The notes under the pieces are model-generated. The model was not told where the DNA came from. It did no database searches and worked only from the letters and a program-made list of their open reading frames with translations. A stretch of DNA of 64,000 nucleotides from Halorientalis sp. IM1011. Lineage in GTDB: Archaea > Halobacteriota > Halobacteria > Halobacteriales > Haloarculaceae. Location: the NCBI RefSeq assembly GCF_001989615.1, contig NZ_CP019068.1, positions 186,001 through 250,000 on the forward strand, given 5' to 3'. Every line of letters starts with the position of its first letter. Position 1 is the first letter of the stretch. Positions 1-64,000 of the stretch are shown here, piece after piece. Both the position numbers and the translations under genes were made by a program.

Positions 1-2
1 TG

Positions 3-371
3 ATGTTGATCTTCGCTGCTGTAGGTGGTTTGGTCGCCAGTGAAGTCCTCAAAAGCGTGCTCATCGCAGCCATAGGAGATCTGGTCATTATCCAGGTTTT
101 GGGTATAATTGCTGTTGTCAGCCGTATTAGCGTGAATATCACAGAGGCATACTCTGAAATTGACCGGCCAAATCCCAGAAATCGGTCTCCTGCGATTGTT
201 TTTGACGGACGGAATGACACCTACGGAATGTACACTGCTGGACTCATAGCGGTCATCCTACCCGAGATACTCGAATTTCTATGGCTCGGGGAATACTTTG
301 ACTGGATGTCTTGGGTTTGTCTACTCATCGCTTGTACCGGCTTTGGAGCTGTGTACGTCTACAGAGACTGA
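3..371 (+). CDS. Predicted small membrane protein (5' context cut)
   Basis: The 122-residue product has one hydrophobic segment near the N-terminus (about residues 3-40) and two near the C-terminus (about 75-118), separated by a polar loop. It ends in an Arg-Asp tail. I do not recognise the family. The ATG lies two bases inside the window, so the true start may be further upstream. It precedes, on the same strand, the duplicated-domain protein, the PfkB/NDT fusion and the QueC-like gene, so it could be a membrane component of that cassette. A gap of about 100 bp to the next gene leaves this unproven. Confidence 0.5.
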   Translation: MLIFAAVGGLVASEVLKSVLIAAIGDLVIIQVLGIIAVVSRISVNITEAYSEIDRPNPRNRSPAIVFDGRNDTYGMYTAGLIAVILPEILEFLWLGEYFDWMSWVCLLIACTGFGAVYVYRD

Positions 372-469
372 TCTAGTAACTGCTCCCAAAAATAAAGATC
401 AAACACCTGTTTCATATAACTGATTTCATACAAACACTTAATCCAGGGTGGGCTCTTTGATTCGCTATT

Positions 470-1129
470 ATGTGTGGAGGAGGAAGTCGTAATTGGAATA
501 ACGGTTCTTCTGGATCTAATGGTTCTGGAGACGGGAGAAATACTGAAGGTGTCCCTCCAGAGAAAGAGACGAATTCGCAGGCGAGGGAGGAAACTGAGAA
601 TCCCTGCCTTATCAATGAGACTATAGAGTTAGATTCGACGGATCCCGATGCTTTGGACGACGTATCGGAAGGAGATATTCTTCCTATCGAGGTCCGGGAT
701 GGAGTACCCAGCGTGATTGATGATGAGGACCGAGTTGTGGGTACTATCACTGGAGATCTGGGTGAAAGATTGCTTGACTGTATTGAGAACGATTACAGCT
801 ACCGGGCAGAAATCATTGAGATTGACGGCAGGAAGTGCGAGGTGCGAATAATCAACAAGTGTTACATCACCAGTACTGCTACGATCGCTTCGCCTAACCC
901 GGACGCCCTCAGTAAAGTATCAGAGGGAGACGTACTCGCTGTCAAAGTCCGAGATGATAGCCTCTGTGTTGTCGATGATCAGGACAAGGTAGTAGGCTCT
1001 ATTGCCAAGCCTTGGACGAAGATTCTTATCGAGTGTGTTGAGTCAGGGGTGGAGTACGAGGCTGGAGTCACAGATATCGATGGTGGTGCCTGCGAAGTCG
1101 AAGTTTACAACAAGTCTTCTGAGGAATGA
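470..1129 (+). CDS. Duplicated-domain protein of unknown function
   Basis: The 219-residue protein has a Gly/Asn/Ser-rich low-complexity head (about residues 1-25). Two copies of a domain of about 70 residues follow, at about 58-128 and 143-213. Each copy opens with (D/N)PDAL..VSEGD, continues with a (D/E)xVVG(T/S)I motif, and ends with a beta-rich stretch around EIDG..CEV or DIDG..CEV. The alternating pattern suggests a small beta-barrel. The second half vaguely recalls HIRAN-type domains, but I cannot claim that family. Its stop overlaps the start of the PfkB/NDT gene (ATGA), so the two are probably translationally coupled. The low-complexity head may be a flexible linker. Confidence 0.7.
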   Translation: MCGGGSRNWNNGSSGSNGSGDGRNTEGVPPEKETNSQAREETENPCLINETIELDSTDPDALDDVSEGDILPIEVRDGVPSVIDDEDRVVGTITGDLGERLLDCIENDYSYRAEIIEIDGRKCEVRIINKCYITSTATIASPNPDALSKVSEGDVLAVKVRDDSLCVVDDQDKVVGSIAKPWTKILIECVESGVEYEAGVTDIDGGACEVEVYNKSSEE

Positions 1130-2340
1130 TTATCGTCGGCGGCACCTACTTCGAGCAGTGTAAGTTCCCGTACGACGAGGAGTTATGGGGGCCGGGGCTT
1201 CGCGGCGTCAGTGCTGTGCAAAATATTACTTCCGGAGAAAACACGCTCTACACCTGTATCGGCACTAATCACGAAACTCAGCTCAATCTGAAAGCCAGTT
1301 CGTACGGCTTTGCTTCAGAAGTAACGGAAATCCCCGAAACCATTCAGTTCCAGTATCTGCACAACCACTCGAACGCCAGGTTTCTCCCCCCGGAAGCAAA
1401 CGAGTACGAGGGTGAAATCGATTCTGTCAGGGGTGATGCAGTACTGAGGTTTGGGCTTGTGGAAGGAACGGCTGTAGTCAATGGAACTAGGGTGGTATAC
1501 GATCCGCAGTCCGCGGAGCCAGACCCCTTCCACAAGAATGGGTCCGAAGCAGAGGAATTGACTATAGTCCTCAACAAGCACGAAGCGAAAGAGTACACCG
1601 CTGAAGACTCTGTCGAGGAAATGCTGGCAGACCTAACGGAAGGACAAGACAGCGCCGAGGTGGCCGTGATCAAATGCGGTGCATCCGGTGCTATCCTCCG
1701 TGAAGACGGTGAGAACCATGAGATCCCAGTCTACGAGACTGAGAGAGTTTGGAACATCGGTTCTGGTGATGTCTTTACGTCAATCTTCGCGGCGTATTGG
1801 GCAGAAAAAGACTGGCCAGCGAAACAGGCAGCGGAAAAGGCCTCACTCGCAACGGCCTACTACTGCAGTAGAAGGCAACTCCCGATTCCAGAAGAACCTG
1901 TAGAGATAGAGGAGTTTGATCCCGAAGAGAAGCCACCAACAATCGGTGAAGAAGGTCCTACTGTCTATATCGCGGCACCGTTCTTCTCCATTGGTGAGTT
2001 CTGGCTTGTTGACGAAGTGCGACGAATCCTACTGGATGAAGGTGCCCAAGTGATCTCCCCATACCACGATATTGGAGGAATAGATGACTACGAACGGGAT
2101 GAAGAGATTGCCGATAGGGATCTTGCTGCAATCGATGAAGCGGATACAGTCCTCGCATTGATCGATAACTGTGACTCGGGAACGTTCTTCGAGACCGGGT
2201 ATGCCAGAGAAGTCGAGAAACCGGTGGTAGCCTATGGGAATGAGATTGAGAACAGTGAATATACGATGCTTGAAGGAACTGGATGTAAATTGTATGATGA
2301 CTTGGCTACGGCGGTCTTCAAAGTGTTGTGGACAGCATAA
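1126..2340 (+). CDS. PfkB-like kinase fused to nucleoside 2-deoxyribosyltransferase
   Basis: Residues 1 to about 260 resemble a PfkB/ribokinase-family domain. It has VLNKHEA at about 148, VIKCGASGAIL at about 181, and the C-terminal signature NIGSGDVF at 210-217, where D215 is the expected catalytic base. The N-terminal part is divergent and lacks the usual first PfkB signature. Residues 279-404 are a nucleoside 2-deoxyribosyltransferase domain with VYIAAPFF (280-287), an acidic DLAAIDEADTV stretch, and GTFFETGYA (352-360) carrying the nucleophilic Glu356. NDT enzymes cleave or exchange the base of deoxynucleosides, and PfkB members phosphorylate sugars or nucleosides. A fused pair could cleave and phosphorylate an unusual nucleoside. 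The gene overlaps the genes on either side. Confidence 0.85.
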   Translation: MIIVGGTYFEQCKFPYDEELWGPGLRGVSAVQNITSGENTLYTCIGTNHETQLNLKASSYGFASEVTEIPETIQFQYLHNHSNARFLPPEANEYEGEIDSVRGDAVLRFGLVEGTAVVNGTRVVYDPQSAEPDPFHKNGSEAEELTIVLNKHEAKEYTAEDSVEEMLADLTEGQDSAEVAVIKCGASGAILREDGENHEIPVYETERVWNIGSGDVFTSIFAAYWAEKDWPAKQAAEKASLATAYYCSRRQLPIPEEPVEIEEFDPEEKPPTIGEEGPTVYIAAPFFSIGEFWLVDEVRRILLDEGAQVISPYHDIGGIDDYERDEEIADRDLAAIDEADTVLALIDNCDSGTFFETGYAREVEKPVVAYGNEIENSEYTMLEGTGCKLYDDLATAVFKVLWTA

Positions 2341-2939
2341 TGGTTGAAACAGTCCTGCTGATTTCCGGCGGCGTGGATTCAGCGTGCCTAGCTTATTCGG
2401 AGCAACCTGATCTGGGTGTTACGGTTGACTATGGCCAAGCCTGTGCCGAAGCAGAAGTCAAGGCAGCAGCGCAGATCTGTGATCAATTAGACATTCAACA
2501 TTCTGTGATCGAAGCAGACTGTAGCGAACTCGGATCCGGGACCATGTCGGAGCAGAGCCAGCTCAATATTGCTTCTACGCCTGAGTGGTGGCCGTTCCGG
2601 AATCAACTAATTATAACCATGACCGCCACTGAGGCCGTGAAGATCGGTGCCTCAGAACTCATCGCCGGATCAGTGAAAGATGACCAGGACCATGCTGATG
2701 GGAGAGCAAAATTCTACGAGAAGATGGATGATCTTCTCTCTTTTCAGGAGGGCGACCTCAGTATCTCAGTTCCAGCAATAGAACAAAGGACTACAGAACT
2801 GATCAAGGAAACTGGTGCGCCTTTCTCTTTGCTAGGCTGGACTCATTCCTGCCACACCTCTAACAATCCATGCGGAGACTGCCGCGGCTGTAGAAAACGT
2901 CACAGAGTTCTGAGTGAGGCGTTTGACGGAAGAGCTTGA
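2340..2939 (+). CDS. QueC-like 7-cyano-7-deazaguanine synthase family protein
   Basis: The 199-residue PP-loop ATPase carries the pyrophosphate loop ISGGVDSA at about residues 8-15, VDYGQ at about 29, and a C-terminal zinc motif SCH..(7)..CGDCRGC like the four-Cys site of QueC. QueC converts 7-carboxy-7-deazaguanine to preQ0. It is slightly shorter than housekeeping QueC. I chose the ATG that overlaps the previous stop (TAATG). No QueD, QueE or TGT gene is adjacent, so housekeeping tRNA modification is unlikely. QueC homologues also occur in antiphage loci such as Qat and type IV CBASS. The neighbours here are an NDT/kinase fusion and an Nmad3-type protein, which favours DNA or nucleotide modification or defence. 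Confidence 0.82.
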   Translation: MVETVLLISGGVDSACLAYSEQPDLGVTVDYGQACAEAEVKAAAQICDQLDIQHSVIEADCSELGSGTMSEQSQLNIASTPEWWPFRNQLIITMTATEAVKIGASELIAGSVKDDQDHADGRAKFYEKMDDLLSFQEGDLSISVPAIEQRTTELIKETGAPFSLLGWTHSCHTSNNPCGDCRGCRKRHRVLSEAFDGRA

Positions 2940-3104
2940 GCTCCCATATGATATTGGAAGGGGGATAGTTCTGGGAAAGCCAGGGAGAAACGAAATGAAT
3001 GCTATTCAGGACGGGAGAGCGCGAGATGAAGATAAAGTGCCTTCAGTTATTGATGACGACGTTTAGGAGGAGTATCGCAACTTCAACGTTAACGCATAGA
3101 TGGA

Positions 3105-4397
3105 TTAACAACCACCCGATGAACCTGGGAGTTGGTCATCGCTATGCTCCTGCTCACGTCGCTTTCGTTTCAGCCGCTCTACCTCATCAAGGCACTCGTT
3201 GAGTACATTCTCCTGTTCATCAAAGTACTCTACAAGTCGCTGAGCTATTTCTTCCTCCAGTACCTCGTTACGGACATAGTTCGGAGAATCTACTATTCCG
3301 ATAAGATCTACACTATCTTCGAAACTGACCAACGTAGCGTCGCCTTGTACAGCTGTTCGGTCCCCCATCTTGAGGCTACGCTTTTTATCGATATATCCGA
3401 CAATCCGGCGTTCGCCATGTGTGTATAAACTATCGTTTTGGCACCGGGTGAAGAGGAAGAGATATCTTCGAGAATCAGTTTCTGCAAACGTTTTTACCGA
3501 GGGCTGGTAGCATTCGCTACAGAAATTTTCAGCCTCCTTCTCAAGGAACGGTTCTGTTTTCCCTCTGTTAACAATATCACGGACTGGGTATTTGGAATGA
3601 GAGGCATGGAAAAACCATTGCAGCTGGCCTTTTTCACCGAGTTGGGTGCGGTCGAACTCTGTCTCAGAGACAACATCTGGCTCAGTTAGCCGCTCGTCAT
3701 GGTAGTCTCGTTGAGCCTGTAAGAGAATCCTCGTTCCCTCCGTGTCGAATTTTAGGGGCCGTCGATACCACCCCTCTTCTCCAGAGGCTCTCGAATGTTC
3801 CGTAACAAATTGATTTGCTTCGATCCCTGACTCACCACTCAACGGAAGAGGTGTTTTGTATAATCGTGAGTCATCAGGATTACCTAACACAAGATACTTT
3901 GCGTCGAACTCATCCCGGCGAACGTGAGCATTGGTCTCGAACTGTTCCTTTACGTTCTTGGGAAGAGAATGATATTCCTCCTTGGAAATTGGGTCGTGTT
4001 CTAAAACGAAGTGGCCAATAATATAAGCTCCCCAATCATCGTTTATCCATTCCTGGCTGGGGCTTTCTTCACCCACGTAGTCCAACGTTGCATAAAAGAA
4101 GAGGATATCTCCCTCTTCAAGCTCTGCTATGCGAGCCGTCTTTGGTTGATGGCGGTCGCCATAGGTGTAGTGATTGCTGTAACCCAGTTCAGGAAACTCT
4201 GGGTCAAGGTGAGCTACCGTATCCTTTGTACTTTCTGGTCGAATTGGGTCGAGATTTAGATCTTGGTACGTCGGTTCCATGACCGCCTCGTTTCCTTCTG
4301 GTATAGGGATATAACGAAATGTGCCGTCTTCGTATATTGGTCCACGCCCACCAGTATGACTACTATTGGCCGCGACGTTGATAGCAACTGACTTCAT
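3105..4397 (-). CDS. Nmad3-type (nucleotide modification associated) domain protein
   Basis: The 430-residue protein begins MKSVAINVAANSSH, followed by a GP(I)YEDGTFRYIPIPE segment. This is the opening I associate with the Nmad3 family, which was defined computationally in DNA-base-modification and phage or mobile loci. A middle segment reads GDILFFYATLDY and WGAYIIGHF, also typical of such domains. A Cys pair (FCSECY) lies near residue 295, and the last 70 residues are a charged, helix-prone coiled-coil-like tail. It is encoded tail-to-tail with the QueC-like gene, about 165 bp away. Function is unproven: a base-modification or modified-base-sensing role is inferred from family context. Confidence 0.68.
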   Translation of the reverse strand: MKSVAINVAANSSHTGGRGPIYEDGTFRYIPIPEGNEAVMEPTYQDLNLDPIRPESTKDTVAHLDPEFPELGYSNHYTYGDRHQPKTARIAELEEGDILFFYATLDYVGEESPSQEWINDDWGAYIIGHFVLEHDPISKEEYHSLPKNVKEQFETNAHVRRDEFDAKYLVLGNPDDSRLYKTPLPLSGESGIEANQFVTEHSRASGEEGWYRRPLKFDTEGTRILLQAQRDYHDERLTEPDVVSETEFDRTQLGEKGQLQWFFHASHSKYPVRDIVNRGKTEPFLEKEAENFCSECYQPSVKTFAETDSRRYLFLFTRCQNDSLYTHGERRIVGYIDKKRSLKMGDRTAVQGDATLVSFEDSVDLIGIVDSPNYVRNEVLEEEIAQRLVEYFDEQENVLNECLDEVERLKRKRREQEHSDDQLPGSSGGC

Positions 4398-4520
4398 GCG
4401 CTTGCATGTGATATGCTATCACCAAAAACAGTGGTACTATGTCGAGGGCCTAATGCCGGGCCTGTCTAACCCACTCTGGGCTTATTGAACAAATACGAGG
4501 GGAGTAAACCAACAATTGTC

Positions 4521-5915
4521 TCAAAGAGCATCAAGAAGGTCGTCTTTCCTAATGGCTGGTGCGTCCCGTTCTGCGGCGTTCATCGCGGCATCCTCAACGA
4601 TGCCGACGATATCCGCGGCGGTACAATCCGCCGTTTTCGCGGCGAGTTCCTCGTACGCGTCGTCGTCGACATCCGTCGGGCGATCACGCAACTGCACCCG
4701 GAAAATCGCTTCCCGAGCCTCCTCGTCGGGTTGACTGATCTCGTATTGCTGGTCGAACCGGCCGCGGCGCGTCGCCGCGTCGTCCAGTAACTCCTTCCGA
4801 TTCGTCGCTGCGATTACGAGATAATTCGGATCCTCGGCATCCAGATGCGCGAGGAACTCGTTGACGACTTGGGCGTGTTCCTGATGGAGGTCGTCACCCC
4901 GGCCAGCGAGCAAGGCGTCGATCTCGTCGATAAAGATGACACAGTGCTCGAACTGCGCTGCGTCGGCGAAGAGTTGGTTGACCCGCTCGGTGGACTGGTT
5001 GATCCACTTGCTCTTGATGTCACCGGCGGAGAGTTCGAGATAGGGGGCGCCGAGTTCGCCGGCGATCGCCCGGGCAAACAGGGTCTTCCCTGTCCCCGGT
5101 GGCCCATAGAAGAGAATGCCGTTCGGTGGGGAGATATTGAACCGCTCGTAGGCGGCATCAGGCTGGGTTAGCGGGCGGAGGACTGTGCTGGCGAGTTCGG
5201 ATTTCAGGTCCTCCATCCCGCCGACGTCGGTGAAGGTGGTTTCAGGGGCAGGTGTCCAGTCATAGGACAATTCGGATTGGTCCGCGTGTCGGCGATGACT
5301 ATATTGAGGGTTGTTTTGTCCACCTTGGTCTGGAGAATTGGCCTGTTGAGTAGAAGAATTAGTGGACTTAGTTCTTGAAGAGGGTGTTCCTCTTGAGGCA
5401 CCATTTTCCATGTCTGAATGGGCAGCGATATCTGCGTATGTCATCACTGGAATGGTGACCACCCAACTTAGACCGATTTTCCAGGGATCATCGAACAGAG
5501 GTGCGACTCGAAGAAATTGAAGTGGTCCCGATATCGACGGATAAGCGTTACCCCAGAGGGGTAGAAACCAGACAGCAGTAAGACCTATTGATCCTGCTAT
5601 AATCCCGGTCACCCATCCACGTTCAATATCTGCATTCTCCTCATCCACTGGCAACTCCATAATCGATGTAATTGCAATAGCAGCAAATCCTGGTAGGAAC
5701 CAGATCGCCGGAACACAGACTACTGCTACGAGCCATTTCGTTGAAATTGGTACTTTGGTCGTCGCCCATACAATTCCTAGAGGAATGAGAAGATAACATC
5801 CAGCCAATACAATCGACGAGGTTAGCGATAGAGAAATTGACTTTGCAATCTCTCTGTATCGCTCACCAACCCCTCCCTCAGATTTTAGGCGTGTATTGGA
5901 TTTGCGATCTTCCAT
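4521..5915 (-). CDS. Membrane-anchored AAA+ ATPase (Cdc48/FtsH-like module)
   Basis: The 464-residue protein has four predicted transmembrane helices (about 30-52, 60-84, 101-121, 146-164). A Ser/Gln/Asn-rich linker (about 170-215) follows, then one AAA module. Visible motifs are the FTDVGGMEDLK entry (228-238), Walker A GPPGTGKT (271-278), Walker B VIFIDEID (326-333), sensor-1 TN (371-372) and the RRGRFD arginine-finger region (383-388). No FtsH zinc-protease HEXXH follows, so it is not a protease by itself. It is the last gene of a four-gene leftward operon, 53 bp after the TrbL-like gene. It probably energises or remodels that membrane complex. Confidence 0.85.
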   Translation of the reverse strand: MEDRKSNTRLKSEGGVGERYREIAKSISLSLTSSIVLAGCYLLIPLGIVWATTKVPISTKWLVAVVCVPAIWFLPGFAAIAITSIMELPVDEENADIERGWVTGIIAGSIGLTAVWFLPLWGNAYPSISGPLQFLRVAPLFDDPWKIGLSWVVTIPVMTYADIAAHSDMENGASRGTPSSRTKSTNSSTQQANSPDQGGQNNPQYSHRRHADQSELSYDWTPAPETTFTDVGGMEDLKSELASTVLRPLTQPDAAYERFNISPPNGILFYGPPGTGKTLFARAIAGELGAPYLELSAGDIKSKWINQSTERVNQLFADAAQFEHCVIFIDEIDALLAGRGDDLHQEHAQVVNEFLAHLDAEDPNYLVIAATNRKELLDDAATRRGRFDQQYEISQPDEEAREAIFRVQLRDRPTDVDDDAYEELAAKTADCTAADIVGIVEDAAMNAAERDAPAIRKDDLLDAL

Positions 5916-5968
5916 AATCTATTCACCTTGGAAAATTTTCATGCCAAATCCCCCTACCCGGTAGTCCT

Positions 5969-7342
5969 TCATTCTGACTGAGATGAACTGGATGTTTCAG
6001 ATGTCCAATTATCCAGCTTCTGCTGCGTGGTTCCCGATTCACTGGATGTATCTACAACTGGCTTTTCTCTATATCTCTCGAGACCTGCTTCAGCCCAATC
6101 AACAGGTGACTGATGGAGATTCCGGGTTGCGTAATCTGCTCCCGCATGAAGGTCTTTGGCAGTACGTTTACTCCCTTTTTCGATCGTCTTTCCTTTGCTT
6201 TTGCTCCATTCTCGCTTCCCCTCAGAGACATGGTTTGCAACTGCACCGCTAGCGGTACTCTTGACCCGATTCATTGCGTTGCCGGCAGTACTAGCTGCAG
6301 AACTTCCAACACCGTTCGTACTCTTATCGACTCTTCGAAGCCCCCTCGAGGCACCATGTCGTGCCTGTTCCATGAGCGCCGTCCGAGTAGAGCCTCCGTC
6401 AGACTGACTCGCTACCGATTGCTGAGATCCAGACGAACTCTTTGCACCCTGCCGGCCGGACACCCGCCGCGGTGACAGCCCGGCCATCGTGACGGCCTTG
6501 ATCCCGACCAGCGCCGGGGCCACGAGTCCAATTAGCCAGAAAAAGTACGCCTCGAGGACGTCGCCAAACCCGGAATTACTCGCTGCAGTTGCGGCCTGGC
6601 CGGTTGCATCCGCGTACGCCCCGGCCGCGGCCGCTCCAGTCTGGAGGAGGCCCGCCATGACCACCCCGGCGACCAGCAGATAGCCGGTGACCTGCAGGAC
6701 CATCTTCGCGAGTTCGGCGGCGTAACTCAACGGGCCAAAGTCCAGATACAACATTGCGCCGATGACCGGCAGCAGGATGAACGTCGCGTTGAAGAGGAAC
6801 TCCCGGAGCACGAACACACCGAGTGAGAGGAGGATCCCGGCCACAGAAACCATACTCAGGACCAAGGCGCCAATGACGATCCCGGCACTCGACCCGGCAG
6901 CACTCTCGAGGCCGGCCTTGAGCACCTCTGGGCCAAAGGACGACCCGTAGTCGGCTGTGAAGATGTGCCGGATCGCGGCGTTCGTCAACAGCAGGCTGTA
7001 ATGCATCACCTGCCGGGCGACCGCGACGAAGATGATGACCTTCAGTGCCTTCCAGGCCAGCATGAAATTAGTCACCTCCCGCTGGTCGGCGAACGGCTTG
7101 CTCGCGACGCCGGCCATGACCATGATCACTAGCAACTGCGGGAAGATATCCAGATTGTGCTGGAAGGCCTCCTGCATCCGGGGGTCGGCGTAGGGGCTGT
7201 CGAAGAGGATGAAGGTCCGGATCCCGGTAGAGATGATGTCTCCGATGAAGCCGAGGACGCCCGTCACCAGGTAGGTGAAGAAATCCGCGACCCACCCCTC
7301 CAAGAGGCCGCCAATCGCGATCAGGTGGATGGACGCCGTCAT
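5969..7342 (-). CDS. TrbL/VirB6-like polytopic membrane protein
   Basis: The 457-residue protein has six to eight hydrophobic helices between about residues 1 and 290, many rich in Ala, Gly and Val. A cytosolic-looking tail of about 160 residues is rich in Ser, Thr, Gly and charged residues. This layout matches TrbL/VirB6-type channel subunits of conjugation and type IV secretion machines, although haloarchaeal versions are only distantly related. It lies between the anchored exoprotein gene (78 bp away) and the membrane AAA ATPase gene (53 bp away). No VirB4/HerA-type ATPase or relaxase is visible in the window, so the machine may be partial or of a different type. Confidence 0.6.
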   Translation of the reverse strand: MTASIHLIAIGGLLEGWVADFFTYLVTGVLGFIGDIISTGIRTFILFDSPYADPRMQEAFQHNLDIFPQLLVIMVMAGVASKPFADQREVTNFMLAWKALKVIIFVAVARQVMHYSLLLTNAAIRHIFTADYGSSFGPEVLKAGLESAAGSSAGIVIGALVLSMVSVAGILLSLGVFVLREFLFNATFILLPVIGAMLYLDFGPLSYAAELAKMVLQVTGYLLVAGVVMAGLLQTGAAAAGAYADATGQAATAASNSGFGDVLEAYFFWLIGLVAPALVGIKAVTMAGLSPRRVSGRQGAKSSSGSQQSVASQSDGGSTRTALMEQARHGASRGLRRVDKSTNGVGSSAASTAGNAMNRVKSTASGAVANHVSEGKREWSKSKGKTIEKGSKRTAKDLHAGADYATRNLHQSPVDWAEAGLERYREKPVVDTSSESGTTQQKLDNWTSETSSSSQSE

Positions 7343-7420
7343 GGGTGGTGTGAGCGGTGTGGTGGTTGGGTGGCAGTGCGATCAACGGCTCTGTTATGGT
7401 GGGTACTCGCGTGCATGCTG

Positions 7421-9256
7421 TCAGGACCTCCCCCGTCGCAGGTACGCGACCGGGATGAAGAAGACGAGAAACGCTGCGATCGAGACCAGTGCGCCGGCGA
7501 TGCTGGACAGGAGGGCGTAGATATTGAACGCCTTCGATGTGAATTCGATCTGTGTCTCCGCAGTATCGTAGTACACCCCCCGGGAGACGTCCGTCGCGCC
7601 GGCAAACGACGCCGTGACGAACAGATCCCGCCGCTCGACGATGGCCGTCCCGTCGGTCGACGTCGTTACTGTACTTTTGGCTGCGCCCTGGAGGGTGAGC
7701 GTGCGATTCCTCAGTGGCTGGCCGGATACACCATCCTGGAGTCGGACGCGGGCGTGAGTGTCGTTGAGACGCGTCGTGTTGATGTTCGTCGGGCGTTCCT
7801 GTGCGTCGGTGGTCGTCAGCGGAATCCGGTCACCGTGGATATCCCGCAGCGTGTCGATGGGCTGGTCGACGTTCTCGATGACGACCGTCGAGGCCAGAGA
7901 GGGGGCGACCGAACTCAGATTGACCTGTGGAGCTATTGGCGCAGCCTGGCTCGAGAGTGACTGCTGTTCGACGCCGGTGATCGTCGGCGGGTCGACCATG
8001 CTTCGGTTCTCTGGGCGCTGCAGTGTGGGTGTCTGCCGAGCCGCGGCGAGCTGGAGTTCCAGGACATTCGGGGACGAGCCCGTGGCCTTCTGGCCGGCTG
8101 TGGCCTGTGTGGGTGACTGCAGTGGCTCGGAGCCCGGTTGTGGTCCCTCACCGTCCGTCGATTGGGAAGCGCTAGCGGTGGGGCGATACTGCGTGCCTCG
8201 CGTGGCCGTCTCGAACTGCCGCTGTGAGTAGATCCCCCAGACGTTTCGAAGCCGCAGGTTCGATTCCTCGAAGGTCGCCTGACTCCACAGGCGCCGGTTG
8301 TTTAGCGCGGCTGGGCCGTCGAATTCGAGGACGAGCCGATCTACCTCACCGTCCGACCGGACGACCGTTTGTGTCACCGACAGAGGTTGGTTCGTCGTGA
8401 CGATGACGGGCGTCTGGTCGGTTACCGTGTGGGTCAGATCCGTCTGGGAGGTCGCGCGTGAATCGACGACCCACTCCCCGTTCTCGCGTTCGGAGGTCGT
8501 GGTCTGGGTCGTCACTGTCGAGGTGATCGTCGCCGTCACACTGAGCGTCGTCGGGGCTGAGGCTGTTGCACCCGAGTACTCCAACTGCCGCGGTGATCCG
8601 TCGGCAGTGGCCCACGACTGGTTCCCGATCGAGAGCTGCCGCTCGGTGTGTTGGTCTGCCAGCGAATACGTGTGACAGATTCTGGTTCCGTTCGTGGTGG
8701 AACAGTGACGCGGTGGCAGCGTCGTGGCGAAATCGAGATGCGCAAAGACCGTTCCGTTGCGTGGGATATACCGAACTGTGTCGTTGGACGGGGTGTTTGG
8801 CACTTCTGGGACACTGAGTCGAGACTTAGTGCCGGCAGCCGTCCCGAGGATCGTAATGTGTGCATCGGCGATGACCGTGCCATTCGAGCGCTCGGAGGTC
8901 GGCAACCACAAACTGCTGGTCCGGTTCCGGCGGATCTCAGTGACCGACGCCGTCCGGTACTCACGTAGCGTCTGTTGTTGGGGGCCAGCGCGATACGATG
9001 GCGTCGTGGTGGGATAGTAGAAATCCCGGACACGACTGGCATCCTGTTCGACTGTCTCGTTCGCCTCTGTCAGTGTCGACAGGTCGGGAACCACGAATTG
9101 CGGGACCGTCCCCTGTGCTGGATCGGGATCGTCGGCGAGAAACACGCGCGGTGGATCGTTTGGTGCGGTCTCAGCAGGGGCACCGATAGCACTCGCGAAG
9201 GGCACTGCGAGCAAGCCAACGAGTACGAGCCCGGTGCTGAGACGAGCGACTGGCAT
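7421..9256 (-). CDS. Secreted, C-terminally anchored large exoprotein
   Basis: The 611-residue protein has an N-terminal signal peptide (hydrophobic run at about residues 8-24, ending ASAIGAP) and a single C-terminal transmembrane helix (about 580-605) followed by YLRRGRS. The region between them is Thr/Ser-rich with many N-x-S/T sequons. It contains an Ig-like or carboxypeptidase-regulatory-like segment near residues 500-560 (VSGQPLRNRTLTLQGA, TSTDGTAIV). This topology places almost the whole protein outside the cell. Its position between the small two-helix protein and the TrbL-like protein suggests a surface component of the same complex. No catalytic motif was seen. Confidence 0.75.
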   Translation of the reverse strand: MPVARLSTGLVLVGLLAVPFASAIGAPAETAPNDPPRVFLADDPDPAQGTVPQFVVPDLSTLTEANETVEQDASRVRDFYYPTTTPSYRAGPQQQTLREYRTASVTEIRRNRTSSLWLPTSERSNGTVIADAHITILGTAAGTKSRLSVPEVPNTPSNDTVRYIPRNGTVFAHLDFATTLPPRHCSTTNGTRICHTYSLADQHTERQLSIGNQSWATADGSPRQLEYSGATASAPTTLSVTATITSTVTTQTTTSERENGEWVVDSRATSQTDLTHTVTDQTPVIVTTNQPLSVTQTVVRSDGEVDRLVLEFDGPAALNNRRLWSQATFEESNLRLRNVWGIYSQRQFETATRGTQYRPTASASQSTDGEGPQPGSEPLQSPTQATAGQKATGSSPNVLELQLAAARQTPTLQRPENRSMVDPPTITGVEQQSLSSQAAPIAPQVNLSSVAPSLASTVVIENVDQPIDTLRDIHGDRIPLTTTDAQERPTNINTTRLNDTHARVRLQDGVSGQPLRNRTLTLQGAAKSTVTTSTDGTAIVERRDLFVTASFAGATDVSRGVYYDTAETQIEFTSKAFNIYALLSSIAGALVSIAAFLVFFIPVAYLRRGRS

Positions 9257-9278
9257 TGGCTGGAATGGCGTGTGACCG

Positions 9279-9614
9279 TTAGAGGAGTATCGGGGCGATC
9301 GTTCCCGGCGCGAGGTTCTCGAACAGGCCGACGAACACGTTGTAACTGACCGAGAGGACGATCATTCCGGCACCGCCCCACATCCCCCGCCAGCCCCACT
9401 GGGCCCGATCGGCACTGCGGCGGGAGACGAACCAGGCCGCGGCACCCAGTAAGAAGACGATCACCCCGATCTGGCCGAGCGTTGTGGCGACGAACTCCTC
9501 GATCTGCGTGAGCGAGTCGGTTATCTCGCTTTGTTGCGCGGCAGCGACACCGGTGTACACTACCAGCGAACCGACACCCCCCAAGGCTCGTGCGACATCC
9601 TCTTGATGGCGCAT
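9279..9614 (-). CDS. Small two-helix membrane protein, VirB2/TrbC-like in layout
   Basis: The 111-residue protein has an N-terminal hydrophobic segment (about residues 10-27, ending AAAQQ, possibly a cleavable signal). Two further hydrophobic segments (about 50-65 and 78-98) flank a short basic loop RRSADRAQWGWR. Size and topology resemble VirB2/TrbC-type pilin-like subunits, but sequence similarity is not demonstrable by eye. It is the first gene of the leftward operon, 22 bp before the exoprotein gene. Divergent promoters with the SF1 helicase gene fit within the 188 bp upstream, which is notably AT-rich. Confidence 0.6.
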   Translation of the reverse strand: MRHQEDVARALGGVGSLVVYTGVAAAQQSEITDSLTQIEEFVATTLGQIGVIVFLLGAAAWFVSRRSADRAQWGWRGMWGGAGMIVLSVSYNVFVGLFENLAPGTIAPILL

Positions 9615-9802
9615 GAGTGAACTGTTCAGTCGATTGTACTAAAACCCTCAGATTACCGTGGTTTGATTGTATGTATTACTTACATCAAGCGATTCACTTA
9701 GCTAGTAATAGTGATATAATGTCCATTGGCCTATGACGGAATTCTCTCGAATCAATATACCCACGAACGATTATGTGTGTCGGGGGTAGCAGTTTCGAAT
9801 AG

Positions 9803-12013
9803 ATGTCACTGCTGTTCGAGCACGCTGTCGAGCAGTTTTCTCCAGCCCGTGCCTCACTGTGTGCAGCCGACGAGAGCGATCTAAACACGACCGACACGGA
9901 CGTGCCGGTTCGCCCTATCGGCGAGTTCGCCAGGCACCACGCGTCACTCGCCCACCCCGAGCGGGACTGGACCTGCATTCCGCTCCACGGCCGCGACGAT
10001 GCCGAGCCCACCGACGAGTTCGTCGCGTACACCGATCACGATGTGCGCGGCGAAATTTTTCTCGTCGAGCGCGATGGCGACTACGAACCGATCGCGGCCG
10101 AGGAGTTCGGACGAACGCAAGTGGCGGACCGTATTCGTTTCTGGCACTCCGATTACTTGCCCGAGTCGTACCCGCCGGGGTACGACGCACCGATCGACGA
10201 CCACGAACGGCCGCGCAATCCCGTCGACGGTGACCTGCTCGATGAGTTTCGGTCGTACGTGGCCGAGGAGCGGGACGCCACTCGCGACGGCAACTGGGAG
10301 AGCGCGCGCAGACAGTCGGCGCGGACGCGGTATGAACAGGGCGAATCTGCGATTCCGTCACTCACCTGTCTCGGCGAGGACGACGACACCTACCGATTCC
10401 GGGTCGAACTGGATTCCAGCCAGGAGGATCGCAGAAACGGTGACTGGGCGTACTTCGTCGAAAACGAGTTCGGCATCTACCAAGACAACGAAGTATTGCT
10501 ACACGCCGACGACGACGCTGATCAGTTCCCGATCGCAGCCACCGTCCAGCGCATCCGCGGGCTGACCCTCTGGCTGACAGTCGACTGGAGCGCCGTCGAG
10601 GACTCTGCCGCCGTCGGATCGTCCCTCGAACAGGACCGTAGGTTCGGGCTCTCCGAGCTGCTCAATCCCGTGCCCTTTCAGCGAGAACTGGATGCGATCG
10701 ACGACCTTTGGGACGACGCGTTCCGGGAGGTTCTCGTCGGCGACCGGCCGCTAACCTTCTCCAACGAAGCGGCTGCGTTGAGTGAGTCGTTCGACGCGGA
10801 ACTGAACCAGGAACAGCAACTGGCGGTCGAGTACGCCTTGCTGGCCGACGACCTGTTCTGCATCCACGGGCCGCCCGGCACCGGGAAGACCCGTACCTTG
10901 CTTGAGATCATCCGGCGGGCGGTCGACGCCGGCGAGGACGTGCTCGTCTGTGCCGACTCCAACCAGGCGCTCGACAACCTCGTCGTCGGGTCGTCCACGC
11001 CCGACGAACCCGATGCCCAGTCGCTGCACGCCCACGGGCAACACGGCGACGGCGAGTTCACGCTCGACCGCGCGAACGCCGGACGGTCGGCGCACGAACT
11101 CGTCCGGCGCCAGTACGGCGACGTCCCCGATCGCGCCGACGTCGTTGCAGCGACGAATAGTAGCGCGGCCGCGCTCGCCCGCGACTTCGATCTGGTAGTC
11201 CTCGACGAGGCGACCCAGTCCACCTGCACCGCCTCCTGCATCCCGCTGGCCCGGGCCGACCGCGCAGTGCTGGCGGGTGATCACCGACAGCTCCCACCGT
11301 TCAGTGCAACTGAGGATCCACCCGCGTCGAGTTACGGGCTCTCACTGTTCGAGCATCTCTACGCCGACGGCGGCGTCTACGAAGGGGTCGGACTCCAGCT
11401 CAAGACCCAGTATCGGATGCACCCGGACATCGCCTACTTCTCGAACCGAGAGTTCTACGACCGCACACTGCGGAATGGCGAGATCGTCACACCACTCCCG
11501 GACAGACCGGCCATTCAGGGGTACAACGTCGGTGGGTCAGTCGATCTCGTCGACCACTCCCGAGCGAACACGGCCGAAGCCCGACTGGTCGTCCACCTCG
11601 TCTCGGAGTTACTCGACGAGGTTCCACCCGCCGAGATCGGCGTAATATCGCCGTACGCCGCCCATGTCCGACTCGTGCGGGAGCGCCTCGACGACCACGT
11701 CGACGCCAGCGACGCGATCACGGTCGATACGATTGACTCGTTCCAGGGCAGCGAGAAAACTGCGATCGTCCTCTCACTGGTCCGGAGTAACGCCGAGGGT
11801 GATCTCGGCTTCCTCGGACGGCCACAGGACGGTCCCAGACGGCTGAACGTCGCGTTGACGCGGGCGAAGCGCTACTGTGCCGTCGTCGGCGACTTCCATA
11901 CGCTCCGATACGATAGCGATGGCAAGTCGACCGAGCTATACCAGGACTTCCGCGATTTCTTCGCGACGACCGGGCGACTCAACGACGTTGACCCGGATTT
12001 CATTCCTGTCTGA
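9803..12013 (+). CDS. SF1 (UPF1/DNA2-like) helicase
   Basis: The 736-residue protein has a poorly conserved acidic N-terminal half (about 1-340). A complete superfamily 1 helicase core follows: Walker A GPPGTGKT at about 353, motif II VVLDEATQS, motif III GDHRQLPPF, motif IV QYRMHPDI, motif V VDTIDSFQGSE, and motif VI LNVALTRAK. The DEAT/QYRMHP/FQGSE set places it in the UPF1/DNA2/IGHMBP2-type group, which unwinds DNA or RNA. It is transcribed divergently from the membrane operon. It could serve DNA processing for a mobile or defence element or be a general nucleic-acid helicase; context does not decide. Confidence 0.85.
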   Translation: MSLLFEHAVEQFSPARASLCAADESDLNTTDTDVPVRPIGEFARHHASLAHPERDWTCIPLHGRDDAEPTDEFVAYTDHDVRGEIFLVERDGDYEPIAAEEFGRTQVADRIRFWHSDYLPESYPPGYDAPIDDHERPRNPVDGDLLDEFRSYVAEERDATRDGNWESARRQSARTRYEQGESAIPSLTCLGEDDDTYRFRVELDSSQEDRRNGDWAYFVENEFGIYQDNEVLLHADDDADQFPIAATVQRIRGLTLWLTVDWSAVEDSAAVGSSLEQDRRFGLSELLNPVPFQRELDAIDDLWDDAFREVLVGDRPLTFSNEAAALSESFDAELNQEQQLAVEYALLADDLFCIHGPPGTGKTRTLLEIIRRAVDAGEDVLVCADSNQALDNLVVGSSTPDEPDAQSLHAHGQHGDGEFTLDRANAGRSAHELVRRQYGDVPDRADVVAATNSSAAALARDFDLVVLDEATQSTCTASCIPLARADRAVLAGDHRQLPPFSATEDPPASSYGLSLFEHLYADGGVYEGVGLQLKTQYRMHPDIAYFSNREFYDRTLRNGEIVTPLPDRPAIQGYNVGGSVDLVDHSRANTAEARLVVHLVSELLDEVPPAEIGVISPYAAHVRLVRERLDDHVDASDAITVDTIDSFQGSEKTAIVLSLVRSNAEGDLGFLGRPQDGPRRLNVALTRAKRYCAVVGDFHTLRYDSDGKSTELYQDFRDFFATTGRLNDVDPDFIPV

Positions 12014-12317
12014 GTTCGAGGACGCTGCCACGACGAGCTCCAAGCCTCCAGAGTGAATTCTCGCAACTGACACGTCCCGAATACGAGTTGGTGGGGCCTG
12101 CTCAGTCTCGGTGCACTGCTGGCACGAGGTGGCATCGTTGACAGCGTGCATGCCGAAGAGACGACAGTCGGTAGTCGGGTGTACCGGCCGGAGCCGACAG
12201 CCGACGACTGACTACCCGCAATTTACGCGGAGATGTGACTCCCTGAGTCTGTCGCCAATCGAGGGACATGGAGCAAGATATTAACTAGACCTCTGAGAAG
12301 TCACTCCGGTACATCAT
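12014..12317. other. Intergenic region without a convincing gene
   Basis: About 300 bp separate the helicase from the nitrilase-like gene. Short open frames exist on both strands, including a leftward one with a CQQC motif that overlaps the helicase 3' end, but none shows convincing codon bias or family similarity. The last 60 bases are more AT-rich (around 12277-12290) and probably contain the promoter of the nitrilase-like gene. Confidence 0.5.
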
Positions 12318-13409
12318 ATGTCCCGCATCGAGAAGTACATGGCAGTCGGACTCTCGCCGACAGTCTGGGGCGCAGAAGAACGCAGTGATATCGAGAAGAA
12401 TCTCGATCACATCCACGAGAATCTCTCTGCAGCGACGTGGTTGAGCAGCGTCGACATGCCAGTGAAACTGGCGGTCATTCCGGAGGGTGGTCTCCAGGGC
12501 TTCACCGACGAAGTCAAGGACATGGACCACACCGAGTACCGGGAGGAGATCGCCATCGATATTCCGGGTAAAGAGACCGAGACGCTCGGTGAATACGCCA
12601 AAGAGTTCGATATCTATATCGTGGCCTCGGCAAAGGAGAAAGCCCCCGAATACGACGAGAAGTTCTACAATACGGCCTTTATCATCAATCCCGACGGGGA
12701 CTTGATTCTCAAACACCGGAAACTGACACCCTTACTCCCTGTTGAGCGGTCTGTCTCTCCCCACGATGTCTGGGACGACTGGGTCGAAAACCACGGTGAT
12801 GATCTCGACGATCTCTATCCCGTTGCTGATACCGACATTGGCCGTATCGGGATCTCGTTAGCCATCGAGGGTGCCTACCCGGAATACGTCCGCGGCCTTG
12901 CCATGAACGGTGCTGAGGTGATCTGTCGTATCGCCTGCCCTGAACCGCTCGTGGCCAACGAGGGCTGGAAGATTCAAAACCGAGCCCGCGCCCTGGATAA
13001 CAGCTGTTACGTTGTTGCGCCAAACCTTGGGACGTACTATCTGACTCCGGATGCGGAAACACCAGTGGACACGTTCGGCGGCGGGTCGATGATCGTCGAT
13101 CACAAAGGGAAGATGATCTCCGAGCATTCCTACGGTGCCGGAAGTTCCTATTGTGCGGGTGTGATCGATATCGAAGGCTTGCGCGAATTCCGCACCGAGT
13201 CGCCGCTCATGAACTGGACCAAAGATCTTCGGACCGAACTCATCAAGCCGATCTACGACCGTGAACTCTACCCGAAAAACCTCTGGCTTGACGAGAAACC
13301 TATGCAACACGATGAGTACGCTGAGCAAGTGACAGAGCCCCAGATTCAGAAGATGATCGACGAGGACATCTTCGTTCCACCGTACTGGGAGCGCACCGAC
13401 GACGATTGA
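12318..13409 (+). CDS. Nitrilase-superfamily protein lacking the catalytic cysteine
   Basis: The 363-residue protein has the carbon-nitrogen hydrolase fold markers. E56 is in VIPEGGLQGF and K135 in LKHRKLTPLLP. The block DIGRIGISLAIEGAYPEYVRG corresponds to the nucleophile region of aliphatic amidases (IICDDGNYPEIWR). Aligned on YPE, the catalytic Cys position is Ala182, so the Glu-Lys-Cys triad is incomplete. Cys203 and Cys207 lie about 20 residues later and are not at the normal position. The C-terminus is extended and ends in an acidic tail. It may be a binding or regulatory paralogue or use a different mechanism. It is monocistronic. Confidence 0.8.
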   Translation: MSRIEKYMAVGLSPTVWGAEERSDIEKNLDHIHENLSAATWLSSVDMPVKLAVIPEGGLQGFTDEVKDMDHTEYREEIAIDIPGKETETLGEYAKEFDIYIVASAKEKAPEYDEKFYNTAFIINPDGDLILKHRKLTPLLPVERSVSPHDVWDDWVENHGDDLDDLYPVADTDIGRIGISLAIEGAYPEYVRGLAMNGAEVICRIACPEPLVANEGWKIQNRARALDNSCYVVAPNLGTYYLTPDAETPVDTFGGGSMIVDHKGKMISEHSYGAGSSYCAGVIDIEGLREFRTESPLMNWTKDLRTELIKPIYDRELYPKNLWLDEKPMQHDEYAEQVTEPQIQKMIDEDIFVPPYWERTDDD

Positions 13410-13728
13410 TCGTCCCCAAGTGACCGCCTCCAAGGCCTGAAGACCGGTGAGAAGATCACGTATTCTTGTACGAGGCACGGGCACTTCGTGCGATCCCCTT
13501 CCTCGTATTTTGTTCTCTGCGGTATCACTGCACAGATGGGTCCACAAACACCAGTCCACTCCGCGACGGTGCCGGTAACAAGCTTAGCAGTTGTTTTTGA
13601 TTTTGGAGAGTCCTTGTTGCACTCATACTGCGGCCGATCGTGATACAGAGAGGTTCATCGTGTATAGGCGTTGCTCCAGTGTGCAACAACGTCAAAAACC
13701 GAGTCAACTGCCTGTGTCTCAGGAGCCG
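13410..13728. other. Intergenic region, no gene seen
   Basis: This is 319 bp between two convergently transcribed genes. I see no convincing coding frame. It holds an imperfect inverted repeat around 13479-13513 (CGAGGCACG against a CGTGC-containing arm) that could act as a transcription end structure, but this is weak. Confidence 0.4.
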
Positions 13729-14697
13729 TCAGTCAGAGTCAGGCCTTTCTCTGGTGTCGTCAATTTCGTCGGCCAGCGCCCAGCGGATGCCACTGTTGTC
13801 CAGTTGTTCGATCTCCTCACGTGCCTCGAGGAACTCGCGCACAAACTCATCCCACCACGCGTCTGCTGACTCGAAGCCAGCTTGGTGATCAGGATATACT
13901 TGAATCCGTAGATCACGCGCTGTGACCGCAGGTCCATCTTCCAGTTCGTCGAGGACGGCGTCGATCGCGGCCTGTTTTTCGGCTGGGAGTTCGTCGAGTG
14001 CTGCCTGGAGTTCAGATGGAGAGCTCACTTTGTCCGTTGTCTCATCGGCTGCCGTCTCCATCGCGTCTGTTGTATCCGTGCCGGACTCGGACACTTCTTC
14101 AGCTGGCGCATTCGCTGTGCTCGTGTCAGCTGGTGGGCCCTCATTGGAGATGGCGTAGGCACTGGCGAAAGTGGCGATCGCCCCACCGAAGAGGGTCAGA
14201 TACAGCCCAATCTCCGGGATGACGGCCTGTTCAGTGATTTGGGTAGTGGAATTGTTCGGCACGCCTGCCAGAGGATCGAATAAGTACAGCGCTCCAACTC
14301 CGGTCACGCTCAAGCCACCGAGCGTACCGAACACTTGCGTCCCAGTAGACCATTGGGCCAACGCAGCACCACCGATGAGCAACGCCACCACGAGCGTAAT
14401 CACGCCGTCGGCCTCGATGCCGCGCTTCGAGACTGTCGTCCCCAGTACACGCACCGAAAACCAGGGCAGGAACGCCCCGGCGCTAATCATGGCCGCACCG
14501 GCGAGCAACCACTTGCGCCCACTAGGGTAGCCGACGCCCGATTCTTCACCTGTATCCGTCTCTGGCGCTGTGGAATCCTGATCGGTGATAGTTGTTGTGT
14601 CTACCCCGCCCGACCGCTCGGGGAGTGTCATTCCACACTCCTGGCAGTGGTTCCAATCTGGCTCGGTTTCTGCCCCACACTCTGGGCAGTAGGTCAT
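13729..14697 (-). CDS. Zinc-ribbon membrane protein
   Basis: The 322-residue protein starts with a four-Cys zinc ribbon (CPEC at 4-7, CQEC at 18-21). A Thr/Asp/Glu-rich linker follows, then four hydrophobic segments between about residues 58 and 190 (including WLLAGAAMISAGAFLPWF). A strongly acidic cytosolic tail (about 195-322) ends in a helical segment rich in Glu and Trp. The ribbon-plus-membrane layout is common among haloarchaeal proteins of unknown function. No catalytic signature is visible. The gene is monocistronic and read leftward. Confidence 0.8.
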   Translation of the reverse strand: MTYCPECGAETEPDWNHCQECGMTLPERSGGVDTTTITDQDSTAPETDTGEESGVGYPSGRKWLLAGAAMISAGAFLPWFSVRVLGTTVSKRGIEADGVITLVVALLIGGAALAQWSTGTQVFGTLGGLSVTGVGALYLFDPLAGVPNNSTTQITEQAVIPEIGLYLTLFGGAIATFASAYAISNEGPPADTSTANAPAEEVSESGTDTTDAMETAADETTDKVSSPSELQAALDELPAEKQAAIDAVLDELEDGPAVTARDLRIQVYPDHQAGFESADAWWDEFVREFLEAREEIEQLDNSGIRWALADEIDDTRERPDSD

Positions 14698-14870
14698 ATC
14701 GTAGTATCTCCTTGGCAGGATTATATATTCACGGCTATACTAGAAGTCTGAAATCCACCCAAAGGACCTGGTTGCGCCCTCCTGAAGCAACTCCTCTATC
14801 TATCTGTGATTTTCAGCCTCTCATACTTTTCTCAACTTGAGCCAGTTGCCGGGAGAAGCTTGGAGGCGGG

Positions 14871-15236
14871 TCAGATCCAGGCGCCAACTACGAGTGCGGC
14901 TCCGGGAGCGACGACACCAGCGGCCAGCAGAGCGTAGTTCACAATCGGGTTCGCAGCCTTGGCGACGTCGAGCGTGTATCGGTCATCGCGAACAGGAGCG
15001 AATGGACGAATCCCAGTCGGTGAGAGGACAGGGGCAAGCAGATGGGCACCAACAGTAAGCGTCCCGACGAACACGCCAAACAGGCCAATCCCAAGCGCGG
15101 CCAGGGGCTCACGCTGCCACCCTATCAGGCCGCCGATAACGCCAGTTCCGATTCCAATTACAAATGCGAAACACACGGTATGTGTCGGTCCTGGGTGGGC
15201 GATGCCCGGGACACGCTTGTCGAAGACGGGGACCAT
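14871..15236 (-). pseudogene. Head-truncated YdjM/DUF457-like membrane protein
   Basis: The open frame (121 residues) reads DKRVPGIAHPGPTHTV, then four hydrophobic segments and RPFAPVRDDRYTLDVAKAANPIVNYALL. This matches the middle and end of the haloarchaeal YdjM-type (DUF457) membrane metal-dependent hydrolases. Their N-terminal helices and PDxD-type metal motif should come first. Upstream in frame I read only about 36 degenerate residues (WGFVKDTYAAPGIHGYADIS...) back to a stop, with no good start codon, and the metal motif has become PVFD. I infer a 5'-decayed gene. Translation from the internal ATG at 15236 would give a membrane stub. A TATA-like TTTATAAG remains at about 15412-15419 on this strand. 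Confidence 0.6.
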
Positions 15237-15703
15237 GACACCATCGGTGACGACAGCTCCACTGATGTCGGCGTACCCGTGAATTCCGGGAGCGGCGTAG
15301 GTATCCTTGACGAATCCCCAAAGCTCGTCGAGCTGTCATTGGGTATCCTGATCGGCTGTCGATACAGGGCGTAGATGCCGATCTCAGACAACTTCTTGCG
15401 GGCGCCAGCTGACTTATAAATTACACCACCTTTCTGCGGAAGCGCAGGAAGAACTACCTTTTCACCCGTATTTTGAGAAGTACCCTACCAAAGAGTGCCG
15501 CAAATTGAGCCACACTCTGGTGTCTACTGATACAACGTAGTGGACTTCTGGAAATCAACGGGATCTGAAAAACTTGATAGACAATATTTGCTCATTAGCC
15601 TCTGAAAGGCATACCAAAACTGAAGTTAGGGGTACTAAACACAATTTTAGTGTGGAATTCTACTACCCAAACTTCTATATGGTGGTGGTGTGCCAAACAA
15701 ATC
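15237..15703. other. Intergenic region: decayed gene head and restriction-operon promoter
   Basis: The left third holds the eroded 5' part of the YdjM-like gene. The right part is AT-rich. It contains the partly self-complementary CTAAACACAATTTTAG at about 15634-15649 and a TATA-like TTCTATAT at about 15672-15679, about 25-30 bp before the proposed start of the restriction-operon regulator. That spacing fits a leaderless or near-leaderless haloarchaeal transcript. No other gene is visible. Confidence 0.5.
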
Positions 15704-16354
15704 ATGCGACTCACGGAGGCTCGTGAAGGGAAAACCAGAACCCAGGTCCTTGCGGCCATCGCAGACTTGCAACGGAACGATGGCCCGCCGATCCAGAAGG
15801 ACCTCGTGGAGAAGCTCCCGATGACGAAGGGTGCCGTCTCACAGAACTGCAGTCGACTCGTCGAGGAGTCATTACTGCGAGAACACGATGGCCGGTATCG
15901 CGTCGATACAGGCCGTCTCCTCGATGATTATCGAGAGCACTTCGAGGAATACCTGCGACGCGCACCACAGAGTGAGCTCTACGAGCAGGAGGTGTCAGAC
16001 ACCAACGAAACCCGCACGCGGACCAAGCGCTCAGCGACTGAGTACTTCGAAGCCGACCTCCTCGAAGACATCCTCCTCACGTCGCTCGTGAGCTCGCTCG
16101 GAAAGAACAACATCCAGACCCTCCGGGAGGTGTTCCTGTACACGGACGATGTGCTATATCACGTCGCCTACCGTGCTGTGAGCGCGGAAACCGACGTGCC
16201 AGCAGAACTGAAACCAATCCTCAAGCTGGCGGCGTGTCTGGACGCCACCCCCGACCTGGTAGAAGAACTCGCGAACAGACACGACCTCCACGCCGAACTC
16301 GCTGGCCAATCGCCGGCGACCGAGATCGCCAAACACGCCTACGGAGGAGCCTAA
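15704..16354 (+). CDS. Winged-helix regulator at the head of the type I R-M operon
   Basis: The frame is open from 15650, but I chose the ATG at 15704 (MRLTEAREGKTR) because the residues before it are Trp-rich and unlike a protein, and because a TATA-like site lies about 25 bp upstream. The resulting 216-residue protein has a MarR-like winged-helix domain (about 8-70: TQVLAAIADLQ, DLVEKLPMTKGAVSQNCSRL, HDGRYRVDT). A helical C-terminal domain follows with no recognised motif. It is 2 bp ahead of hsdM1, so it is co-transcribed. It probably controls restriction-modification expression by sensing promoter occupancy; this is inference. Confidence 0.75.
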   Translation: MRLTEAREGKTRTQVLAAIADLQRNDGPPIQKDLVEKLPMTKGAVSQNCSRLVEESLLREHDGRYRVDTGRLLDDYREHFEEYLRRAPQSELYEQEVSDTNETRTRTKRSATEYFEADLLEDILLTSLVSSLGKNNIQTLREVFLYTDDVLYHVAYRAVSAETDVPAELKPILKLAACLDATPDLVEELANRHDLHAELAGQSPATEIAKHAYGGA

Positions 16355-16356
16355 TT

Positions 16357-17862
16357 ATGTCAAAGATCACCTCGTATACTGACTCGATCACGCTGGAAGA
16401 GCTCGAAAATCACCTGTTCGAGTGTGCGGACATCATCCGCAACACCGTCGACAAGACCGACTACAAGGACTACATTCTCCCGATGGTCTTCTATAAGACG
16501 CTCAACGACACGTACGAAGACCAGCGAGAGGATGTCCTCGAGGAGTTCGGCGACGAGGAAATCGCCGACGACCCGAGTTTCTACGACTTCCCGATCCCCG
16601 AGGGCTACCAGTGGGCCGACCTCCTCGATACGAACAAGAACGTCGACGAGTTCCTGAACGAGGCATTCGAGGCGATCGAACGGGAGAACCCCGAGCTCCA
16701 GGACGCGTTCCGCGCCGACTACGTGAGCGCCGACGCGCTGGACGACGACCGCCTCAAGGATCTCGCCCACCATCTCGACACGTACAACCTGAGCGCCGAA
16801 CGCGTCCCCCCCGACACGCTCGGGGAGGCGTACATGGACCTCGTAAAGCATTTCGCCAGCGAGGAAGGGAAGGAGGGGGGCGAGTACTTCACCCCACCCA
16901 ACATCGTACAGATGATGGTTCGGCTTCTCTCACCCGTCGAGCCCGGGGACTCAATCCACGACCCGACGTGTGGCTCCGCGGGAATGCTCGTCGAGGCGGC
17001 GCGGTACTTCCGCGAGGAGCAGGGCGGCGACCCGACGAAGCTGACACTCACGGGCCAGGAGATGAACCCCGACATCGCCGCCATCGCGAAGATGAACCTA
17101 TTCATCCACCGGTACGAGGGAGAAATCGCCCGGGAGGACTCCCTTCGCAACCCGCAGTTCACGACGGGCAAGGGCCAGCTCCAGACGTTCGATTACGTGC
17201 TTGCCAACTTCCCGTTCTCGGCGGACTGGGCTAAGGACCACCTCCAAGACGACAAGTTCGGCCGGTTCGACTGGGCGGACAAGCTCCCACGTGCCGATCG
17301 GGGCGACTATGCCTTCATCATGCACATGGAGGAACAGCTCAACGAAACAGGGCAGGCGGCTATCGTCGTCCCCCACGGCGTGCTGTTCCGGAAGCACGAA
17401 CGGCGGTACCGGGAGCCGATGATAAAGCGGGACATTATCGAAGCGGTGGTCGGGCTTCCCGAGAACCTGTTCCAGAACAACTCGATTCCGTCGGCAGTCC
17501 TGGTACTCAACGAGGACAAGCCCGACAAGCGCGCGGACGAGATACAGTTCATCCACGCCGCCGACGAGGACTTCTATCGAGAGCTCTCTAACCAGAACGA
17601 GCTAACCGAGGACGGACTGGACCACATCGTCAAAAATTTCGACGAGTGGCGAACCGAAGAGCGGGTGAGTCGGACGGTCCCGCTGGAGGAGATTAGAGAA
17701 AACGACTACAACCTGAATATCGCGCTGTACGTTGATACGACCGAACCCGAAGATTACATCGATGTTAACAAGGAATTAGATGAGCTACGGAAGTTACAGG
17801 CCGAACGCGAAGAGATCGAGGCGAAGATGACCCAGCACATGGAGGCGCTGAACTATGAGTGA
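16357..17862 (+). CDS. hsdM: Type I restriction-modification DNA methyltransferase subunit M (first copy)
   Basis: The 501-residue protein starts at MSKITSYTDS, 2 bp after the regulator stop; the frame runs further upstream, but that part is a shadow of the regulator gene. It has the HsdM N-terminal helical domain (DYKDYILPMVFYKTLNDTY) and the N6-adenine methyltransferase core. SAM motif I is HDPTCGSAGML at about residue 201. Motif IV is NFPF at 284-287 instead of the usual NPPF/Y. A coiled-coil-like C-terminus (LDELRKLQAEREEIEAKM) probably docks to HsdS. It overlaps hsdS by 8 bp. A second, clearly paralogous M gene follows hsdS, which is unusual. Confidence 0.93.
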   Translation: MSKITSYTDSITLEELENHLFECADIIRNTVDKTDYKDYILPMVFYKTLNDTYEDQREDVLEEFGDEEIADDPSFYDFPIPEGYQWADLLDTNKNVDEFLNEAFEAIERENPELQDAFRADYVSADALDDDRLKDLAHHLDTYNLSAERVPPDTLGEAYMDLVKHFASEEGKEGGEYFTPPNIVQMMVRLLSPVEPGDSIHDPTCGSAGMLVEAARYFREEQGGDPTKLTLTGQEMNPDIAAIAKMNLFIHRYEGEIAREDSLRNPQFTTGKGQLQTFDYVLANFPFSADWAKDHLQDDKFGRFDWADKLPRADRGDYAFIMHMEEQLNETGQAAIVVPHGVLFRKHERRYREPMIKRDIIEAVVGLPENLFQNNSIPSAVLVLNEDKPDKRADEIQFIHAADEDFYRELSNQNELTEDGLDHIVKNFDEWRTEERVSRTVPLEEIRENDYNLNIALYVDTTEPEDYIDVNKELDELRKLQAEREEIEAKMTQHMEALNYE

Positions 17863-19282
17863 AGACTCCACGCTGGATGAGTTCGTGGAAGATCACGAAG
17901 GTACCTCAGACCACTCGATAAAGTCTGTGCCTTCCTCTGAAATTAAGTCGAGTCTCGATGAAACCGCAGTCGGGGAAATCCCGTCAGAATGGAAAGTTAC
18001 CCGACTTGGAGATATTGCAATCGAGCGAGAATATGGCTTATCCGAATCTGCGGAAGAGTATGACCCAGAGAAGCCACGGTACATACGAACCCAGGATTTC
18101 GACGACTTTGCAGGTCTAAAAAAAGACAGCAAGGCGAGCCTCTCCTGGGAGAAAGCTAAAGATGAGCTTCTGGAAGAGGGCGATATGTTATTTGCTCGTA
18201 GTGGATCAGTTGGAGCTTCTCTCGGTAAAATATATCTATACGATCCAAATCACGGTCCATGCTGTTATGGGGGATATTCCATTCGCCATCGACTCCAGAA
18301 AGAAGGTCTCAATCACCAATATATTGCCCAGTTTGCGCTGAGCGAGCGTTATTGGGATTGGATTCGTCGAAGAGCGAAAACAACCGCTCAGTCTAATATC
18401 AATACTGGCGAGTATGGATCTCTTCCGATCCCTGTTCCCCCACTCGAAGAGCAACGCAAAATCGCCAGCGTACTCTATACCGTCGATCAGGCTATTCAAC
18501 AGACTGGGGCGATAATTAAACAACTCGAAACGGTCCGCCAAGGGACAGAACAGGACGTGCTTTCGAGAGGCGTTTGCGAGAATGGTACACTTCGTTCGGA
18601 CGACGAAATCGAATATCGAAACAGTTGGGTCGGTGAAATTCCTCAAGACTGGGCAGTCAAACAGTACAGTGAGTTGATTTCAGACTCGTCAGTCGGTATC
18701 GTCGTCAAGCCCTCTCAATACTACGATGACAGTGGGAGGGTCCCAATCCTTCGGTCTAAAGACATCTCCCCCGACGGAATCGCGGATGGGGACTTCGAGT
18801 ATATGACTGAAGAATCAAACGCAGAAAATGAGAACAGTCAACTACGAGAAGGAGATGTAATTACAGTGCGATCTGGTGATCCCGGACTTTCCTGTGTTGT
18901 CTCCTCTGAGTTCGACGGAGCGAACTGCGCCGATTTACTCATATCTACACCCGGCCCAGATTTAGACTCCCATTATGCCGCTCTGTGGATCAATTCGTTC
19001 GCAGGAAGAAAGCAAATAAATAGATTTCAGGCTGGGTTAGCACAGAAGCACTTCAATCTCGGAGCTCTCAGAAAGCTTCAAGTCGGAGTGCCGTCGCTCG
19101 ATGAGCAGAAGCGGATTGTCGAAAAGGTATCATCAATATCAGAATCCATCGAACGCGAGAGAGAGTGCAAAAGACAGCTCCAATGCCTCAAACAGGGCCT
19201 GATGCAGGATCTCCTCTCGGGAAGAGTCCGCACCGCTGATCGCGACATCCACGTGCATCCAGAGGTGGAAGAACATGGATAG
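17855..19282 (+). CDS. hsdS: Type I restriction-modification specificity subunit S
   Basis: The 475-residue protein has two target-recognition halves. Each begins with an IPxxW motif (GEIPSEWKVTRLGDI at about 40; GEIPQDWAVKQYSEL at about 261) and ends with a conserved helix (PPLEEQRKIASVLYTVDQAI; PSLDEQKRIVEKVSSISESI). This is the classic HsdS layout for a bipartite recognition site. A Ser-rich head of 35 residues precedes the first domain. Its base composition is lower in GC than the flanking M and R genes, as often seen for exchanged S genes. It overlaps the upstream M gene by 8 bp and the downstream M gene by 8 bp. Confidence 0.92.
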   Translation: MSEDSTLDEFVEDHEGTSDHSIKSVPSSEIKSSLDETAVGEIPSEWKVTRLGDIAIEREYGLSESAEEYDPEKPRYIRTQDFDDFAGLKKDSKASLSWEKAKDELLEEGDMLFARSGSVGASLGKIYLYDPNHGPCCYGGYSIRHRLQKEGLNHQYIAQFALSERYWDWIRRRAKTTAQSNINTGEYGSLPIPVPPLEEQRKIASVLYTVDQAIQQTGAIIKQLETVRQGTEQDVLSRGVCENGTLRSDDEIEYRNSWVGEIPQDWAVKQYSELISDSSVGIVVKPSQYYDDSGRVPILRSKDISPDGIADGDFEYMTEESNAENENSQLREGDVITVRSGDPGLSCVVSSEFDGANCADLLISTPGPDLDSHYAALWINSFAGRKQINRFQAGLAQKHFNLGALRKLQVGVPSLDEQKRIVEKVSSISESIERERECKRQLQCLKQGLMQDLLSGRVRTADRDIHVHPEVEEHG

Positions 19283-20789
19283 TGGGCACCCACTCACGGA
19301 CGGCGGATCCGACGCTCTCTACGATGTCTTCGAGGACTGCCTCGACCAAATGGAGGACGACAGCGAGATCGATAAGACCGAGTACAGGGAATTTCTACTC
19401 CCACTAATCTTCTACAAATGCGCCAACGACACCTACTTGGACGAGTACGAGGAGGCGGTCGAGGAGTTCGGGGAGGACCTAGCAGACGACCCCGCGTTCT
19501 ACTGGATGCAAGTGCCCGACGGATACCTCTGGGAGGACCTGATGGCCACGAACAAGCGGGTTGACGAGGGTCTCAACGAGGCGATTGAGGCGTTCGAAGA
19601 GGCCAACAACGACCTCGGGATCTCCTTCGGGGTGGACTACCTCTCGTTCGACGCGGAGGATACTACACTCAAGAGTCTACTGCAGATGTTAGACACCGTC
19701 GACCTAAGCGTGAAGAGCGTCGACCACGACGCCGTGACTGAGGCGTACATGATGCTGGTGCGCCAGTTCGCCGAGGAGGAAGACCGGGACGCCGGTGAGT
19801 TCTACCAGCCCCCCAAGGTGATTGATATGGTCGTCCAGATGCTGGCCCCCTTCAGGAACGGCGAGTCCGTCTACGACCCGACTGCGGGCGCGGGCGACAT
19901 GCTCGTCGGCGTGGCCAGTCACTATCGAAACGCAGGCGGAGATCCGAACAAGCTGACCTTCGTCGGTCAAGAGTCAATAAAGGGGATGACAGAAGCGGCA
20001 GATCTCAATTTCCTACTTAACGATGTTGAGGCAGAAATTGAGGACGCGGATCCGTTAGACGAGCCGCGTAGAAGTGATGACGGCACCCTAGAAAAGTTCG
20101 ACTACGTTCTCACTAACTTCCCATACTCCGCAGACTGGAACAAGGACGAACTACAAGACGACCCCCGGTTCGGGCACGTCGACAAGGACCCCCGCACGGA
20201 CCGGGGCGACTACGCCTACATCCTGCACATGTACAGTAGTCTGGCCGAGGACGGGCAGATGGTTACTCTGGCACCGCAGGGTGTCCTCTTCCGGCAGAAC
20301 GAGTCACCGTTCCGAAAATTCATGGTGGAGCAGATGGACGTCATTGAGGCGGTAATCGGCCTCCCCGAGAAGTTGTTCGGCGAGGACACGGGTATCGCGC
20401 CCGCCATCCTAATTCTGAACAAGGACAAGCCTGCGGAGCGCGAGGACGAAGTGCTATTTCTCCACGCTGCACACGAGGACTTCTACCGGGAACTCGACAA
20501 CAAAAACCGGCTGGAACCAGATGGAGTTGACCGGACGGTCGAGATCTTTGAGGAGTGGCGGTCCGAGGAGCGGGTGTCTCGGGTGGTGGACACCGACGAG
20601 ATCGAGGAGAACGACTATAATCTCAACCTCGCACTCTACGTCGACACCACCGAACCCGAAGAGGAGATCGATACGGTGGCGGAGGCGAAGGAGTTGGCCA
20701 GACTGGAGGCCGAACTCTCGGAGATACGCAACCGGATGAAACACGATCTCCAGGAGCTGTATGGCGAGGGAGTAAACCAATATGAGTGA
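19275..20789 (+). CDS. Type I restriction-modification DNA methyltransferase subunit M (second copy)
   Basis: The 504-residue protein is paralogous to the first M subunit along its whole length (KTEYREFLLPLIFYKCANDTY; YDPTAGAGDML as SAM motif I; NFPY at 281-284 as motif IV; EERVSRVVDTDEIEENDYNLNLALYVDTTEPEE near the end). The two share many blocks but differ throughout, so this is an old duplication and not a recent copy. It overlaps hsdS by 8 bp and hsdR by 8 bp. Both copies keep SAM-binding motif I. A heteromeric M1-M2-S enzyme would be unusual, because ordinary type I methylases are M2S1 with identical M subunits. Confidence 0.92.
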   Translation: MDSGHPLTDGGSDALYDVFEDCLDQMEDDSEIDKTEYREFLLPLIFYKCANDTYLDEYEEAVEEFGEDLADDPAFYWMQVPDGYLWEDLMATNKRVDEGLNEAIEAFEEANNDLGISFGVDYLSFDAEDTTLKSLLQMLDTVDLSVKSVDHDAVTEAYMMLVRQFAEEEDRDAGEFYQPPKVIDMVVQMLAPFRNGESVYDPTAGAGDMLVGVASHYRNAGGDPNKLTFVGQESIKGMTEAADLNFLLNDVEAEIEDADPLDEPRRSDDGTLEKFDYVLTNFPYSADWNKDELQDDPRFGHVDKDPRTDRGDYAYILHMYSSLAEDGQMVTLAPQGVLFRQNESPFRKFMVEQMDVIEAVIGLPEKLFGEDTGIAPAILILNKDKPAEREDEVLFLHAAHEDFYRELDNKNRLEPDGVDRTVEIFEEWRSEERVSRVVDTDEIEENDYNLNLALYVDTTEPEEEIDTVAEAKELARLEAELSEIRNRMKHDLQELYGEGVNQYE

Positions 20790-23754
20790 CACCAGTCCAG
20801 AACCTGTCGAAACCCCCAGCGAAACCGGCGTCGAGATCAATGTCCTCCAGTGGCTCGATGAGATGGGCTGGGAGACGTACGGGAAAGACGGCAGCTACGG
20901 CGCGACCGTCTTAGACCAGCAGTACGACCGCGATCTCTCTGAGGTCGTCTACTGGGAGATCCTCAAAGAGCAGCTCATCGCGCTGAACGAGAAGATGGAC
21001 GAGAGGGAGGCCGACCGGTTTCTCAACTCGTTGCAGCGGGATCTACGGACCGAGAACCTCATCGCGGCCAACGAGAAGTTCACCAAACTCCTCAGAAACG
21101 GAAAGAAGCACACCTACGACGACGGCGAGACCGAATACGTCACCCTCGTCAAATTCGATGGCCTCGACGAAAACCGGTGGATAGCAGCCAACCAGTTCCG
21201 CGTCCATCGGGAGAAGGCGATCCGGCCCGACGTCGTCTGTTTCGTCAACGGCATCCCGCTCGTCGTCTGGGAACTCAAGTCGGCTACCCAGGGGAACACC
21301 TACCAGGACGCGATCACGGACCTCGTCTCGTATCAGGACGATGTGCCCCGGCTCTTCGTCCCGGTACTTTTCAACGTTGCTGCCGACGACCTCGAGTTCA
21401 GATACGGCTCTGTGAACGCGCCGGCAGAGCACTACTATCCCTGGCGGGATGACGACACGGATCTCGACAACGACCTCAAGGAAGCGGTCGTGGCCCTCTT
21501 CCAGAAGCAAGTGCTGGCGGACCTCCTCGACAGATACGTATTCTACGAGGAGGCCGCCGGCGGCGATCTCAAGATTGTGCCGCGATATATGCAGTACTAC
21601 GCGACCGAAGCGATTCTCGACCGCGTCGAGGACTCGGACGAAAACAACGGCCTTATCTGGCACACCCAGGGGAGCGGGAAGTCGTATACGATGGTCTTTG
21701 CCGCCTGGAACCTGTTAGAGCGTAGCTTCCTCGATAACCCGCAAGTGCTGCTCGTCGTCGACACCGACAAGCTCAGAACCCAGATGGAGAACACCCTCTC
21801 CAATATCGATTTCCCCCGGTTCGAGGTTGCGGAGAGCATGGATCACCTGCAGGGGCTACTCGAGGAGGGGAGCAGCAAACTCGTGCTCACCACGATCCAG
21901 ATGTTCGAGGATGTCGATGCCGAGGTTCAGACGAACGATGAAACTGTCGTGTTCGTCGACGAGGCCCACCGGTACATGGAGAAGGATCTTGGAATCAGCC
22001 TACACGCTGCTATTCCCAACGCCCAGCATTTCGGCTTCACCGGCACGCCCGTCCGAGAAGAGGAAAGGGACACATTCGACAACTACTCGCCAGGGGGCGA
22101 GGAGACGCTCCATCAGTATTCGATCAAAGACGGGATCGACGACGAAGTGGTCTTAGAAGTTCACTTCGATGTGAGACAACAGGAGTGGCAGATCGATGAA
22201 TCCTCGCTCGACGAAGAGTTTGAACGCTCTTTCGCGGATCTAGATGTTGAGGAAAAGAGCGAGATCATCCGCAAACACGTCACGCGCTCCGAACTCGCGG
22301 AGCTACGGCCGCGCGTCGAAAGCGTTGTCCTAGATATCGTTGAGCACTACGAGGAGAAAGTCGAGCCCAACGGCTGGAAAGCGATGGTCGTCACGCCCAC
22401 CCGTCGCGCCGCTGCGTTGTACGGCGAGGAGCTCCAGAAGCTCCGTGATCCCGAAGACGTCGAGGTCCTCGTAACCTCGCAGGGTGACGACGAGAAGCTC
22501 ATTCAGAAGTTCCACACGACGAAAGAGCAGCGGGAATCGATCGTCCAGCGGTTCAAGAACCCCGACGAATACGAGGACGATCCCAAGATCCTCGTCGTCT
22601 GTGATATGCTGCTCACGGGGTTCGACGCCCCGATTTTGAAGACGATGTATCTAGACCGGAATCTCAAGAATCACAACCTTCTCCAGGCGATCGCCCGCAC
22701 CAATCGGCCCGCCGACGGCAAGGTGAACGGCGAGATCGTCGATTACGCGGGGGTCTTCGCGAGCGGCAACATCGAGGACGCACTCGAGTACGACGCCGAA
22801 ACGCGCAACCACGCAGCGAAGGACGTCGACGAACTCCTCGACGACTTCGAGGAACTGCTCGCAGAGACGATGGCGATCTTCGAGGATGTCGAGAAGGTCG
22901 ACAGCCAAGAAGCAGTGAACCACGCCGTTGCGCTCGCGAACGAACACAGGGCGGAATTCGAAGACAGCTACGCCCGATTGCAGGACATGTACGAGTCGAT
23001 CGCCCCCGACAAACGGCTGGAGACACGGGGGCTGCGGGACCCGTACCAGTGGCTCAACCGGATCTACCTTGCCTACCGGCGGAGCCAGCGCGACCCTGAC
23101 CCCGAGGAGGACGTACGGGAGAAGACGCTGGAGATCATCGAAGAGAACGTCGATGTCGGCGAAATCAAGAACAATACGCCGATCTACAAGATCAGCGAAG
23201 AGCACCTCGAGAAGGTCCAGGACCTGGAGCCGAAGGCGAAGGCCACCGAGATCGCCCATGCCACGCAGGACCACCTGCAGGGCCGCCGAACCACGAACCC
23301 CCGGTACCAGCGCATCAGTCAGCGCGTCGAGCAGCTGGTGAACGATTGGCGGTCGGGTGATCTAGAAGCACCTGAGGTCGCAGAGGAACTCGAAGAAGCC
23401 GAGAAAGAGGCTCTCGCTGTTGGTGAGCAACGGGACGAACTCGACATGTCCGAGTCGGTGTTTGCTGTCTACTCCGCTCTCACAGACAGCTACGATGTCG
23501 AAGAGACCGAGGCTGCTGCGATTGCTGCGGACATTCTCGACGGCTTCGACGAGATTGATACCAGCTTCGAGGGCTGGCATATGAGCGATCGCGTCAGGAA
23601 GAAAATCCGTCAGACAGTGATTCGCACACTGGTGGGCGAGGAGCATGACCGAAAAGACCTCTACGACACAGAAGGTCTAGTCAGGGAGATTGTCGAATAC
23701 CTAATCCGCAACGAACAGGCGGAGTCCGACGAGTCTGCACCGATGGGAGGGTAA
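20782..23754 (+). CDS. hsdR: Type I restriction endonuclease subunit R
   Basis: The 990-residue protein has the HsdR order. An N-terminal PD-(D/E)XK nuclease has its active-site block at about 150-168 (RPDVVCFVNGIPLVVWELKS). An SF2 translocase follows with Walker A HTQGSGKSYT (about 294-303), DEAH box VFVDEAHRY (about 391), GFTGTP motif III (about 418) and motif VI ARTNRP (about 636). A long helical C-terminal domain binds M/S. Length is normal for the family. It overlaps the second M gene by 8 bp and is followed after 1 bp by the YgjP-like gene, so the restriction function looks intact and operonic. Confidence 0.94.
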   Translation: MSDTSPEPVETPSETGVEINVLQWLDEMGWETYGKDGSYGATVLDQQYDRDLSEVVYWEILKEQLIALNEKMDEREADRFLNSLQRDLRTENLIAANEKFTKLLRNGKKHTYDDGETEYVTLVKFDGLDENRWIAANQFRVHREKAIRPDVVCFVNGIPLVVWELKSATQGNTYQDAITDLVSYQDDVPRLFVPVLFNVAADDLEFRYGSVNAPAEHYYPWRDDDTDLDNDLKEAVVALFQKQVLADLLDRYVFYEEAAGGDLKIVPRYMQYYATEAILDRVEDSDENNGLIWHTQGSGKSYTMVFAAWNLLERSFLDNPQVLLVVDTDKLRTQMENTLSNIDFPRFEVAESMDHLQGLLEEGSSKLVLTTIQMFEDVDAEVQTNDETVVFVDEAHRYMEKDLGISLHAAIPNAQHFGFTGTPVREEERDTFDNYSPGGEETLHQYSIKDGIDDEVVLEVHFDVRQQEWQIDESSLDEEFERSFADLDVEEKSEIIRKHVTRSELAELRPRVESVVLDIVEHYEEKVEPNGWKAMVVTPTRRAAALYGEELQKLRDPEDVEVLVTSQGDDEKLIQKFHTTKEQRESIVQRFKNPDEYEDDPKILVVCDMLLTGFDAPILKTMYLDRNLKNHNLLQAIARTNRPADGKVNGEIVDYAGVFASGNIEDALEYDAETRNHAAKDVDELLDDFEELLAETMAIFEDVEKVDSQEAVNHAVALANEHRAEFEDSYARLQDMYESIAPDKRLETRGLRDPYQWLNRIYLAYRRSQRDPDPEEDVREKTLEIIEENVDVGEIKNNTPIYKISEEHLEKVQDLEPKAKATEIAHATQDHLQGRRTTNPRYQRISQRVEQLVNDWRSGDLEAPEVAEELEEAEKEALAVGEQRDELDMSESVFAVYSALTDSYDVEETEAAAIAADILDGFDEIDTSFEGWHMSDRVRKKIRQTVIRTLVGEEHDRKDLYDTEGLVREIVEYLIRNEQAESDESAPMGG

Positions 23755-23755
23755 C

Positions 23756-24487
23756 ATGGGTGTGGGCAATACGACGGGCACGGCCGAGATCGAGATCGCC
23801 GGTTCGGAAATCGAGTACCGTGTCGTCGAGAGCGCTGACGCTACACAGCCCAGGATCGACGTCGACATTCACGAGGTCAAAGTAGTCGTCCCGGAGAATG
23901 GTGCTGTCGATCCGCATGAATTTATTCGCGAGAATACCGATTGGATCGCTCGGAAATGGCGCAAGTACGACGAGTACCGTGACCGAGCCCCGGATAGGAC
24001 GTTTGAACCCGGTGAGACGTTCCCGTATCAAGGTGACGACCACACTTTTCGCGTCCGGGATGTGGATGAGCACGGAATCACCGACGATGAGATCGTTCTG
24101 GCCAAGCACGCCGTCAAGGAGTCATCCATCAAAGACGAGTTAGAGGCGCTCTTTCGAGAGCAGGCCCGGACGCTCTTCGAGGAAGTAGTAGAGGAGCACG
24201 CCGACGAAATGGGTGTCGAGTACGAAGGGCTGGCCGTACGGAACCAGCGTACTCGATGGGGAAGCTGCTCCCCAAAACAGAACCTGAGCTTCAATTGGCG
24301 ACTCATTATGGCGCCGCCAGAGATCGCAGAGTACGTCGTCGTACACGAACTCGCCCACCTACGGGAGCAGAATCACACCAACCGCTTCTGGCGTATCGTT
24401 CGCGAGCAGCTCCCGGATTACCGCGAACGGGCCAACTGGTTAGAAGAGCACAGTGTAGATCTCATCTTTACTGAGGACGATCTGTAG
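23756..24487 (+). CDS. YgjP/SprT-like (DUF45) metallopeptidase
   Basis: The 243-residue protein shows YgjP family features. The C-terminal block VVVHELAHLREQNHTNRFW contains the HEXXH zinc motif (residues about 199-203) with a further His downstream. NQRTRWGSCSPKQNLSFNWRLIMAP precedes it. These DUF45 proteins frequently sit directly after type I hsdR genes. Their substrate is unknown. The 1-bp spacing shows co-transcription with the R-M genes. A role in turnover or relief of restriction is possible but unproven. Confidence 0.9.
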   Translation: MGVGNTTGTAEIEIAGSEIEYRVVESADATQPRIDVDIHEVKVVVPENGAVDPHEFIRENTDWIARKWRKYDEYRDRAPDRTFEPGETFPYQGDDHTFRVRDVDEHGITDDEIVLAKHAVKESSIKDELEALFREQARTLFEEVVEEHADEMGVEYEGLAVRNQRTRWGSCSPKQNLSFNWRLIMAPPEIAEYVVVHELAHLREQNHTNRFWRIVREQLPDYRERANWLEEHSVDLIFTEDDL

Positions 24488-24519
24488 GTAGAGCCGCGGT
24501 TCAGCGTCCGCCCCAGCAA

Positions 24520-25051
24520 TTAGTCAAGACGGGAGGCCAGATGCTCGACCGGCCCTCGCGCTGTCGCTTCAGACATCGTTCCACCGATGATGATCTTTCC
24601 GCTGGAGAATACGAGGTGTGTGACATCAAGTTCTGGCGGTCGGTAGATCAGGGCAAGAAACTGTTCCGGTTCGTATTCAGTTTGCTCGAGCCCGAGTTTG
24701 AGTACCAATCGTTCCAAATCCAAGCTCCGATCAAACGTCTCCATGAAGACGGCCGTTCGTTGCTCAAAGGAGTAATCAGGAAGCTCCAGCCCAATTTCAT
24801 CCAGCAGGTCAAGTAACCAACTCTGTGCTGCCTCAAGATCTGCTTCGGTCTTTGCCCCTCTGATTTGGATAGTGCCAGTCCGATAGAACTGATACGCAGC
24901 GCCATCCGGATCAAGCCGGACAGTAACCATTCCAGACCGGTGAAATTTGCTGTGACATCATGGTCCACAGCCTCCTGTAAGCGTCTACGGACACATCGAG
25001 ATCAAGCTCACGACCGAGCGAGCCTGAGCCCATCGTACTAACAATCTCCAT
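24520..25051 (-). pseudogene. Frameshifted TATA-binding-protein (TBP) homologue
   Basis: The 3' part is an open frame (24520-24930, 136 residues) ending with a near-perfect second TBP repeat: YEPEQFLALIYRPPE, then HLVFSSGKIIIGG. It begins in the middle of the first repeat (GMVTVRLDPDGAAYQFYRTGTIQIRGAK). Upstream, the missing head is readable in other frames. MEIVSTMGSGSLGRELDLDVSVD starts at 25051, LQEAVDHDVTA follows in a second frame, and KFHRSGMVTV in the third. Two frameshifts therefore separate a TBP-type N-terminus from the remaining frame. I infer gene decay after transfer or duplication; an N-terminally shortened product could still be made from 24930. Confidence 0.75.
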
Positions 25052-25239
25052 CAGTCAGGATGTCACCTACTTCCCCCACCGACTGCTTATGTATTGTTGA
25101 ATCGCGAAGTGGTATCTGAGGAAAGGAACGGTATAGCAATGGTCGTATCTTACCTAACAGTAGTCGCTACTTCGTATACACTTGTTTGGTAAGACAGTCA
25201 GTGAAGAGCCGATCCACATCGCATTTCGAGAGGGCCCTT

Positions 25240-25788
25240 TCAGACGACGGCTTGAATCCGTCCACGGAGATCGTTGACCGCTTCGGAGACAGCCTCAAGA
25301 TCGGTGAGCCCAGTACACAAGAGTTTCCCGCTCGCGAAGACGAGGATCACGTGGTCCGCCCCACGATACATCAGCGCTGGAAACTGCTCCGGCTGGTACT
25401 CGAGGGCGTCCATCCCTAGCTCGAGGGTGAGCAGTTCCAGCGGAATCGGCGAGCCGAGATCGCTCGTCGCCACGATATTACTGATTTCAGCCACCGGCAC
25501 GTACTCGAAGTCCAGCAGCTCACGCATGACTGCATTCACACAGTCGACCATCGTTTCGAAGTGTTCGATGGACCGACAGCCAGCGATTGAACAACGTCCC
25601 GTCCGATAGAAGGCAACATACGTGTCGTTGGGGGCAAAGCGCGTCTGTAACCAGTGGTTGTCGGCCGGTTCGTAGCTGACGTCCGTGATTTTGTCCCGCT
25701 CGTCGAACGTCTCAGCAAGCGCCGCGAGGTCGAGTTCCTGCTGATTGGTGATCATCCCGACGACGTTAGCGACCTCAAGCTCCGTCAC
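25240..25788 (-). CDS. Divergent TATA-binding protein (TBP) homologue
   Basis: The 182-residue protein has the two-repeat TBP layout at the usual length. Repeat 1 begins VANVVGMITNQQELDLAALAETF and includes TYVAFYRTGRCSIAGCRS. Repeat 2 begins ISNIVATSDLGSPIPLELLTLELG and includes YQPEQFPALMYRGADHVILVFASGKLLCTG. Repeat 2 is close to canonical TBP and repeat 1 is strongly diverged. DNA contact may therefore be asymmetric or altered. Haloarchaea often carry several TBPs, including accessory ones used by mobile or stress regulons. It lies beside a broken TBP relative and a restriction operon. It could direct alternative promoter use. Confidence 0.85.
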   Translation of the reverse strand: MTELEVANVVGMITNQQELDLAALAETFDERDKITDVSYEPADNHWLQTRFAPNDTYVAFYRTGRCSIAGCRSIEHFETMVDCVNAVMRELLDFEYVPVAEISNIVATSDLGSPIPLELLTLELGMDALEYQPEQFPALMYRGADHVILVFASGKLLCTGLTDLEAVSEAVNDLRGRIQAVV

Positions 25789-25936
25789 TGTCTCATCGTA
25801 GACCGCACCAGGCGAAAAGTCCGATGATGACGCTAATACTACTTGATTCGGTGGTCATGATTATCGCGCTAATCGAGTATAGTTCAAAGAGTACAGTAAT
25901 CAATCAAATATTCCTAAGGTTCCACTCTGTTGATTG

Positions 25937-26140
25937 CTACCGCGGACAGTCGTGCGCTTGAATCCGCTCTGCCATCCCAAGTCGTCCACAGACAGGACAC
26001 TCCACCAGCTCATCCACCCCGTCATTGTCGAACTCGTCCAAGGCCACCCGCAGATGTGCAACCACATCGGGCAGCACAGCACGAGTGTACGCCTGGACTA
26101 ACTGATGCCGAACAGCCTCTGTATCAACACAGGCAGTCAT
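25937..26140 (-). CDS. Small zinc-finger-type protein
   Basis: The predicted 67-residue protein is mostly helical and acidic, ending with CPVCGRLGMAERIQAHDC, a possible C-x2-C...H-x-C zinc site. I start it at ATG 26140; a TTG two codons upstream is also possible. The ATG lies within 6 bases of the upstream gene's stop, so the two are coupled. Small Cys-motif proteins of this kind are common in haloarchaeal accessory DNA. The function is not known, and DNA- or protein-binding is only a guess. Confidence 0.65.
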   Translation of the reverse strand: MTACVDTEAVRHQLVQAYTRAVLPDVVAHLRVALDEFDNDGVDELVECPVCGRLGMAERIQAHDCPR

Positions 26141-26142
26141 AC

Positions 26143-26412
26143 TCAACTCACCCCAGCAGCTAACGCATCACCGAAGGTTTCGAAGAGCCGTCGATCGGCC
26201 CACCCGCGTTTCTGAGCGACGAAGGCCATCCACTCGTCGATACTCGCCTCCGCGAGGTCAGCGACGTGTTCGCGGTGGCCATCCGGCGCAACCGCGACGA
26301 CGGAGTCAGTGACTGTGTTGTAGACGTGATCGGTGCCAGTTTCATCCGTACCACAGAACAGCCATCGTGGCCGGACGGAAGCGTTTTCAGAAGTGCGTGT
26401 GTTCGTTGCCAT
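26143..26412 (-). CDS. Small haloarchaeal accessory protein of unknown function
   Basis: The 89-residue protein has a Thr/Ser-rich head, a central segment RWLFCGTDETGTDHVYNTVTDSVVAVAPDG that looks like a small beta-sheet, and a helical tail with EWMAFVAQKRGW. I do not recognise it. It shares a transcription unit with the zinc-finger-type protein downstream. A 6-bp-arm hairpin (CGCCTG...CAGGCG, 26442-26459) lies in the leader region just upstream and might be an operator or RNA structure. Confidence 0.6.
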   Translation of the reverse strand: MATNTRTSENASVRPRWLFCGTDETGTDHVYNTVTDSVVAVAPDGHREHVADLAEASIDEWMAFVAQKRGWADRRLFETFGDALAAGVS

Positions 26413-26441
26413 GGGTTCAAACCTCGCTTGGAACCCTAGCT

Positions 26442-26459
26442 CGCCTGTCTCAGCAGGCG
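26442..26459. promoter_or_regulatory. Short perfect inverted repeat upstream of small-protein operon
   Basis: CGCCTG and CAGGCG form perfect 6-bp arms around a 6-base loop. They lie 30 bp upstream of the leftward small protein start and about 105 bp upstream of the rightward winged-helix gene. The short winged-helix proteins next door are candidate binders; the repeat is short enough to be chance. Confidence 0.35.
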
Positions 26460-26566
26460 GGCGGCTTTCTGCCTGATACCACCCTTGAGAGCCAGTGTTC
26501 CTACCAAAATGGTTTGGCTAGAAGGACCATAATACTTTTGCTATTGGTAAAGTAAAATGCGCAGTG

Positions 26567-26782
26567 ATGGCGCAGGGAAAGCAAACGGTCTCCGACGAGG
26601 AGATCATAAGCGCATTCGAATCTAACGAGGCACCCTTCACGACAGCAATTGAATTAGCTGAGGAGTTCGAGATGACGCGCCAGTGGGCGCACAATCGGCT
26701 CCAGGCCCTTTACGAAGACGATACAATTAACCGGAAAAAGGCAGGCTCCCGGAATGTGATTTGGTGGCTGCCCGACGGCTAA
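26567..26782 (+). CDS. Small winged-helix DNA-binding protein
   Basis: The 71-residue protein is essentially one winged-helix domain: SDEEIISAFESNEAPFTTAIELAEEFEMTRQWAHNRLQALYEDDTI then a beta wing ending VIWWLP. I start at the second Met (26567), one codon after the longest open frame start. It is tail-to-tail with a clear paralogue on the other strand, and the two 3' ends overlap by 4 bp. A TATA-like AT-rich stretch (about 26528-26550) lies just upstream. Confidence 0.75.
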   Translation: MAQGKQTVSDEEIISAFESNEAPFTTAIELAEEFEMTRQWAHNRLQALYEDDTINRKKAGSRNVIWWLPDG

Positions 26783-27033
26783 TCTTCACTTCTCGTGTCC
26801 GCTAAGTACTGTTCGCCAGTGGTGGTTATCCAGTAGAATCGAGCGCGTCCGCCCGGGTTCTTACTTTCAAGGCACCCGTCGTCCTTGAGCTGCTTTAATC
26901 GCTGATCTGCCCATTGGCGAGTCTTATCGAATTCATCTGCGAGTTCTTGAGCGGTAAATGCCGGATCTGGCGACTCCACGAAGAACTCGAGTACCTCGCG
27001 TTTCGAGACCGACGGGTCCGGGCCGCGTGTCAC
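26779..27033 (-). CDS. Small winged-helix DNA-binding protein (paralogue)
   Basis: The 84-residue protein has the winged-helix pattern SKREVLEFFVESPDPAFTAQELADEFDKTRQWADQRLKQLKDDGCL, then a wing GGRARFYWITT. It shares the TRQWA..RL recognition-helix core with the gene it faces. It is transcribed convergently with a 4-bp 3' overlap, so the two mRNAs would be antisense to each other at their ends. Confidence 0.75.
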   Translation of the reverse strand: MTRGPDPSVSKREVLEFFVESPDPAFTAQELADEFDKTRQWADQRLKQLKDDGCLESKNPGGRARFYWITTTGEQYLADTRSED

Positions 27034-27299
27034 ACTCAGAGTTATCGGATAGGTGGTTTAGGTATTCCGTCACATTACCATTTACCATTAGCAAATATTA
27101 AGTGCGCGCTGGATGTCATTGTCACTCAGGTTCTACACGGTGGTGACGTCGCCCACGAAAATGGCGACCGTGTGCATCCACGGCCGCCGTGTGGAGCCGG
27201 TGGTACCGACATGTTCGATTCGTTCACGGGGACTATTCAATCCCCCGCACGACCAGACGCATCGCTCACAACCACACCCACCACTGGAGGGCGGTCCCA

Positions 27300-28148
27300 A
27301 TGACGGACCTCGAGACCCTCGAAGCTCGCATCGCCGACCTCGAGGCGACCGTCGAAGCCCAACAAGACCGGATCAACCAACTCCAGACTGACCTCGAAGA
27401 CGAACGCCAAGCACGCAAGAACGCCGAAGCCCGCGTCGACGACCTCGAAGCTACCTGCGAAGAACAGGCCGCACTCCTCGACGCACTCCGAAATCGCACG
27501 GACACGACCCAGTCCCAGATTGCCGAACTCCAGGCCCGGGAACTCGAAAAGGGCGCGCACCTCGACTACGAGCACGTCGCACCCACCCAGGACAAACTCG
27601 ATCTGCCGGACGATCGCCTCGAACGCATCACTGACGACGATGGCACCACGTGGGTCCGCTTGCCCGACCACGAGGACCCACTCGATCGCGGGTCGGACAC
27701 GCTCCCAACAGCGGACCTCCTCCCCATCCAGCAGCTGGCCCGCCTGGACGACGACACACTCGCGTCGGCCACCAACACCAGGGCGGACTACATCGCGGCC
27801 CAAGTCTGGGCCGAGCGCACCACACACAGTCCAGGCAGTCTCTGGACCAAGGGCTGCAAAGACGTCGCCGCGTACGTCGACGCCAGCGACATCCGCGTGT
27901 TCATCAAGTCGAATCTGGAACGCGACGACGAGTCGCTCAGCCGTGACTACGCCAAGAAGTTAGCCGGCCGTGCGATGGACCGCCTCCGCGAGCTCGCCAA
28001 ATCCCGGGTCTACATCGACCGCCGTACCCACCGCAAGGACGGCCTCGAGTATACCGAGCGGCGACTGGTCCTGCCCAGTGATGCCGACATCCCGGGCGGG
28101 ACGGGCACGACTGACGACCCACCGGCGACAGACGCCTTCACCGGGTAG
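27300..28148 (+). CDS. Coiled-coil protein with C-terminal helical domain
   Basis: The 282-residue protein begins MTDLETLEARIADLEATVEAQQDRINQLQTD, a heptad coiled coil running to about residue 85. An acidic linker and a helical domain (about 145-235: RADYIAAQVWAERT...SNLERDDESLSRDYAKKLAGRAMDRLREL) follow. A short wing-like VYIDRRTHRKDGLEYTERRLVL resembles a DNA-binding winged-helix end. I chose the ATG at 27300 although the frame is open from 27189, because the heptads begin here. Proteins of this plan are frequent on haloarchaeal plasmids and islands; the function is not known. Confidence 0.75.
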   Translation: MTDLETLEARIADLEATVEAQQDRINQLQTDLEDERQARKNAEARVDDLEATCEEQAALLDALRNRTDTTQSQIAELQARELEKGAHLDYEHVAPTQDKLDLPDDRLERITDDDGTTWVRLPDHEDPLDRGSDTLPTADLLPIQQLARLDDDTLASATNTRADYIAAQVWAERTTHSPGSLWTKGCKDVAAYVDASDIRVFIKSNLERDDESLSRDYAKKLAGRAMDRLRELAKSRVYIDRRTHRKDGLEYTERRLVLPSDADIPGGTGTTDDPPATDAFTG

Positions 28149-28593
28149 GGCTGTCCCCGGGGGCGAGTCACACCGCTGAGTAAGTGCCACACCCCACGAC
28201 AGGCCAGCCACCATACCCCACGCGCCGCTGTGTTCATGGGTTGGATACTAGCTGGTCTCTCCCTCGAACGGCTGTCGACGGCTCACACCGAGACCATGGC
28301 AGCGAGAACCCACTGGGGACACGAGCTGTCCCCGGCCGATCGACGCACTCGGCCGTAATGGGGCCTCGTCTACTCAAGCCCAAATCCGACAACAGATCGG
28401 CTTCTGGTGAAACCAGCAAATCCTGAGAGAGCTAAACTGCTAAGAGAGGATATATTCAGCAATCAACCCGCTCCATGCCGTTGTGACAGAGACGTGGTTG
28501 TCATAGAATAGTTCTCATACTAGTTCTTCGCTCCCTTAGTTTGATCAGTACAGACAAATCACTTGCCAATAGATTGAGGCTCCGCTGGATGAA
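28149..28593. other. Intergenic region, no gene seen
   Basis: This is 445 bp between the coiled-coil gene and the leftward lipoprotein gene. The first 250 bp are GC-rich with short random frames. The last 190 bp are AT-rich. I see no convincing coding frame, RNA gene or strong repeat. It may mark the edge of the accessory block, since the genes to the right are more metabolic. Confidence 0.45.
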
Positions 28594-29061
28594 CTATGGA
28601 TCGGTGTGAGTCCGGTTGTAGAGGTGATGCGGCCCTTTTGCGACTTCATTCCAGACCAGGGTTCCTGACCGGTCCACGAAGAGGGATAGAAACGTTGGAG
28701 TAGTGGCAAATGGATTGAATGTGGGTGTTCCCCCTTCATCGGGAGCCGTCCCGTCGAGCGTCAACTGGAGGCTGTAGGTCACCGATTCCGTGAATACGTC
28801 AGGAATGAGCAATCGATCGTCTGGCTTCAGCGACACACTCGACGAGAGGGTCCGTTGGCTCTCAGGAACTGGATCGGATGTTTCGATTACTTCCACCCCG
28901 ATAGTATGGGGTAACTCGTGAAGATTGGCGAATCCAAGACTCCCAGCTGAACCAACTGCTGATTCGTTTGGCTGATCGCTTGTCCTGATCTCCGGGCACC
29001 CGCTGAGACCGGCACAGACTCCACACCCGACCATCGATAGTAACCTCCTCCTTGTGGCCAT
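28594..29061 (-). CDS. Predicted Tat lipoprotein
   Basis: Starting at the ATG at 29061, the 155-residue product begins MATRRRLLSMVGCGVCAGLSGC. Twin arginines, a hydrophobic stretch and a lipobox (LSGC) predict Tat export and lipid anchoring at the cell surface. The mature part is beta-rich (VSLKPDDRLLIPDVF, VTYSLQLTLDG) and has no recognised domain. A start four codons upstream (29073) is also open. It is monocistronic. Confidence 0.75.
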   Translation of the reverse strand: MATRRRLLSMVGCGVCAGLSGCPEIRTSDQPNESAVGSAGSLGFANLHELPHTIGVEVIETSDPVPESQRTLSSSVSLKPDDRLLIPDVFTESVTYSLQLTLDGTAPDEGGTPTFNPFATTPTFLSLFVDRSGTLVWNEVAKGPHHLYNRTHTDP

Positions 29062-29311
29062 AGTTCCTGTCATCTTAACAGTGAGTCATGTAGTATTTGG
29101 GGGAAATCAAACCCCGTGGCCCTGATGTGATGCACATCTTGTGAGTTGGATACTTGTATCACCTCGCACGACCAATTATATACGATGAAGAGAGCTTAAT
29201 CTCTCCCATTACAACTTTTCTGCTATTCAAACGCTAAGTAAGTAGGCTGTAGTGAGCAGTAGAACTGCGTCTTCACTCACGTTTTTTGTTGGTAAGCTGT
29301 CCAGTACCCAC

Positions 29312-29560
29312 ATGGTCTCGGCCCACTGGCTCATTGCGGCAGCACTCGGCACCGCCGCATCGGCCATCGGGCTGTTGTTGCTCTGGCTGGCACTCACCGG
29401 CTCACACGAGGAGCTTCGTCCGCCGGTGGACTGGGGCGCTGATCTGGGACTCGTCGCCGTCGAGCAGACACGTACCAGACGGCTTATCTGGGCAGGATAC
29501 GGGTTCATATCGCTACTCGCAGGGCTGGCGTGTTTCGCCGTACTCGTCGTCGCGTTCTGA
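29312..29560 (+). CDS. Small membrane protein
   Basis: The 82-residue protein starts at MVSAHWLIAAALG. It has two transmembrane helices (about 3-29 and 61-81) joined by an acidic loop SHEELRPPVDWGADLGLVAVEQTRTRRL. The frame is open 20 codons further upstream, but those residues look unlike coding sequence. No family is recognised. It ends 67 bp from the 3' end of the convergent acyl-CoA ligase gene. Confidence 0.6.
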   Translation: MVSAHWLIAAALGTAASAIGLLLLWLALTGSHEELRPPVDWGADLGLVAVEQTRTRRLIWAGYGFISLLAGLACFAVLVVAF

Positions 29561-29627
29561 CTCCTGAGAAGGGGCCGGTCCCTTCCACAGTGAACGCATT
29601 GGTCACCGCGACGCGAGCACCACAGTT

Positions 29628-31133
29628 CTACGTCAGCGGGGTGGTCCGGAACCGGTCTCTGAGCGCCGTCCGGTCGATCTTTCCGGTCGCTGTCCGGGGT
29701 ATCTCCTCGACGAACTCGATACGTTCGGGGACCTTGTGATCGCCGAGGCGGGCATTACAGACGGATCGGACGTGCGATTCGGAGACACCGCCATCGCTCG
29801 TGAGGACGGCTGTGATGACAGCCCCCTGGCGCCCGTCGAGGGCGTCGACGATCGCTGCGCCCGACACACCGTCGATTTCGTAGAGGACGTCCTCGATCTC
29901 GCGCGGGAAGACGTTTGCACAGCCGACCGAGAACATGTCGCCGCGTCGGCCGACCACGAAGAGATGCCCGTCCGAATCGAGGTAGCCGACGTCGCCCGAC
30001 CGGAGCCAGCGGTCGCCGTCCCGCTCGACGAACGCGTCGGCCTCGTGCTGGCTTCGCTCGAACCCTGGCGTCACCGTGTCACCGCGCCAGAGGAGTTCGC
30101 CCCGTTCGCCCTGGTCGACGACGTCGCCGGTCTCGACGTCCTCGATCCGGAGGGCGACGACCTCCGACGCCGGTGGCCCGACGCTCCCGGCCTTCCGCTC
30201 GCTCCCGGGCCGGTTGAACGCGGCCAGGGGCGTGGTTTCGGTCATCCCGTAGCCTTCGAGGACCGTCGCGCCCAGCGCAGCTTCCACGTCGGCGATCTTG
30301 TCTGCCGGCATCGGCGCGCCGCCGACGACGAGGCGCGTCAGCGACGAGAGGTCGTAATCGGCGACGACCCCCGCCTCGAGCAGGTCCGTCGCCATGTCCG
30401 GCGTGAGGAAGGTGTAGGTAACCCGCCGGCGTTCGATAGTCGCTGCAACCCGTTCTGGATCCCACTCGGGCAGGAACCAGTTCTCGGCCTCGGCCAGAAG
30501 CAGCGGCGTCGTCGTCACGTTGAGGCCGGTCACGTGATAACACTGGCTGACCGTGAGCCCGACCTCGTCTCTGGTCAGCCGGTGATAGCGACAGATCCCC
30601 CGCACGTTCGCGAAGACGTTCCCGTGGGTGTGTCTGACCCCCTTCGGACGCCCGGTCGTCCCGCTGCTGTAGACGACGGCCGCGGTCTCGTCGCGCCGGC
30701 GTGGGTGGACGGCGTAGCTCGTGGCGGCCGCCGCGAGTTCGTCCGAGAAGTCCGCGCCGGCGCTGCCGTCGACGGTCAGCGGCGTCGGCACGCTCCTCGC
30801 GACCGAACTGAACCCCTCGTCGGTCACCAGGACCGACACGTCGCTGGTGTCCAGGACGTACCGGACCTGCTCGTCGGTAAACCGGGTATTGATCGGGACC
30901 GGCACGGCGCCACACTTCATCGCGCCCAGGTAGGCGACGAGGAACGGCACGCCGTTCCGCAGACAGATCCCCACACGGTCGTCGGGCGTTACACCCCGTT
31001 CCTCGAAGACGGTCGCCGCCGCGTTCGACGCCGCCGAGAGCTCCCCGTAGGTCACCGCTCGATCCGGGTCCCCCACTGCTCGCGAACCCGGTGCGGCCCG
31101 CGCCCCGTGGTCCACGACGTTCCCGAAGTTCAT
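29628..31133 (-). CDS. AMP-forming acyl-CoA synthetase (ANL superfamily)
   Basis: The 501-residue enzyme has the P-loop-like motif VVYSSGTTGRPKGVRHTHGN (about 151-170), GYGMTET (about 294), and the hinge region RWLRSGDVGYLDSDGHLFVVGR (about 382-403). The C-terminal lysine block ends in RTATGKIDRTALRDR. It activates a carboxylic acid with ATP and CoA; the substrate cannot be told from sequence. Its regulator is probably the IclR protein encoded upstream on the same strand. A palindrome GTCCCAC-ATC-GTGGGAC lies in the gap between them. TATA-like TTAAAAAATAG lies about 30 bp before the start. Confidence 0.9.
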   Translation of the reverse strand: MNFGNVVDHGARAAPGSRAVGDPDRAVTYGELSAASNAAATVFEERGVTPDDRVGICLRNGVPFLVAYLGAMKCGAVPVPINTRFTDEQVRYVLDTSDVSVLVTDEGFSSVARSVPTPLTVDGSAGADFSDELAAAATSYAVHPRRRDETAAVVYSSGTTGRPKGVRHTHGNVFANVRGICRYHRLTRDEVGLTVSQCYHVTGLNVTTTPLLLAEAENWFLPEWDPERVAATIERRRVTYTFLTPDMATDLLEAGVVADYDLSSLTRLVVGGAPMPADKIADVEAALGATVLEGYGMTETTPLAAFNRPGSERKAGSVGPPASEVVALRIEDVETGDVVDQGERGELLWRGDTVTPGFERSQHEADAFVERDGDRWLRSGDVGYLDSDGHLFVVGRRGDMFSVGCANVFPREIEDVLYEIDGVSGAAIVDALDGRQGAVITAVLTSDGGVSESHVRSVCNARLGDHKVPERIEFVEEIPRTATGKIDRTALRDRFRTTPLT

Positions 31134-31266
31134 GGGACCACGATTCGGCCCCTTTGGCTTCCTATTTTTTAATCTCGTTTGACCTGTCTAGTACAATTAA
31201 GGTATGTCGAACGGGTGGGGAGCGCCCCCATCGGCACAAGCGAGGGTTCGACGCCGGTCGAGTTCT

Positions 31267-31283
31267 GTCCCACATCGTGGGAC
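31267..31283. promoter_or_regulatory. Perfect 17-bp palindrome, candidate IclR operator (ligase side)
   Basis: GTCCCAC and GTGGGAC are perfect 7-bp arms around ATC. The site lies between the IclR gene and the acyl-CoA ligase gene, about 135 bp upstream of the ligase start. A near-identical copy lies 33 bp upstream of the IclR start, which is what autoregulation plus control of a linked target would look like. Confidence 0.6.
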
Positions 31284-31313
31284 GAAGACTGACCAAAATC
31301 CGCCTCGGCCGGC

Positions 31314-32090
31314 TCACTCGGGAGTCGCGAAGACGATGTCGGCTCGCACGTCGTCTGCGGTCTCACGGACACGCGCCGGGAGTCCGGCGTCGAGTGCGGC
31401 GTCCATCTCCTCGCCGGGGCCGTAGGCGGCGACCGCGCCGTAGACGCGGTCGTCGGTCGCGATGGGGGCAGCGACGCCGACCATCCCCCGGATGAGTTCG
31501 CCGCGGTCCAGAGCGTGGCCGCGCTCGTCGATCGTCGCCAGTTCCGCCCGGAGTTCCTCGCCGTCGGTCACCGTCAGTTCCGTCCGGGACCGGAGCCCAT
31601 GCTGGTCGAGGATCGCCGTCACCCGGTCCTCGGGCAGTCGAGCAAGGATCGCCTTCCCCGGTGCGTTCGTGTGGAGATACGCCCGCCGTGGATAGGCCTG
31701 CGGGGAGGGACGAGCCCCCTCATCCGGGGCCCAGCGGGTGGACTGCAGCGCCACCGCGCGACCGTGCTCCTCGACGACCAGCTGGCAGTATCGGCCCGTG
31801 TCTTCCGAGAGGGTTTCGACCGCGCTGCGACCGTGTTCGAAGACAGTCCGACTATTTCGTGCGGCTTGCCCGAGATGCAGGTACGGTCCCCCGAGCCGGT
31901 AGGCGCCGTCCTCCTCGATGAGGTACCCCAGCTTCGCCAGCGTTCGGAGGTGGTTATGGACCGTGCTCTTCGGGAGGTCGAGCGCCGCGGCCAGTTCCGT
32001 CGCGCCGGCCCGGTCGCGCTCACGGATCTCGTCGACGATCGCGTACGATCGCTGCACCGAACTGATCGGGACCGACGGGGCCTCGTCCAT
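31314..32090 (-). CDS. IclR-family transcriptional regulator
   Basis: The 258-residue protein starts at MDEAPSVPISSVQRSY; residues before this in the open frame include promoter DNA and are not IclR-like. It has an N-terminal winged helix (RDRAGATELAAALDLPKSTVHNHLRTLAKLGYL) and a C-terminal ligand-binding domain (NAPGKAILARLPEDRVTAIL; RGHALDRGELIRGMVGVAAPI). It sits between the acyl-CoA ligase gene (same strand, downstream) and a divergent oxidoreductase pair. Palindromic candidate operators lie upstream of itself and of the ligase. The effector is unknown, probably an aromatic or carboxylic acid. Confidence 0.9.
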   Translation of the reverse strand: MDEAPSVPISSVQRSYAIVDEIRERDRAGATELAAALDLPKSTVHNHLRTLAKLGYLIEEDGAYRLGGPYLHLGQAARNSRTVFEHGRSAVETLSEDTGRYCQLVVEEHGRAVALQSTRWAPDEGARPSPQAYPRRAYLHTNAPGKAILARLPEDRVTAILDQHGLRSRTELTVTDGEELRAELATIDERGHALDRGELIRGMVGVAAPIATDDRVYGAVAAYGPGEEMDAALDAGLPARVRETADDVRADIVFATPE

Positions 32091-32122
32091 ACACGCTAGT
32101 CGATCCCGCGTCACTTCAACGT

Positions 32123-32139
32123 GTACCACATTGTGGGAC
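32123..32139. promoter_or_regulatory. Near-perfect palindrome, candidate IclR operator (own promoter)
   Basis: GTACCAC and GTGGGAC flank ATT. This differs at one arm base from perfect symmetry and from the ligase-side site at two positions overall. It lies 33 bp upstream of the IclR start codon, in the divergent region shared with the oxidoreductase pair. Confidence 0.55.
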
Positions 32140-32426
32140 GACAGATCCCGAAATAGACAGGTGAAATATGAATGATTACAGTAAAGATAATTATCCATTC
32201 ACAATATTCAGCCCGAATTTCGATATTTTCTAAGACGGTCTAAAATATCTGTATATTTCCTATAACACGATTTTGGCCTTTCTTTTCGACTCTCCTTCGT
32301 GTGCTGTAAGCGAGTAATAATGTAGTTTGTATCAGTTACGAGGTTTTATCCACCTGGTATCGTTCTACTTGCGCTGCGGTCACACAGTGACCCACTGCGG
32401 GATGCTGTGGTGACCGGGACCACACA

Positions 32427-33575
32427 ATGCACGAATCAGATGGGAGCGACGTGAGCAGGCGGGGAGTCGTCAAGGGCATCGGGGGCCTCGCGGCGCTGTC
32501 GATGTCGAACGCGACCTTCGCGGACGCGAAGGCCGCGATGACTTCGCCACTGCAGAGCGATCCACATACGGCAGACACGTATCGAGCGATCGTCGACGCG
32601 ATCGTCCCGCGAACACCACAACTCGAGGACGAACTCGGGCCGGAACACGTCCCCGGGGGCGTCGACGTGGGCCTGGAGAAGTTCCTCATCTGGGACTTCA
32701 ACCACTTCCAGGAGATCCGCGCGGAGATGGTCACCGAGAAGACCCACCTGTTGGGCGGCGTCTTCGAGGCCGACGAACCGAGCGGCCCCGAGATGGAGCG
32801 GAGCCTCTTCGAGTTGAGTCTGGATCTGACCCAGTACGGATCGACGGTCGACGCGCTGTTCGACCTCCTCGACGTGAGCCTCCTCGGACTGGACGTCGAC
32901 GGCGACGCGCTCCAGGAGTACCTCACGCTCGGGCCGATCGAACGCTTCGAGATCTCCTTCTCGGACTTCGAGGCGCTCACCGAAGGGCCCGCCGAATTCG
33001 AGTTGGTCGTCGAGACGGCCAACGAGACCGTCCACCGCGTTCTCCAGAACTACCCGTACGCGGCGCTGTTCACCATCGTCTTCGATATCGTCGCTGCGGA
33101 GTTCCTCGTCCTCGGGAAGAACGAGGACCCGGTCTCCGTGAACGAACAGTTCCCGGCCGGCGGGACGTTCGCTCGACTCTCCCGCGAGGACCGGCTTCGG
33201 TGTCTCTGGAGCATCGTCGACGGCGGTCTGATCGACACGCTCGACGAAGTCCTCTCCCCACTGGTACCCGACTTGGGCATCCTGAAGTACGTCGTCATGG
33301 CCGTCAACGGCCTCCACGGCTTCGGCTACTACACCGAGTGGGCGGGCCTCGGCGACACCAAGACCAACATGCCGACCGAACGGGAGATGCAGAAAGACCC
33401 CAGCCAGGTCCAGAGTCGGCAACAGACCGACTACCCCGGGCCGTCACCGGGCTACGCCGCGGACTGGCGACACGCCGTCCCCGACGGGTTCGCGGACCCC
33501 GACGTGGAGGACCTCGACCTGCCGGACGACCTGACTGGCGACGACGTCGTCGACGGCATCGGAGGTGACACCTGA
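32427..33575 (+). CDS. Tat-exported gluconate-2-dehydrogenase-subunit-3-like protein
   Basis: The 382-residue protein begins with a Tat signal (SRRGVVKGIGGLAALSM). TYRAIVDAIVPRTPQ follows, typical of the small subunit that accompanies GMC-type dehydrogenases (gluconate 2-dehydrogenase subunit 3 family). The rest is helical. It is longer than the usual subunit, mainly by a central insert and an acidic tail of about 45 residues. Its stop overlaps the start of the GMC gene (TGATG). The likely role is to export and mature the flavoenzyme by hitchhiking on its Tat signal. The tail fits the protein to high salt. Confidence 0.8.
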   Translation: MHESDGSDVSRRGVVKGIGGLAALSMSNATFADAKAAMTSPLQSDPHTADTYRAIVDAIVPRTPQLEDELGPEHVPGGVDVGLEKFLIWDFNHFQEIRAEMVTEKTHLLGGVFEADEPSGPEMERSLFELSLDLTQYGSTVDALFDLLDVSLLGLDVDGDALQEYLTLGPIERFEISFSDFEALTEGPAEFELVVETANETVHRVLQNYPYAALFTIVFDIVAAEFLVLGKNEDPVSVNEQFPAGGTFARLSREDRLRCLWSIVDGGLIDTLDEVLSPLVPDLGILKYVVMAVNGLHGFGYYTEWAGLGDTKTNMPTEREMQKDPSQVQSRQQTDYPGPSPGYAADWRHAVPDGFADPDVEDLDLPDDLTGDDVVDGIGGDT

Positions 33576-35329
33576 TGCGTGACCCCGACGTGGTCGTCGT
33601 CGGTGCCGGCGCCGACGGTCCGGCCGCAGCATCGCGGCTGGCGCGCGAACACGGCCTCGACGTGCTCATCCTCGAGGGAGGTCCGTGGCACGGCAACGAG
33701 AAGTGGCCCGAACCCCACGCCGACGCCGGCGGCACGGTGAGCACCGATCCCGATGACCTCGACGGGGAACTGCTCGACGAGCAGTTCACCCACCGCGAGG
33801 CCGACGCGAACGACCCGACCTACGGCTACCTCCGGGTCGGCCCCGCTGATCACTCGCGGGCCCCCTGGTTCCGCAACCTGCACCAGAACGCGTTCATCTG
33901 GCAGGTCGGTGCGGTCGGCGGCACCTCGCTGCACTACTTCGCGAACCACCCCCGTGCCTACCCCCACGCCATCGACGAACAGGGCCACTGGCCCATCGAC
34001 TACGAAGACCTCGTCCCCTACTACCAGTTGAACGAAGAGGTCACTAGCACCCAGCAAGCCCCGATGACGGCCAAGGAGGAGGTGTTCATCGAGGGCGCGA
34101 CGAACGCCGGCTACGAGCGCCTCGACACGAAAAACGTCACCAGCACCGGCTGGCGGCCCCAGGCCAACGCCGTCTCCGTCCCGGGCAAGGAAACGACGAC
34201 CGGCGAACCCCTCGATTCCGAGTACGAGGGCTCGTTCAGTTACGACGACGGCTTCCGCGGGGACACACTCGCCGGCGACCACTTCCAGGGCGGCTCGACG
34301 CCCGTCGACGCCCCCGTCCGGGAGAAGGCCCGGAAGTCCGCGAACGTCAGCTGGGTCCCGCGAGCACTGGACACAAACGAGGAACCGAACGCAGGGAACG
34401 TCGCCATCCGGCCGAACGCCTTCGTGACTGACATCGAGACGAACGAGGGTCTCGGGACGACGGAGGCGACCGGCGTCACGTTCCGCGACTCCTGGTCGGG
34501 TTCCTCCCAGACCGTCTCGGCGGACGCAGTCGTGCTCGCGGCCGGGTGTATCGAGTCGCCGCGACTGTGGCTCAACTCCGGCCTGCCCGACGACGGCTGG
34601 GTTGGAAAGGGGCTCACGACCCACTGGTTCGACTGGATCGTCGGCGTCTACGACGACGAGACTGTCGCCGAAATCAACCCCGAGAGCGACCATATGGACC
34701 CCTACATCGGGCAGAACTCCGCAGTGCGCTTCGACAAGCCCGGCGTCGGCGGCCTGGAAGACATCGGGATGTCGCCTGGGCTGGTCTCCTACGCCGACTA
34801 CCTCTTCTCCGATGCCGGCTACAGCTTCGACACGCCCGTCGACCCCGGCGAGCCCTGGGACACCCGTGGCTTCGTCGTGGGCGAGGAGCTGAAACGCCGG
34901 ATGGCCAACTACCGACAGACAAAGGCCTTGCTGGTACTCACCGACGACCAGCCCCATCAGGAGAACGGGGTCTCGCTGGACACCACCTTCGCCGACGAGC
35001 ACGGCCCGGTGCCGAAAGTCCGGTACGAACCCAGGGAGGAGGACGACGCCCGACGGGACGAACTCGCGCGCATCGCCGCGAATATCCACCGCGAGGCCGG
35101 TGCCAGCCACGTCCACCGCTGTGAGTGGCCGCCGCTGCTGCTGCATATGCAGTCCTCGATGCGGATGGGCAAAGTGCTGGATCAGAACGCCGAGGCGAAG
35201 AACGTCTCGCGGCTCTTCGTCGCCGACCACTCCGCGATGGCCAACGGCCTGGGCGGCCCGAACCCGACCAACACTGGGCAGGCCCTCGCTCTGCGGACCG
35301 CAGACAAAATCGGCCAACTCTACTTCTGA
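33575..35329 (+). CDS. GMC-family FAD oxidoreductase
   Basis: The 584-residue flavoenzyme has an N-terminal dinucleotide fold (VVVGAGADGPAAASRLA, about 6-22), VLAAGCIESPRLWLNSG (about 318-334) and the C-terminal GMC block SSMRMGKVLDQNAEAKNVSRLFVADHS then GPNPTNTGQALALR. It has no signal peptide of its own, consistent with co-export by the preceding Tat subunit. These enzymes oxidise sugars or sugar acids and feed electrons to the membrane. No cytochrome subunit gene is adjacent, so the electron acceptor is unclear. Confidence 0.9.
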   Translation: MRDPDVVVVGAGADGPAAASRLAREHGLDVLILEGGPWHGNEKWPEPHADAGGTVSTDPDDLDGELLDEQFTHREADANDPTYGYLRVGPADHSRAPWFRNLHQNAFIWQVGAVGGTSLHYFANHPRAYPHAIDEQGHWPIDYEDLVPYYQLNEEVTSTQQAPMTAKEEVFIEGATNAGYERLDTKNVTSTGWRPQANAVSVPGKETTTGEPLDSEYEGSFSYDDGFRGDTLAGDHFQGGSTPVDAPVREKARKSANVSWVPRALDTNEEPNAGNVAIRPNAFVTDIETNEGLGTTEATGVTFRDSWSGSSQTVSADAVVLAAGCIESPRLWLNSGLPDDGWVGKGLTTHWFDWIVGVYDDETVAEINPESDHMDPYIGQNSAVRFDKPGVGGLEDIGMSPGLVSYADYLFSDAGYSFDTPVDPGEPWDTRGFVVGEELKRRMANYRQTKALLVLTDDQPHQENGVSLDTTFADEHGPVPKVRYEPREEDDARRDELARIAANIHREAGASHVHRCEWPPLLLHMQSSMRMGKVLDQNAEAKNVSRLFVADHSAMANGLGGPNPTNTGQALALRTADKIGQLYF

Positions 35330-35394
35330 GACGCCCCTTCCAACCCCTCCCCTCTCACCACATCCGTCTTCTCGCTTCCAGGCCTCGTGAATGT

Positions 35395-36678
35395 TCACCC
35401 CGCCCGCGGTGGGGCGGGGCTTCGCCCGTCCTCGCAAACGGACGTTCCTGCTTCGACGACACGGCTTGCAGGCACGTCACCGGCGTTTGCCTCGGTGCCC
35501 GCAGCGGCCGCAGTCTCCACAGGCGTGCCTTCGGAGCATCCCACTCCTAGCCGCGCGAGACCACGCTGAAGAATGTTGAGTGCCGCGTTCCAATCCCTGT
35601 CCGTCTCGAACCCACAACTCGGACAGGAATGTTCACGCATCCACAACTCCTTCTCAACCTCCACACCACACCGGGCGCATTCCTTCGTCGTTCCCGGTGC
35701 AGGGACTTGCTTGACGTGACACCCGTACAGCTCCGCCTTGTACTCGAGGAGGGTGATGAATTGGCGCCACGCCGCATCCTGCTTGCGACGCGCGTTGTGG
35801 GAATCCTCCAGCATCTTCTTCACGTCTAAATCCTCGACGAACACAGCGTCATACTCTCGGCAAAGCCACCGGGTGAGCTTGTGCTGGAAGTCGCGGACTT
35901 TCCGCTGAATCCTACGCTTCTGCTTGGCGACGCGTCTGCGTGCCTTCTCCCAGTTATCCGATCCCTCCACACGGCGGCTTTGCGTCCGCTGGGCCTTCTC
36001 GAGTCGCTCGTACTCGTCCTCAAGGTCAAGCCGACCAACGCTGAGGCCATCGCTGGTGTGGATGTAGTTCAGGATGCCCAAGTCCACACCCACGCAATCC
36101 TCGACATCAATCTCCTCCACGTCGGGTTTCTCGGGAAGGGCGTCCTCTGGGTAGTCGAGGGCGAAGGAGACGAACCACTCACCCGTCGCCTCCTTCTTCA
36201 GTGTCACCTCTTTCACCACTGCATCGTTGGGAAACGGACGATGTTGGCGGAAGGGGATCCAGCCGATTTTGGCGAGGCGGACGTACCCAGTGTCGGAAGA
36301 GCCCCTCTTCTCGTCAAGGTCGAAGCTCTTCCCGACGTAGGTAATCGAACGGTAGTCCCGTGGTGCCTTCCACTGGAGTTTGCCAACGTTGTAGCCGTTT
36401 TCTTTGAGCGCGGAGAGACCGTGGAGGTTGTGGTGGAAACGGCGGACGGTGGCCTGCATAGCAGTACTGGAGAGCTGCTTCCATTCGGGCCACCTGCTGC
36501 GCCAGTCCTTCACTTTCTGGTTTTGGTCGTACCGCGTGGGCTTGTCGTCCTCAGGGGCGTTCTCGTAGTCGTGAAGAACGTGGTTGTAGAGTTGGCGGTG
36601 GTGGTCAAGATGGTACTCACACGCTTCCTCGAGCCCTTCTTGCTCGGGGTACGCTTGAAAGCGGTGCGAGTAATCCAT
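35395..36678 (-). mobile_element. tnpB: IS200/IS605-family (IS1341-type) tnpB gene, no tnpA
   Basis: The 427-residue TnpB has an intact RuvC-like triad: D199 in GVDLGILNY, E282 in VFVEDLDVK, and the Asp in TDRDWNAALNI (360-362). A zinc ribbon (C334, C337, C352, C355) sits between the last two. TnpB is an RNA-guided nuclease whose guide RNA comes from the 3' end of the gene and the right end. Here the last codons cover a GC-rich hairpin (35398-35419), as expected for such a guide scaffold. No TnpA transposase is present, so the element depends on one elsewhere or is domesticated. The C-terminal about 50 residues are low-complexity and overlap that RNA region. Confidence 0.9.
35398..35419 (-). 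ncRNA. Hairpin in tnpB 3' end, candidate guide-RNA scaffold
   Basis: CCCCGCCC and GGGCGGGG form perfect 8-bp arms around GCGGTG, at the very end of the tnpB reading frame. In characterised TnpB systems the guide RNA scaffold overlaps this position and extends into the DNA flanking the right end. The exact 3' border is not determinable here. Confidence 0.5.
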
Positions 36679-36739
36679 CGCTGTATGGCGAATGTGCGAC
36701 TCTACGGTGTTAAAAGCTGCCGTGGGTGTCGGCCTTCAC

Positions 36740-36761
36740 CCCCGCCCACGGTGGGGCGGGG
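36740..36761. repeat. Second copy of the tnpB-end hairpin, upstream of tnpB
   Basis: CCCCGCCC and GGGCGGGG recur here with the same orientation and nearly the same flanks (TTCACCCC...GGTGGGGCGGGG) as the hairpin at 35398-35419. The tnpB gene is thus bracketed by direct copies of one hairpin, about 60 bp upstream of its start and at its end. This could be the left end or the remnant of an adjacent element copy. Confidence 0.55.
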
Positions 36762-36969
36762 TACCCGGCCTCGGTCTCTTTATGGATCCGAATCTGGTCA
36801 GTGACTCGCCCCTGAACGGTGGGCTGCCGCACTGTTACTGCTGGGAGAGGTACGGTTTCCGGTGACTCCAAGAACGACACAGAGAGATCGACGCCAGTCC
36901 CGCCGACTCCGTTCGAAGTTTGGGGCCGGATGGCCCTTAATTAAGTGCGTTAGGGTTGAATCCAGCGGT

Positions 36970-37548
36970 ATGGCGACCATTTCGGTCGACGATGAGACGC
37001 TCTCTGTCGAGGTAGTCGCTGCAGAGACCGACTGCAATTACTACATCCGCGTCGAGTATGATGACTCCACAGGCTCGCGACAACGCACCGAATGGCAACT
37101 CGAGGTCGATAGCCGAAGTGAACTCACCGTCGACAGAATCGAACAGATCCTGACCGAGTGGACGAGCAGTCGTGACGATGTTGCATCCCTCACCAGTTTC
37201 TCGATCCAGCGAGTGGACATCGCTCGACGGGGGACATCCACAACGGACGAAGCCAGCAGCGGCACAGCAGACAACCAACCCATCGACCCAGCAACGGCAA
37301 CGAGTAGGTTCCCATATTCACCTGGGGATCGGATTGCTTACTATGTGGACGGGCCCGACAGTACTGTCTATGGGTACACCACTGAAGCGGTTGTAACAGA
37401 ACTCCCACCGATTCAGAAACAGAACAGAGAGCCGATCCGTGGCAAGGTCGAAATCGATACTGGGGCAGACACAAAAGTAATCCCGGACGATTGGATAGTC
37501 GGACCAGCAGCGGACGTAACAGTGGACAAGCCGAATGACCGTCTTTGA
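36970..37548 (+). CDS. Protein of unknown function with C-terminal SH3-like segment
   Basis: The predicted 192-residue protein starts at MATISVDDETLSVEV (the frame is open 36 codons upstream, but with basic, non-coding-like residues). The first 95 residues look like a small alpha/beta domain (NYYIRVEYDDSTGSRQRTEWQLEVDSRSELTVDRIEQILTEW). A linker and a beta-rich end (YSPGDRIAYYVDGPDSTVYGYTTEAVVTELPP) follow. It lies between the TnpB element and an IS605-like end remnant. No family is recognised. Confidence 0.6.
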   Translation: MATISVDDETLSVEVVAAETDCNYYIRVEYDDSTGSRQRTEWQLEVDSRSELTVDRIEQILTEWTSSRDDVASLTSFSIQRVDIARRGTSTTDEASSGTADNQPIDPATATSRFPYSPGDRIAYYVDGPDSTVYGYTTEAVVTELPPIQKQNREPIRGKVEIDTGADTKVIPDDWIVGPAADVTVDKPNDRL

Positions 37549-37670
37549 CCTCCTTCCCGGCGTAAACGTACGGAATACTGGCGAATGCTAGATGGGCGGG
37601 TTCGACCTGCTGTTCCTCCGGACACGACTCTGTTCCCACGAAATCGACTGGCCGTTCATCTTTGCTGTAG

Positions 37671-37697
37671 CGAGGAAATCCCGCCGTTCACGGCGGG
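37671..37697. repeat. IS605-family-like right-end hairpin remnant
   Basis: CGAGGAAATC is followed by the perfect hairpin CCCGCCG-TTCA-CGGCGGG (37680-37697) and then TGAGGAAGTC. The same arrangement (CGAGAGAATC, then CCGGCC-TTCA-GGCCG) recurs at 63901-63925. The shared 5' sequence, TTCA loop and GC stem suggest a common origin in haloarchaeal IS605-type ends. No transposase gene adjoins this copy. Confidence 0.5.
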
Positions 37698-37754
37698 TGA
37701 GGAAGTCACCATGCGGTCACTCAATCCAACCGCGTGAACGGCGCGAAAACTAAG

Positions 37755-37775
37755 TATGTGTAGGACCTACACATA
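37755..37775. promoter_or_regulatory. Perfect palindrome overlapping the toxin-antitoxin promoter
   Basis: TATGTGTAGG and CCTACACATA are perfect 10-bp arms around a single A. The site ends 4 bp before the antitoxin start codon, where the transcription start of a leaderless haloarchaeal mRNA would lie. A ribbon-helix-helix antitoxin, itself a dimer, is the natural candidate to bind it. Confidence 0.75.
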
Positions 37776-37779
37776 GATA

Positions 37780-38172
37780 ATGGCTGAAGAGAAAACCCGG
37801 GTCGATTTCAACGCCCCGAAGTCCCTCGTCGATCGCGCCGACAGCGTCGTTGAAATCCTCGATATCTCTCGTACCCGCCTCCTCATCAAGGCTCTTGAGG
37901 ACGAACTTGAGGACCTCGCAAACGACGAAGAGTTCCGCCGGCGACTGAGCGACGCCTACTATGAGGGCCGGGTCGACTATGACACCGTCGAAGCAATCCT
38001 TGGCCGTGAGGAAGCGATGCGATTGAAACTCCTCCGGGAGTCGATCGACCGAACGCCTGCCATCCCCAGACTCAAGGATGGCCTCCCGAGTAACGATCCC
38101 TTCTACGACGGCAAAATCTCCGAATGGAGGGACGCAAGCCCGTCTGATTTCGACGATGAGTCACGTCCCTGA
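37780..38172 (+). CDS. Ribbon-helix-helix antitoxin-like protein
   Basis: The 130-residue protein begins with a beta strand and two helices fitting a RHH fold (KTRVDFNAPKSLVDRADSVVEILDISRTRLLIKALEDELEDLA). A region with YYEGRVDYDTVEAILGREEAMRLKLLRES follows, similar to UPF0175-type antitoxins. An acidic tail closes it and probably wraps the toxin. It lies 2 bp before a PIN-domain gene and directly after a perfect palindrome, a typical autoregulated toxin-antitoxin arrangement. Confidence 0.8.
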   Translation: MAEEKTRVDFNAPKSLVDRADSVVEILDISRTRLLIKALEDELEDLANDEEFRRRLSDAYYEGRVDYDTVEAILGREEAMRLKLLRESIDRTPAIPRLKDGLPSNDPFYDGKISEWRDASPSDFDDESRP

Positions 38173-38174
38173 GG

Positions 38175-38759
38175 ATGTCGGAGCGAGCCGTTGCCGTCGT
38201 CGATACGAACGTACTGTTGAATCTCGCCACACCGGTCGTTGACGGCCGACCACAGGCACCCTCGGGCGGGGACCCACTCAAGGCACTCCTCACCGCGTAC
38301 GACGTCCACACTCCCGCAAGCGTCCTCGGTGAGGTCACCGACGCGACAGGGAGCGATGACCTCCTCGCGGCAGCTGCCGAACTGGTGCTCCAAGCAGCCC
38401 GCCATCTTACGACGCACGATGTCGACAACCGAGCTGATGGGCCACTCGATTACGGGCTTGATCCCGGGGAATCCGACTGCATCTGGCTGGCCAACGAACT
38501 GGACGCAGACGTCTTCATCACCGATGAATTCAATACGACGAATTATTTGCTCGTCACCCTCGCGCTCGACGACCGGAATATTCTCTTCACGACACCGCAC
38601 ATCCTCTGCACGTTCGCAACTCACGGGATTCTACCCGAGGAATACATCGACGCAGCGCTCACGTACTACGTTGAAACCAAAGGCTGGGATGCACAGTATG
38701 TGGTCCAGTTGCGCCAGCAGTATCTCGATACATCAGACGAGAGCATCCATCGAGAGTGA
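38175..38759 (+). CDS. PIN-domain toxin (VapC-like)
   Basis: The 194-residue protein opens AVAVVDTNVLLNLATPV, the first PIN-domain acidic motif (D10). TPASVLGEV supplies a second acidic site. GESDCIWLANELDADVFITDEFNT holds the remaining acidic residues. The C-terminal 50 residues extend beyond the usual VapC length. PIN toxins cleave RNA, often tRNA or rRNA. The close spacing with the RHH gene supports a functional pair. Confidence 0.85.
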   Translation: MSERAVAVVDTNVLLNLATPVVDGRPQAPSGGDPLKALLTAYDVHTPASVLGEVTDATGSDDLLAAAAELVLQAARHLTTHDVDNRADGPLDYGLDPGESDCIWLANELDADVFITDEFNTTNYLLVTLALDDRNILFTTPHILCTFATHGILPEEYIDAALTYYVETKGWDAQYVVQLRQQYLDTSDESIHRE

Positions 38760-38922
38760 TTTTCGCTGTTGAATCCACCGTCTGCGTCGAGGCACACGGG
38801 GAGGCGCTGTACGAGATGCGAGCTGTCGATCAAGGTGCCTTTGAGTCGCATCGGTCGACGTCCGTTACCCGATAGCACCGCTCTTACCAGCAGAACTAGT
38901 CTTCCTGATTGAATGCCTCCAC

Positions 38923-41883
38923 TCACGCAACCATACCCGTTCGCACGATATCGATGAGGTCATCGCGCGTCAGCGGATCGATTTCGACGCGCTCCCCTTC
39001 AGCAGTGTAGAAGATACTGGTCGTAACATCTCGATCGGGATACGACGCACTCACGACGTGGTAGTAGACACTCAGCTGCTTGCGATACTCCGGTTGGCCA
39101 TGACGGCCCCGATCCGTTTTGTAATCGATGATCTCGACCGTCTCGTCCCGCACGTGAATCAGGTCGACTGTCCCCGACACCGTAACCCGGTCGCCGTCCA
39201 CGGTCAGTGGCAGATAGGCGTCTTCCTCGACCAATAACTCGCCTTCGAGGGACTCGAGGAATTCCTGCACATGGTGGAAGTCCTCTTCAGCACCGGAGTC
39301 TACAGACTCACCGAGCGCATACGCCTCGGCGAAGTCGTGGACGCGGTTCCCGAATTCGGTTCCCTTGCCGTCGGTGACGTCCTCGAAGACATCACCCTGC
39401 ATCAGCGTGTGTGGCGTGTGGCCAACCGGTCCATCCGGTGTCGGAATCGTCGCACCCAATGTCGTCTGTTCGTAGCCTGTCGGTGATTCTTCGACCAACG
39501 CCGGTTCGTAGGCTTCGACCCCGACGTCGAGTTCTTCGAGGAACTGGTTTGGCTTGTCGCCGCCCGCAAAGATGACGTGGTTTTTCGCTCGCGTCGTCGC
39601 CACATAGAGTAGCCGCCGTTCTTCGTCGTAGTTGTCGGGCAGACACCGGCGGAGGATCTGCAGACGCCAGTTATCGTAGACGTGGGCCTGGCCGTGATCG
39701 GCGGCAAAGATGTCGTGCTGGCGAAGACCGATCGATTCGTCGTAGGTGATCGTCCCACCGCCTCGTCGCCGGGGCGGGAACTTCCCGTCGTTCATGTTCG
39801 CGAGGATAACGATGGGATACTCCGTCCCTTTCGCGCCGTGGATCGTCTGGACGGTCACCGAATCGTCGCCGGCACTCGTACTGATCTCGTGTTCGCTACC
39901 CGCCTCGATCCCGCGTTCGATATGGCGAATGAGATCGCCGGTAGTGAGCGTCGTCGTCTCGTGGATCGACTGGATCGTGTCCAGCAGGACGTCCGCATAC
40001 GCCCCCTGCATCCCATAGCGATCGAACACCCGGCGGGCGACTGCGCCGACGCTCTGCAGTTCAGCCAGGGCGTCCCGGAAGTCACACATTGCCCCGGGGC
40101 GGGCCACGTCTCCGTCGAGTATCGCGTCGATCTCGTCGAGCGTGTACCCAGCGCGTTCGAGAACGACCGCCCAGCCACGGTCGCTGTCGTATTCGAGGAT
40201 GCGAAGCCAGGCGAGAAGGAGTTTCGCCTCGTCCGAGCGGAAGAGTTCGACGCCGCCGTCGTACGAGACCGGCAGGTCGTGCTCGCGAGCAATCTCCAAG
40301 AGTTCCCGACCGTAATCACGGGTCCGTGTGAGGATCGTAATGTCCTCGTGGCGCGGCGGCCGTCTGGTGCCAGCCTCGTCTTCGACGGCATACTCCTCGT
40401 TGTCGACGATTGCCTGAACTTTCGTGAGGACACTCTCGTGTTCGTCCTCGTGCGTGTAGCCCTCGATCCGTGTATTGTCAAACGCCGCATTGGCATCCAG
40501 TTCGACGATTTCCTCACGGATCGCGTCCGCGTCGACGTCGTCGGATTTGGCGGCCGGCGTGACGAGCGTCTCCGGGGCGAACTCGAGGATGGTCTCGGTC
40601 GAGCGGTAGTTCTCGGTCAGTTCGACGCGGTCGACGTCCGGGACGCCGAACGAAACGCGCTCACGGTCGTCGTTCAGATCGGCCCGGAAGCGCTCGAATC
40701 GCGTCTCGAAGTCGGTGATATTCTCGACGGCGGCGTACTGGAAAGAGTAGATGCTCTGTTTCCAGTCACCGACGACACAGATATTGTCGGTGCCGGCCAT
40801 CAGCAAGGCGAGTTTGAACTGGATCTCGCTGGTGTCCTGGAACTCGTCGATCATCACGTACTCGAAGGCCGTCTCCTCCCGGACCCGGTCCTCCGCACAG
40901 AGCAGGACGAACGCGAACAACTGGAGGAAGGCGAAGTTCAGGTAGTTCCGGCCGAGGGCGAATTCGAGATACTCGAAGTAGATATCGTGGACGAACTGCT
41001 TCAGCTCGGCCCGGTCTTCCTCGAAGGCCGCCCGGGCCCACGCTGCATCGATCTGTTTCGTTCCACGCCCGCCACGAATCTCGTCTTTGCTGGGGGCATC
41101 GCTCCGGTAGCAAGCGTTTTTGTCGTAGCTGCCCAGTTGTTTCCGCAGCCGTGACTGCCTGCTACCCCCGCCCTGTGGGGCGTTGGCTGTCGCGAAGCGG
41201 TCCTCGAAGCGGTCGAAATCTCCTTCGAGTCGAGCCTCGCCATCGCGATACCAACCCTCGGCCGTGGGGAAGATCCCCTTCGCTGCGAGCTGTTTGGTCA
41301 GATCGAGCAATTCGGTGGGGTCGTCGACGACCCGGAACAGATCGCGGTGTTCGGGATGGTCGGCACGGAAGCGGTCGTAGAACTCCCGGAAGTGGGCCTC
41401 TTCGACGAGGTCGTCGTCGAGAATCGTCGTCGAGCCCGTAATCCGATCGTCGATCCCGAGATGGGTGGGCGCGCCGTAGCCATGTGTATCCAGCAGGTCG
41501 TGACAGCGAGAGTGGAACGTCTGGATCGGCGCGTCCGCGAGTTCGCGGATACCGTACGACGAGTGGGAGACGATCCGTTCCTTCATCTCCGTCGCGGCAC
41601 TCTCGGTGAACGTCGCCAGCAAGACGTCGTCGGGTTCGACGTCGGCGTCGTCGAGGATCGTGGCGTACCGCCGCGTGACGGTGAAGGTCTTGCCTGTCCC
41701 GGCGCCGGCGTCGACGAGATAGCATCCGTCCGTGTTGTCGATCAGGTACTGCTGGTCGTCGTTGGGAGACGGCCCCGACGCCGTTTCCGACGCAAATTCT
41801 GATTCGGGCCGAGAGTCTGCGTCGGCGCCCGTCTCAGCTCCGGGCTCGACCTCGGATCCGAGATCGGGGTCAGGCTCAGACAT
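38923..41883 (-). CDS. AddA/UvrD-like helicase-nuclease
   Basis: The start at 41883 (MSEPDPDLGSEVEPG) overlaps the stop of the upstream nuclease gene by 8 bp; the longer open frame is unlikely. The 986-residue protein has an acidic Ser/Glu-rich head and an SF1A helicase core: Walker A DAGAGTGKTFTVTR, motif II MIDEFQDTSEIQ, motif IV LTENYRSTETIL, motif V TIHGAKGTEYPIVIL, motif VI YVATTRAKNH. A C-terminal PD-(D/E)XK nuclease carries VSGTVDLIHV and EIIDYKTDRG. This is the AddA arrangement (helicase plus nuclease). With the neighbour it would form an AddAB-like end-resection enzyme acting in double-strand-break repair or against foreign DNA. Confidence 0.88.
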   Translation of the reverse strand: MSEPDPDLGSEVEPGAETGADADSRPESEFASETASGPSPNDDQQYLIDNTDGCYLVDAGAGTGKTFTVTRRYATILDDADVEPDDVLLATFTESAATEMKERIVSHSSYGIRELADAPIQTFHSRCHDLLDTHGYGAPTHLGIDDRITGSTTILDDDLVEEAHFREFYDRFRADHPEHRDLFRVVDDPTELLDLTKQLAAKGIFPTAEGWYRDGEARLEGDFDRFEDRFATANAPQGGGSRQSRLRKQLGSYDKNACYRSDAPSKDEIRGGRGTKQIDAAWARAAFEEDRAELKQFVHDIYFEYLEFALGRNYLNFAFLQLFAFVLLCAEDRVREETAFEYVMIDEFQDTSEIQFKLALLMAGTDNICVVGDWKQSIYSFQYAAVENITDFETRFERFRADLNDDRERVSFGVPDVDRVELTENYRSTETILEFAPETLVTPAAKSDDVDADAIREEIVELDANAAFDNTRIEGYTHEDEHESVLTKVQAIVDNEEYAVEDEAGTRRPPRHEDITILTRTRDYGRELLEIAREHDLPVSYDGGVELFRSDEAKLLLAWLRILEYDSDRGWAVVLERAGYTLDEIDAILDGDVARPGAMCDFRDALAELQSVGAVARRVFDRYGMQGAYADVLLDTIQSIHETTTLTTGDLIRHIERGIEAGSEHEISTSAGDDSVTVQTIHGAKGTEYPIVILANMNDGKFPPRRRGGGTITYDESIGLRQHDIFAADHGQAHVYDNWRLQILRRCLPDNYDEERRLLYVATTRAKNHVIFAGGDKPNQFLEELDVGVEAYEPALVEESPTGYEQTTLGATIPTPDGPVGHTPHTLMQGDVFEDVTDGKGTEFGNRVHDFAEAYALGESVDSGAEEDFHHVQEFLESLEGELLVEEDAYLPLTVDGDRVTVSGTVDLIHVRDETVEIIDYKTDRGRHGQPEYRKQLSVYYHVVSASYPDRDVTTSIFYTAEGERVEIDPLTRDDLIDIVRTGMVA

Positions 41884-44467
41884 CTTCACCCTCCAGGAGC
41901 ATGTCGCGATGATCCACACGCCGGTAGTTCGGTTCGCCGCCCGGTCCCTCGACGGGGAACCGTTCCTCACCCCGACGATAGCGATTCAGCGTCTCGCGTT
42001 GCTCGCGAACGAACGCCTCGAACTGATCGAGATCCTCTCGGAAGAACGCCCGCTTGCGAACGCCGTTGAGTGCGCGGATCGCCTGATCACAGCCCTTCGC
42101 GGGATCTCCAACGTCCGCCGAGACGGCTGCATCGACGGCACTCTCGAACGACGCGGCGAACGCCGAAGCACGGAGTTCCTCCCTGTCGGTCGTCTCGGGG
42201 AAGGACTGCTGGCCCATAATGTCGCTGTAGGCCTCGAAGCCAAGATCCTCGAAGGTCTCGACACAGTCGTTGTATCCATCCAGCAAGACCTCGTAGGCGT
42301 CCCGCGAGGCGACGAATTCGTCGAACGTAACGGGATGGTAGGTGACCGTCGTCAGCATTTCGTCGAGACTGGCGTCGCCGGTCACGAGGTCGTCCAGTGC
42401 ATCGATGAAGTGGAAGAAGGTGAATTCGAGGCGCTGGTCGGACCGGATGGTCCGCCAGTGGGCGAGATACAGCAGCGCCTGGAAGTTCGGCGTGTCCGCA
42501 GGTGGGTCCATAGTTGCCTGTTTGACGACGTCCCGCTCGGATTTCTGCGAGCCGCTTTTGTAATCCAGCAGGTGGGCTGGCCCCTGGACGAGGTCGATCA
42601 TCCCCTTGATCCCGAGTGTATCGTTCTCGAACCAGCGTTCGGTGACCGGTGACTCGACCGTGAGGTCGAGGCGTGTGGCGACGACGTTCTCGCCCCAGCC
42701 CGACGTCGGCGTGAGGACCGTCTCCGTCGGTGGCGGGTTCTCGTCGAGATACGTGACGATCGTTTCGAGCCCCGTCCGGTATTTCGTCTCGCGGAGCTCG
42801 CGGTCCTCGTCGGCATAGTATGGCTGAACGTCCGAGAGCATGTACTCGACGAGATCGTCGATGACGGCTCCATCGATCGCCTCGGGATGGGTCGCATACA
42901 CCTCTGCGAAATCGTGAAAGAGCGTCCCCTCGGTGAAGTAATCCTGATCCGGGGAGTCGACGAGGCGACCGAAGAGATGATCGCGGGGGGAGTTGACGAG
43001 CGTATTGAGCGTCGACTGGCTCAGCCGGTCGACTGTGTCAGGTTCGACGGCCGTGGGGTCGCGGTCGAAGCCCTCACCGGTACCATCGAAGGTTCTCGTA
43101 TGGTCGACACACTCGAAGTCGGTGAACCGCTCGACGTCGTCGAGGAGTTCGTGGAAGTAGAGACATGGTGTGACGGGATCACCACCGGCGGTGTCCTGGA
43201 CCAGGTAATAGCGCTCCACGCCGTTCTGCAGCAGGCGCTGGAAGCTCGAGAGGTAGCGGTCGAACTGGGCGTCGCGATCGACCCACGGCCGTCGTGGGGC
43301 CGAATGCGTCCAGCTCTCGTCCAGGCCGATGTAGAACACGAGGGGGCGGTCGACGTGGCCCGCTGCTTTCGCGTCGGCGAGCAGTACGCCCTCGTTCTCG
43401 CGGTCGACCGGCACCTCGTAGGTCTGGAGATAGAAGGCCAGGTCGTCCACCCGGTCGGCCGTGACGGGTTTGGCTGTGAGCCCGAGTTCGTCGAGTTCCG
43501 TCTCGAAGGCTGTGAGATCGGTCCCGAGTCGCTCCTCGACGGCGGTGAGTGCCTCGCCGAAGGTCTGTCCCTCGAGTGTAGCCGCAAAGTCAACCAGCCA
43601 GTCCAGATCGGGACTCTCCATGTCGAGATCCCGAAGTCGTTTCTGATCGTGTTCGACGGGAACGTCGATTCCGAGTCGGGCACAGAGCGGGCGGACATCC
43701 TGGACTGTCGTATTCTGACCCGCCTGCCCCAGTCTGAGCAGGCCCACGAACGCACGATTGGCCGGTTCGTCAGCAAAGCCCGGTCCACCGTAGAACGGAA
43801 TGTCCGCGGCTTCGAGTGCCGATTCGACGAGCGAGGCGTAATGACTCGACCCGTCGAGGACGACCGCGATACGACCGGCCGAATCCCCGTCGATCGCTTC
43901 CAGCAGTGCGTCGACAAGGGCCGCCGATGAGTCGAAGACGTGGAACGGTGGCAGCCCGAAGGCGTCGTCCGTGAAGAGATCGACGGTGGTGTAGTCGTCG
44001 GGGAGGATACTCCGTTCGAGCGGCGTGAACTCCTCGGGCCCGACCACAGCGAGTGACTGGTCGGAATCGATCGTGTAATCCGTGAGTTTGCGGGAGGTCG
44101 TCTGGAGGGGGCGCATGTACTCGACGGCGTCCTGTGTCGGGGTATCGGCGTAGGCGTCGTAGTCCAGAATTGCGTCGATCGACGCCTGGTGCTCCCAGCA
44201 CTGGAGGATGTTCCCGACGGAGTAGGCACACGATTTCCAGTCGAGATCAGTTTGCTCTATCAGTTCGAGGAAGGCGATCCGATCCTCAGCCTGCTCCCGT
44301 CGGCCCGCGGCAACCCGTCGTGGTGTGGTCGCGAACGTTCCCAGGTGGGGACGATCCAGCCGGCGGTTAAGCGCGCTAGCGAGCGGTGCATCGGGGACGA
44401 GTACGAGATCGTGGTTTGCGACATCGGTGTAGATATCGTCGATTTGTCGAGCCCGCTGAATTGGCAC
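41876..44467 (-). CDS. AddB-like inactivated-helicase/PD-(D/E)XK nuclease
   Basis: The 863-residue protein lacks an obvious Walker A. It has an AddB-like body (LVLVPDAPLASALNRRL; LALVGPEEFTPLERSILPDD-type segments; ADIPFYGGPGFADEPANRAFVGLLRL) and a C-terminal nuclease with GTLFHDFAEVYATHP, then GIKGMIDLVQGPAHLLDYKSGSQKS. The D...DYK residues are the PD-(D/E)XK active site. It overlaps the AddA-like gene by 8 bp, so the pair is translated together. Cys-cluster residues of bacterial AddB are not obvious. The two nuclease domains would cut opposite strands in an AddAB complex. Confidence 0.82.
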   Translation of the reverse strand: MPIQRARQIDDIYTDVANHDLVLVPDAPLASALNRRLDRPHLGTFATTPRRVAAGRREQAEDRIAFLELIEQTDLDWKSCAYSVGNILQCWEHQASIDAILDYDAYADTPTQDAVEYMRPLQTTSRKLTDYTIDSDQSLAVVGPEEFTPLERSILPDDYTTVDLFTDDAFGLPPFHVFDSSAALVDALLEAIDGDSAGRIAVVLDGSSHYASLVESALEAADIPFYGGPGFADEPANRAFVGLLRLGQAGQNTTVQDVRPLCARLGIDVPVEHDQKRLRDLDMESPDLDWLVDFAATLEGQTFGEALTAVEERLGTDLTAFETELDELGLTAKPVTADRVDDLAFYLQTYEVPVDRENEGVLLADAKAAGHVDRPLVFYIGLDESWTHSAPRRPWVDRDAQFDRYLSSFQRLLQNGVERYYLVQDTAGGDPVTPCLYFHELLDDVERFTDFECVDHTRTFDGTGEGFDRDPTAVEPDTVDRLSQSTLNTLVNSPRDHLFGRLVDSPDQDYFTEGTLFHDFAEVYATHPEAIDGAVIDDLVEYMLSDVQPYYADEDRELRETKYRTGLETIVTYLDENPPPTETVLTPTSGWGENVVATRLDLTVESPVTERWFENDTLGIKGMIDLVQGPAHLLDYKSGSQKSERDVVKQATMDPPADTPNFQALLYLAHWRTIRSDQRLEFTFFHFIDALDDLVTGDASLDEMLTTVTYHPVTFDEFVASRDAYEVLLDGYNDCVETFEDLGFEAYSDIMGQQSFPETTDREELRASAFAASFESAVDAAVSADVGDPAKGCDQAIRALNGVRKRAFFREDLDQFEAFVREQRETLNRYRRGEERFPVEGPGGEPNYRRVDHRDMLLEGEDV

Positions 44468-44532
44468 AGCGGAAAGATGTAAGGCCAGTCGATAAATGTT
44501 GGGCGGTGTTTGGCAGGCTGAACCGGGTGGAG

Positions 44533-44883
44533 TCAGCGGCTGCGATCCCGTGTTCGTCGCCCACGCAATCGTCGGGGTGTGTTTCCGGGTGGCTTTGGAG
44601 CGCGAGAATCCCCTTGAATCGTCGACTCCCAGTGTTCGATCACGAAATTCCCCTCTCGGGTTTCGTAGATCGGCCCCTCGTACTCTCGGTAGCCGACATG
44701 GGTTGTCCCCTCTCGTCGCGTGAAACTGAACGTGTACGCTGGGGTGCCGTCAGCTTCGACCGGTTCCACGGAGCGGCGTTGATACACATACGTCTTCGCC
44801 TCTCGTTCGTTCGGCCGACAGTGTTCGTCGATAAAGGTGTCTAGGGCAGCGGCCGGCGTGTCACCGACGAATCGCTCCGTCAT
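44533..44883 (-). CDS. Small protein of unknown function
   Basis: The 116-residue protein starts MTERFVGDTPAAALDTFIDEHCRPNE. It contains a beta-rich core (AYTFSFTRREGTTHVGYREYEGPIYETREGNFVIEHWES). The last 20 residues are Arg/Pro-rich and unlike the rest, so the true stop may reflect a frame extension. No family is recognised. It is upstream of and codirectional with the AddB-like gene, with 65 bp between them, and may be co-transcribed. Confidence 0.55.
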   Translation of the reverse strand: MTERFVGDTPAAALDTFIDEHCRPNEREAKTYVYQRRSVEPVEADGTPAYTFSFTRREGTTHVGYREYEGPIYETREGNFVIEHWESTIQGDSRAPKPPGNTPRRLRGRRTRDRSR

Positions 44884-45132
44884 CGGGATGGCCTCCTAGC
44901 AGTTGTTTGAGTTCGATATGCTCGTCGGGTTGGGTCAGGGCTGCGGGGATGGTGCCTCGCCATCGCCCACTGCCTGGCGAGCGAAAACCACCCTTGCGAT
45001 GCGGCCAGTGCACGAGAACTACTTTGGCCCAGTACCAACCACGAAATGGAGTCGGCTACGAGTGACATTACAGGGGTGGCTGGTCGCGGCTTCAGGGATG
45101 AAGGCTCGCCTGGTGGAGCCGTTGGTCTCGAA

Positions 45133-46074
45133 TTATCCGAGATTTGCCGTGAGCGATCGAATACTCGCAGGAACGTGCCCAGCATCGGCCCAGGTTCCAT
45201 CCGCTTCGTGGCGGATCAGGCGGCCGTCGTTCGTCCCCGCCACCACCTCTCCGTCGACGGCCGTCCACGCGAGGACAACCTCGGCTGGACCACCAGGATA
45301 CGACCGTTCATCGAACGTTTCACCAGTATCAGTGGACTCTACCAAGATCGCGTCGGCACCGTTCTCCCCGCTCCATGTCCCCGGCGAGCTCCGCGCTGCT
45401 GCCGCATAGAGCCGGCCATCTAGTTCGAAGGCCTCACGGAAGTACCGGTGATCGAGATCCGTATCGAGGCGCGACCAGGACTGTCCAACATCCTCCGTTC
45501 GATAGAGCCCATCACCGGTCGACGCGATGTACGAGTCGGGACCGAGCACGAAGACGTGGTGGACGTCATCGTGGACGCCGTCTCGACGCTCGGTCCAGCT
45601 CTCACCCCGGTCGTCACTGACGTGGACGCCGCCGACTTCGACGCCGGCGATGACGCGATCAGGGGCCGCCGGATGCACATCGAGACTCCGAACGTGAGCC
45701 TCGTTGCGGTGCCGGGGCGTATGCCACTCGTCTCGCGACGGGAGGTCCTGAAAGCCCTCGAGTTCGTCCCACGTAGCTCCGTCGTCGGTCGACACGTAGA
45801 GATGTGCTGGATGGGTCCCCGCGTAGAGGCGCTCACCGTCTGGACTCGCAACGACGGAGTACACTTCCTCCTGGGGGACAGCCAGATTTTCCCACGTGCG
45901 TCCCTCGTCTCGCGACCGATACAGGCCTGACTTGGTCGCCGCGAACACGCCGTCGGCGTCGGGAAAGCTGCGGACGCGGAGCGTGTCTCCGCTGTCGAGG
46001 ACCTGATCGGGGTCCTCGAGGGGGACAGTTGCAGCGCGGAAGACGCCGTCCCGAGTACCGATGAGCAGTCCCAT
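45133..46074 (-). CDS. BNR/Asp-box repeat beta-propeller protein
   Basis: From the ATG at 46074 (MGLLIGTRDGVFRA) the 313-residue protein consists of repeated blades with Asp-box motifs: SRDEGRTW, STDDGATW, SDDRGESW, TEDVGQSW, STDTGETF. Such propellers occur in sialidase-like and photosystem-assembly (HCF136-like) proteins and are often binding scaffolds. There is no signal peptide, so it is probably cytosolic. Alternative starts exist up to 15 codons upstream. A TATA-like TCTTTAACC lies about 25-30 bp before the chosen start, supporting it. No catalytic residues of sialidases were identified. Confidence 0.85.
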   Translation of the reverse strand: MGLLIGTRDGVFRAATVPLEDPDQVLDSGDTLRVRSFPDADGVFAATKSGLYRSRDEGRTWENLAVPQEEVYSVVASPDGERLYAGTHPAHLYVSTDDGATWDELEGFQDLPSRDEWHTPRHRNEAHVRSLDVHPAAPDRVIAGVEVGGVHVSDDRGESWTERRDGVHDDVHHVFVLGPDSYIASTGDGLYRTEDVGQSWSRLDTDLDHRYFREAFELDGRLYAAAARSSPGTWSGENGADAILVESTDTGETFDERSYPGGPAEVVLAWTAVDGEVVAGTNDGRLIRHEADGTWADAGHVPASIRSLTANLG

Positions 46075-46119
46075 GGACGGTGTATCCATCCGCAGTTGGT
46101 TAAAGATACGAGCGCCCAC

Positions 46120-46609
46120 TCTCGTTCACAGGCGAGGGTGTCAGTGCATTCGTCGCCCGATCTTCCGGCTCTTGTAGGTTGATCTCCACAGGTATGCTGT
46201 AAGCCAAGTAGCTAAGCCAGTTAACTAATCTATTCGGCTAAGCTAATCAGCTAAGCCACATAGCTCGATCGGCAGATCGCAAAACGTCGCCGCACTGGAA
46301 CGAGTTCAGGATCCGTTCTCGCCGTCGATCCTGAACAAGATATCGAGCACCGGGTCGTCGACGACGAGAGTCCTTCCAAGATCGGGGCGCACTCACCCAC
46401 GAAGAATCGGGACATCAGCCAATCGTACTACGAGACAGAGCTCGTCAAGACTGTTGAAAGTTTGCTGTCACCGCTGAGGGTGTCATAGAACAGTTCTCAA
46501 GGTGGTTGTTTCATGGAAGGGGAGGTGAACCGTCTGTTCAGTGTGTCTGCGTATTCATCAGAGTTGCCGATCAGAATCCACTACTGTCTATAGAAAATAC
46601 GATCAAACT
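46120..46609. other. Intergenic region with short repeats and a protein remnant
   Basis: This is 490 bp between divergent genes. It holds a cluster of short repeats (CTAAGCCA-type, 46200-46265). On the minus strand at 46306-46389 a 27-codon in-frame stretch reads RPDLGRTLVVDDPVLDILF then RIDGENGS and a stop, with a stop codon just before it. It looks like the tail of a broken gene. The rest has no convincing frame. Confidence 0.45.
46200..46265. repeat. Cluster of CTAAGCCA-type short direct repeats
   Basis: TAAGCCA (46200), GCTAAGCCA (46211), GGCTAAGCTA (46236) and AGCTAAGCCA (46249) recur within 66 AT-rich bases, together with CTAATC variants. Spacing is 10-25 bp. They look like a small iteron or regulator-binding cluster, about 125-190 bp upstream of the leftward BNR gene. 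Confidence 0.5.
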
Positions 46610-47104
46610 ATGCCCTCCCGCCGTACTGTCATCGGGTCACTTGGAGTTGCCGCTCTGGGTGGACTCGGTGCCTGGTTGTGGTTCACTCCTGCAACTGGAT
46701 ATGTCCAAGAGAAATCGATCGAGGCAAGCTACCGAGAGGGGAACCAATTGCACAGTGAATCGGTTATAACTGTCACTCTCAGCAATCCTCCCGGCTCCGA
46801 CTCACCTCAAATCGACTGGCTACACGATGATTGGCAGGACCGATTTGAATCCCCTTCTACACCCGTGGTTTCTGAATCGTTACATACCGACCTGCAACAA
46901 GCCTACGAAGAGGTACGCTACGTAGTCGGAGTTTGTAGCCCATCGTGGGGTGAGGACGTGGAGGCGATAGGCTGTTACAATGGGAATGCCGGACGAGTGG
47001 ATTTCAACCGCGCTCAAGTCCACGATCGCGTGACCGCCTCCAAAACAAACCCTGGCCTCTCAATACACAGCATTAAGGGAACGTGGTCGTTCGATGAGTC
47101 GTGA
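46610..47104 (+). CDS. Exported or membrane-anchored protein of unknown function
   Basis: The 164-residue protein begins MPSRRTVIGSLGVAALGGLGAWLW, a twin-arginine plus hydrophobic segment that predicts Tat export or an N-terminal anchor. The mature part is acidic, with a Cys pair (VCSPSWGEDVEAIGCY) that could form a disulfide outside. The start at 46610 is preferred to upstream codons because the Arg-Arg motif is then at residues 4-5. No family is recognised. Confidence 0.7.
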   Translation: MPSRRTVIGSLGVAALGGLGAWLWFTPATGYVQEKSIEASYREGNQLHSESVITVTLSNPPGSDSPQIDWLHDDWQDRFESPSTPVVSESLHTDLQQAYEEVRYVVGVCSPSWGEDVEAIGCYNGNAGRVDFNRAQVHDRVTASKTNPGLSIHSIKGTWSFDES

Positions 47105-47179
47105 TCGGTTGACTCTCTCTGCTGAGCGAAACAGGGGGGGCGAAGAATATGGCCGACATCTGCATTCGCTACTCTGTCG

Positions 47180-47467
47180 TTAACTACTACTGTCGTAAAG
47201 GTAGCCCTGCCCGGTGGACTCAATGGCGATTCGATACCCATGGAATTCGAACCGAACAGTCCGGCTCGCGGATCGCTGCTCCTGATACTCAGTAGTAAAG
47301 AGGGAGTTGAGTGCTTCAGTGTCGATCGCGGAGTGGAGTGAAGGGACTTCTCTGGGGTCCAAATCGCATTCCTCTGCAATTGCCGATATAGCTGCGATGG
47401 CTGGGCCTACAGCGGAGTTCCACTCGAACGTACGCAGGGGCTCGTCGTTGACTGGTTGAGTCTCCAT
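47180..47467 (-). CDS. HalOD1-domain protein
   Basis: The predicted 95-residue protein (start METQPVNDEPL) matches the haloarchaeal output domain 1 pattern. A helix (AVGPAIAAISAIAEECDLDPREVPSLHSAIDTEALNSLF) precedes beta strands (TVRFEFHGYRIAIESTGQGYLY). HalOD1 domains are found alone or in signalling proteins of haloarchaea. It follows the HTH_10 regulator gene on the same strand (about 85 bp apart) and is probably co-transcribed. A second pair of the same kind occurs at 61200-62245. Confidence 0.85.
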   Translation of the reverse strand: METQPVNDEPLRTFEWNSAVGPAIAAISAIAEECDLDPREVPSLHSAIDTEALNSLFTTEYQEQRSASRTVRFEFHGYRIAIESTGQGYLYDSSS

Positions 47468-47551
47468 AGCCACGACCAACTACCGGTCTGTCCCCTGTAA
47501 GAATCCCCCTACCATCGGGAATGGTATGTCCCCTTCAGACCCACCGATAGG

Positions 47552-48202
47552 TTACGTCCCAGTGTCAGGGAGCAGCGCATCCTCAATTAAATTGCGGGTC
47601 CCTCTGCGGAGACGCTCCGAGAAGGCGCGACGGGAGATTCCGAACTGTTCACTCAGCTCATCCTGAGTTGTCGTCCGTGGTTTGTCAAAATAACCCTCTT
47701 CGTACGCGATCAGCAAGGCGTCGCGTTGATTCTGCGTTAATTCCCTGTGTTCCCCATCAATGAGATCCTCGAGCGAATACAGGCGGCTCAGACTGATTGG
47801 GATCCCCTCGGCTTCGAACACTTCCTGAAACCGAGTGAGACTGTCCTGCTCTTCCGCCCGGACCTCGAACTCCCAGTGATTCGTCGTCCCGAGGGCCTCG
47901 ACGATCGTGATATCCAGTTCTTTTAGCCCCTCGACCACGGCAGCGTTTGGCGTCCATTTTGCCCGGAACAAGGCCACGTTCCCTGAGGTCTCTATTTCAC
48001 GCGTGTCTTTGACCTCAGGCTCACGTTCGGCGTATTCCATAAATTCGTCCGGGTCACACCCTCGAACCCAAAAGAACGGGAGTGCCGACTCGTCGGTCGG
48101 AACGATTTCGTCGATTTGAATTTCGATGTCCGGCATTTCGATGAGCGTCTTGCCGAACGGAAACGAACTTGGCGGGATGGTGAACTCGGCCACATAGACC
48201 AT
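47552..48202 (-). CDS. HTH_10 (bacterio-opsin activator-type) transcription regulator
   Basis: The 216-residue protein has the N-terminal sensory half typical of this haloarchaeal family (MVYVAEFTIPPSSFPFGKTL...). The C-terminal HTH_10 is LTQNQRDALLIAYEEGYFDKPRTTTQDELSEQFGISRRAFSERLRRGTRNLI. It regulates genes in response to unknown cues. It is followed on the same strand by the HalOD1 gene and lies downstream of the origin region and orc1/cdc6. Confidence 0.88.
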   Translation of the reverse strand: MVYVAEFTIPPSSFPFGKTLIEMPDIEIQIDEIVPTDESALPFFWVRGCDPDEFMEYAEREPEVKDTREIETSGNVALFRAKWTPNAAVVEGLKELDITIVEALGTTNHWEFEVRAEEQDSLTRFQEVFEAEGIPISLSRLYSLEDLIDGEHRELTQNQRDALLIAYEEGYFDKPRTTTQDELSEQFGISRRAFSERLRRGTRNLIEDALLPDTGT

Positions 48203-48270
48203 AGCGGAAATTCCATTTCCTGCTATTAAGCACTACCCGCCACCCATACAATCGAACTGCCGTGGCCGAA

Positions 48271-48290
48271 TACATTCTGGACGAGGGGTG
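48271..48290 (-). repeat. ORB-like element downstream of orc1/cdc6
   Basis: TACATTCTGGACGAGGGGTG is the reverse complement of the origin repeat with one mismatch. It lies 56 bp beyond the 3' end of orc1/cdc6, outside the main array, in the intergenic space before the HTH_10 gene. It may be a distant binding site of Orc1. Confidence 0.55.
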
Positions 48291-48345
48291 TGGATTCACC
48301 AGGATGCGGAGCCGTCAAGCCACCTCTCAGGACAGATGCCTCCTC

Positions 48346-49623
48346 TCAGGCCAGATCTTCGAGCCGGCTATCTCGAAGCACGGATTTGAGGACGATCCCG
48401 GTATCCTGTACGAGGCGGTGTTCGAGATAACTACCCTGTCCGCGGCCGCCACCGGTCCGCGTCGACTCGACGACGCCGAGGAAGGCCTGCTCGTTCAGGA
48501 GTTCGTACACTCGGTGTTCGCTGAGAACGTTCGCATCGACCTTGTCGACGGTCTGTTTGTACCGCTCGTAGATGCGACTGGTCGAGAACCCATCGGTAGA
48601 GGGGTTTTCCTCGGTCAACAGCGCCAGTGAGTAGAGGATGAACTTGACCTGCGTCGTCGAACCCCGGAGGAGTTCCTCGAACCGGTCGATTTCGGCCCAC
48701 TCCTGGGCATCGCGAACGTGCTCTTCGGTGACGGTGTCGGCGTTGTCCCGTTCGGCGAGTTCGCCGGCGTGGCGGAGAATCTCGATCGCCTTGCGTGCGT
48801 CGCCGTGTTCCTGGGCAGCGACGGCCGCAGTCAGCGGGATGACGTCGTCGGAGAGGACGTCGTCGTAGAAGGCGTCGCGACGATGCTCCATGATATCCCG
48901 GAGCTGATTGGCATCGTAGGGCTGGAAGACGAACTCCTCCTCGCGGAGACTCGATTTGACCCGCTCGTTCAACCGATCCCGGTATTCGATCTTGTTGCTG
49001 ACGGCGATCACACCGAGATGGCAGTCGGCCTTCCCGGATTCGCGGGCGCGTGAGAGTTGCATCAGGATATCGTCGTCGTCGAGCCGATCGACTTCGTCCA
49101 GGATGATGATGACCGACTCGAACGCTGTATCGAGAATTTCCCAGAGATAGTCGTAGTACTCCCCGCTGCCGATCCCCGAGCGCGGGATTTCGAACTCGGT
49201 GTGGGGCGTGTCGTTGAGCGACCGGGTAACTGCACGGGCGACCCGGGTCTCGGTGTTGTGCTGGGCGCAGTCGATATAGACGGTCCCCACCTGAACGTCG
49301 TTCGATTCCGCAGCTCGTTTCGCACGCTCGGTGACGTGCCGTGCAACGAGCGACTTCCCGGTCCCGGTTTTCCCGTAGACCATCACGTTGTTCGGCGGAT
49401 CTCCCCGAACGATGGGTCGGAGTTCCGCGGCGACGGCCTCGATCTCCTCGTCGCGACCGACGATGCGGGCACTCTCGGGAACGTGGCCCACCTTGAGGAG
49501 TTCTTTACGGGCAAAAATGTCCGTCCGATCGGGATCGTCTTCGTCGAGATTGAAGAGCGGATCGTCGGCGGGATCCTCGAACCGATCGTCGATCTTCGTT
49601 TCCTGAGACGATTCCTCGGTCAT
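48346..49623 (-). CDS. orc1: Orc1/Cdc6 replication initiator
   Basis: The 425-residue AAA+ initiator has Walker A VMVYGKTGTGKSLVARH (about 80-95), Walker B VIIILDEVDRLDDD, sensor region VIAVSNKIEYRDRL and a C-terminal winged helix (about 330-420: SLALLTEENPSTDGFSTSRIYERYKQTV). It binds origin recognition boxes and starts replication. It lies next to a long ORB-repeat array and is read away from it, the usual haloarchaeal origin layout. Confidence 0.95.
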   Translation of the reverse strand: MTEESSQETKIDDRFEDPADDPLFNLDEDDPDRTDIFARKELLKVGHVPESARIVGRDEEIEAVAAELRPIVRGDPPNNVMVYGKTGTGKSLVARHVTERAKRAAESNDVQVGTVYIDCAQHNTETRVARAVTRSLNDTPHTEFEIPRSGIGSGEYYDYLWEILDTAFESVIIILDEVDRLDDDDILMQLSRARESGKADCHLGVIAVSNKIEYRDRLNERVKSSLREEEFVFQPYDANQLRDIMEHRRDAFYDDVLSDDVIPLTAAVAAQEHGDARKAIEILRHAGELAERDNADTVTEEHVRDAQEWAEIDRFEELLRGSTTQVKFILYSLALLTEENPSTDGFSTSRIYERYKQTVDKVDANVLSEHRVYELLNEQAFLGVVESTRTGGGRGQGSYLEHRLVQDTGIVLKSVLRDSRLEDLA

Positions 49624-49805
49624 AGATATCTTACATCGTGGTGGCCGGGACCTTAATAGTTCGCCCCCGAACCAGAGTGTAAATCAGACGTTTCCCCGGA
49701 CGGGCAGTTTTCTCGACTCCGAATCAGTTGCAGAATATGTTGGGGCAGTCCCGAGTGAAACGACGGGAGGAGTAGGTGTGCTGGATACGAACACGGACAG
49801 TGGCA

Positions 49806-49825
49806 CACCCCTCGTCCAGAGTGTA
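49806..49825 (+). repeat. ORB-like element matching the consensus
   Basis: CACCCCTCGTCCAGAGTGTA. The sites at 49901-49920 and 50237-50256 are identical to it. The copies at 49852-49871, 49983-50002 and 50073-50092 differ at 2 or 3 positions. Confidence 0.8.
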
Positions 49826-50640
49826 TCGCCGACTCCCGTCCCGAGACTACCCACCCCTGGTCAAGAGTGTAGTTGGAGACCTGTCCGGAGACAAACCCAC
49901 CACCCCTCGTCCAGAGTGTAAAATCCACTCGGGACTAGTATTCGAGGAGAGTCAGTGAACACACCATCTGACACACGGTATGCACCCCTCATCAAGAGTG
50001 TATCACCGGTGCAGTTAATCGATTAGAAGGATCACGCTGGTCACAGGTGCAGGATAGAGTACAGAGTACAGACACCCCACGTCAAGAGTGTATTCTCGAA
50101 GCAGATCGATGGCAACGACGGTCAGCTGGGAAGTGCTCGGTACATCGAGCGACCCTGTAGGTGATTGCAAATACCTCCACTACTGAGAGGACAGGTTATC
50201 TGGCACTGAGTTGTGAATTGTTTAGTCGAGCCCACACACCCCTCGTCCAGAGTGTATTCCCAAACGGGAGGGGTTGGGTCCGTTGAGAAGGAACGCCATG
50301 AAGATAGTCGTACCGTCCGATATCCCGAAGATCACGAGCTCTCCTGCTGGAACAAGTATTGACCAGCGTAGACACGGCCTTCTAGCCAACTCTTGCAATA
50401 TTTTTTAGTATTGTCTAGAAGCTTTATTACCTAGTGTTCCCAATATTTCCCCAAGTGCATTCAGCACTCCAAAAAGACAAAGGCGGGATTCGTCTGACTG
50501 CAACTGAATCACTCCTTTCGTCAACGCTGGTTTGATCGGTCGAATTCCGGTTACTGTGTCCTCTACCGTTGAAATCTGCCCTGCTTCTCGTTATAGACCG
50601 TTCGTTCGTCAGCTCTCACCCCCACCCACCTGTTTCCCGT

Positions 50641-50660
50641 TACACTCTGGACGAGGGGTG
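50641..50660 (-). repeat. Inverted ORB-like element bounding the origin
   Basis: TACACTCTGGACGAGGGGTG is an exact reverse complement of the consensus, on the other side of the AT-rich core. Opposed ORBs around an unwinding element are characteristic of archaeal origins. Confidence 0.8.
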
Positions 50661-50857
50661 TGTGTCTCCTCTCTCGTTGCACTCCCAGTTGAAACACCGA
50701 CACTCGCGAGACAGACGCTTCTAGATTCTCGCGATCTTAACCAACATCGAAGGCGGCAAGTTCCATCTGTTGGTTAAGTAGTTTGGTCACCGGATGCTAC
50801 TGCTCTAGCCAGTACAGTGAAATGGCCTGCCCGTTAGGTTCCCAAGAAGACCCGAAG

Positions 50858-51271
50858 ATGAACGTTCCTGAAGAAATCCAGTGTCTCTTTTCGGCATCGA
50901 TTACGACGAAGGACGGGACTCCGGTAATCGAAGTCCCTGACCGTGAGATCGAACTCGGCGAGCTGCAGTCGAACACAGTGTATCGAGTGGCACTTCTCCC
51001 GTCACCGGATTCAGACGCCCCATCCCAGCAATCTCCGGAGCCTGACCAACCATCTGGCAATGAGACGCCCCCTGTCGAAGAGGGGGAGACTCGCCGCGTC
51101 GAGATCGAGGATATTGGTGATCAGGGCGATGGCGTCACGAGAGTCGACCGTGGCTACGTCGTCATCGTGCCGGACACGAAGCAAGGCGAACGTGTGGAGA
51201 TCGAGATCGCAGATGTGCGACAGAACGTCGCATTTGCGACGGTTACGGAACGACTCAGCTACTACGACTGA
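50858..51271 (+). CDS. TRAM-domain protein
   Basis: The predicted 137-residue protein starts at MNVPEEIQCLFSASI; the open frame begins earlier, but the first 25 codons are poor. The C-terminal half carries a TRAM domain (GETRRVEIEDIGDQGDGVTRVDRGYVVIVPDTKQGERVEIEIADVRQNVAFATV). TRAM domains bind RNA. Its N-terminal segment (TKDGTPVIEVPDREIELGELQSNTVYRVAL) is usual for haloarchaeal homologues. It sits directly beside the origin and could have a regulatory or RNA-chaperone function. Confidence 0.85.
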   Translation: MNVPEEIQCLFSASITTKDGTPVIEVPDREIELGELQSNTVYRVALLPSPDSDAPSQQSPEPDQPSGNETPPVEEGETRRVEIEDIGDQGDGVTRVDRGYVVIVPDTKQGERVEIEIADVRQNVAFATVTERLSYYD

Positions 51272-51553
51272 GCACCTCCACCGGCTAACGCTGTGAGCGT
51301 TTTCCTCGTGCCACTCAAATTCGACCGAACCAACGGACCGTATTTCTCCACGTCGCTACCGGCCATCCAACTACACGATTCCCAACGCATACGATGGACA
51401 GCGAGGGATGACTGTGAGATTCCTATCTGTCTGTTCCATCTGTACAGCAAAATCATATACATCTGTAATCATCTTACGAATATAATAGTCTATATAGGCA
51501 GACTATAGTCCTAATCCGGTACATTCATCCATGCCTGGTCGAATATTCTAAAC

Positions 51554-51727
51554 ATGCAGGACTCGACGAACGAAGTCGGTCAGCGCGATCGCGAACCGGG
51601 GACTGTGGTCGCAGCGATCGATCAGTTCGACGAGGAATCACACGTCGTCATCGCAGACACGACCCAGGACGACCGCTGGCTCGCGATGCCGACGTCCAAT
51701 ACGGCAGTCCTCGATGAATGGCGGTGA
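51554..51727 (+). CDS. Small haloarchaeal protein (57 residues)
   Basis: The ATG at 51554 opens a 57-residue acidic protein with PGTVVAAIDQFDEESHVVIADTTQDDRWLAMP, a pattern reminiscent of small beta proteins shared by haloarchaea. Its end lies 35 bp from the 3' end of the convergent neighbour. A TATA-like AATATTCTAAAC stretch (51542-51553) precedes it directly. No function is known. Confidence 0.6.
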   Translation: MQDSTNEVGQRDREPGTVVAAIDQFDEESHVVIADTTQDDRWLAMPTSNTAVLDEWR

Positions 51728-51762
51728 CCTGCGGCGCTCGAGGCGATTTTTGATCATCCTGT

Positions 51763-52086
51763 TCACTCGTCTGGATCGACTGGGCCTTTATATTTGGACC
51801 TGACCCGATCTCCGTCTCGCCATTGCCAGTAGTAGTAGCGGTTGTCGTTGATCTCCTTGATCGTGATCGTTGCCTTTGCAGGGACGTCGTTCGGGAGATC
51901 GTCAGGCCGCTCTGCGGCCACATTTTCGTCCGATTCCCCCTCGAGACGATCCTCGCGAGTTTTGTACTCCGCCAACTCTTCGGCATAGCGAGCAACGTCC
52001 CGCAGGTGTTCTGGGGGGAGTTCGTTGAGCGTGTTGACAATCTCCGACGAGAGGCTTGCCGGTGGGGTCGGAGGTTCGTAAGACAT
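51763..52086 (-). CDS. Small haloarchaeal protein, DUF6788-like tail
   Basis: The predicted 107-residue protein starts at MSYEPPTPPASLSSEIV. It has a helical head (LNELPPEHLRDVARYAEELAEYKT) and ends in a short beta segment YYYWQWRDGDRVRSKYKGPVDP. That final pattern is common in small haloarchaeal proteins of the DUF6788 type. The function is unknown. The open frame extends 12 codons further upstream, but with hydrophobic residues that are unlikely coding. Confidence 0.7.
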   Translation of the reverse strand: MSYEPPTPPASLSSEIVNTLNELPPEHLRDVARYAEELAEYKTREDRLEGESDENVAAERPDDLPNDVPAKATITIKEINDNRYYYWQWRDGDRVRSKYKGPVDPDE

Positions 52087-52972
52087 TGGGTACTCTATTG
52101 TTAACCAACACGGAACAACCACCCATAGATTTGTTGGTTAAGGCGGTGGGACAGTTCCGTCTCTGTCGACTGTCTCACCGTCTGACCATCCCGTATCAAT
52201 ACTCCATCACATAGTATTACAGTGTATCTATGAAATATGGTATATTCTGAGTAATCTTCGGTAACAGACTACTTGATCTGGTAGAGATAACGATTGCGTC
52301 TTCGGTGATCGAATACAGGAAGTTGCTCGATTTCGCTGGCCGAGCAAGTCGATCGACTCCGGGGTAACGGGGCGCTACGCGGAACATCGCTTTTATCCAC
52401 CAGTTTCGTTGCGTGATCGATGCAGACAATGCGGCGGCTACCTCCAATTGTTCTCATTCTGGTTGGTCTGGAACGGCTCTTGTACGTCCTCACTCACCCC
52501 AGTAGCTTGTTGGCGCGGTTTTTGACATCTCGATTGCCTTTTTCAGCAACTGCCGACGACAGATTGGGGGTGTTCGATATCGGATAAATCTGCACGCCAT
52601 TCGTGGCACAAAGGTGTCGTTCACGTCGAGCTGGTATTGCCGGCCGCCTCAAACGACACATCAAGTATAATTATACTATTATTCATTGTTATCTGACCAT
52701 TCATGTCTTTTCTCAGTTAGTCAGCACCCGAGGGGTTGCGTAAGTAACTTGCTGGTTCCGTGTCGCTTCAGACAGTATCTGCTGTCTGATGGTAGTCATT
52801 CGGTAATGGCTGAACGTGGGTTGACAGCACGGCCTGCTGAACGGTGAAGTGAATAACAGTACTATGTCCGTTATTCTATGGGGCAGGTATCCGCCGAGGG
52901 ATCGAGTCGGCCGTCCATAGTACGCCGTCGAAGCAAGAGAACCATCCCATTGTCTGGCAGACTGTGGCAACG
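52087..52972. other. Mostly non-coding region with one doubtful small frame
   Basis: About 890 bp lie between two leftward genes. It is AT-rich near 52200-52280 and 52660-52700. Apart from the 55-codon frame at 52420 there is no convincing gene. The inverted sequence TGCTGTC...GACAGCA occurs at about 52782-52830 but is loosely spaced. Confidence 0.4.
52420..52587 (+). CDS. Doubtful small membrane-like protein (55 residues)
   Basis: ATG 52420 opens MQTMRRLPPIVLILVGLERLLYVL followed by more hydrophobic residues, then a polar tail. One helix is possible, and a TATA-like TTTTATCC lies about 30 bp upstream. There is no similarity to known families, so this may be a chance frame. Confidence 0.25.
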   Translation: MQTMRRLPPIVLILVGLERLLYVLTHPSSLLARFLTSRLPFSATADDRLGVFDIG

Positions 52973-53776
52973 TCAGGTTTCGTCGGGGGGCGTCTGCTGG
53001 GCGATCTCCGCCTCGACGTCGTCCACGGCGTTCTGGAGGATATCGACGGACCGATCGATCGACGACCCGGCGAGATCGAATCGGTAGGCCGGGCCACCGA
53101 TGGAGAGGCTTCCGACGACCGTCCCATCCGAGCGGGTCACTGGGGCACCGATCGATCGGTATCCGGTCTCCAGTTCTTCGTCGTTCGTCGCGTACCCCTG
53201 TTCGCGGACGGTTTCGATCGCTTCGATCAGCGTCTCCCGATCCGTGATCGTGTTCTCGGTCGTCGCCGGGAGGCCGTGGCGATCCACGATTTCGTGAAGC
53301 CGTTCCGTCGAGAGCTCCGAGAGGATGGCTTTCCCCGACGCGGAGTTGTGCATGTTGAATCGGCTCCCCGCCTGCAGAAACGTGCTCCCAACGGCGGGGT
53401 TACTCGGATTCGAGTCCCCCATCACGTACTCGATCGAATACATACTCCCGTTCTCCGAGACGGCGAAGTTCGCCTCCTCGTTGGTGGATTCGGCGAGGCG
53501 GTACACCTGGATTCTGGCCGGCGTGTAGATATCCCGCCGATTGCGGGCGTGCTCGCCGAGTTCCAGAAACTGGAGTCCGACGTGATACCGTCCCTCCTCT
53601 TCGACGAGATACCCCGCGTCGACGAGGGTCGCGAGGTGATTGTGGACCGTACTCTTCGCCAGGTCGAGGGCCGTCGCGAGTTCCGTCACCGTCGAGCCGT
53701 TCTGCCGTTGAATCTCCCGGACGATGTCAATCGACGTCTCCGTCGTCTTGACCGGCCGCGCGCGATTGTCCGTCAT
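52973..53776 (-). CDS. IclR-family regulator of the hydantoin/dihydropyrimidine cluster
   Basis: The 267-residue protein has an N-terminal winged helix (NGSTVTELATALDLAKSTVHNHLATLVDAGYLVEEEGRYHVGLQF) and an IclR effector domain (NSASGKAILSELSTERLHEIVD; GYATNDEELETGYRSIGAPV). It belongs to the same family as the IclR at 31314 but is a different lineage. It is adjacent to a cyclic amidohydrolase, NCS1 permease and M20 amidases, so its effector is probably a hydantoin, dihydropyrimidine or ureido acid. A GTGTGAA...TTCACAC inverted repeat lies 42 bp upstream of its start. Confidence 0.9.
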   Translation of the reverse strand: MTDNRARPVKTTETSIDIVREIQRQNGSTVTELATALDLAKSTVHNHLATLVDAGYLVEEEGRYHVGLQFLELGEHARNRRDIYTPARIQVYRLAESTNEEANFAVSENGSMYSIEYVMGDSNPSNPAVGSTFLQAGSRFNMHNSASGKAILSELSTERLHEIVDRHGLPATTENTITDRETLIEAIETVREQGYATNDEELETGYRSIGAPVTRSDGTVVGSLSIGGPAYRFDLAGSSIDRSVDILQNAVDDVEAEIAQQTPPDET

Positions 53777-54270
53777 TGGCCGAAACCAGCGGAGCCGGAA
53801 TTATAAGTGTTCGGTATGTGTGAACAGCAGTGAGCGTCTTCACACGGAAAATCGGGCGGTTCGAGGCCGCCATTGATATGGAGATATTCGGATGTGCGGT
53901 TCGATATATAAATGGCGCAGAGATCGAGTGAGAGACCGATCGGACGGCCGATTTCAGCCGAGCACGCTTATAAACAAGATACGCGTCTGTTCACGTCTCG
54001 CGAACAGTGGGCTGTGCCAGTTATGTACGGTCGAAAGCCGCCGATAGCGAAGTTGCTGGGGGAATTAAATCGTGGCACCAACTTCTTTTTGATTGATATA
54101 TTCGCACTATGTGAATCGGTTGCTAGCACGTAGATGGCAAATCGACTGCATTGGAGACCAGCAGAAAGCGGTCTTCGGTTCGCAGTCACTCCCTGGTCTA
54201 CTGTCGTCACCGGCGATGCAGATGGAAGAAAAAAGGGTAGAACCGCCGTCTCGACCTGTCGATCGGTTCG
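53777..54270. other. Intergenic region with candidate IclR operator, no gene
   Basis: This is 494 bp between the IclR gene and the 3' end of the amidohydrolase gene. It holds a TATA-like ATTATAAG (53799-53806) for the leftward IclR gene and the inverted repeat at 53818-53845. A second TATA-like ATATATAA (about 53904-53911) precedes a 73-codon rightward frame that is basic and unlike haloarchaeal coding. That frame is not called a gene. Confidence 0.5.
53818..53845. promoter_or_regulatory. Inverted repeat upstream of the second IclR gene
   Basis: GTGTGAA and TTCACAC are perfect 7-bp arms separated by 14 bases, just upstream of the TATA-like element of the leftward IclR gene. The position suits autoregulation. 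GTGTGACC, a similar half-site, is present upstream of the amidohydrolase gene (about 55688-55695). Confidence 0.45.
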
Positions 54271-55659
54271 TTATCGTTCGTCCGGGGCCCAGTCGGGGAT
54301 GTCGCGGTCGATGAACTCCCCGTAGCCGGGTTCGGCGACGATCTCCCCGTCGTCGGCGATCAGTTCCCCGCGCAGGAACGTCTTCTTCACGCGGCCGGTC
54401 ACGTCACGACCTTCGTAGATCGTGTAGTCCGCGACGGAGGCGTTGTCGTCGGCCGTGATCGTGTACTCCTCGTCCGGATCGAAGATGACGATGTCCGCGT
54501 CGGTCCCCGGTTCGAGCGTGCCCTTGCCGGGCAGTCCGAACGTCCGCGCGGGGTTCGTACACATGACGCGGACGAGGAACGGGTACGAGAAGCCGCGTTT
54601 GTTGACGGCTTCGTCGTGGAACACCGGCAAACTCGTCTGGAGGCCGTTGACACCGAAGGAGCTGTCCCACCAGTTCTCGACCTCCTTGTCCGCACGCTTG
54701 AACGCGACGTGGTCGGTGGAGACGACGCTCAGGGCACCGTTGTGCAGGTGCTCGAACATGGCGTCCCGGTCGTCGGGGGTCCGGAGCGGCGGGGCCTGGA
54801 TGGCCAGAGTCCCCTGCTCCTCGTAGGCGGATTCGTCGAGTGCGGTGTAATGCGTGCAGGTCTCGCCGCGAACCTCGCTGCCGTCCGTCTGGAACGACTC
54901 GAGGACGTCGGCGGCCTTCGCACACGTCGTGTGAATGCCGTAGTACTTCGCCCCGGCCTCCTGGGCCATGCGGACGGCGTCTTCCGCGGCCATCGCTTCC
55001 GTGTAGTCGGGGCGAGCGCGCGGATACTCCGCGGGATCGGTCGCACCCTCCTCCTTGAGCCGTTCGGTCAACGCGTTACAGACCGAGGCGTCCTCCGTAT
55101 GCAGCACTGCCACGACGTCACGGTCCGCGACCTCCTCGAAGACGCGGTTCATGAACCCGTTCGAGAGCCCGATCTCGTAGGCCGTGAACATCTTGATCGA
55201 GGTCACGCCCTCCTCGATGACCGCGTCCAGTTCGTCGAACACGGCGGGGTCCTCGCGCGTGATGACGCCGTGGAGCCCGTAGTCGATGAGCGAGTCCGCT
55301 CCCTTCCGTTTCTGTCGCTCGACGGCCTCGAGGAGCGTGCCTTCCTCCTCCCAGATGCTGAGGTCGCCCAGCCAGGCCTCCCAGGCGAAGTTCACGCAGG
55401 AGGTTACTCCGCCGAGTGCCGCCGCACTCGTCCCCTCCTCGTACGGGTCGATCGAGAGGTAGCCGTCGATGTGGACGTGCGGGTCGACCACGCCGGGCAT
55501 CACCAGTTGTCCCGAGGCGTCGACGACCTCACGGGCTTCGACGAAGTTCGCCCGATCGCCGATCCCGACGATCGTCCCGTCGTCGACGGCCACGTCCGCC
55601 TCGAAGCACCGATTCGGAGTTACGACAGTCCCGTTGGAGATGATTAGATCAACGGTCAC
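54271..55659 (-). CDS. Cyclic amidohydrolase (dihydropyrimidinase/hydantoinase/allantoinase family)
   Basis: The 462-residue amidohydrolase has metal and substrate motifs. VDPHVHIDG (about 58-66) supplies two metal His, TSIKMFTAYE (about 151-160) the carbamylated Lys, and VLHTED (about 183) and GIHTTCAKA (about 241) the later His. VVSTDHVAF (about 311) contains the last Asp. It hydrolyses a cyclic amide such as dihydropyrimidine, hydantoin or allantoin to an N-carbamoyl acid. The neighbouring N-carbamoyl hydrolase and NCS1 permease suggest uptake and two-step breakdown. Which substrate cannot be told by eye. Confidence 0.88.
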   Translation of the reverse strand: MTVDLIISNGTVVTPNRCFEADVAVDDGTIVGIGDRANFVEAREVVDASGQLVMPGVVDPHVHIDGYLSIDPYEEGTSAAALGGVTSCVNFAWEAWLGDLSIWEEEGTLLEAVERQKRKGADSLIDYGLHGVITREDPAVFDELDAVIEEGVTSIKMFTAYEIGLSNGFMNRVFEEVADRDVVAVLHTEDASVCNALTERLKEEGATDPAEYPRARPDYTEAMAAEDAVRMAQEAGAKYYGIHTTCAKAADVLESFQTDGSEVRGETCTHYTALDESAYEEQGTLAIQAPPLRTPDDRDAMFEHLHNGALSVVSTDHVAFKRADKEVENWWDSSFGVNGLQTSLPVFHDEAVNKRGFSYPFLVRVMCTNPARTFGLPGKGTLEPGTDADIVIFDPDEEYTITADDNASVADYTIYEGRDVTGRVKKTFLRGELIADDGEIVAEPGYGEFIDRDIPDWAPDER

Positions 55660-55851
55660 GTGCTAGCCGATTAGTCGAATCAAGAAAAGTGTGACCATCA
55701 GACGCAGGCCGCCGTGCTGATGCGGTCTGGGATCACGACCGACCGAACGGGCAGGAATCCCGCCGAAAACCATCATCATTTAACAGAAAGTATTAAACAG
55801 GGTCGTGTTACAATCCTACTATCATGGTACAAGGTGTGCCAGTGATGTCGC

Positions 55852-57225
55852 ATGAGTGAGGATTCCAAGCCGGAAGGACTAGCACCGATTCCGTGGAGCG
55901 AACGGACGATGAGCCTGTTGCAGTACCCACCGGTCTGGTGGTCGTCGCTCATCGTCGTCCAGTCGTTCGCCGTCGCCTTTTTCGCCGTCTATCCGCAGGG
56001 CGGCTTGAATCTGTTACAGGTGACGCTGGCGGCCGCCATCGGCACGCTGATTCTCTCCGGCCTGTTCATCATGAACGGCTTCCCCGGATACGAGGAGGGG
56101 ATCCCCTTCGCCATGCAGACGCGATCCGCGTTCGGTATCAAGGGCGCGACGATACCGAACTATCTGCGGATCACGCCCGCCATCGCCTGGCTCGGTATCG
56201 GGAACTGGATCGGCGCGCTGGCGATCCAGACCATCTCCACGACGCTCTGGGGTTTCGGGAACGTCTGGGTGTACTTCGCGCTCTTTCTGATACTCAACGT
56301 GATCCTCGCGTGGTACGGGATCGAGTCCATCAAGTGGTTCAACTTCGTCGCCTCCGGGGTCATCATCGTCCTGATGACCTACACGGCCTACATCGTCCTC
56401 TCCACGGAGGGGATCCCGACCGAGGTCATCACGTACGGCGGCTCCTGGAGCTGGGAGTTCGTCGCCGTCATCTCCGTCATGGTCGGCCAGGTCATCACGG
56501 GCGCGCTCAACGCGTCTGACCTCACCAGACACCTCGAAGTCAGCGGGAACGGGAGCGCCCGCAATCAGGTGCTGGGCCACATCATCGGCATCATTCCCCC
56601 GTATCTGTTCATGATGCTGATCGGCATCCTCTTCGGCGTCTCGGCGGGGAACCCGAACCCGATCGAGGCCGTCATGGAAGTGGCACCGAACCCCATTCTG
56701 GGCTCGTTGATGTTGCTGTTCGTCGTCCTCGCACAGATTTCGACGAACCTCACGATGAACATCCTGCCGCCCGCGAACGTGTTTCAGGACACCTTCGGCG
56801 TCTCCTGGAAGCAGGGCGTGGTCGCGACGGGCGTCCTCTCGGTCGCCACGTTCCCCTGGATGCTGTTCACCAGTGACCTGTTCTACACGTTCATCAGCTT
56901 CTACGCCGCCTTCCTCGGCCCGATCATCGGAATCTTGATGGCGGACTACTGGATCGTCAAGCGACGGGAGACCGACGTCGACGAACTCTACGACAAGAGC
57001 GCCGACTCGAAGTTCTGGTTCGTCCGCGGGTTCTCCGTCACCGGCATCGTGAGCATGGTCCTCGGGACCGTGGTCAGCCTCCCGTATCTCGACATGGGCT
57101 GGATGATCGGCCTCCCGGTCGGGTTCGCCAGTTACCTGCTACTGACGAAGTTCGCACTCGACGATCGGGTCAAGTCGTACATGGCACCGGCAGCCGGTGC
57201 CCGCTCGACTCCCGACGCGGACTGA
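55852..57225 (+). CDS. NCS1-family nucleobase/hydantoin permease
   Basis: The 457-residue protein has about 12 hydrophobic helices. NCS1-type features include PVWWSSLIVVQSFAVAFF near the start, FPGYEEGIPFAMQTRSAFGIKGATIPNYLR (about 75-105), and an Asn-Ala-Ser-Asp-containing helix near residue 222. It imports cytosine, purines, allantoin or hydantoins with cations. It is divergent from the cyclic amidohydrolase gene (193 bp apart), so both may share regulation. TATA-like TATTAAAC (about 55790-55797) lies in between. Confidence 0.9.
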   Translation: MSEDSKPEGLAPIPWSERTMSLLQYPPVWWSSLIVVQSFAVAFFAVYPQGGLNLLQVTLAAAIGTLILSGLFIMNGFPGYEEGIPFAMQTRSAFGIKGATIPNYLRITPAIAWLGIGNWIGALAIQTISTTLWGFGNVWVYFALFLILNVILAWYGIESIKWFNFVASGVIIVLMTYTAYIVLSTEGIPTEVITYGGSWSWEFVAVISVMVGQVITGALNASDLTRHLEVSGNGSARNQVLGHIIGIIPPYLFMMLIGILFGVSAGNPNPIEAVMEVAPNPILGSLMLLFVVLAQISTNLTMNILPPANVFQDTFGVSWKQGVVATGVLSVATFPWMLFTSDLFYTFISFYAAFLGPIIGILMADYWIVKRRETDVDELYDKSADSKFWFVRGFSVTGIVSMVLGTVVSLPYLDMGWMIGLPVGFASYLLLTKFALDDRVKSYMAPAAGARSTPDAD

Positions 57226-57347
57226 CCCGGGAGCGACGCTCGCCATCGGCCCGAGCGGGCGAGAAGCATTTTCGCGACGTTTGCGCTCGTCGTCGAGCGG
57301 ACAGCGGTAGCGAGACCAGAGCCCGCGGCGATAACGGTGAGACTCTC

Positions 57348-58616
57348 TCAATCCGCAGCCAGATCCGCGAGGCCGGCCGCGAGCACCTGCGTGGCTTCCG
57401 CACAGTTGTCCCAGTCGGTCCACTCGCGTGGGCTATGCGAGATGCCGCCGCGGGATGGGGCAAACAACATCCCAGCGTCGGTGACCTTGGCGATGTGCAT
57501 CGTGTCGTGGCCCGCGCCGGAGTGGAGATCCAGCGTCTCGATCTCCGAGTCTGCGGCCCCCGTTCGCAACGCGTCCAGACACCGATCCGTCATGGCGATC
57601 GGTTCGATGTTGTACGGCCGCTCGAACGTCGTCACGACGTCGCGTTCGTCTTCGATCCGGGAGAGCGACTCCCGGATGTCGCCGACGATCCGTTCCATCG
57701 GCTCGGATTCGACGTCCCTGACGTCCACGCCCAGTTCGACCCGGCCCGGGACGACGTTGATCGCGTTCGGTGCGACGTCGAGTTTCCCGACCGTGCCGAC
57801 GACAGTCTCGCCGTGCTCGTCGACGGCCTCCTCGGTCGCCGCTTCGACGTCGAGGACGATCTCGCTGGCCGCGGCCAGCGCGTCCCGTCGGTCGTCCATC
57901 GCGGTACAGCCGGAGTGGTTGGCCTCGCCGGCGATCTCGATCTGACAGCGGACGGTCCCCGTGATCGACGTGACGATTCCGACGGGGACGCCGGCGTCCT
58001 CCAGCCGTTCGCTCTGTTCGACGTGGAGTTCGAGCCAGGAGTCCCATCCGCTGGCGTCGATGCGGCCCTCGCCGCTGAAGCCGATCTCTTCGAGGGCTTC
58101 GCCGAGGGTCACGCCGTCGTCGTCGGCCATCGACCGGGCTTCGTCGACGGTGCGTTGCTCACTGGCGACCGACGAGCCAAGAACGCCGTCCGAGAACCGC
58201 GCGCCCTCCTCTTCGGTGAAACACACGACGTCGATCGGCCGTTCGAGGTCCACGTCGGCTTCCTGCAGCGCACGGACGGCCTCCAGAGCCCCGTAGACAC
58301 CGAGCACCCCGTCGAAAATCCCGCCCTCGGGGACGGAGTCGAGGTGGCTCCCCGTCGCGACGGCCGGCGTGGTCCGCTCGGCTGACGCCGGTACCCATCG
58401 GCCGGCGATGTTCCCGACGCCGTCGACGCGGACGTCGAGCCCCGCGTCCTCGAGCCGGTCGACGAAGTACTCCCTGGCGCGTTTGTTCTCTTCGGTGCCG
58501 GTCAGGACCGTTCGCCCGTTGCCCTCCACGTCCGAGATGGTCCCGTATTCGGCGGTGCGTTCGATATTCGTCCGAAGTCGATCCGCGTCGACGTACTGGT
58601 GAATCGTTCCGGTCAT
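57348..58616 (-). CDS. M20-family N-carbamoyl-amino acid amidohydrolase
   Basis: The 422-residue metallo-amidase has motif TGSHLDSVPEGGIFDGVLGVYGAL (about 84-107) with metal His and Asp. VVCFTEEEGARFSDGVLGSSV (about 129-149) holds the Glu pair and metal ligand, and ELHVEQSERL and HSGAGHDTMHIA the later His residues. This is the allantoate/beta-ureidopropionate/N-carbamoyl-L-amino acid hydrolase group, which completes hydantoin or dihydropyrimidine breakdown. The neighbouring cyclic amidohydrolase supplies the N-carbamoyl acid. Confidence 0.9.
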   Translation of the reverse strand: MTGTIHQYVDADRLRTNIERTAEYGTISDVEGNGRTVLTGTEENKRAREYFVDRLEDAGLDVRVDGVGNIAGRWVPASAERTTPAVATGSHLDSVPEGGIFDGVLGVYGALEAVRALQEADVDLERPIDVVCFTEEEGARFSDGVLGSSVASEQRTVDEARSMADDDGVTLGEALEEIGFSGEGRIDASGWDSWLELHVEQSERLEDAGVPVGIVTSITGTVRCQIEIAGEANHSGCTAMDDRRDALAAASEIVLDVEAATEEAVDEHGETVVGTVGKLDVAPNAINVVPGRVELGVDVRDVESEPMERIVGDIRESLSRIEDERDVVTTFERPYNIEPIAMTDRCLDALRTGAADSEIETLDLHSGAGHDTMHIAKVTDAGMLFAPSRGGISHSPREWTDWDNCAEATQVLAAGLADLAAD

Positions 58617-58724
58617 GTCTGTTGCTGTCGACTACTGCCGATACTGTCCCTCTAGAAATCGTGAGGGTTAGCATTGTCGCTCTGCCGAACTCGGTTCGAG
58701 CGCGTTACGCGGGCGTCGCGGCGG

Positions 58725-59141
58725 TCAGACCTCGCGGATGACGATGTCTTTCATCCCGTCTTCGAGCGTGGACTGCTCGATTTCGTCGAGTTCCGACCGC
58801 GACGCATTCAGCGTCGCGACGTGATTGCCAGCGAGTTCCCCCGCCGGACTCTTGAAGCACGTGGGGCCGCAGGGCACGAGGATCTCCTGTTCGTTCCGAT
58901 AGCCCGGGTAGAGCAGGATGTCGCCGCGGGACGGGTAGACCGTGTGGTTCTCGCGGGGAATCTCCGGCAGTTCGATCTCGTCGATGTTCACCCAGGTCGC
59001 GTGTCCGCTCCAGCGGACGTGCATCAGGTGGGACTCGAGCGGGAGGAACTCCCGAATCGCCTCGATCGACTGCGGTGCCTCGTCGACCAGCAGGTCGGCT
59101 GTGAAGGTCTGTCCCTCGATGTCGAATTCCAGTTGCTCCAT
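58725..59141 (-). CDS. DUF3830-family protein
   Basis: The 138-residue protein starts at MEQLEFDIEGQTFTADLL (the open frame is longer, but the first 70 codons are shadow of the divergent gene). It has the DUF3830 look, a cyclophilin-like fold: EAPQSIEAIREFLPLESHLMHVRWSGHATWVNID, then NHTVYPSRGDILLYPGYRNEQEILVPCGPTCF. This family is often encoded with hydantoinase or amidohydrolase genes. Its biochemical role is unknown. It is codirectional with the M20 hydrolase gene, about 108 bp upstream of it. Confidence 0.82.
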   Translation of the reverse strand: MEQLEFDIEGQTFTADLLVDEAPQSIEAIREFLPLESHLMHVRWSGHATWVNIDEIELPEIPRENHTVYPSRGDILLYPGYRNEQEILVPCGPTCFKSPAGELAGNHVATLNASRSELDEIEQSTLEDGMKDIVIREV

Positions 59142-59289
59142 GCGTTCAATCGTTCCACCCGAGGGGATAAAGATTTTGGAGAGCCGCGAGAGCAGTACGA
59201 ACGGACCCGTATGCACACCTCCGAACCCGACGGCCGGCGGAGACAGCGATTCGAATTGCGCCCCAGCCACAGCTCTCGTCCCCCGACCA

Positions 59290-60474
59290 ATGGTCACACC
59301 GGAACGTAGCGAGGACGGGGGGCCCTCTCGAACGGCGCTCCAGGACCTCATATCGGACCTCGTGAGTATCGAATCGGAGAACCCACCGGGAAACGAACGC
59401 GCCTGTGCGCGATACGTCGAGGCGTGGTTCGACGACCGTGACGTCCGGACGGAGGTCGTCAGAGAACCATACCCGGACCGGCCCCAGATCGTCGCTCAGA
59501 TCGGCGACGGCCGACCGAGGGTCGTCCTGAACGGGCACATGGACGTGGTCCCGGCAGGCGACCGCGAGCAGTGGGACTCGCCCCCCTACGACCCCCAGGT
59601 CCGGGACGGCAACCTGTACGGTCGCGGTGCTGCGGATATGAAGACCGGACTGGCCATCGCGATGGTGACTGCCGCCCGGCTCAAGGCCGATATCGACGCC
59701 GGCGACCTCCCCGGGTCGATCGTCGTCCAGGCGGCCATCGGGGAGGAGGCGGCCGAACCCGGCACGAAAACGCTGCTCGACCGCGGATACGACGGCGACT
59801 ACGGAATCGTGCTGGAACCGACGGGACTGCGCACGGCGACGAGCGTCAAAGGGTGTGCATACTACGAGTTCGAGGTCGGCGGCGAGTCGGCACACGCCGG
59901 CCAGCCCGGAGACGGGGAGAACGCGCTCGTGCGAGTCCTGCCGCTGCTCGAGCGACTCCGCGACTACGGGCGGACGGTCAGCCAGCGAACGGACGACCTC
60001 GTCGGCCCCGAACACGCGACCCTCACGATGCTCGACGCGGGAACCAAGGAGAACGTCGTCCCCGGCCGGGCGACGATCGCCCTGGATCGCCGTTTCGGCC
60101 CCGAGCAAGCCGTCGAAGACGTCGACGACGAGATCGACGACCTGGTTTCGGCGGTCGAGGCCGACACTGCGAGTGACGTGACCTGGCGGCGGACCAGGAC
60201 GTACGACTCGGCCAGCGCCCCGTCGGACGGGAGACTCGCCGAGGTGTTCCGAGAGCGATCCAGCGACGTAGCCGACGTCCCGCCCGACGAGTACGGACTC
60301 ACGATCGCCACCGACATGCGGAACTTCGTCGACGATGCCGACATGGAGGCGATCACCTGGGGACCCGGAGCGATCGCACAGGCCCACAGCGATAACGAAC
60401 ACGTGGTCCTCGACGAAGCCGTTACTGGTGCGACCGTCCTCGAACAGAGCCTTCGGGAACTCCTCCGAACGTAG
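59290..60474 (+). CDS. ArgE/DapE-type M20 metallopeptidase
   Basis: From the ATG at 59290 (MVTPERSEDGG) the 394-residue protein has LNGHMDVVPAGDREQW (about 80-95), YGRGAADMKTGLAIAM (about 112-127) and AAIGEEAAEPGTKTLL (about 148-163). A dimerisation domain with GGESAHAGQPGDGENALVRVLPLLERLRD and a C-terminal metal-binding end follow. These are the His, Asp, Glu and metal-ligand blocks of succinyl-diaminopimelate desuccinylase/acetylornithine deacetylase-like enzymes. It is divergent from DUF3830 by 148 bp. The substrate is probably an N-acyl or N-carbamoyl acid of the same pathway. Confidence 0.88.
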   Translation: MVTPERSEDGGPSRTALQDLISDLVSIESENPPGNERACARYVEAWFDDRDVRTEVVREPYPDRPQIVAQIGDGRPRVVLNGHMDVVPAGDREQWDSPPYDPQVRDGNLYGRGAADMKTGLAIAMVTAARLKADIDAGDLPGSIVVQAAIGEEAAEPGTKTLLDRGYDGDYGIVLEPTGLRTATSVKGCAYYEFEVGGESAHAGQPGDGENALVRVLPLLERLRDYGRTVSQRTDDLVGPEHATLTMLDAGTKENVVPGRATIALDRRFGPEQAVEDVDDEIDDLVSAVEADTASDVTWRRTRTYDSASAPSDGRLAEVFRERSSDVADVPPDEYGLTIATDMRNFVDDADMEAITWGPGAIAQAHSDNEHVVLDEAVTGATVLEQSLRELLRT

Positions 60475-61199
60475 GTCTCAACACATCGGCCGTCGCAGTG
60501 GTACCACCCGGTTCGTTGGGCCTGGGAGACCCGCAGTTGGTTTCGAGGGCGAGAAGCGAATGTCCACAACTCGGTAAGAGTTTCTCAGTAGATGTTTCTA
60601 CAATAGTTCGAGAACAAATAGGTGAAGCGTTCCCCCCATACAAGATATATGTTGGCTGCCGTTCTGATTCCCGTGTCGTTCGCCGTTGAATCGAGGACAT
60701 GTCGTCGCCGGGCTTGTTTCATCGGTCTGTCCCATCGACGACACACACAGTATTGTCGCCGTCGTATCTCCCGGATCTCAGCAACGATCCGGAGAGTGCG
60801 AGCGTTAGATATGGCCTGTATACGCACCAGATGAGCCGATCCGTTCGGGCCGGGGACCGCCCGCGGCGACAGCAAGTAGCGTTCGCCATCGAGACAGATC
60901 GCGGTCTCCCCGACCACAACATGTGCTGTCTGCCGACAGTCCTGAGACCGTAGATCAGCCCTGTACTCCGGTTATAGACTGTCGACTCTACACGGATAAC
61001 CCCGAATACCTCAGGAAGTACAATAGTAATTTAGTTTGATGAAATAGCCAGACTAAGTTCCAACTGAGGTTCATCAACTGCTATTGTGTTTCTTCCCGCT
61101 CTACAAAACGAAAACTCGATCTGGTCCAAGCTACCGTTGTGGCCGGCGTTTTGCCAAAAACACGCAAAACCGTGGCTCCGTACTCGAAGGTATCAGGAG
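60475..61199. other. Long intergenic region, no convincing gene
   Basis: This is 725 bp. The largest frame (110 codons, leftward, 60585-60917) has a plausible first third (AICLDGERYLLSPRAVPGPNGSAHLVRI), but then turns Arg-rich and low in acidic residues, unlike haloarchaeal proteins. It may be the remnant of a gene. No RNA gene or repeat was recognised. Confidence 0.45.
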
Positions 61200-61520
61200 C
61201 TACCTCTTCGTCACAATCACGAATCCGGTACTATCGACGGTCACCTCACAGCCACAGTAGAAGAATTCGACCGTTCCGACCATCGACTCTCCATCCCCTG
61301 CTGTCTGAAAGAGCGCGTCCAAGGCGTCAGGATCGATCGTATCGAATAGCGAGTCGAGCTCGTCCCCCGCCGTTCCGGTGGGGTTTGCTGAAACGGGCTT
61401 GCGGCCGGTAAACGCCGAGACAGCGTGAATGACCGCTTCGGACAACGAGTCCTCCTTCGGTGCCTGGTAGGTAAACTCCTCTTCAGTCAGTTCGTCTGTG
61501 TGGGGTTGGCATTCTGTCAT
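61200..61520 (-). CDS. HalOD1-domain protein (second copy)
   Basis: The 106-residue protein shows the HalOD1 pattern: SLSEAVIHAVSAFTGRKP, then a spacer with DELDSLFDTIDPDALDALFQTAG, then VEFFYCGCEVTVDSTGFVIVTKR. A Cys pair (CGC) in the third strand is unusual. It follows an HTH_10 gene at a 56-bp distance, mirroring the HTH_10/HalOD1 pair at 47180-48202. Confidence 0.85.
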   Translation of the reverse strand: MTECQPHTDELTEEEFTYQAPKEDSLSEAVIHAVSAFTGRKPVSANPTGTAGDELDSLFDTIDPDALDALFQTAGDGESMVGTVEFFYCGCEVTVDSTGFVIVTKR

Positions 61521-61576
61521 CGCTAATTACTACGAGACCGACGGGGGAGTACTCCCGGGTTCACTCAATTCAGCCT

Positions 61577-62245
61577 TTATAAGTGAGTGTCCTGAACCAC
61601 TGTATTACGGAGCAACGCTTGCTGGCCACGCCGGAGGCGAGATGACAATGCAGACGTCGAGATGCCGAGATCATCGGCGATGGTTTCCATCGTCGTCTGT
61701 CGTGGGACAGCGAAATAGCCGTGCTCTAGGGCAGCGAGAAGGGCGTCTCGTTGCGCATCCGTGATACCATATCGATTGGTACGTCCACCGTCGTTCTCCA
61801 TTGGCTTCTCTTCGTAGAGGCTGTGCAACTCGAAATCCCGGTTGCGCTCACGAGCGGCATCTCGAAAGGCAATCAGTGCCTCCCGAGACGGAAACCGGGC
61901 CAGAAATTCCGTCCCTTCAGCCGCGAGTGTGACACTTCTTGGGACGATGTCTCGTTTTCCGGCGATCGAATACAGAGAATTGGCCAGTCCGTCTTCTGAA
62001 AGGATTCCACGATACAAGCGCCTGTCTGTGAACTGGTTGAGACGAGAAAAGGACTCGACAGACGGGTCACCAGCCAGCGCAGCTTCGAACGTCTCGAAAT
62101 CATCACCAGCCGCCCAAAAGATGAATCGCTCCTGATCATCCCGCAATCTATGGACATCTTCTATGTGAAGTCTCATGTCGGGGACCGTTTGCAACGCCTC
62201 GTGGAACACCGGACGGCCGATGTTTATTTTTGCAATGTATGTCAT
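61577..62245 (-). CDS. HTH_10 (bacterio-opsin activator-type) regulator (second copy)
   Basis: From MTYIAKINIGRPVFHEALQTVPD the 222-residue protein has an N-terminal effector half and a C-terminal HTH_10 domain (ITDAQRDALLAALEHGYFAVPRQTTMETIADDLGISTSALSSRLRRGQQALL). The open frame is 13 codons longer upstream, but the conserved haloarchaeal start is here. It sits between a HalOD1 gene and a small DUF7344-type regulator on the same strand. The trio is likely one signalling operon. Confidence 0.88.
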   Translation of the reverse strand: MTYIAKINIGRPVFHEALQTVPDMRLHIEDVHRLRDDQERFIFWAAGDDFETFEAALAGDPSVESFSRLNQFTDRRLYRGILSEDGLANSLYSIAGKRDIVPRSVTLAAEGTEFLARFPSREALIAFRDAARERNRDFELHSLYEEKPMENDGGRTNRYGITDAQRDALLAALEHGYFAVPRQTTMETIADDLGISTSALSSRLRRGQQALLRNTVVQDTHL

Positions 62246-62347
62246 TGTTCGATAGTTGTATACTGAGAGTGATCCGAATGCCACTCAACCGAAGCCGACC
62301 GCCCTCTCCCCACCACTACTGGACCTGCTGACGACCAATCACCTCGA

Positions 62348-62653
62348 CTATGGAAATTCATCGGGCAGTGCATCTTCATTGGTCAGGAGTAATTGGAGGA
62401 GTGGTGCGATCTCCTCGAACTGCGGGCCCCGTGTGACTGTTTGAGAATCCTGATCCCAACGAACATACCCCATGGCCTCTAATTTTGGAAGATGGGAATG
62501 GTGCATCTCTCGCCGAAGTCCGGTCAACGTTTTCTCCCCGGTGTGCACTGCTTCTGGAATCGGTACATCCTCCCGCGAGTCGCGTTCTAGGAGTGCTACG
62601 AGGACTCGCCGTCGTTGCGTATTGGACATCGCCTCGAACAGGCGATCGACCAT
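62348..62653 (-). CDS. DUF7344-type haloarchaeal helix-turn-helix protein
   Basis: The 101-residue protein starts VDRLFEAMSNTQRRRVLVALL after Met. GLRREMHHSHLPKLEAMGYVRWDQDSQTVTRGPQFEEIAPLLQLL follows, the ArsR-like winged helix seen in haloarchaeal DUF7344-type regulators. It is the first gene of the leftward group, about 100 bp ahead of the HTH_10 gene. Confidence 0.8.
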   Translation of the reverse strand: MVDRLFEAMSNTQRRRVLVALLERDSREDVPIPEAVHTGEKTLTGLRREMHHSHLPKLEAMGYVRWDQDSQTVTRGPQFEEIAPLLQLLLTNEDALPDEFP

Positions 62654-62746
62654 TGATAATGGTTATTGATTATGGTTTAAAAACCTTGCATCTGTAACCC
62701 CAAATACAGGACTGGATTCAAGAATCGGAATTGGCTCAGAGACAAT

Positions 62747-63763
62747 TCACCACCGGTTCTGTACTTCTTCGGCGAATCCGACGACTTCGTCAATCTCGAG
62801 CGTGGTTCCGTCGTCGAGGACGAGCGAACCCGAGTAGTGGCCAAAGACCTGGTGCTGGACGGTCTTGAGGAGCCCCAGGTTGGTTACGTCGTCGCGGTCG
62901 AACAGTGGCTCGAAGTGCATGTCGACGCGGTCGTTGGGACTCGTGATCTGCCAGGATTCCGTGTAGTCGTCGAAGTGAAATTCAACGTCAGTCAGCTTGT
63001 GGACGGTCCCGTCGTAGACGATGGCGTTCTCGGTTGCCTGCTCGCGGTCACTGAAGCCGTACCCGAAGTTCCACCCCACCCTGACACCGTCGAGGCGGGT
63101 CCCACCGGCCCCCCAGTACCACGTGCTGGTGTAGGGCCAGGCACCACGTCCCCAGTCGTGGACACCGAACAGTTCGGGTTCGTCTCCGTCCTCAGCCCGG
63201 TCCCCGAGTGTAATCGAACCGCGAGCGGGTAGCGCCGGGTCTTTCATATTGTAGTAGAATCGACGCCGGTTCGCTTCCCAATCGGAGACGATGACGACCG
63301 CATCGACCTCCGGGTCCCGCTCCAGCGTCAGGTCGACGTGCAGACCGCGTCCGTCGTCGAAGGAGGGGTAATCGAGACTCACCGTCCGACCGTCCGAGGT
63401 GGGGACGAACTCGACTTCGACGCCTCGGCGCTCGAGGCGGACGGCCCCAGATTCCGGGTGCGCAGGTAAGTCGAAGTTCCCGCGCGGGAGCGGCACGATC
63501 TCCGAGTCACCCACTTCCTGATGAGTCTCGAAATCGAGCCACGAGGCGGAGAGCAGACCGAGATAGCCCAGATCCGCGACTGTGATCGCGACTCCGAACG
63601 ACGGCCCGAGAACGGCGTAGTAATCCCACTCCTTGATGCGCCACCACCCGGGAGCGATATCGTCCCGGTCGTACCGGCGAATGGGTGTTCGTGCCCACCC
63701 TCGCTCGACGAGCCGTCCCGAGTCGTCCAAGAGCGGGCCCTGCTCGGTGATCTCGTGTTGCAT
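62747..63763 (-). CDS. DUF2804-family protein
   Basis: The 338-residue protein starts at MQHEITEQGPLLDDSGRLVERGWARTP. It carries the DUF2804 signature regions: RIKEWDYYAVLGPSFGVAITVADLGYLGLLSASW (about 44-77), FYYNMKDPALPARG, ELFGVHDWGRGAWPYTSTWYWGAG (about 200-223) and RVDMHFEPLFDRDD. The family is beta-rich with no proven activity. It is monocistronic; an open start 9 bases upstream is also possible. Confidence 0.85.
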   Translation of the reverse strand: MQHEITEQGPLLDDSGRLVERGWARTPIRRYDRDDIAPGWWRIKEWDYYAVLGPSFGVAITVADLGYLGLLSASWLDFETHQEVGDSEIVPLPRGNFDLPAHPESGAVRLERRGVEVEFVPTSDGRTVSLDYPSFDDGRGLHVDLTLERDPEVDAVVIVSDWEANRRRFYYNMKDPALPARGSITLGDRAEDGDEPELFGVHDWGRGAWPYTSTWYWGAGGTRLDGVRVGWNFGYGFSDREQATENAIVYDGTVHKLTDVEFHFDDYTESWQITSPNDRVDMHFEPLFDRDDVTNLGLLKTVQHQVFGHYSGSLVLDDGTTLEIDEVVGFAEEVQNRW

Positions 63764-63900
63764 AGATTCCAATTATCCTGGCAGTGTGATGAGAGTATGG
63801 GGGACAGTAGCAAATTACTCACCGCCGCCCGGACGATTGTATATAATTCGCACAGTTATCGGGCAACCTGCACCGCTCCCGTCTCTCTATCTTGATTCAG

Positions 63901-64000
63901 CGAGAGAATCCCGGCCTTCAGGCCGTCATCAGAAATCCGCGATTTCTGATTGCCAGTCAGATGTAATCTGACGACCGGGCGTGAATCGCGTACGCCCGGT
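63901..64000. repeat. Four consecutive perfect hairpins at the window end, IS605-end-like start
   Basis: CGAGAGAATC leads into hairpin CGGCC-TTCA-GGCCG (63912-63925). ATCAGAAATC-CGC-GATTTCTGAT (63928-63950), GTCAGAT-GTA-ATCTGAC (63956-63972) and ACCGGGCGT-9 bases-ACGCCCGGT (63974-64000) follow. All arms are perfect. The first part matches the hairpin at 37671-37697. Serial hairpins here suggest an IS605-type right end or a structured guide-RNA scaffold, but the element continues beyond the window. Confidence 0.6.

Follow-up and report, generated by a model that had tools for sequence, protein, structure and literature searches.

The window analysed here, a stretch of 64,000 nucleotides from Halorientalis sp. 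IM1011, contains a type I restriction operon with two different M genes and one S gene, which raises the question of what the second M protein (M2) does and where it came from. In the canonical type I methylase (M2S1), one S carries two M subunits that are identical. Two-M type I enzymes are already known as an established kind from bacteria and methanogens. In enzymes of the PacII/NhaXI kind, M1 (NPPF, AGEF) makes m6A and M2 (NPPY, AAEF, conserved Arg29) makes m4C; crystals of the PacII M1M2S heterotrimer bound to DNA have been obtained, and Arg29 of its M2 enters the active site of the partner and coordinates both sites (PMC9613975). A methylome survey described the same two-M arrangement where one half-site holds G/C only, so that m6A cannot protect both halves, and the prior rationale for such enzymes is that the second M makes m4C in the half-site without adenine (PMC4752239).

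Organization of the operon

The operon consisted of six open reading frames, all on the forward strand. The genes, and the parts of S discussed below, were located as follows:

15704-16354 (+), regulator, a MarR-like winged-helix protein, first gene of the operon (ORF with ATG start; Pfam)
16357-17862 (+), M1, HsdM_N and N6_Mtase (ORF; Pfam), with NFPF (motif IV) at 17206-17217
17855-19282 (+), S, specificity subunit with two TRDs (ORF; Pfam Methylase_S in two stretches)
17975-18424 (+), TRD1 of S (aa 41-190)
18425-18589 (+), CR1 of S, M-binding helix region
18626-19069 (+), TRD2 of S (aa 258-405)
19070-19279 (+), CR2 of S
19275-20789 (+), M2, second HsdM, HsdM_N and N6_Mtase, with DPTAGAGDM (motif I) at 19875-19901 and NFPY (motif IV) at 20115-20126
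20782-23754 (+), R, HsdR, with Pfam HSDR_N nuclease, SWI2/SNF2 motor, T1R_D3-like and T1RH-like_C
23756-24487 (+), YgjP-like metallopeptidase (ORF; Pfam)

HsdM, an HsdS with two TRDs and an HsdR with nuclease and SF2 motor are thus encoded together, as in a type I system. The regulator and M1 were separated by a 2-bp gap and R and YgjP by a 1-bp gap, while the remaining junctions were 8-bp overlaps: M1/S (ATGAGTGA), S/M2 (ATGGATAG) and M2/R (ATGAGTGA). M2 was therefore wedged between S and R by two overlaps in the manner of the family. The first-pass annotation had described a packed operon joined by 8-bp overlaps or 1-2-bp gaps, and the six reading frames and their junctions bear this out. 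Its statements that two different M genes accompany one S gene, and that M1 and M2 are paralogous along their length with motif I in both, also agreed with the Pfam and ORF data. M1 and M2 were 51% identical across 481 aa, their whole length, with motif I reading DPTCGSAGM in M1 and DPTAGAGDM in M2 and motif IV reading NFPF and NFPY, respectively. Only one S gene was found in the operon, and the reading frame of M2 was free of stops.

The MarR-like first gene, whose Pfam score lay slightly under the cut-off and for which an alternative GTG start at 15650 was also open, is likely to have a regulatory role. The GC content of S was 49% (GC3 48%) compared with 57-60% elsewhere in the operon, a pattern to be expected of specificity genes that have recently been exchanged. 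Among the papers searched, none linked YgjP to type I restriction. Immediately beyond the 3' end of the operon were two genes of the TATA-binding-protein family (Pfam TBP), at 24520-24930 (-) and 25240-25788 (-); the DNA of this stretch was still 89-95% identical to that of one other genome with the two-M operon (G105) and was not kept in the second (G024).

Distribution of the two-M operon

Orthologues of M2 were found in 3 of the 391 sampled Halobacteria (the window, G105 and G024), with 74-75% identity to the window M2, and the remaining matches in these genomes did not exceed about 52% and were M1-type or more distant HsdM proteins. By family, M2 occurred in 2 of 146 genomes of the family of the window (the window included) and in 1 of 28 of that of G024, and in none of the 125 and 170 genomes of two further families. 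Scans of IMG/VR with the M2 alignment and of genome contigs with M2 recovered no relative and no second-M orthologue, respectively. The first-pass annotation had called the arrangement unusual, which is right; unprecedented would be wrong in view of PacII and NhaXI (PMC9613975, PMC4752239).

The M-S-M-R order was looked for in other genomes and was present in two of the 390 others. Both G105 and G024 had the identical order regulator-M1-S-M2-R-YgjP, and the three genomes belong to different genera in two families. Since the six-gene order is repeated in two other genomes, chance and an assembly artefact are both excluded. Degraded M genes in homologous operons were also looked for. The orthologous two-M operons all carried an intact M2; a second M with a broken motif IV was seen in Salinibacter, in another operon of this family. 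The presence of an intact M2 in the same gene context in three genomes ruled out that it is degraded or there by chance.

About 25 other loci of the NFPF family were read, and each had one M. In most of them S ran straight into R, usually with the same 8-bp overlap, and YgjP followed R. The single-M operons of G050 (L048), G118 (L076) and G343 (L121) shared with the window the M1 family, R, YgjP, the 8-bp overlaps and the TRDs and CRs of S, and differed from it in lacking M2, S leading directly into R.

Phylogenetic origin of M2

In the HsdM tree (70 proteins), the haloarchaeal NFPF/NFPY proteins formed one clade (31 rows, SH-aLRT 100) that included M2 on a long stem, whereas PacII M1 and M2 with their relatives (L084-L087, L091, L092) formed a separate clade. 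A single clade of window-type and PacII-type M2 was rejected by the AU test (p = 1.64e-8), indicating that the window pair is a second, separate invention of the two-M operon. Membership of the PacII family was ruled out by the tree and the AU test despite the similar motif and fold. M1 and M2 as one clade were not rejected (p = 0.26), and a position of M2 as outgroup of the F-type rows had a support of 89. The tree is thus compatible with M2 having split off either before or within the present M1 diversity. As part of the best explanation given below, and with the same tentativeness, M2 may have arisen by duplication inside the haloarchaeal NFPF HsdM family and then been fitted between S and R.

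PacII-type two-M operons with adjacent M1 and M2 genes (L084-L087, L091, L092) were also seen in non-haloarchaeal genomes of the same phylum, and the two genes were likewise adjacent in Exiguobacterium (L111).

Conserved residues and predicted fold of M2

All F-type haloarchaeal M proteins, M1 included, had NFPF. M2 had NFPY in all three genomes and was the only protein of the family with this motif. The residues D201, G205, E233, D259, N281, P283 and the aromatic at 284 were conserved in all three M2 proteins. When 47 near-universal HsdM columns were compared, M2 had lost 8-10, against a median of 0 in other M proteins and 12-13 in two clearly degenerate M-like ORFs. Among the losses, the motif X Thr was replaced by Gln178, the Asn behind GQE by Ile235 and the His at 249 by Asn; the Arg29 column was lost as well, reading E/K/E in the three M2 proteins and Arg in M1 and nearly all other M proteins. 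Furthermore, the Gly after motif I was Asp208 in M2. At the AGEF/AAEF site M2 had AGEF, while M1 had GGEY in the window and GGEF in G105 and G024.

The AlphaFold model of M2, built with 38 homologue rows, had a mean pLDDT of 85.5 and contained the C-terminal helix, which in PacII binds S. Its best fold match was PacII M2 (TM 0.81). In a PDB sequence search M1 was closest to PacII M1 and M2 to PacII M2, the latter narrowly (238 vs 229 bits). The dN/dS of M2 between G105 and G024 was about 0.04, with saturated dS, indicating strong purifying selection on M2. M2 is thus an intact HsdM in which the vicinity of the SAM site has changed and for which activity is plausible; given the residue losses and the G-to-D change beside motif I, its catalysis may be weak.

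The Tyr in motif IV does not mean m4C, because the HsdM of EcoR124, a classical m6A enzyme, has NPPY, and this residue was ruled out as proof of m4C. General convergence of M2 on PacII M2 was likewise dismissed, since the 11 changed columns common to both did not exceed chance (P = 0.13). One further change was identical in the two proteins, V to L at PacII M2 position 338.

Recognition domains of the S subunit

If M2 served to make m4C, one TRD should be of a kind unused by single-M systems. In the window, TRD1 shared 77% identity with its counterpart in the single-M operons of G236, G197 and G343, and TRD2 shared 89%, 82% and 78% with the TRD2 found in the single-M operons of G050, G118 and G225, respectively; the operons sharing these TRDs were read to confirm a single NFPF M, the G197 contig ending just past S. 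CR1 and CR2 were closest to those of the single-M S of L048 (77% and 76%). TRDs of the other two-M operons also had counterparts in single-M operons. TRD1 of G105 and G024 was 61-64% identical to that of L048, TRD2 of G024 was 68% identical to that of L062, and TRD2 of G105 was 56% identical to TRD1 of L061. In the PacII type, TRD1 (the m4C side) was 33-55% identical between Pseudomonas and most archaeal systems, with a differing TRD1 in L084, and TRD2 was 18-29% identical for most pairs. The nearest plasmid match to PacII TRD1 (41%) lay in another two-M operon, and weaker matches lay in single-M operons, in a small sample.

Since both TRDs of the window are common to single-M operons, a lone M can probably methylate both half-sites, and most likely both hold an adenine. 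The step from a shared TRD to the same methylated base is itself one that we infer. On this basis the shared TRDs argue against m4C as the reason for M2 and against a G/C-only half-site. The S subunit has no apparent sign of adaptation to two different M proteins, and M1-M1-S should be able to form. Elsewhere in the comparison set, a single-M operon (L078, 8963-9763) encoded a half-length S of 266 aa with one TRD, which suggests two half-S proteins per complex and a palindromic site.

Joint divergence of M2 and S

Among the three two-M operons the regulator proteins were 95.8-98.6% identical (95.8-97.2% for the window vs the other two) and the R proteins 94.6-98.4%, whereas S was only 32-58% and M2 74-86% identical. 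M2 evolves faster than M1 (75% vs 87% identity). At the DNA level, the identity of the window to the other two operons was mostly 35-58% in S and mostly 63-85% in M2; among the two-M operons it was 93-98% in the regulator and 83-99% in R. The DNA identity of regulator and R exceeded that of rpoB (86-87%), a sign that the operon was recently transferred between genera. The divergence stopped at the M2/R junction and, on the other side, faded gradually across the 3' end of M1. Where single-M pairs with similar R were compared, the divergent region around S stopped short of R. As S and M2 diverged jointly while the regulator and R stayed similar, M2 is tied to S, and would be part of the specificity module or evolve with it.

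Comparison with other two-M loci

The operon resembled PacII and NhaXI in having two different HsdM proteins with one S and one R, in motif IV ending in Phe in M1 and in Tyr in M2, in the fold of M2 (TM 0.81) and in the best PDB matches of M1 and M2, both PacII subunits. In contrast, the gene order was M1-S-M2-R instead of M1-M2-S-R, and motif IV was NFPF/NFPY instead of NPPF/NPPY, the first Pro being Phe throughout the haloarchaeal family. Moreover, the window M2 had AGEF rather than AAEF and lacked Arg29, its clade was separate, and its operon used TRDs common to single-M systems. As a clean marker of M2, Arg29 was weakened by the methanogen PacII-type M1 proteins, which carry Arg too.

The hsd loci of Mycoplasma agalactiae contain two hsdM and several S genes and were likened by their authors to the recombining hsd loci of M. 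pulmonis (PMC9465063). Compared by description only, they share with the window two M genes per type I locus and differ in having several S genes. In Salinibacter ruber pSR56 (L116), an operon of the NFPF family had a second HsdM-like gene beside it (17295-18683), located after YgjP and, unlike M2, lacking motif IV. This gene kept motif I, read ADLPPPG at motif IV and was 32% identical to M2; it is probably inactive. HsdM-like ORFs of 644-670 aa, extended at the C-terminus, were found at L053 (5749-7761), L056 (2824-4758), L082 (9004-10938) and L117 (8959-10911). Several such ORFs adjoined haloarchaeal type I operons, and two had a broken motif IV (ADFPVS, SDFPIS). A second haloarchaeal family of type I M proteins had NPMW in motif IV, not NPPF/Y (L055, L057, L059-L063, L080, L081). 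In the literature, no measured methylome was found for the NFPF family, whose enzymes presumably make m6A.

Possible roles of M2

Our best explanation, held tentatively and at slightly less than an even chance, is a working type I operon that encodes an independently evolved M1-M2-S enzyme in which M2 most likely methylates adenine in its own half-site. M1 and M2 would each fill one of the two M positions on S, so that the methylase would be M1-M2-S and the restriction complex R2-M1-M2-S. M1 would methylate the adenine of one half-site and M2 would lie over the other, most likely also methylating adenine, perhaps with altered speed or order. With Arg29 kept only in M1, any coordination between M1 and M2 would be one-way. 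PacII M1M2S is proof that a heterotrimer of this kind can exist (PMC9613975). With an S of ordinary type, M1-M1-S is expected to form too, and M2 may be dispensable. The small number of M2 orthologues, three in all, also counts against this explanation.

The first-pass annotation had weighed a heterocomplex, each M serving its own half-site, against a non-methylating M. Both remain the leading readings, and what has been weakened is the form that requires M1 for one half-site and M2 for the other, because single-M operons use both half-site readers of S as well. A regulatory or catalytically impaired M2, somewhat unlikely in our estimate, is a serious rival to the M1-M2-S methylase. In this role it would sit in one M place, bound to S or to the DNA base, and slow or gate methylation, so that some of the enzyme would be M1-M2-S with one active site. 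The near-universal residues lost by M2, almost as many as in the degenerate M-like ORFs (8-10 vs 12-13), are consistent with impairment, above all the changes T to Q in motif X, G to D in motif I and N238 to I and the loss of Arg29. So are the single-M type of S, on which M1-M1-S should serve both half-sites, and the same-family Salinibacter operon whose second M has a broken motif IV. However, the N-x-P-aromatic, the motif I Asp and Gly, the motif II Glu and the motif III Asp are invariant in M2, which is also under strong purifying selection. It is rather unlikely that two non-equivalent M proteins sit on an ordinary m6A-type S with M2 holding its half-site without normal methylation and gating M1, so that marking would be asymmetric or delayed.

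An independent duplication could also have produced a PacII-like system in which M1 makes m6A and M2 makes m4C in the other half-site. The F-to-Y change of PacII-M2 type in motif IV, which M2 alone has in its family, the identical V to L at position 338, and PacII M2 as closest fold and best solved sequence match all point in this direction, but both TRDs of the window are common to single-M operons while in most PacII-type systems TRD1 belongs to a conserved lineage of its own. The NPPY of the m6A-making EcoR124 M, the lack of AAEF and Arg29 in M2 and a changed-column overlap at chance level count against m4C as well, and we regard it as decidedly unlikely. A further reading is that M2 has no special role and is a redundant spare copy, retained for dosage or only in passing. 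Its rarity and its faster evolution than M1 would agree with this; its position and overlaps, the fixed substitutions that the three genomes share, the purifying selection on it there and the divergence coupled to S make it very improbable.

At this locus a second M has evolved independently, and the S that it accompanies has two half-site readers that are also used with a single M. If this is confirmed, the doubling of M would have a cause other than base chemistry, and the operon would provide a natural test of M-subunit coordination, in which M1/M2 can be set against single-M relatives with the same recognition domains.
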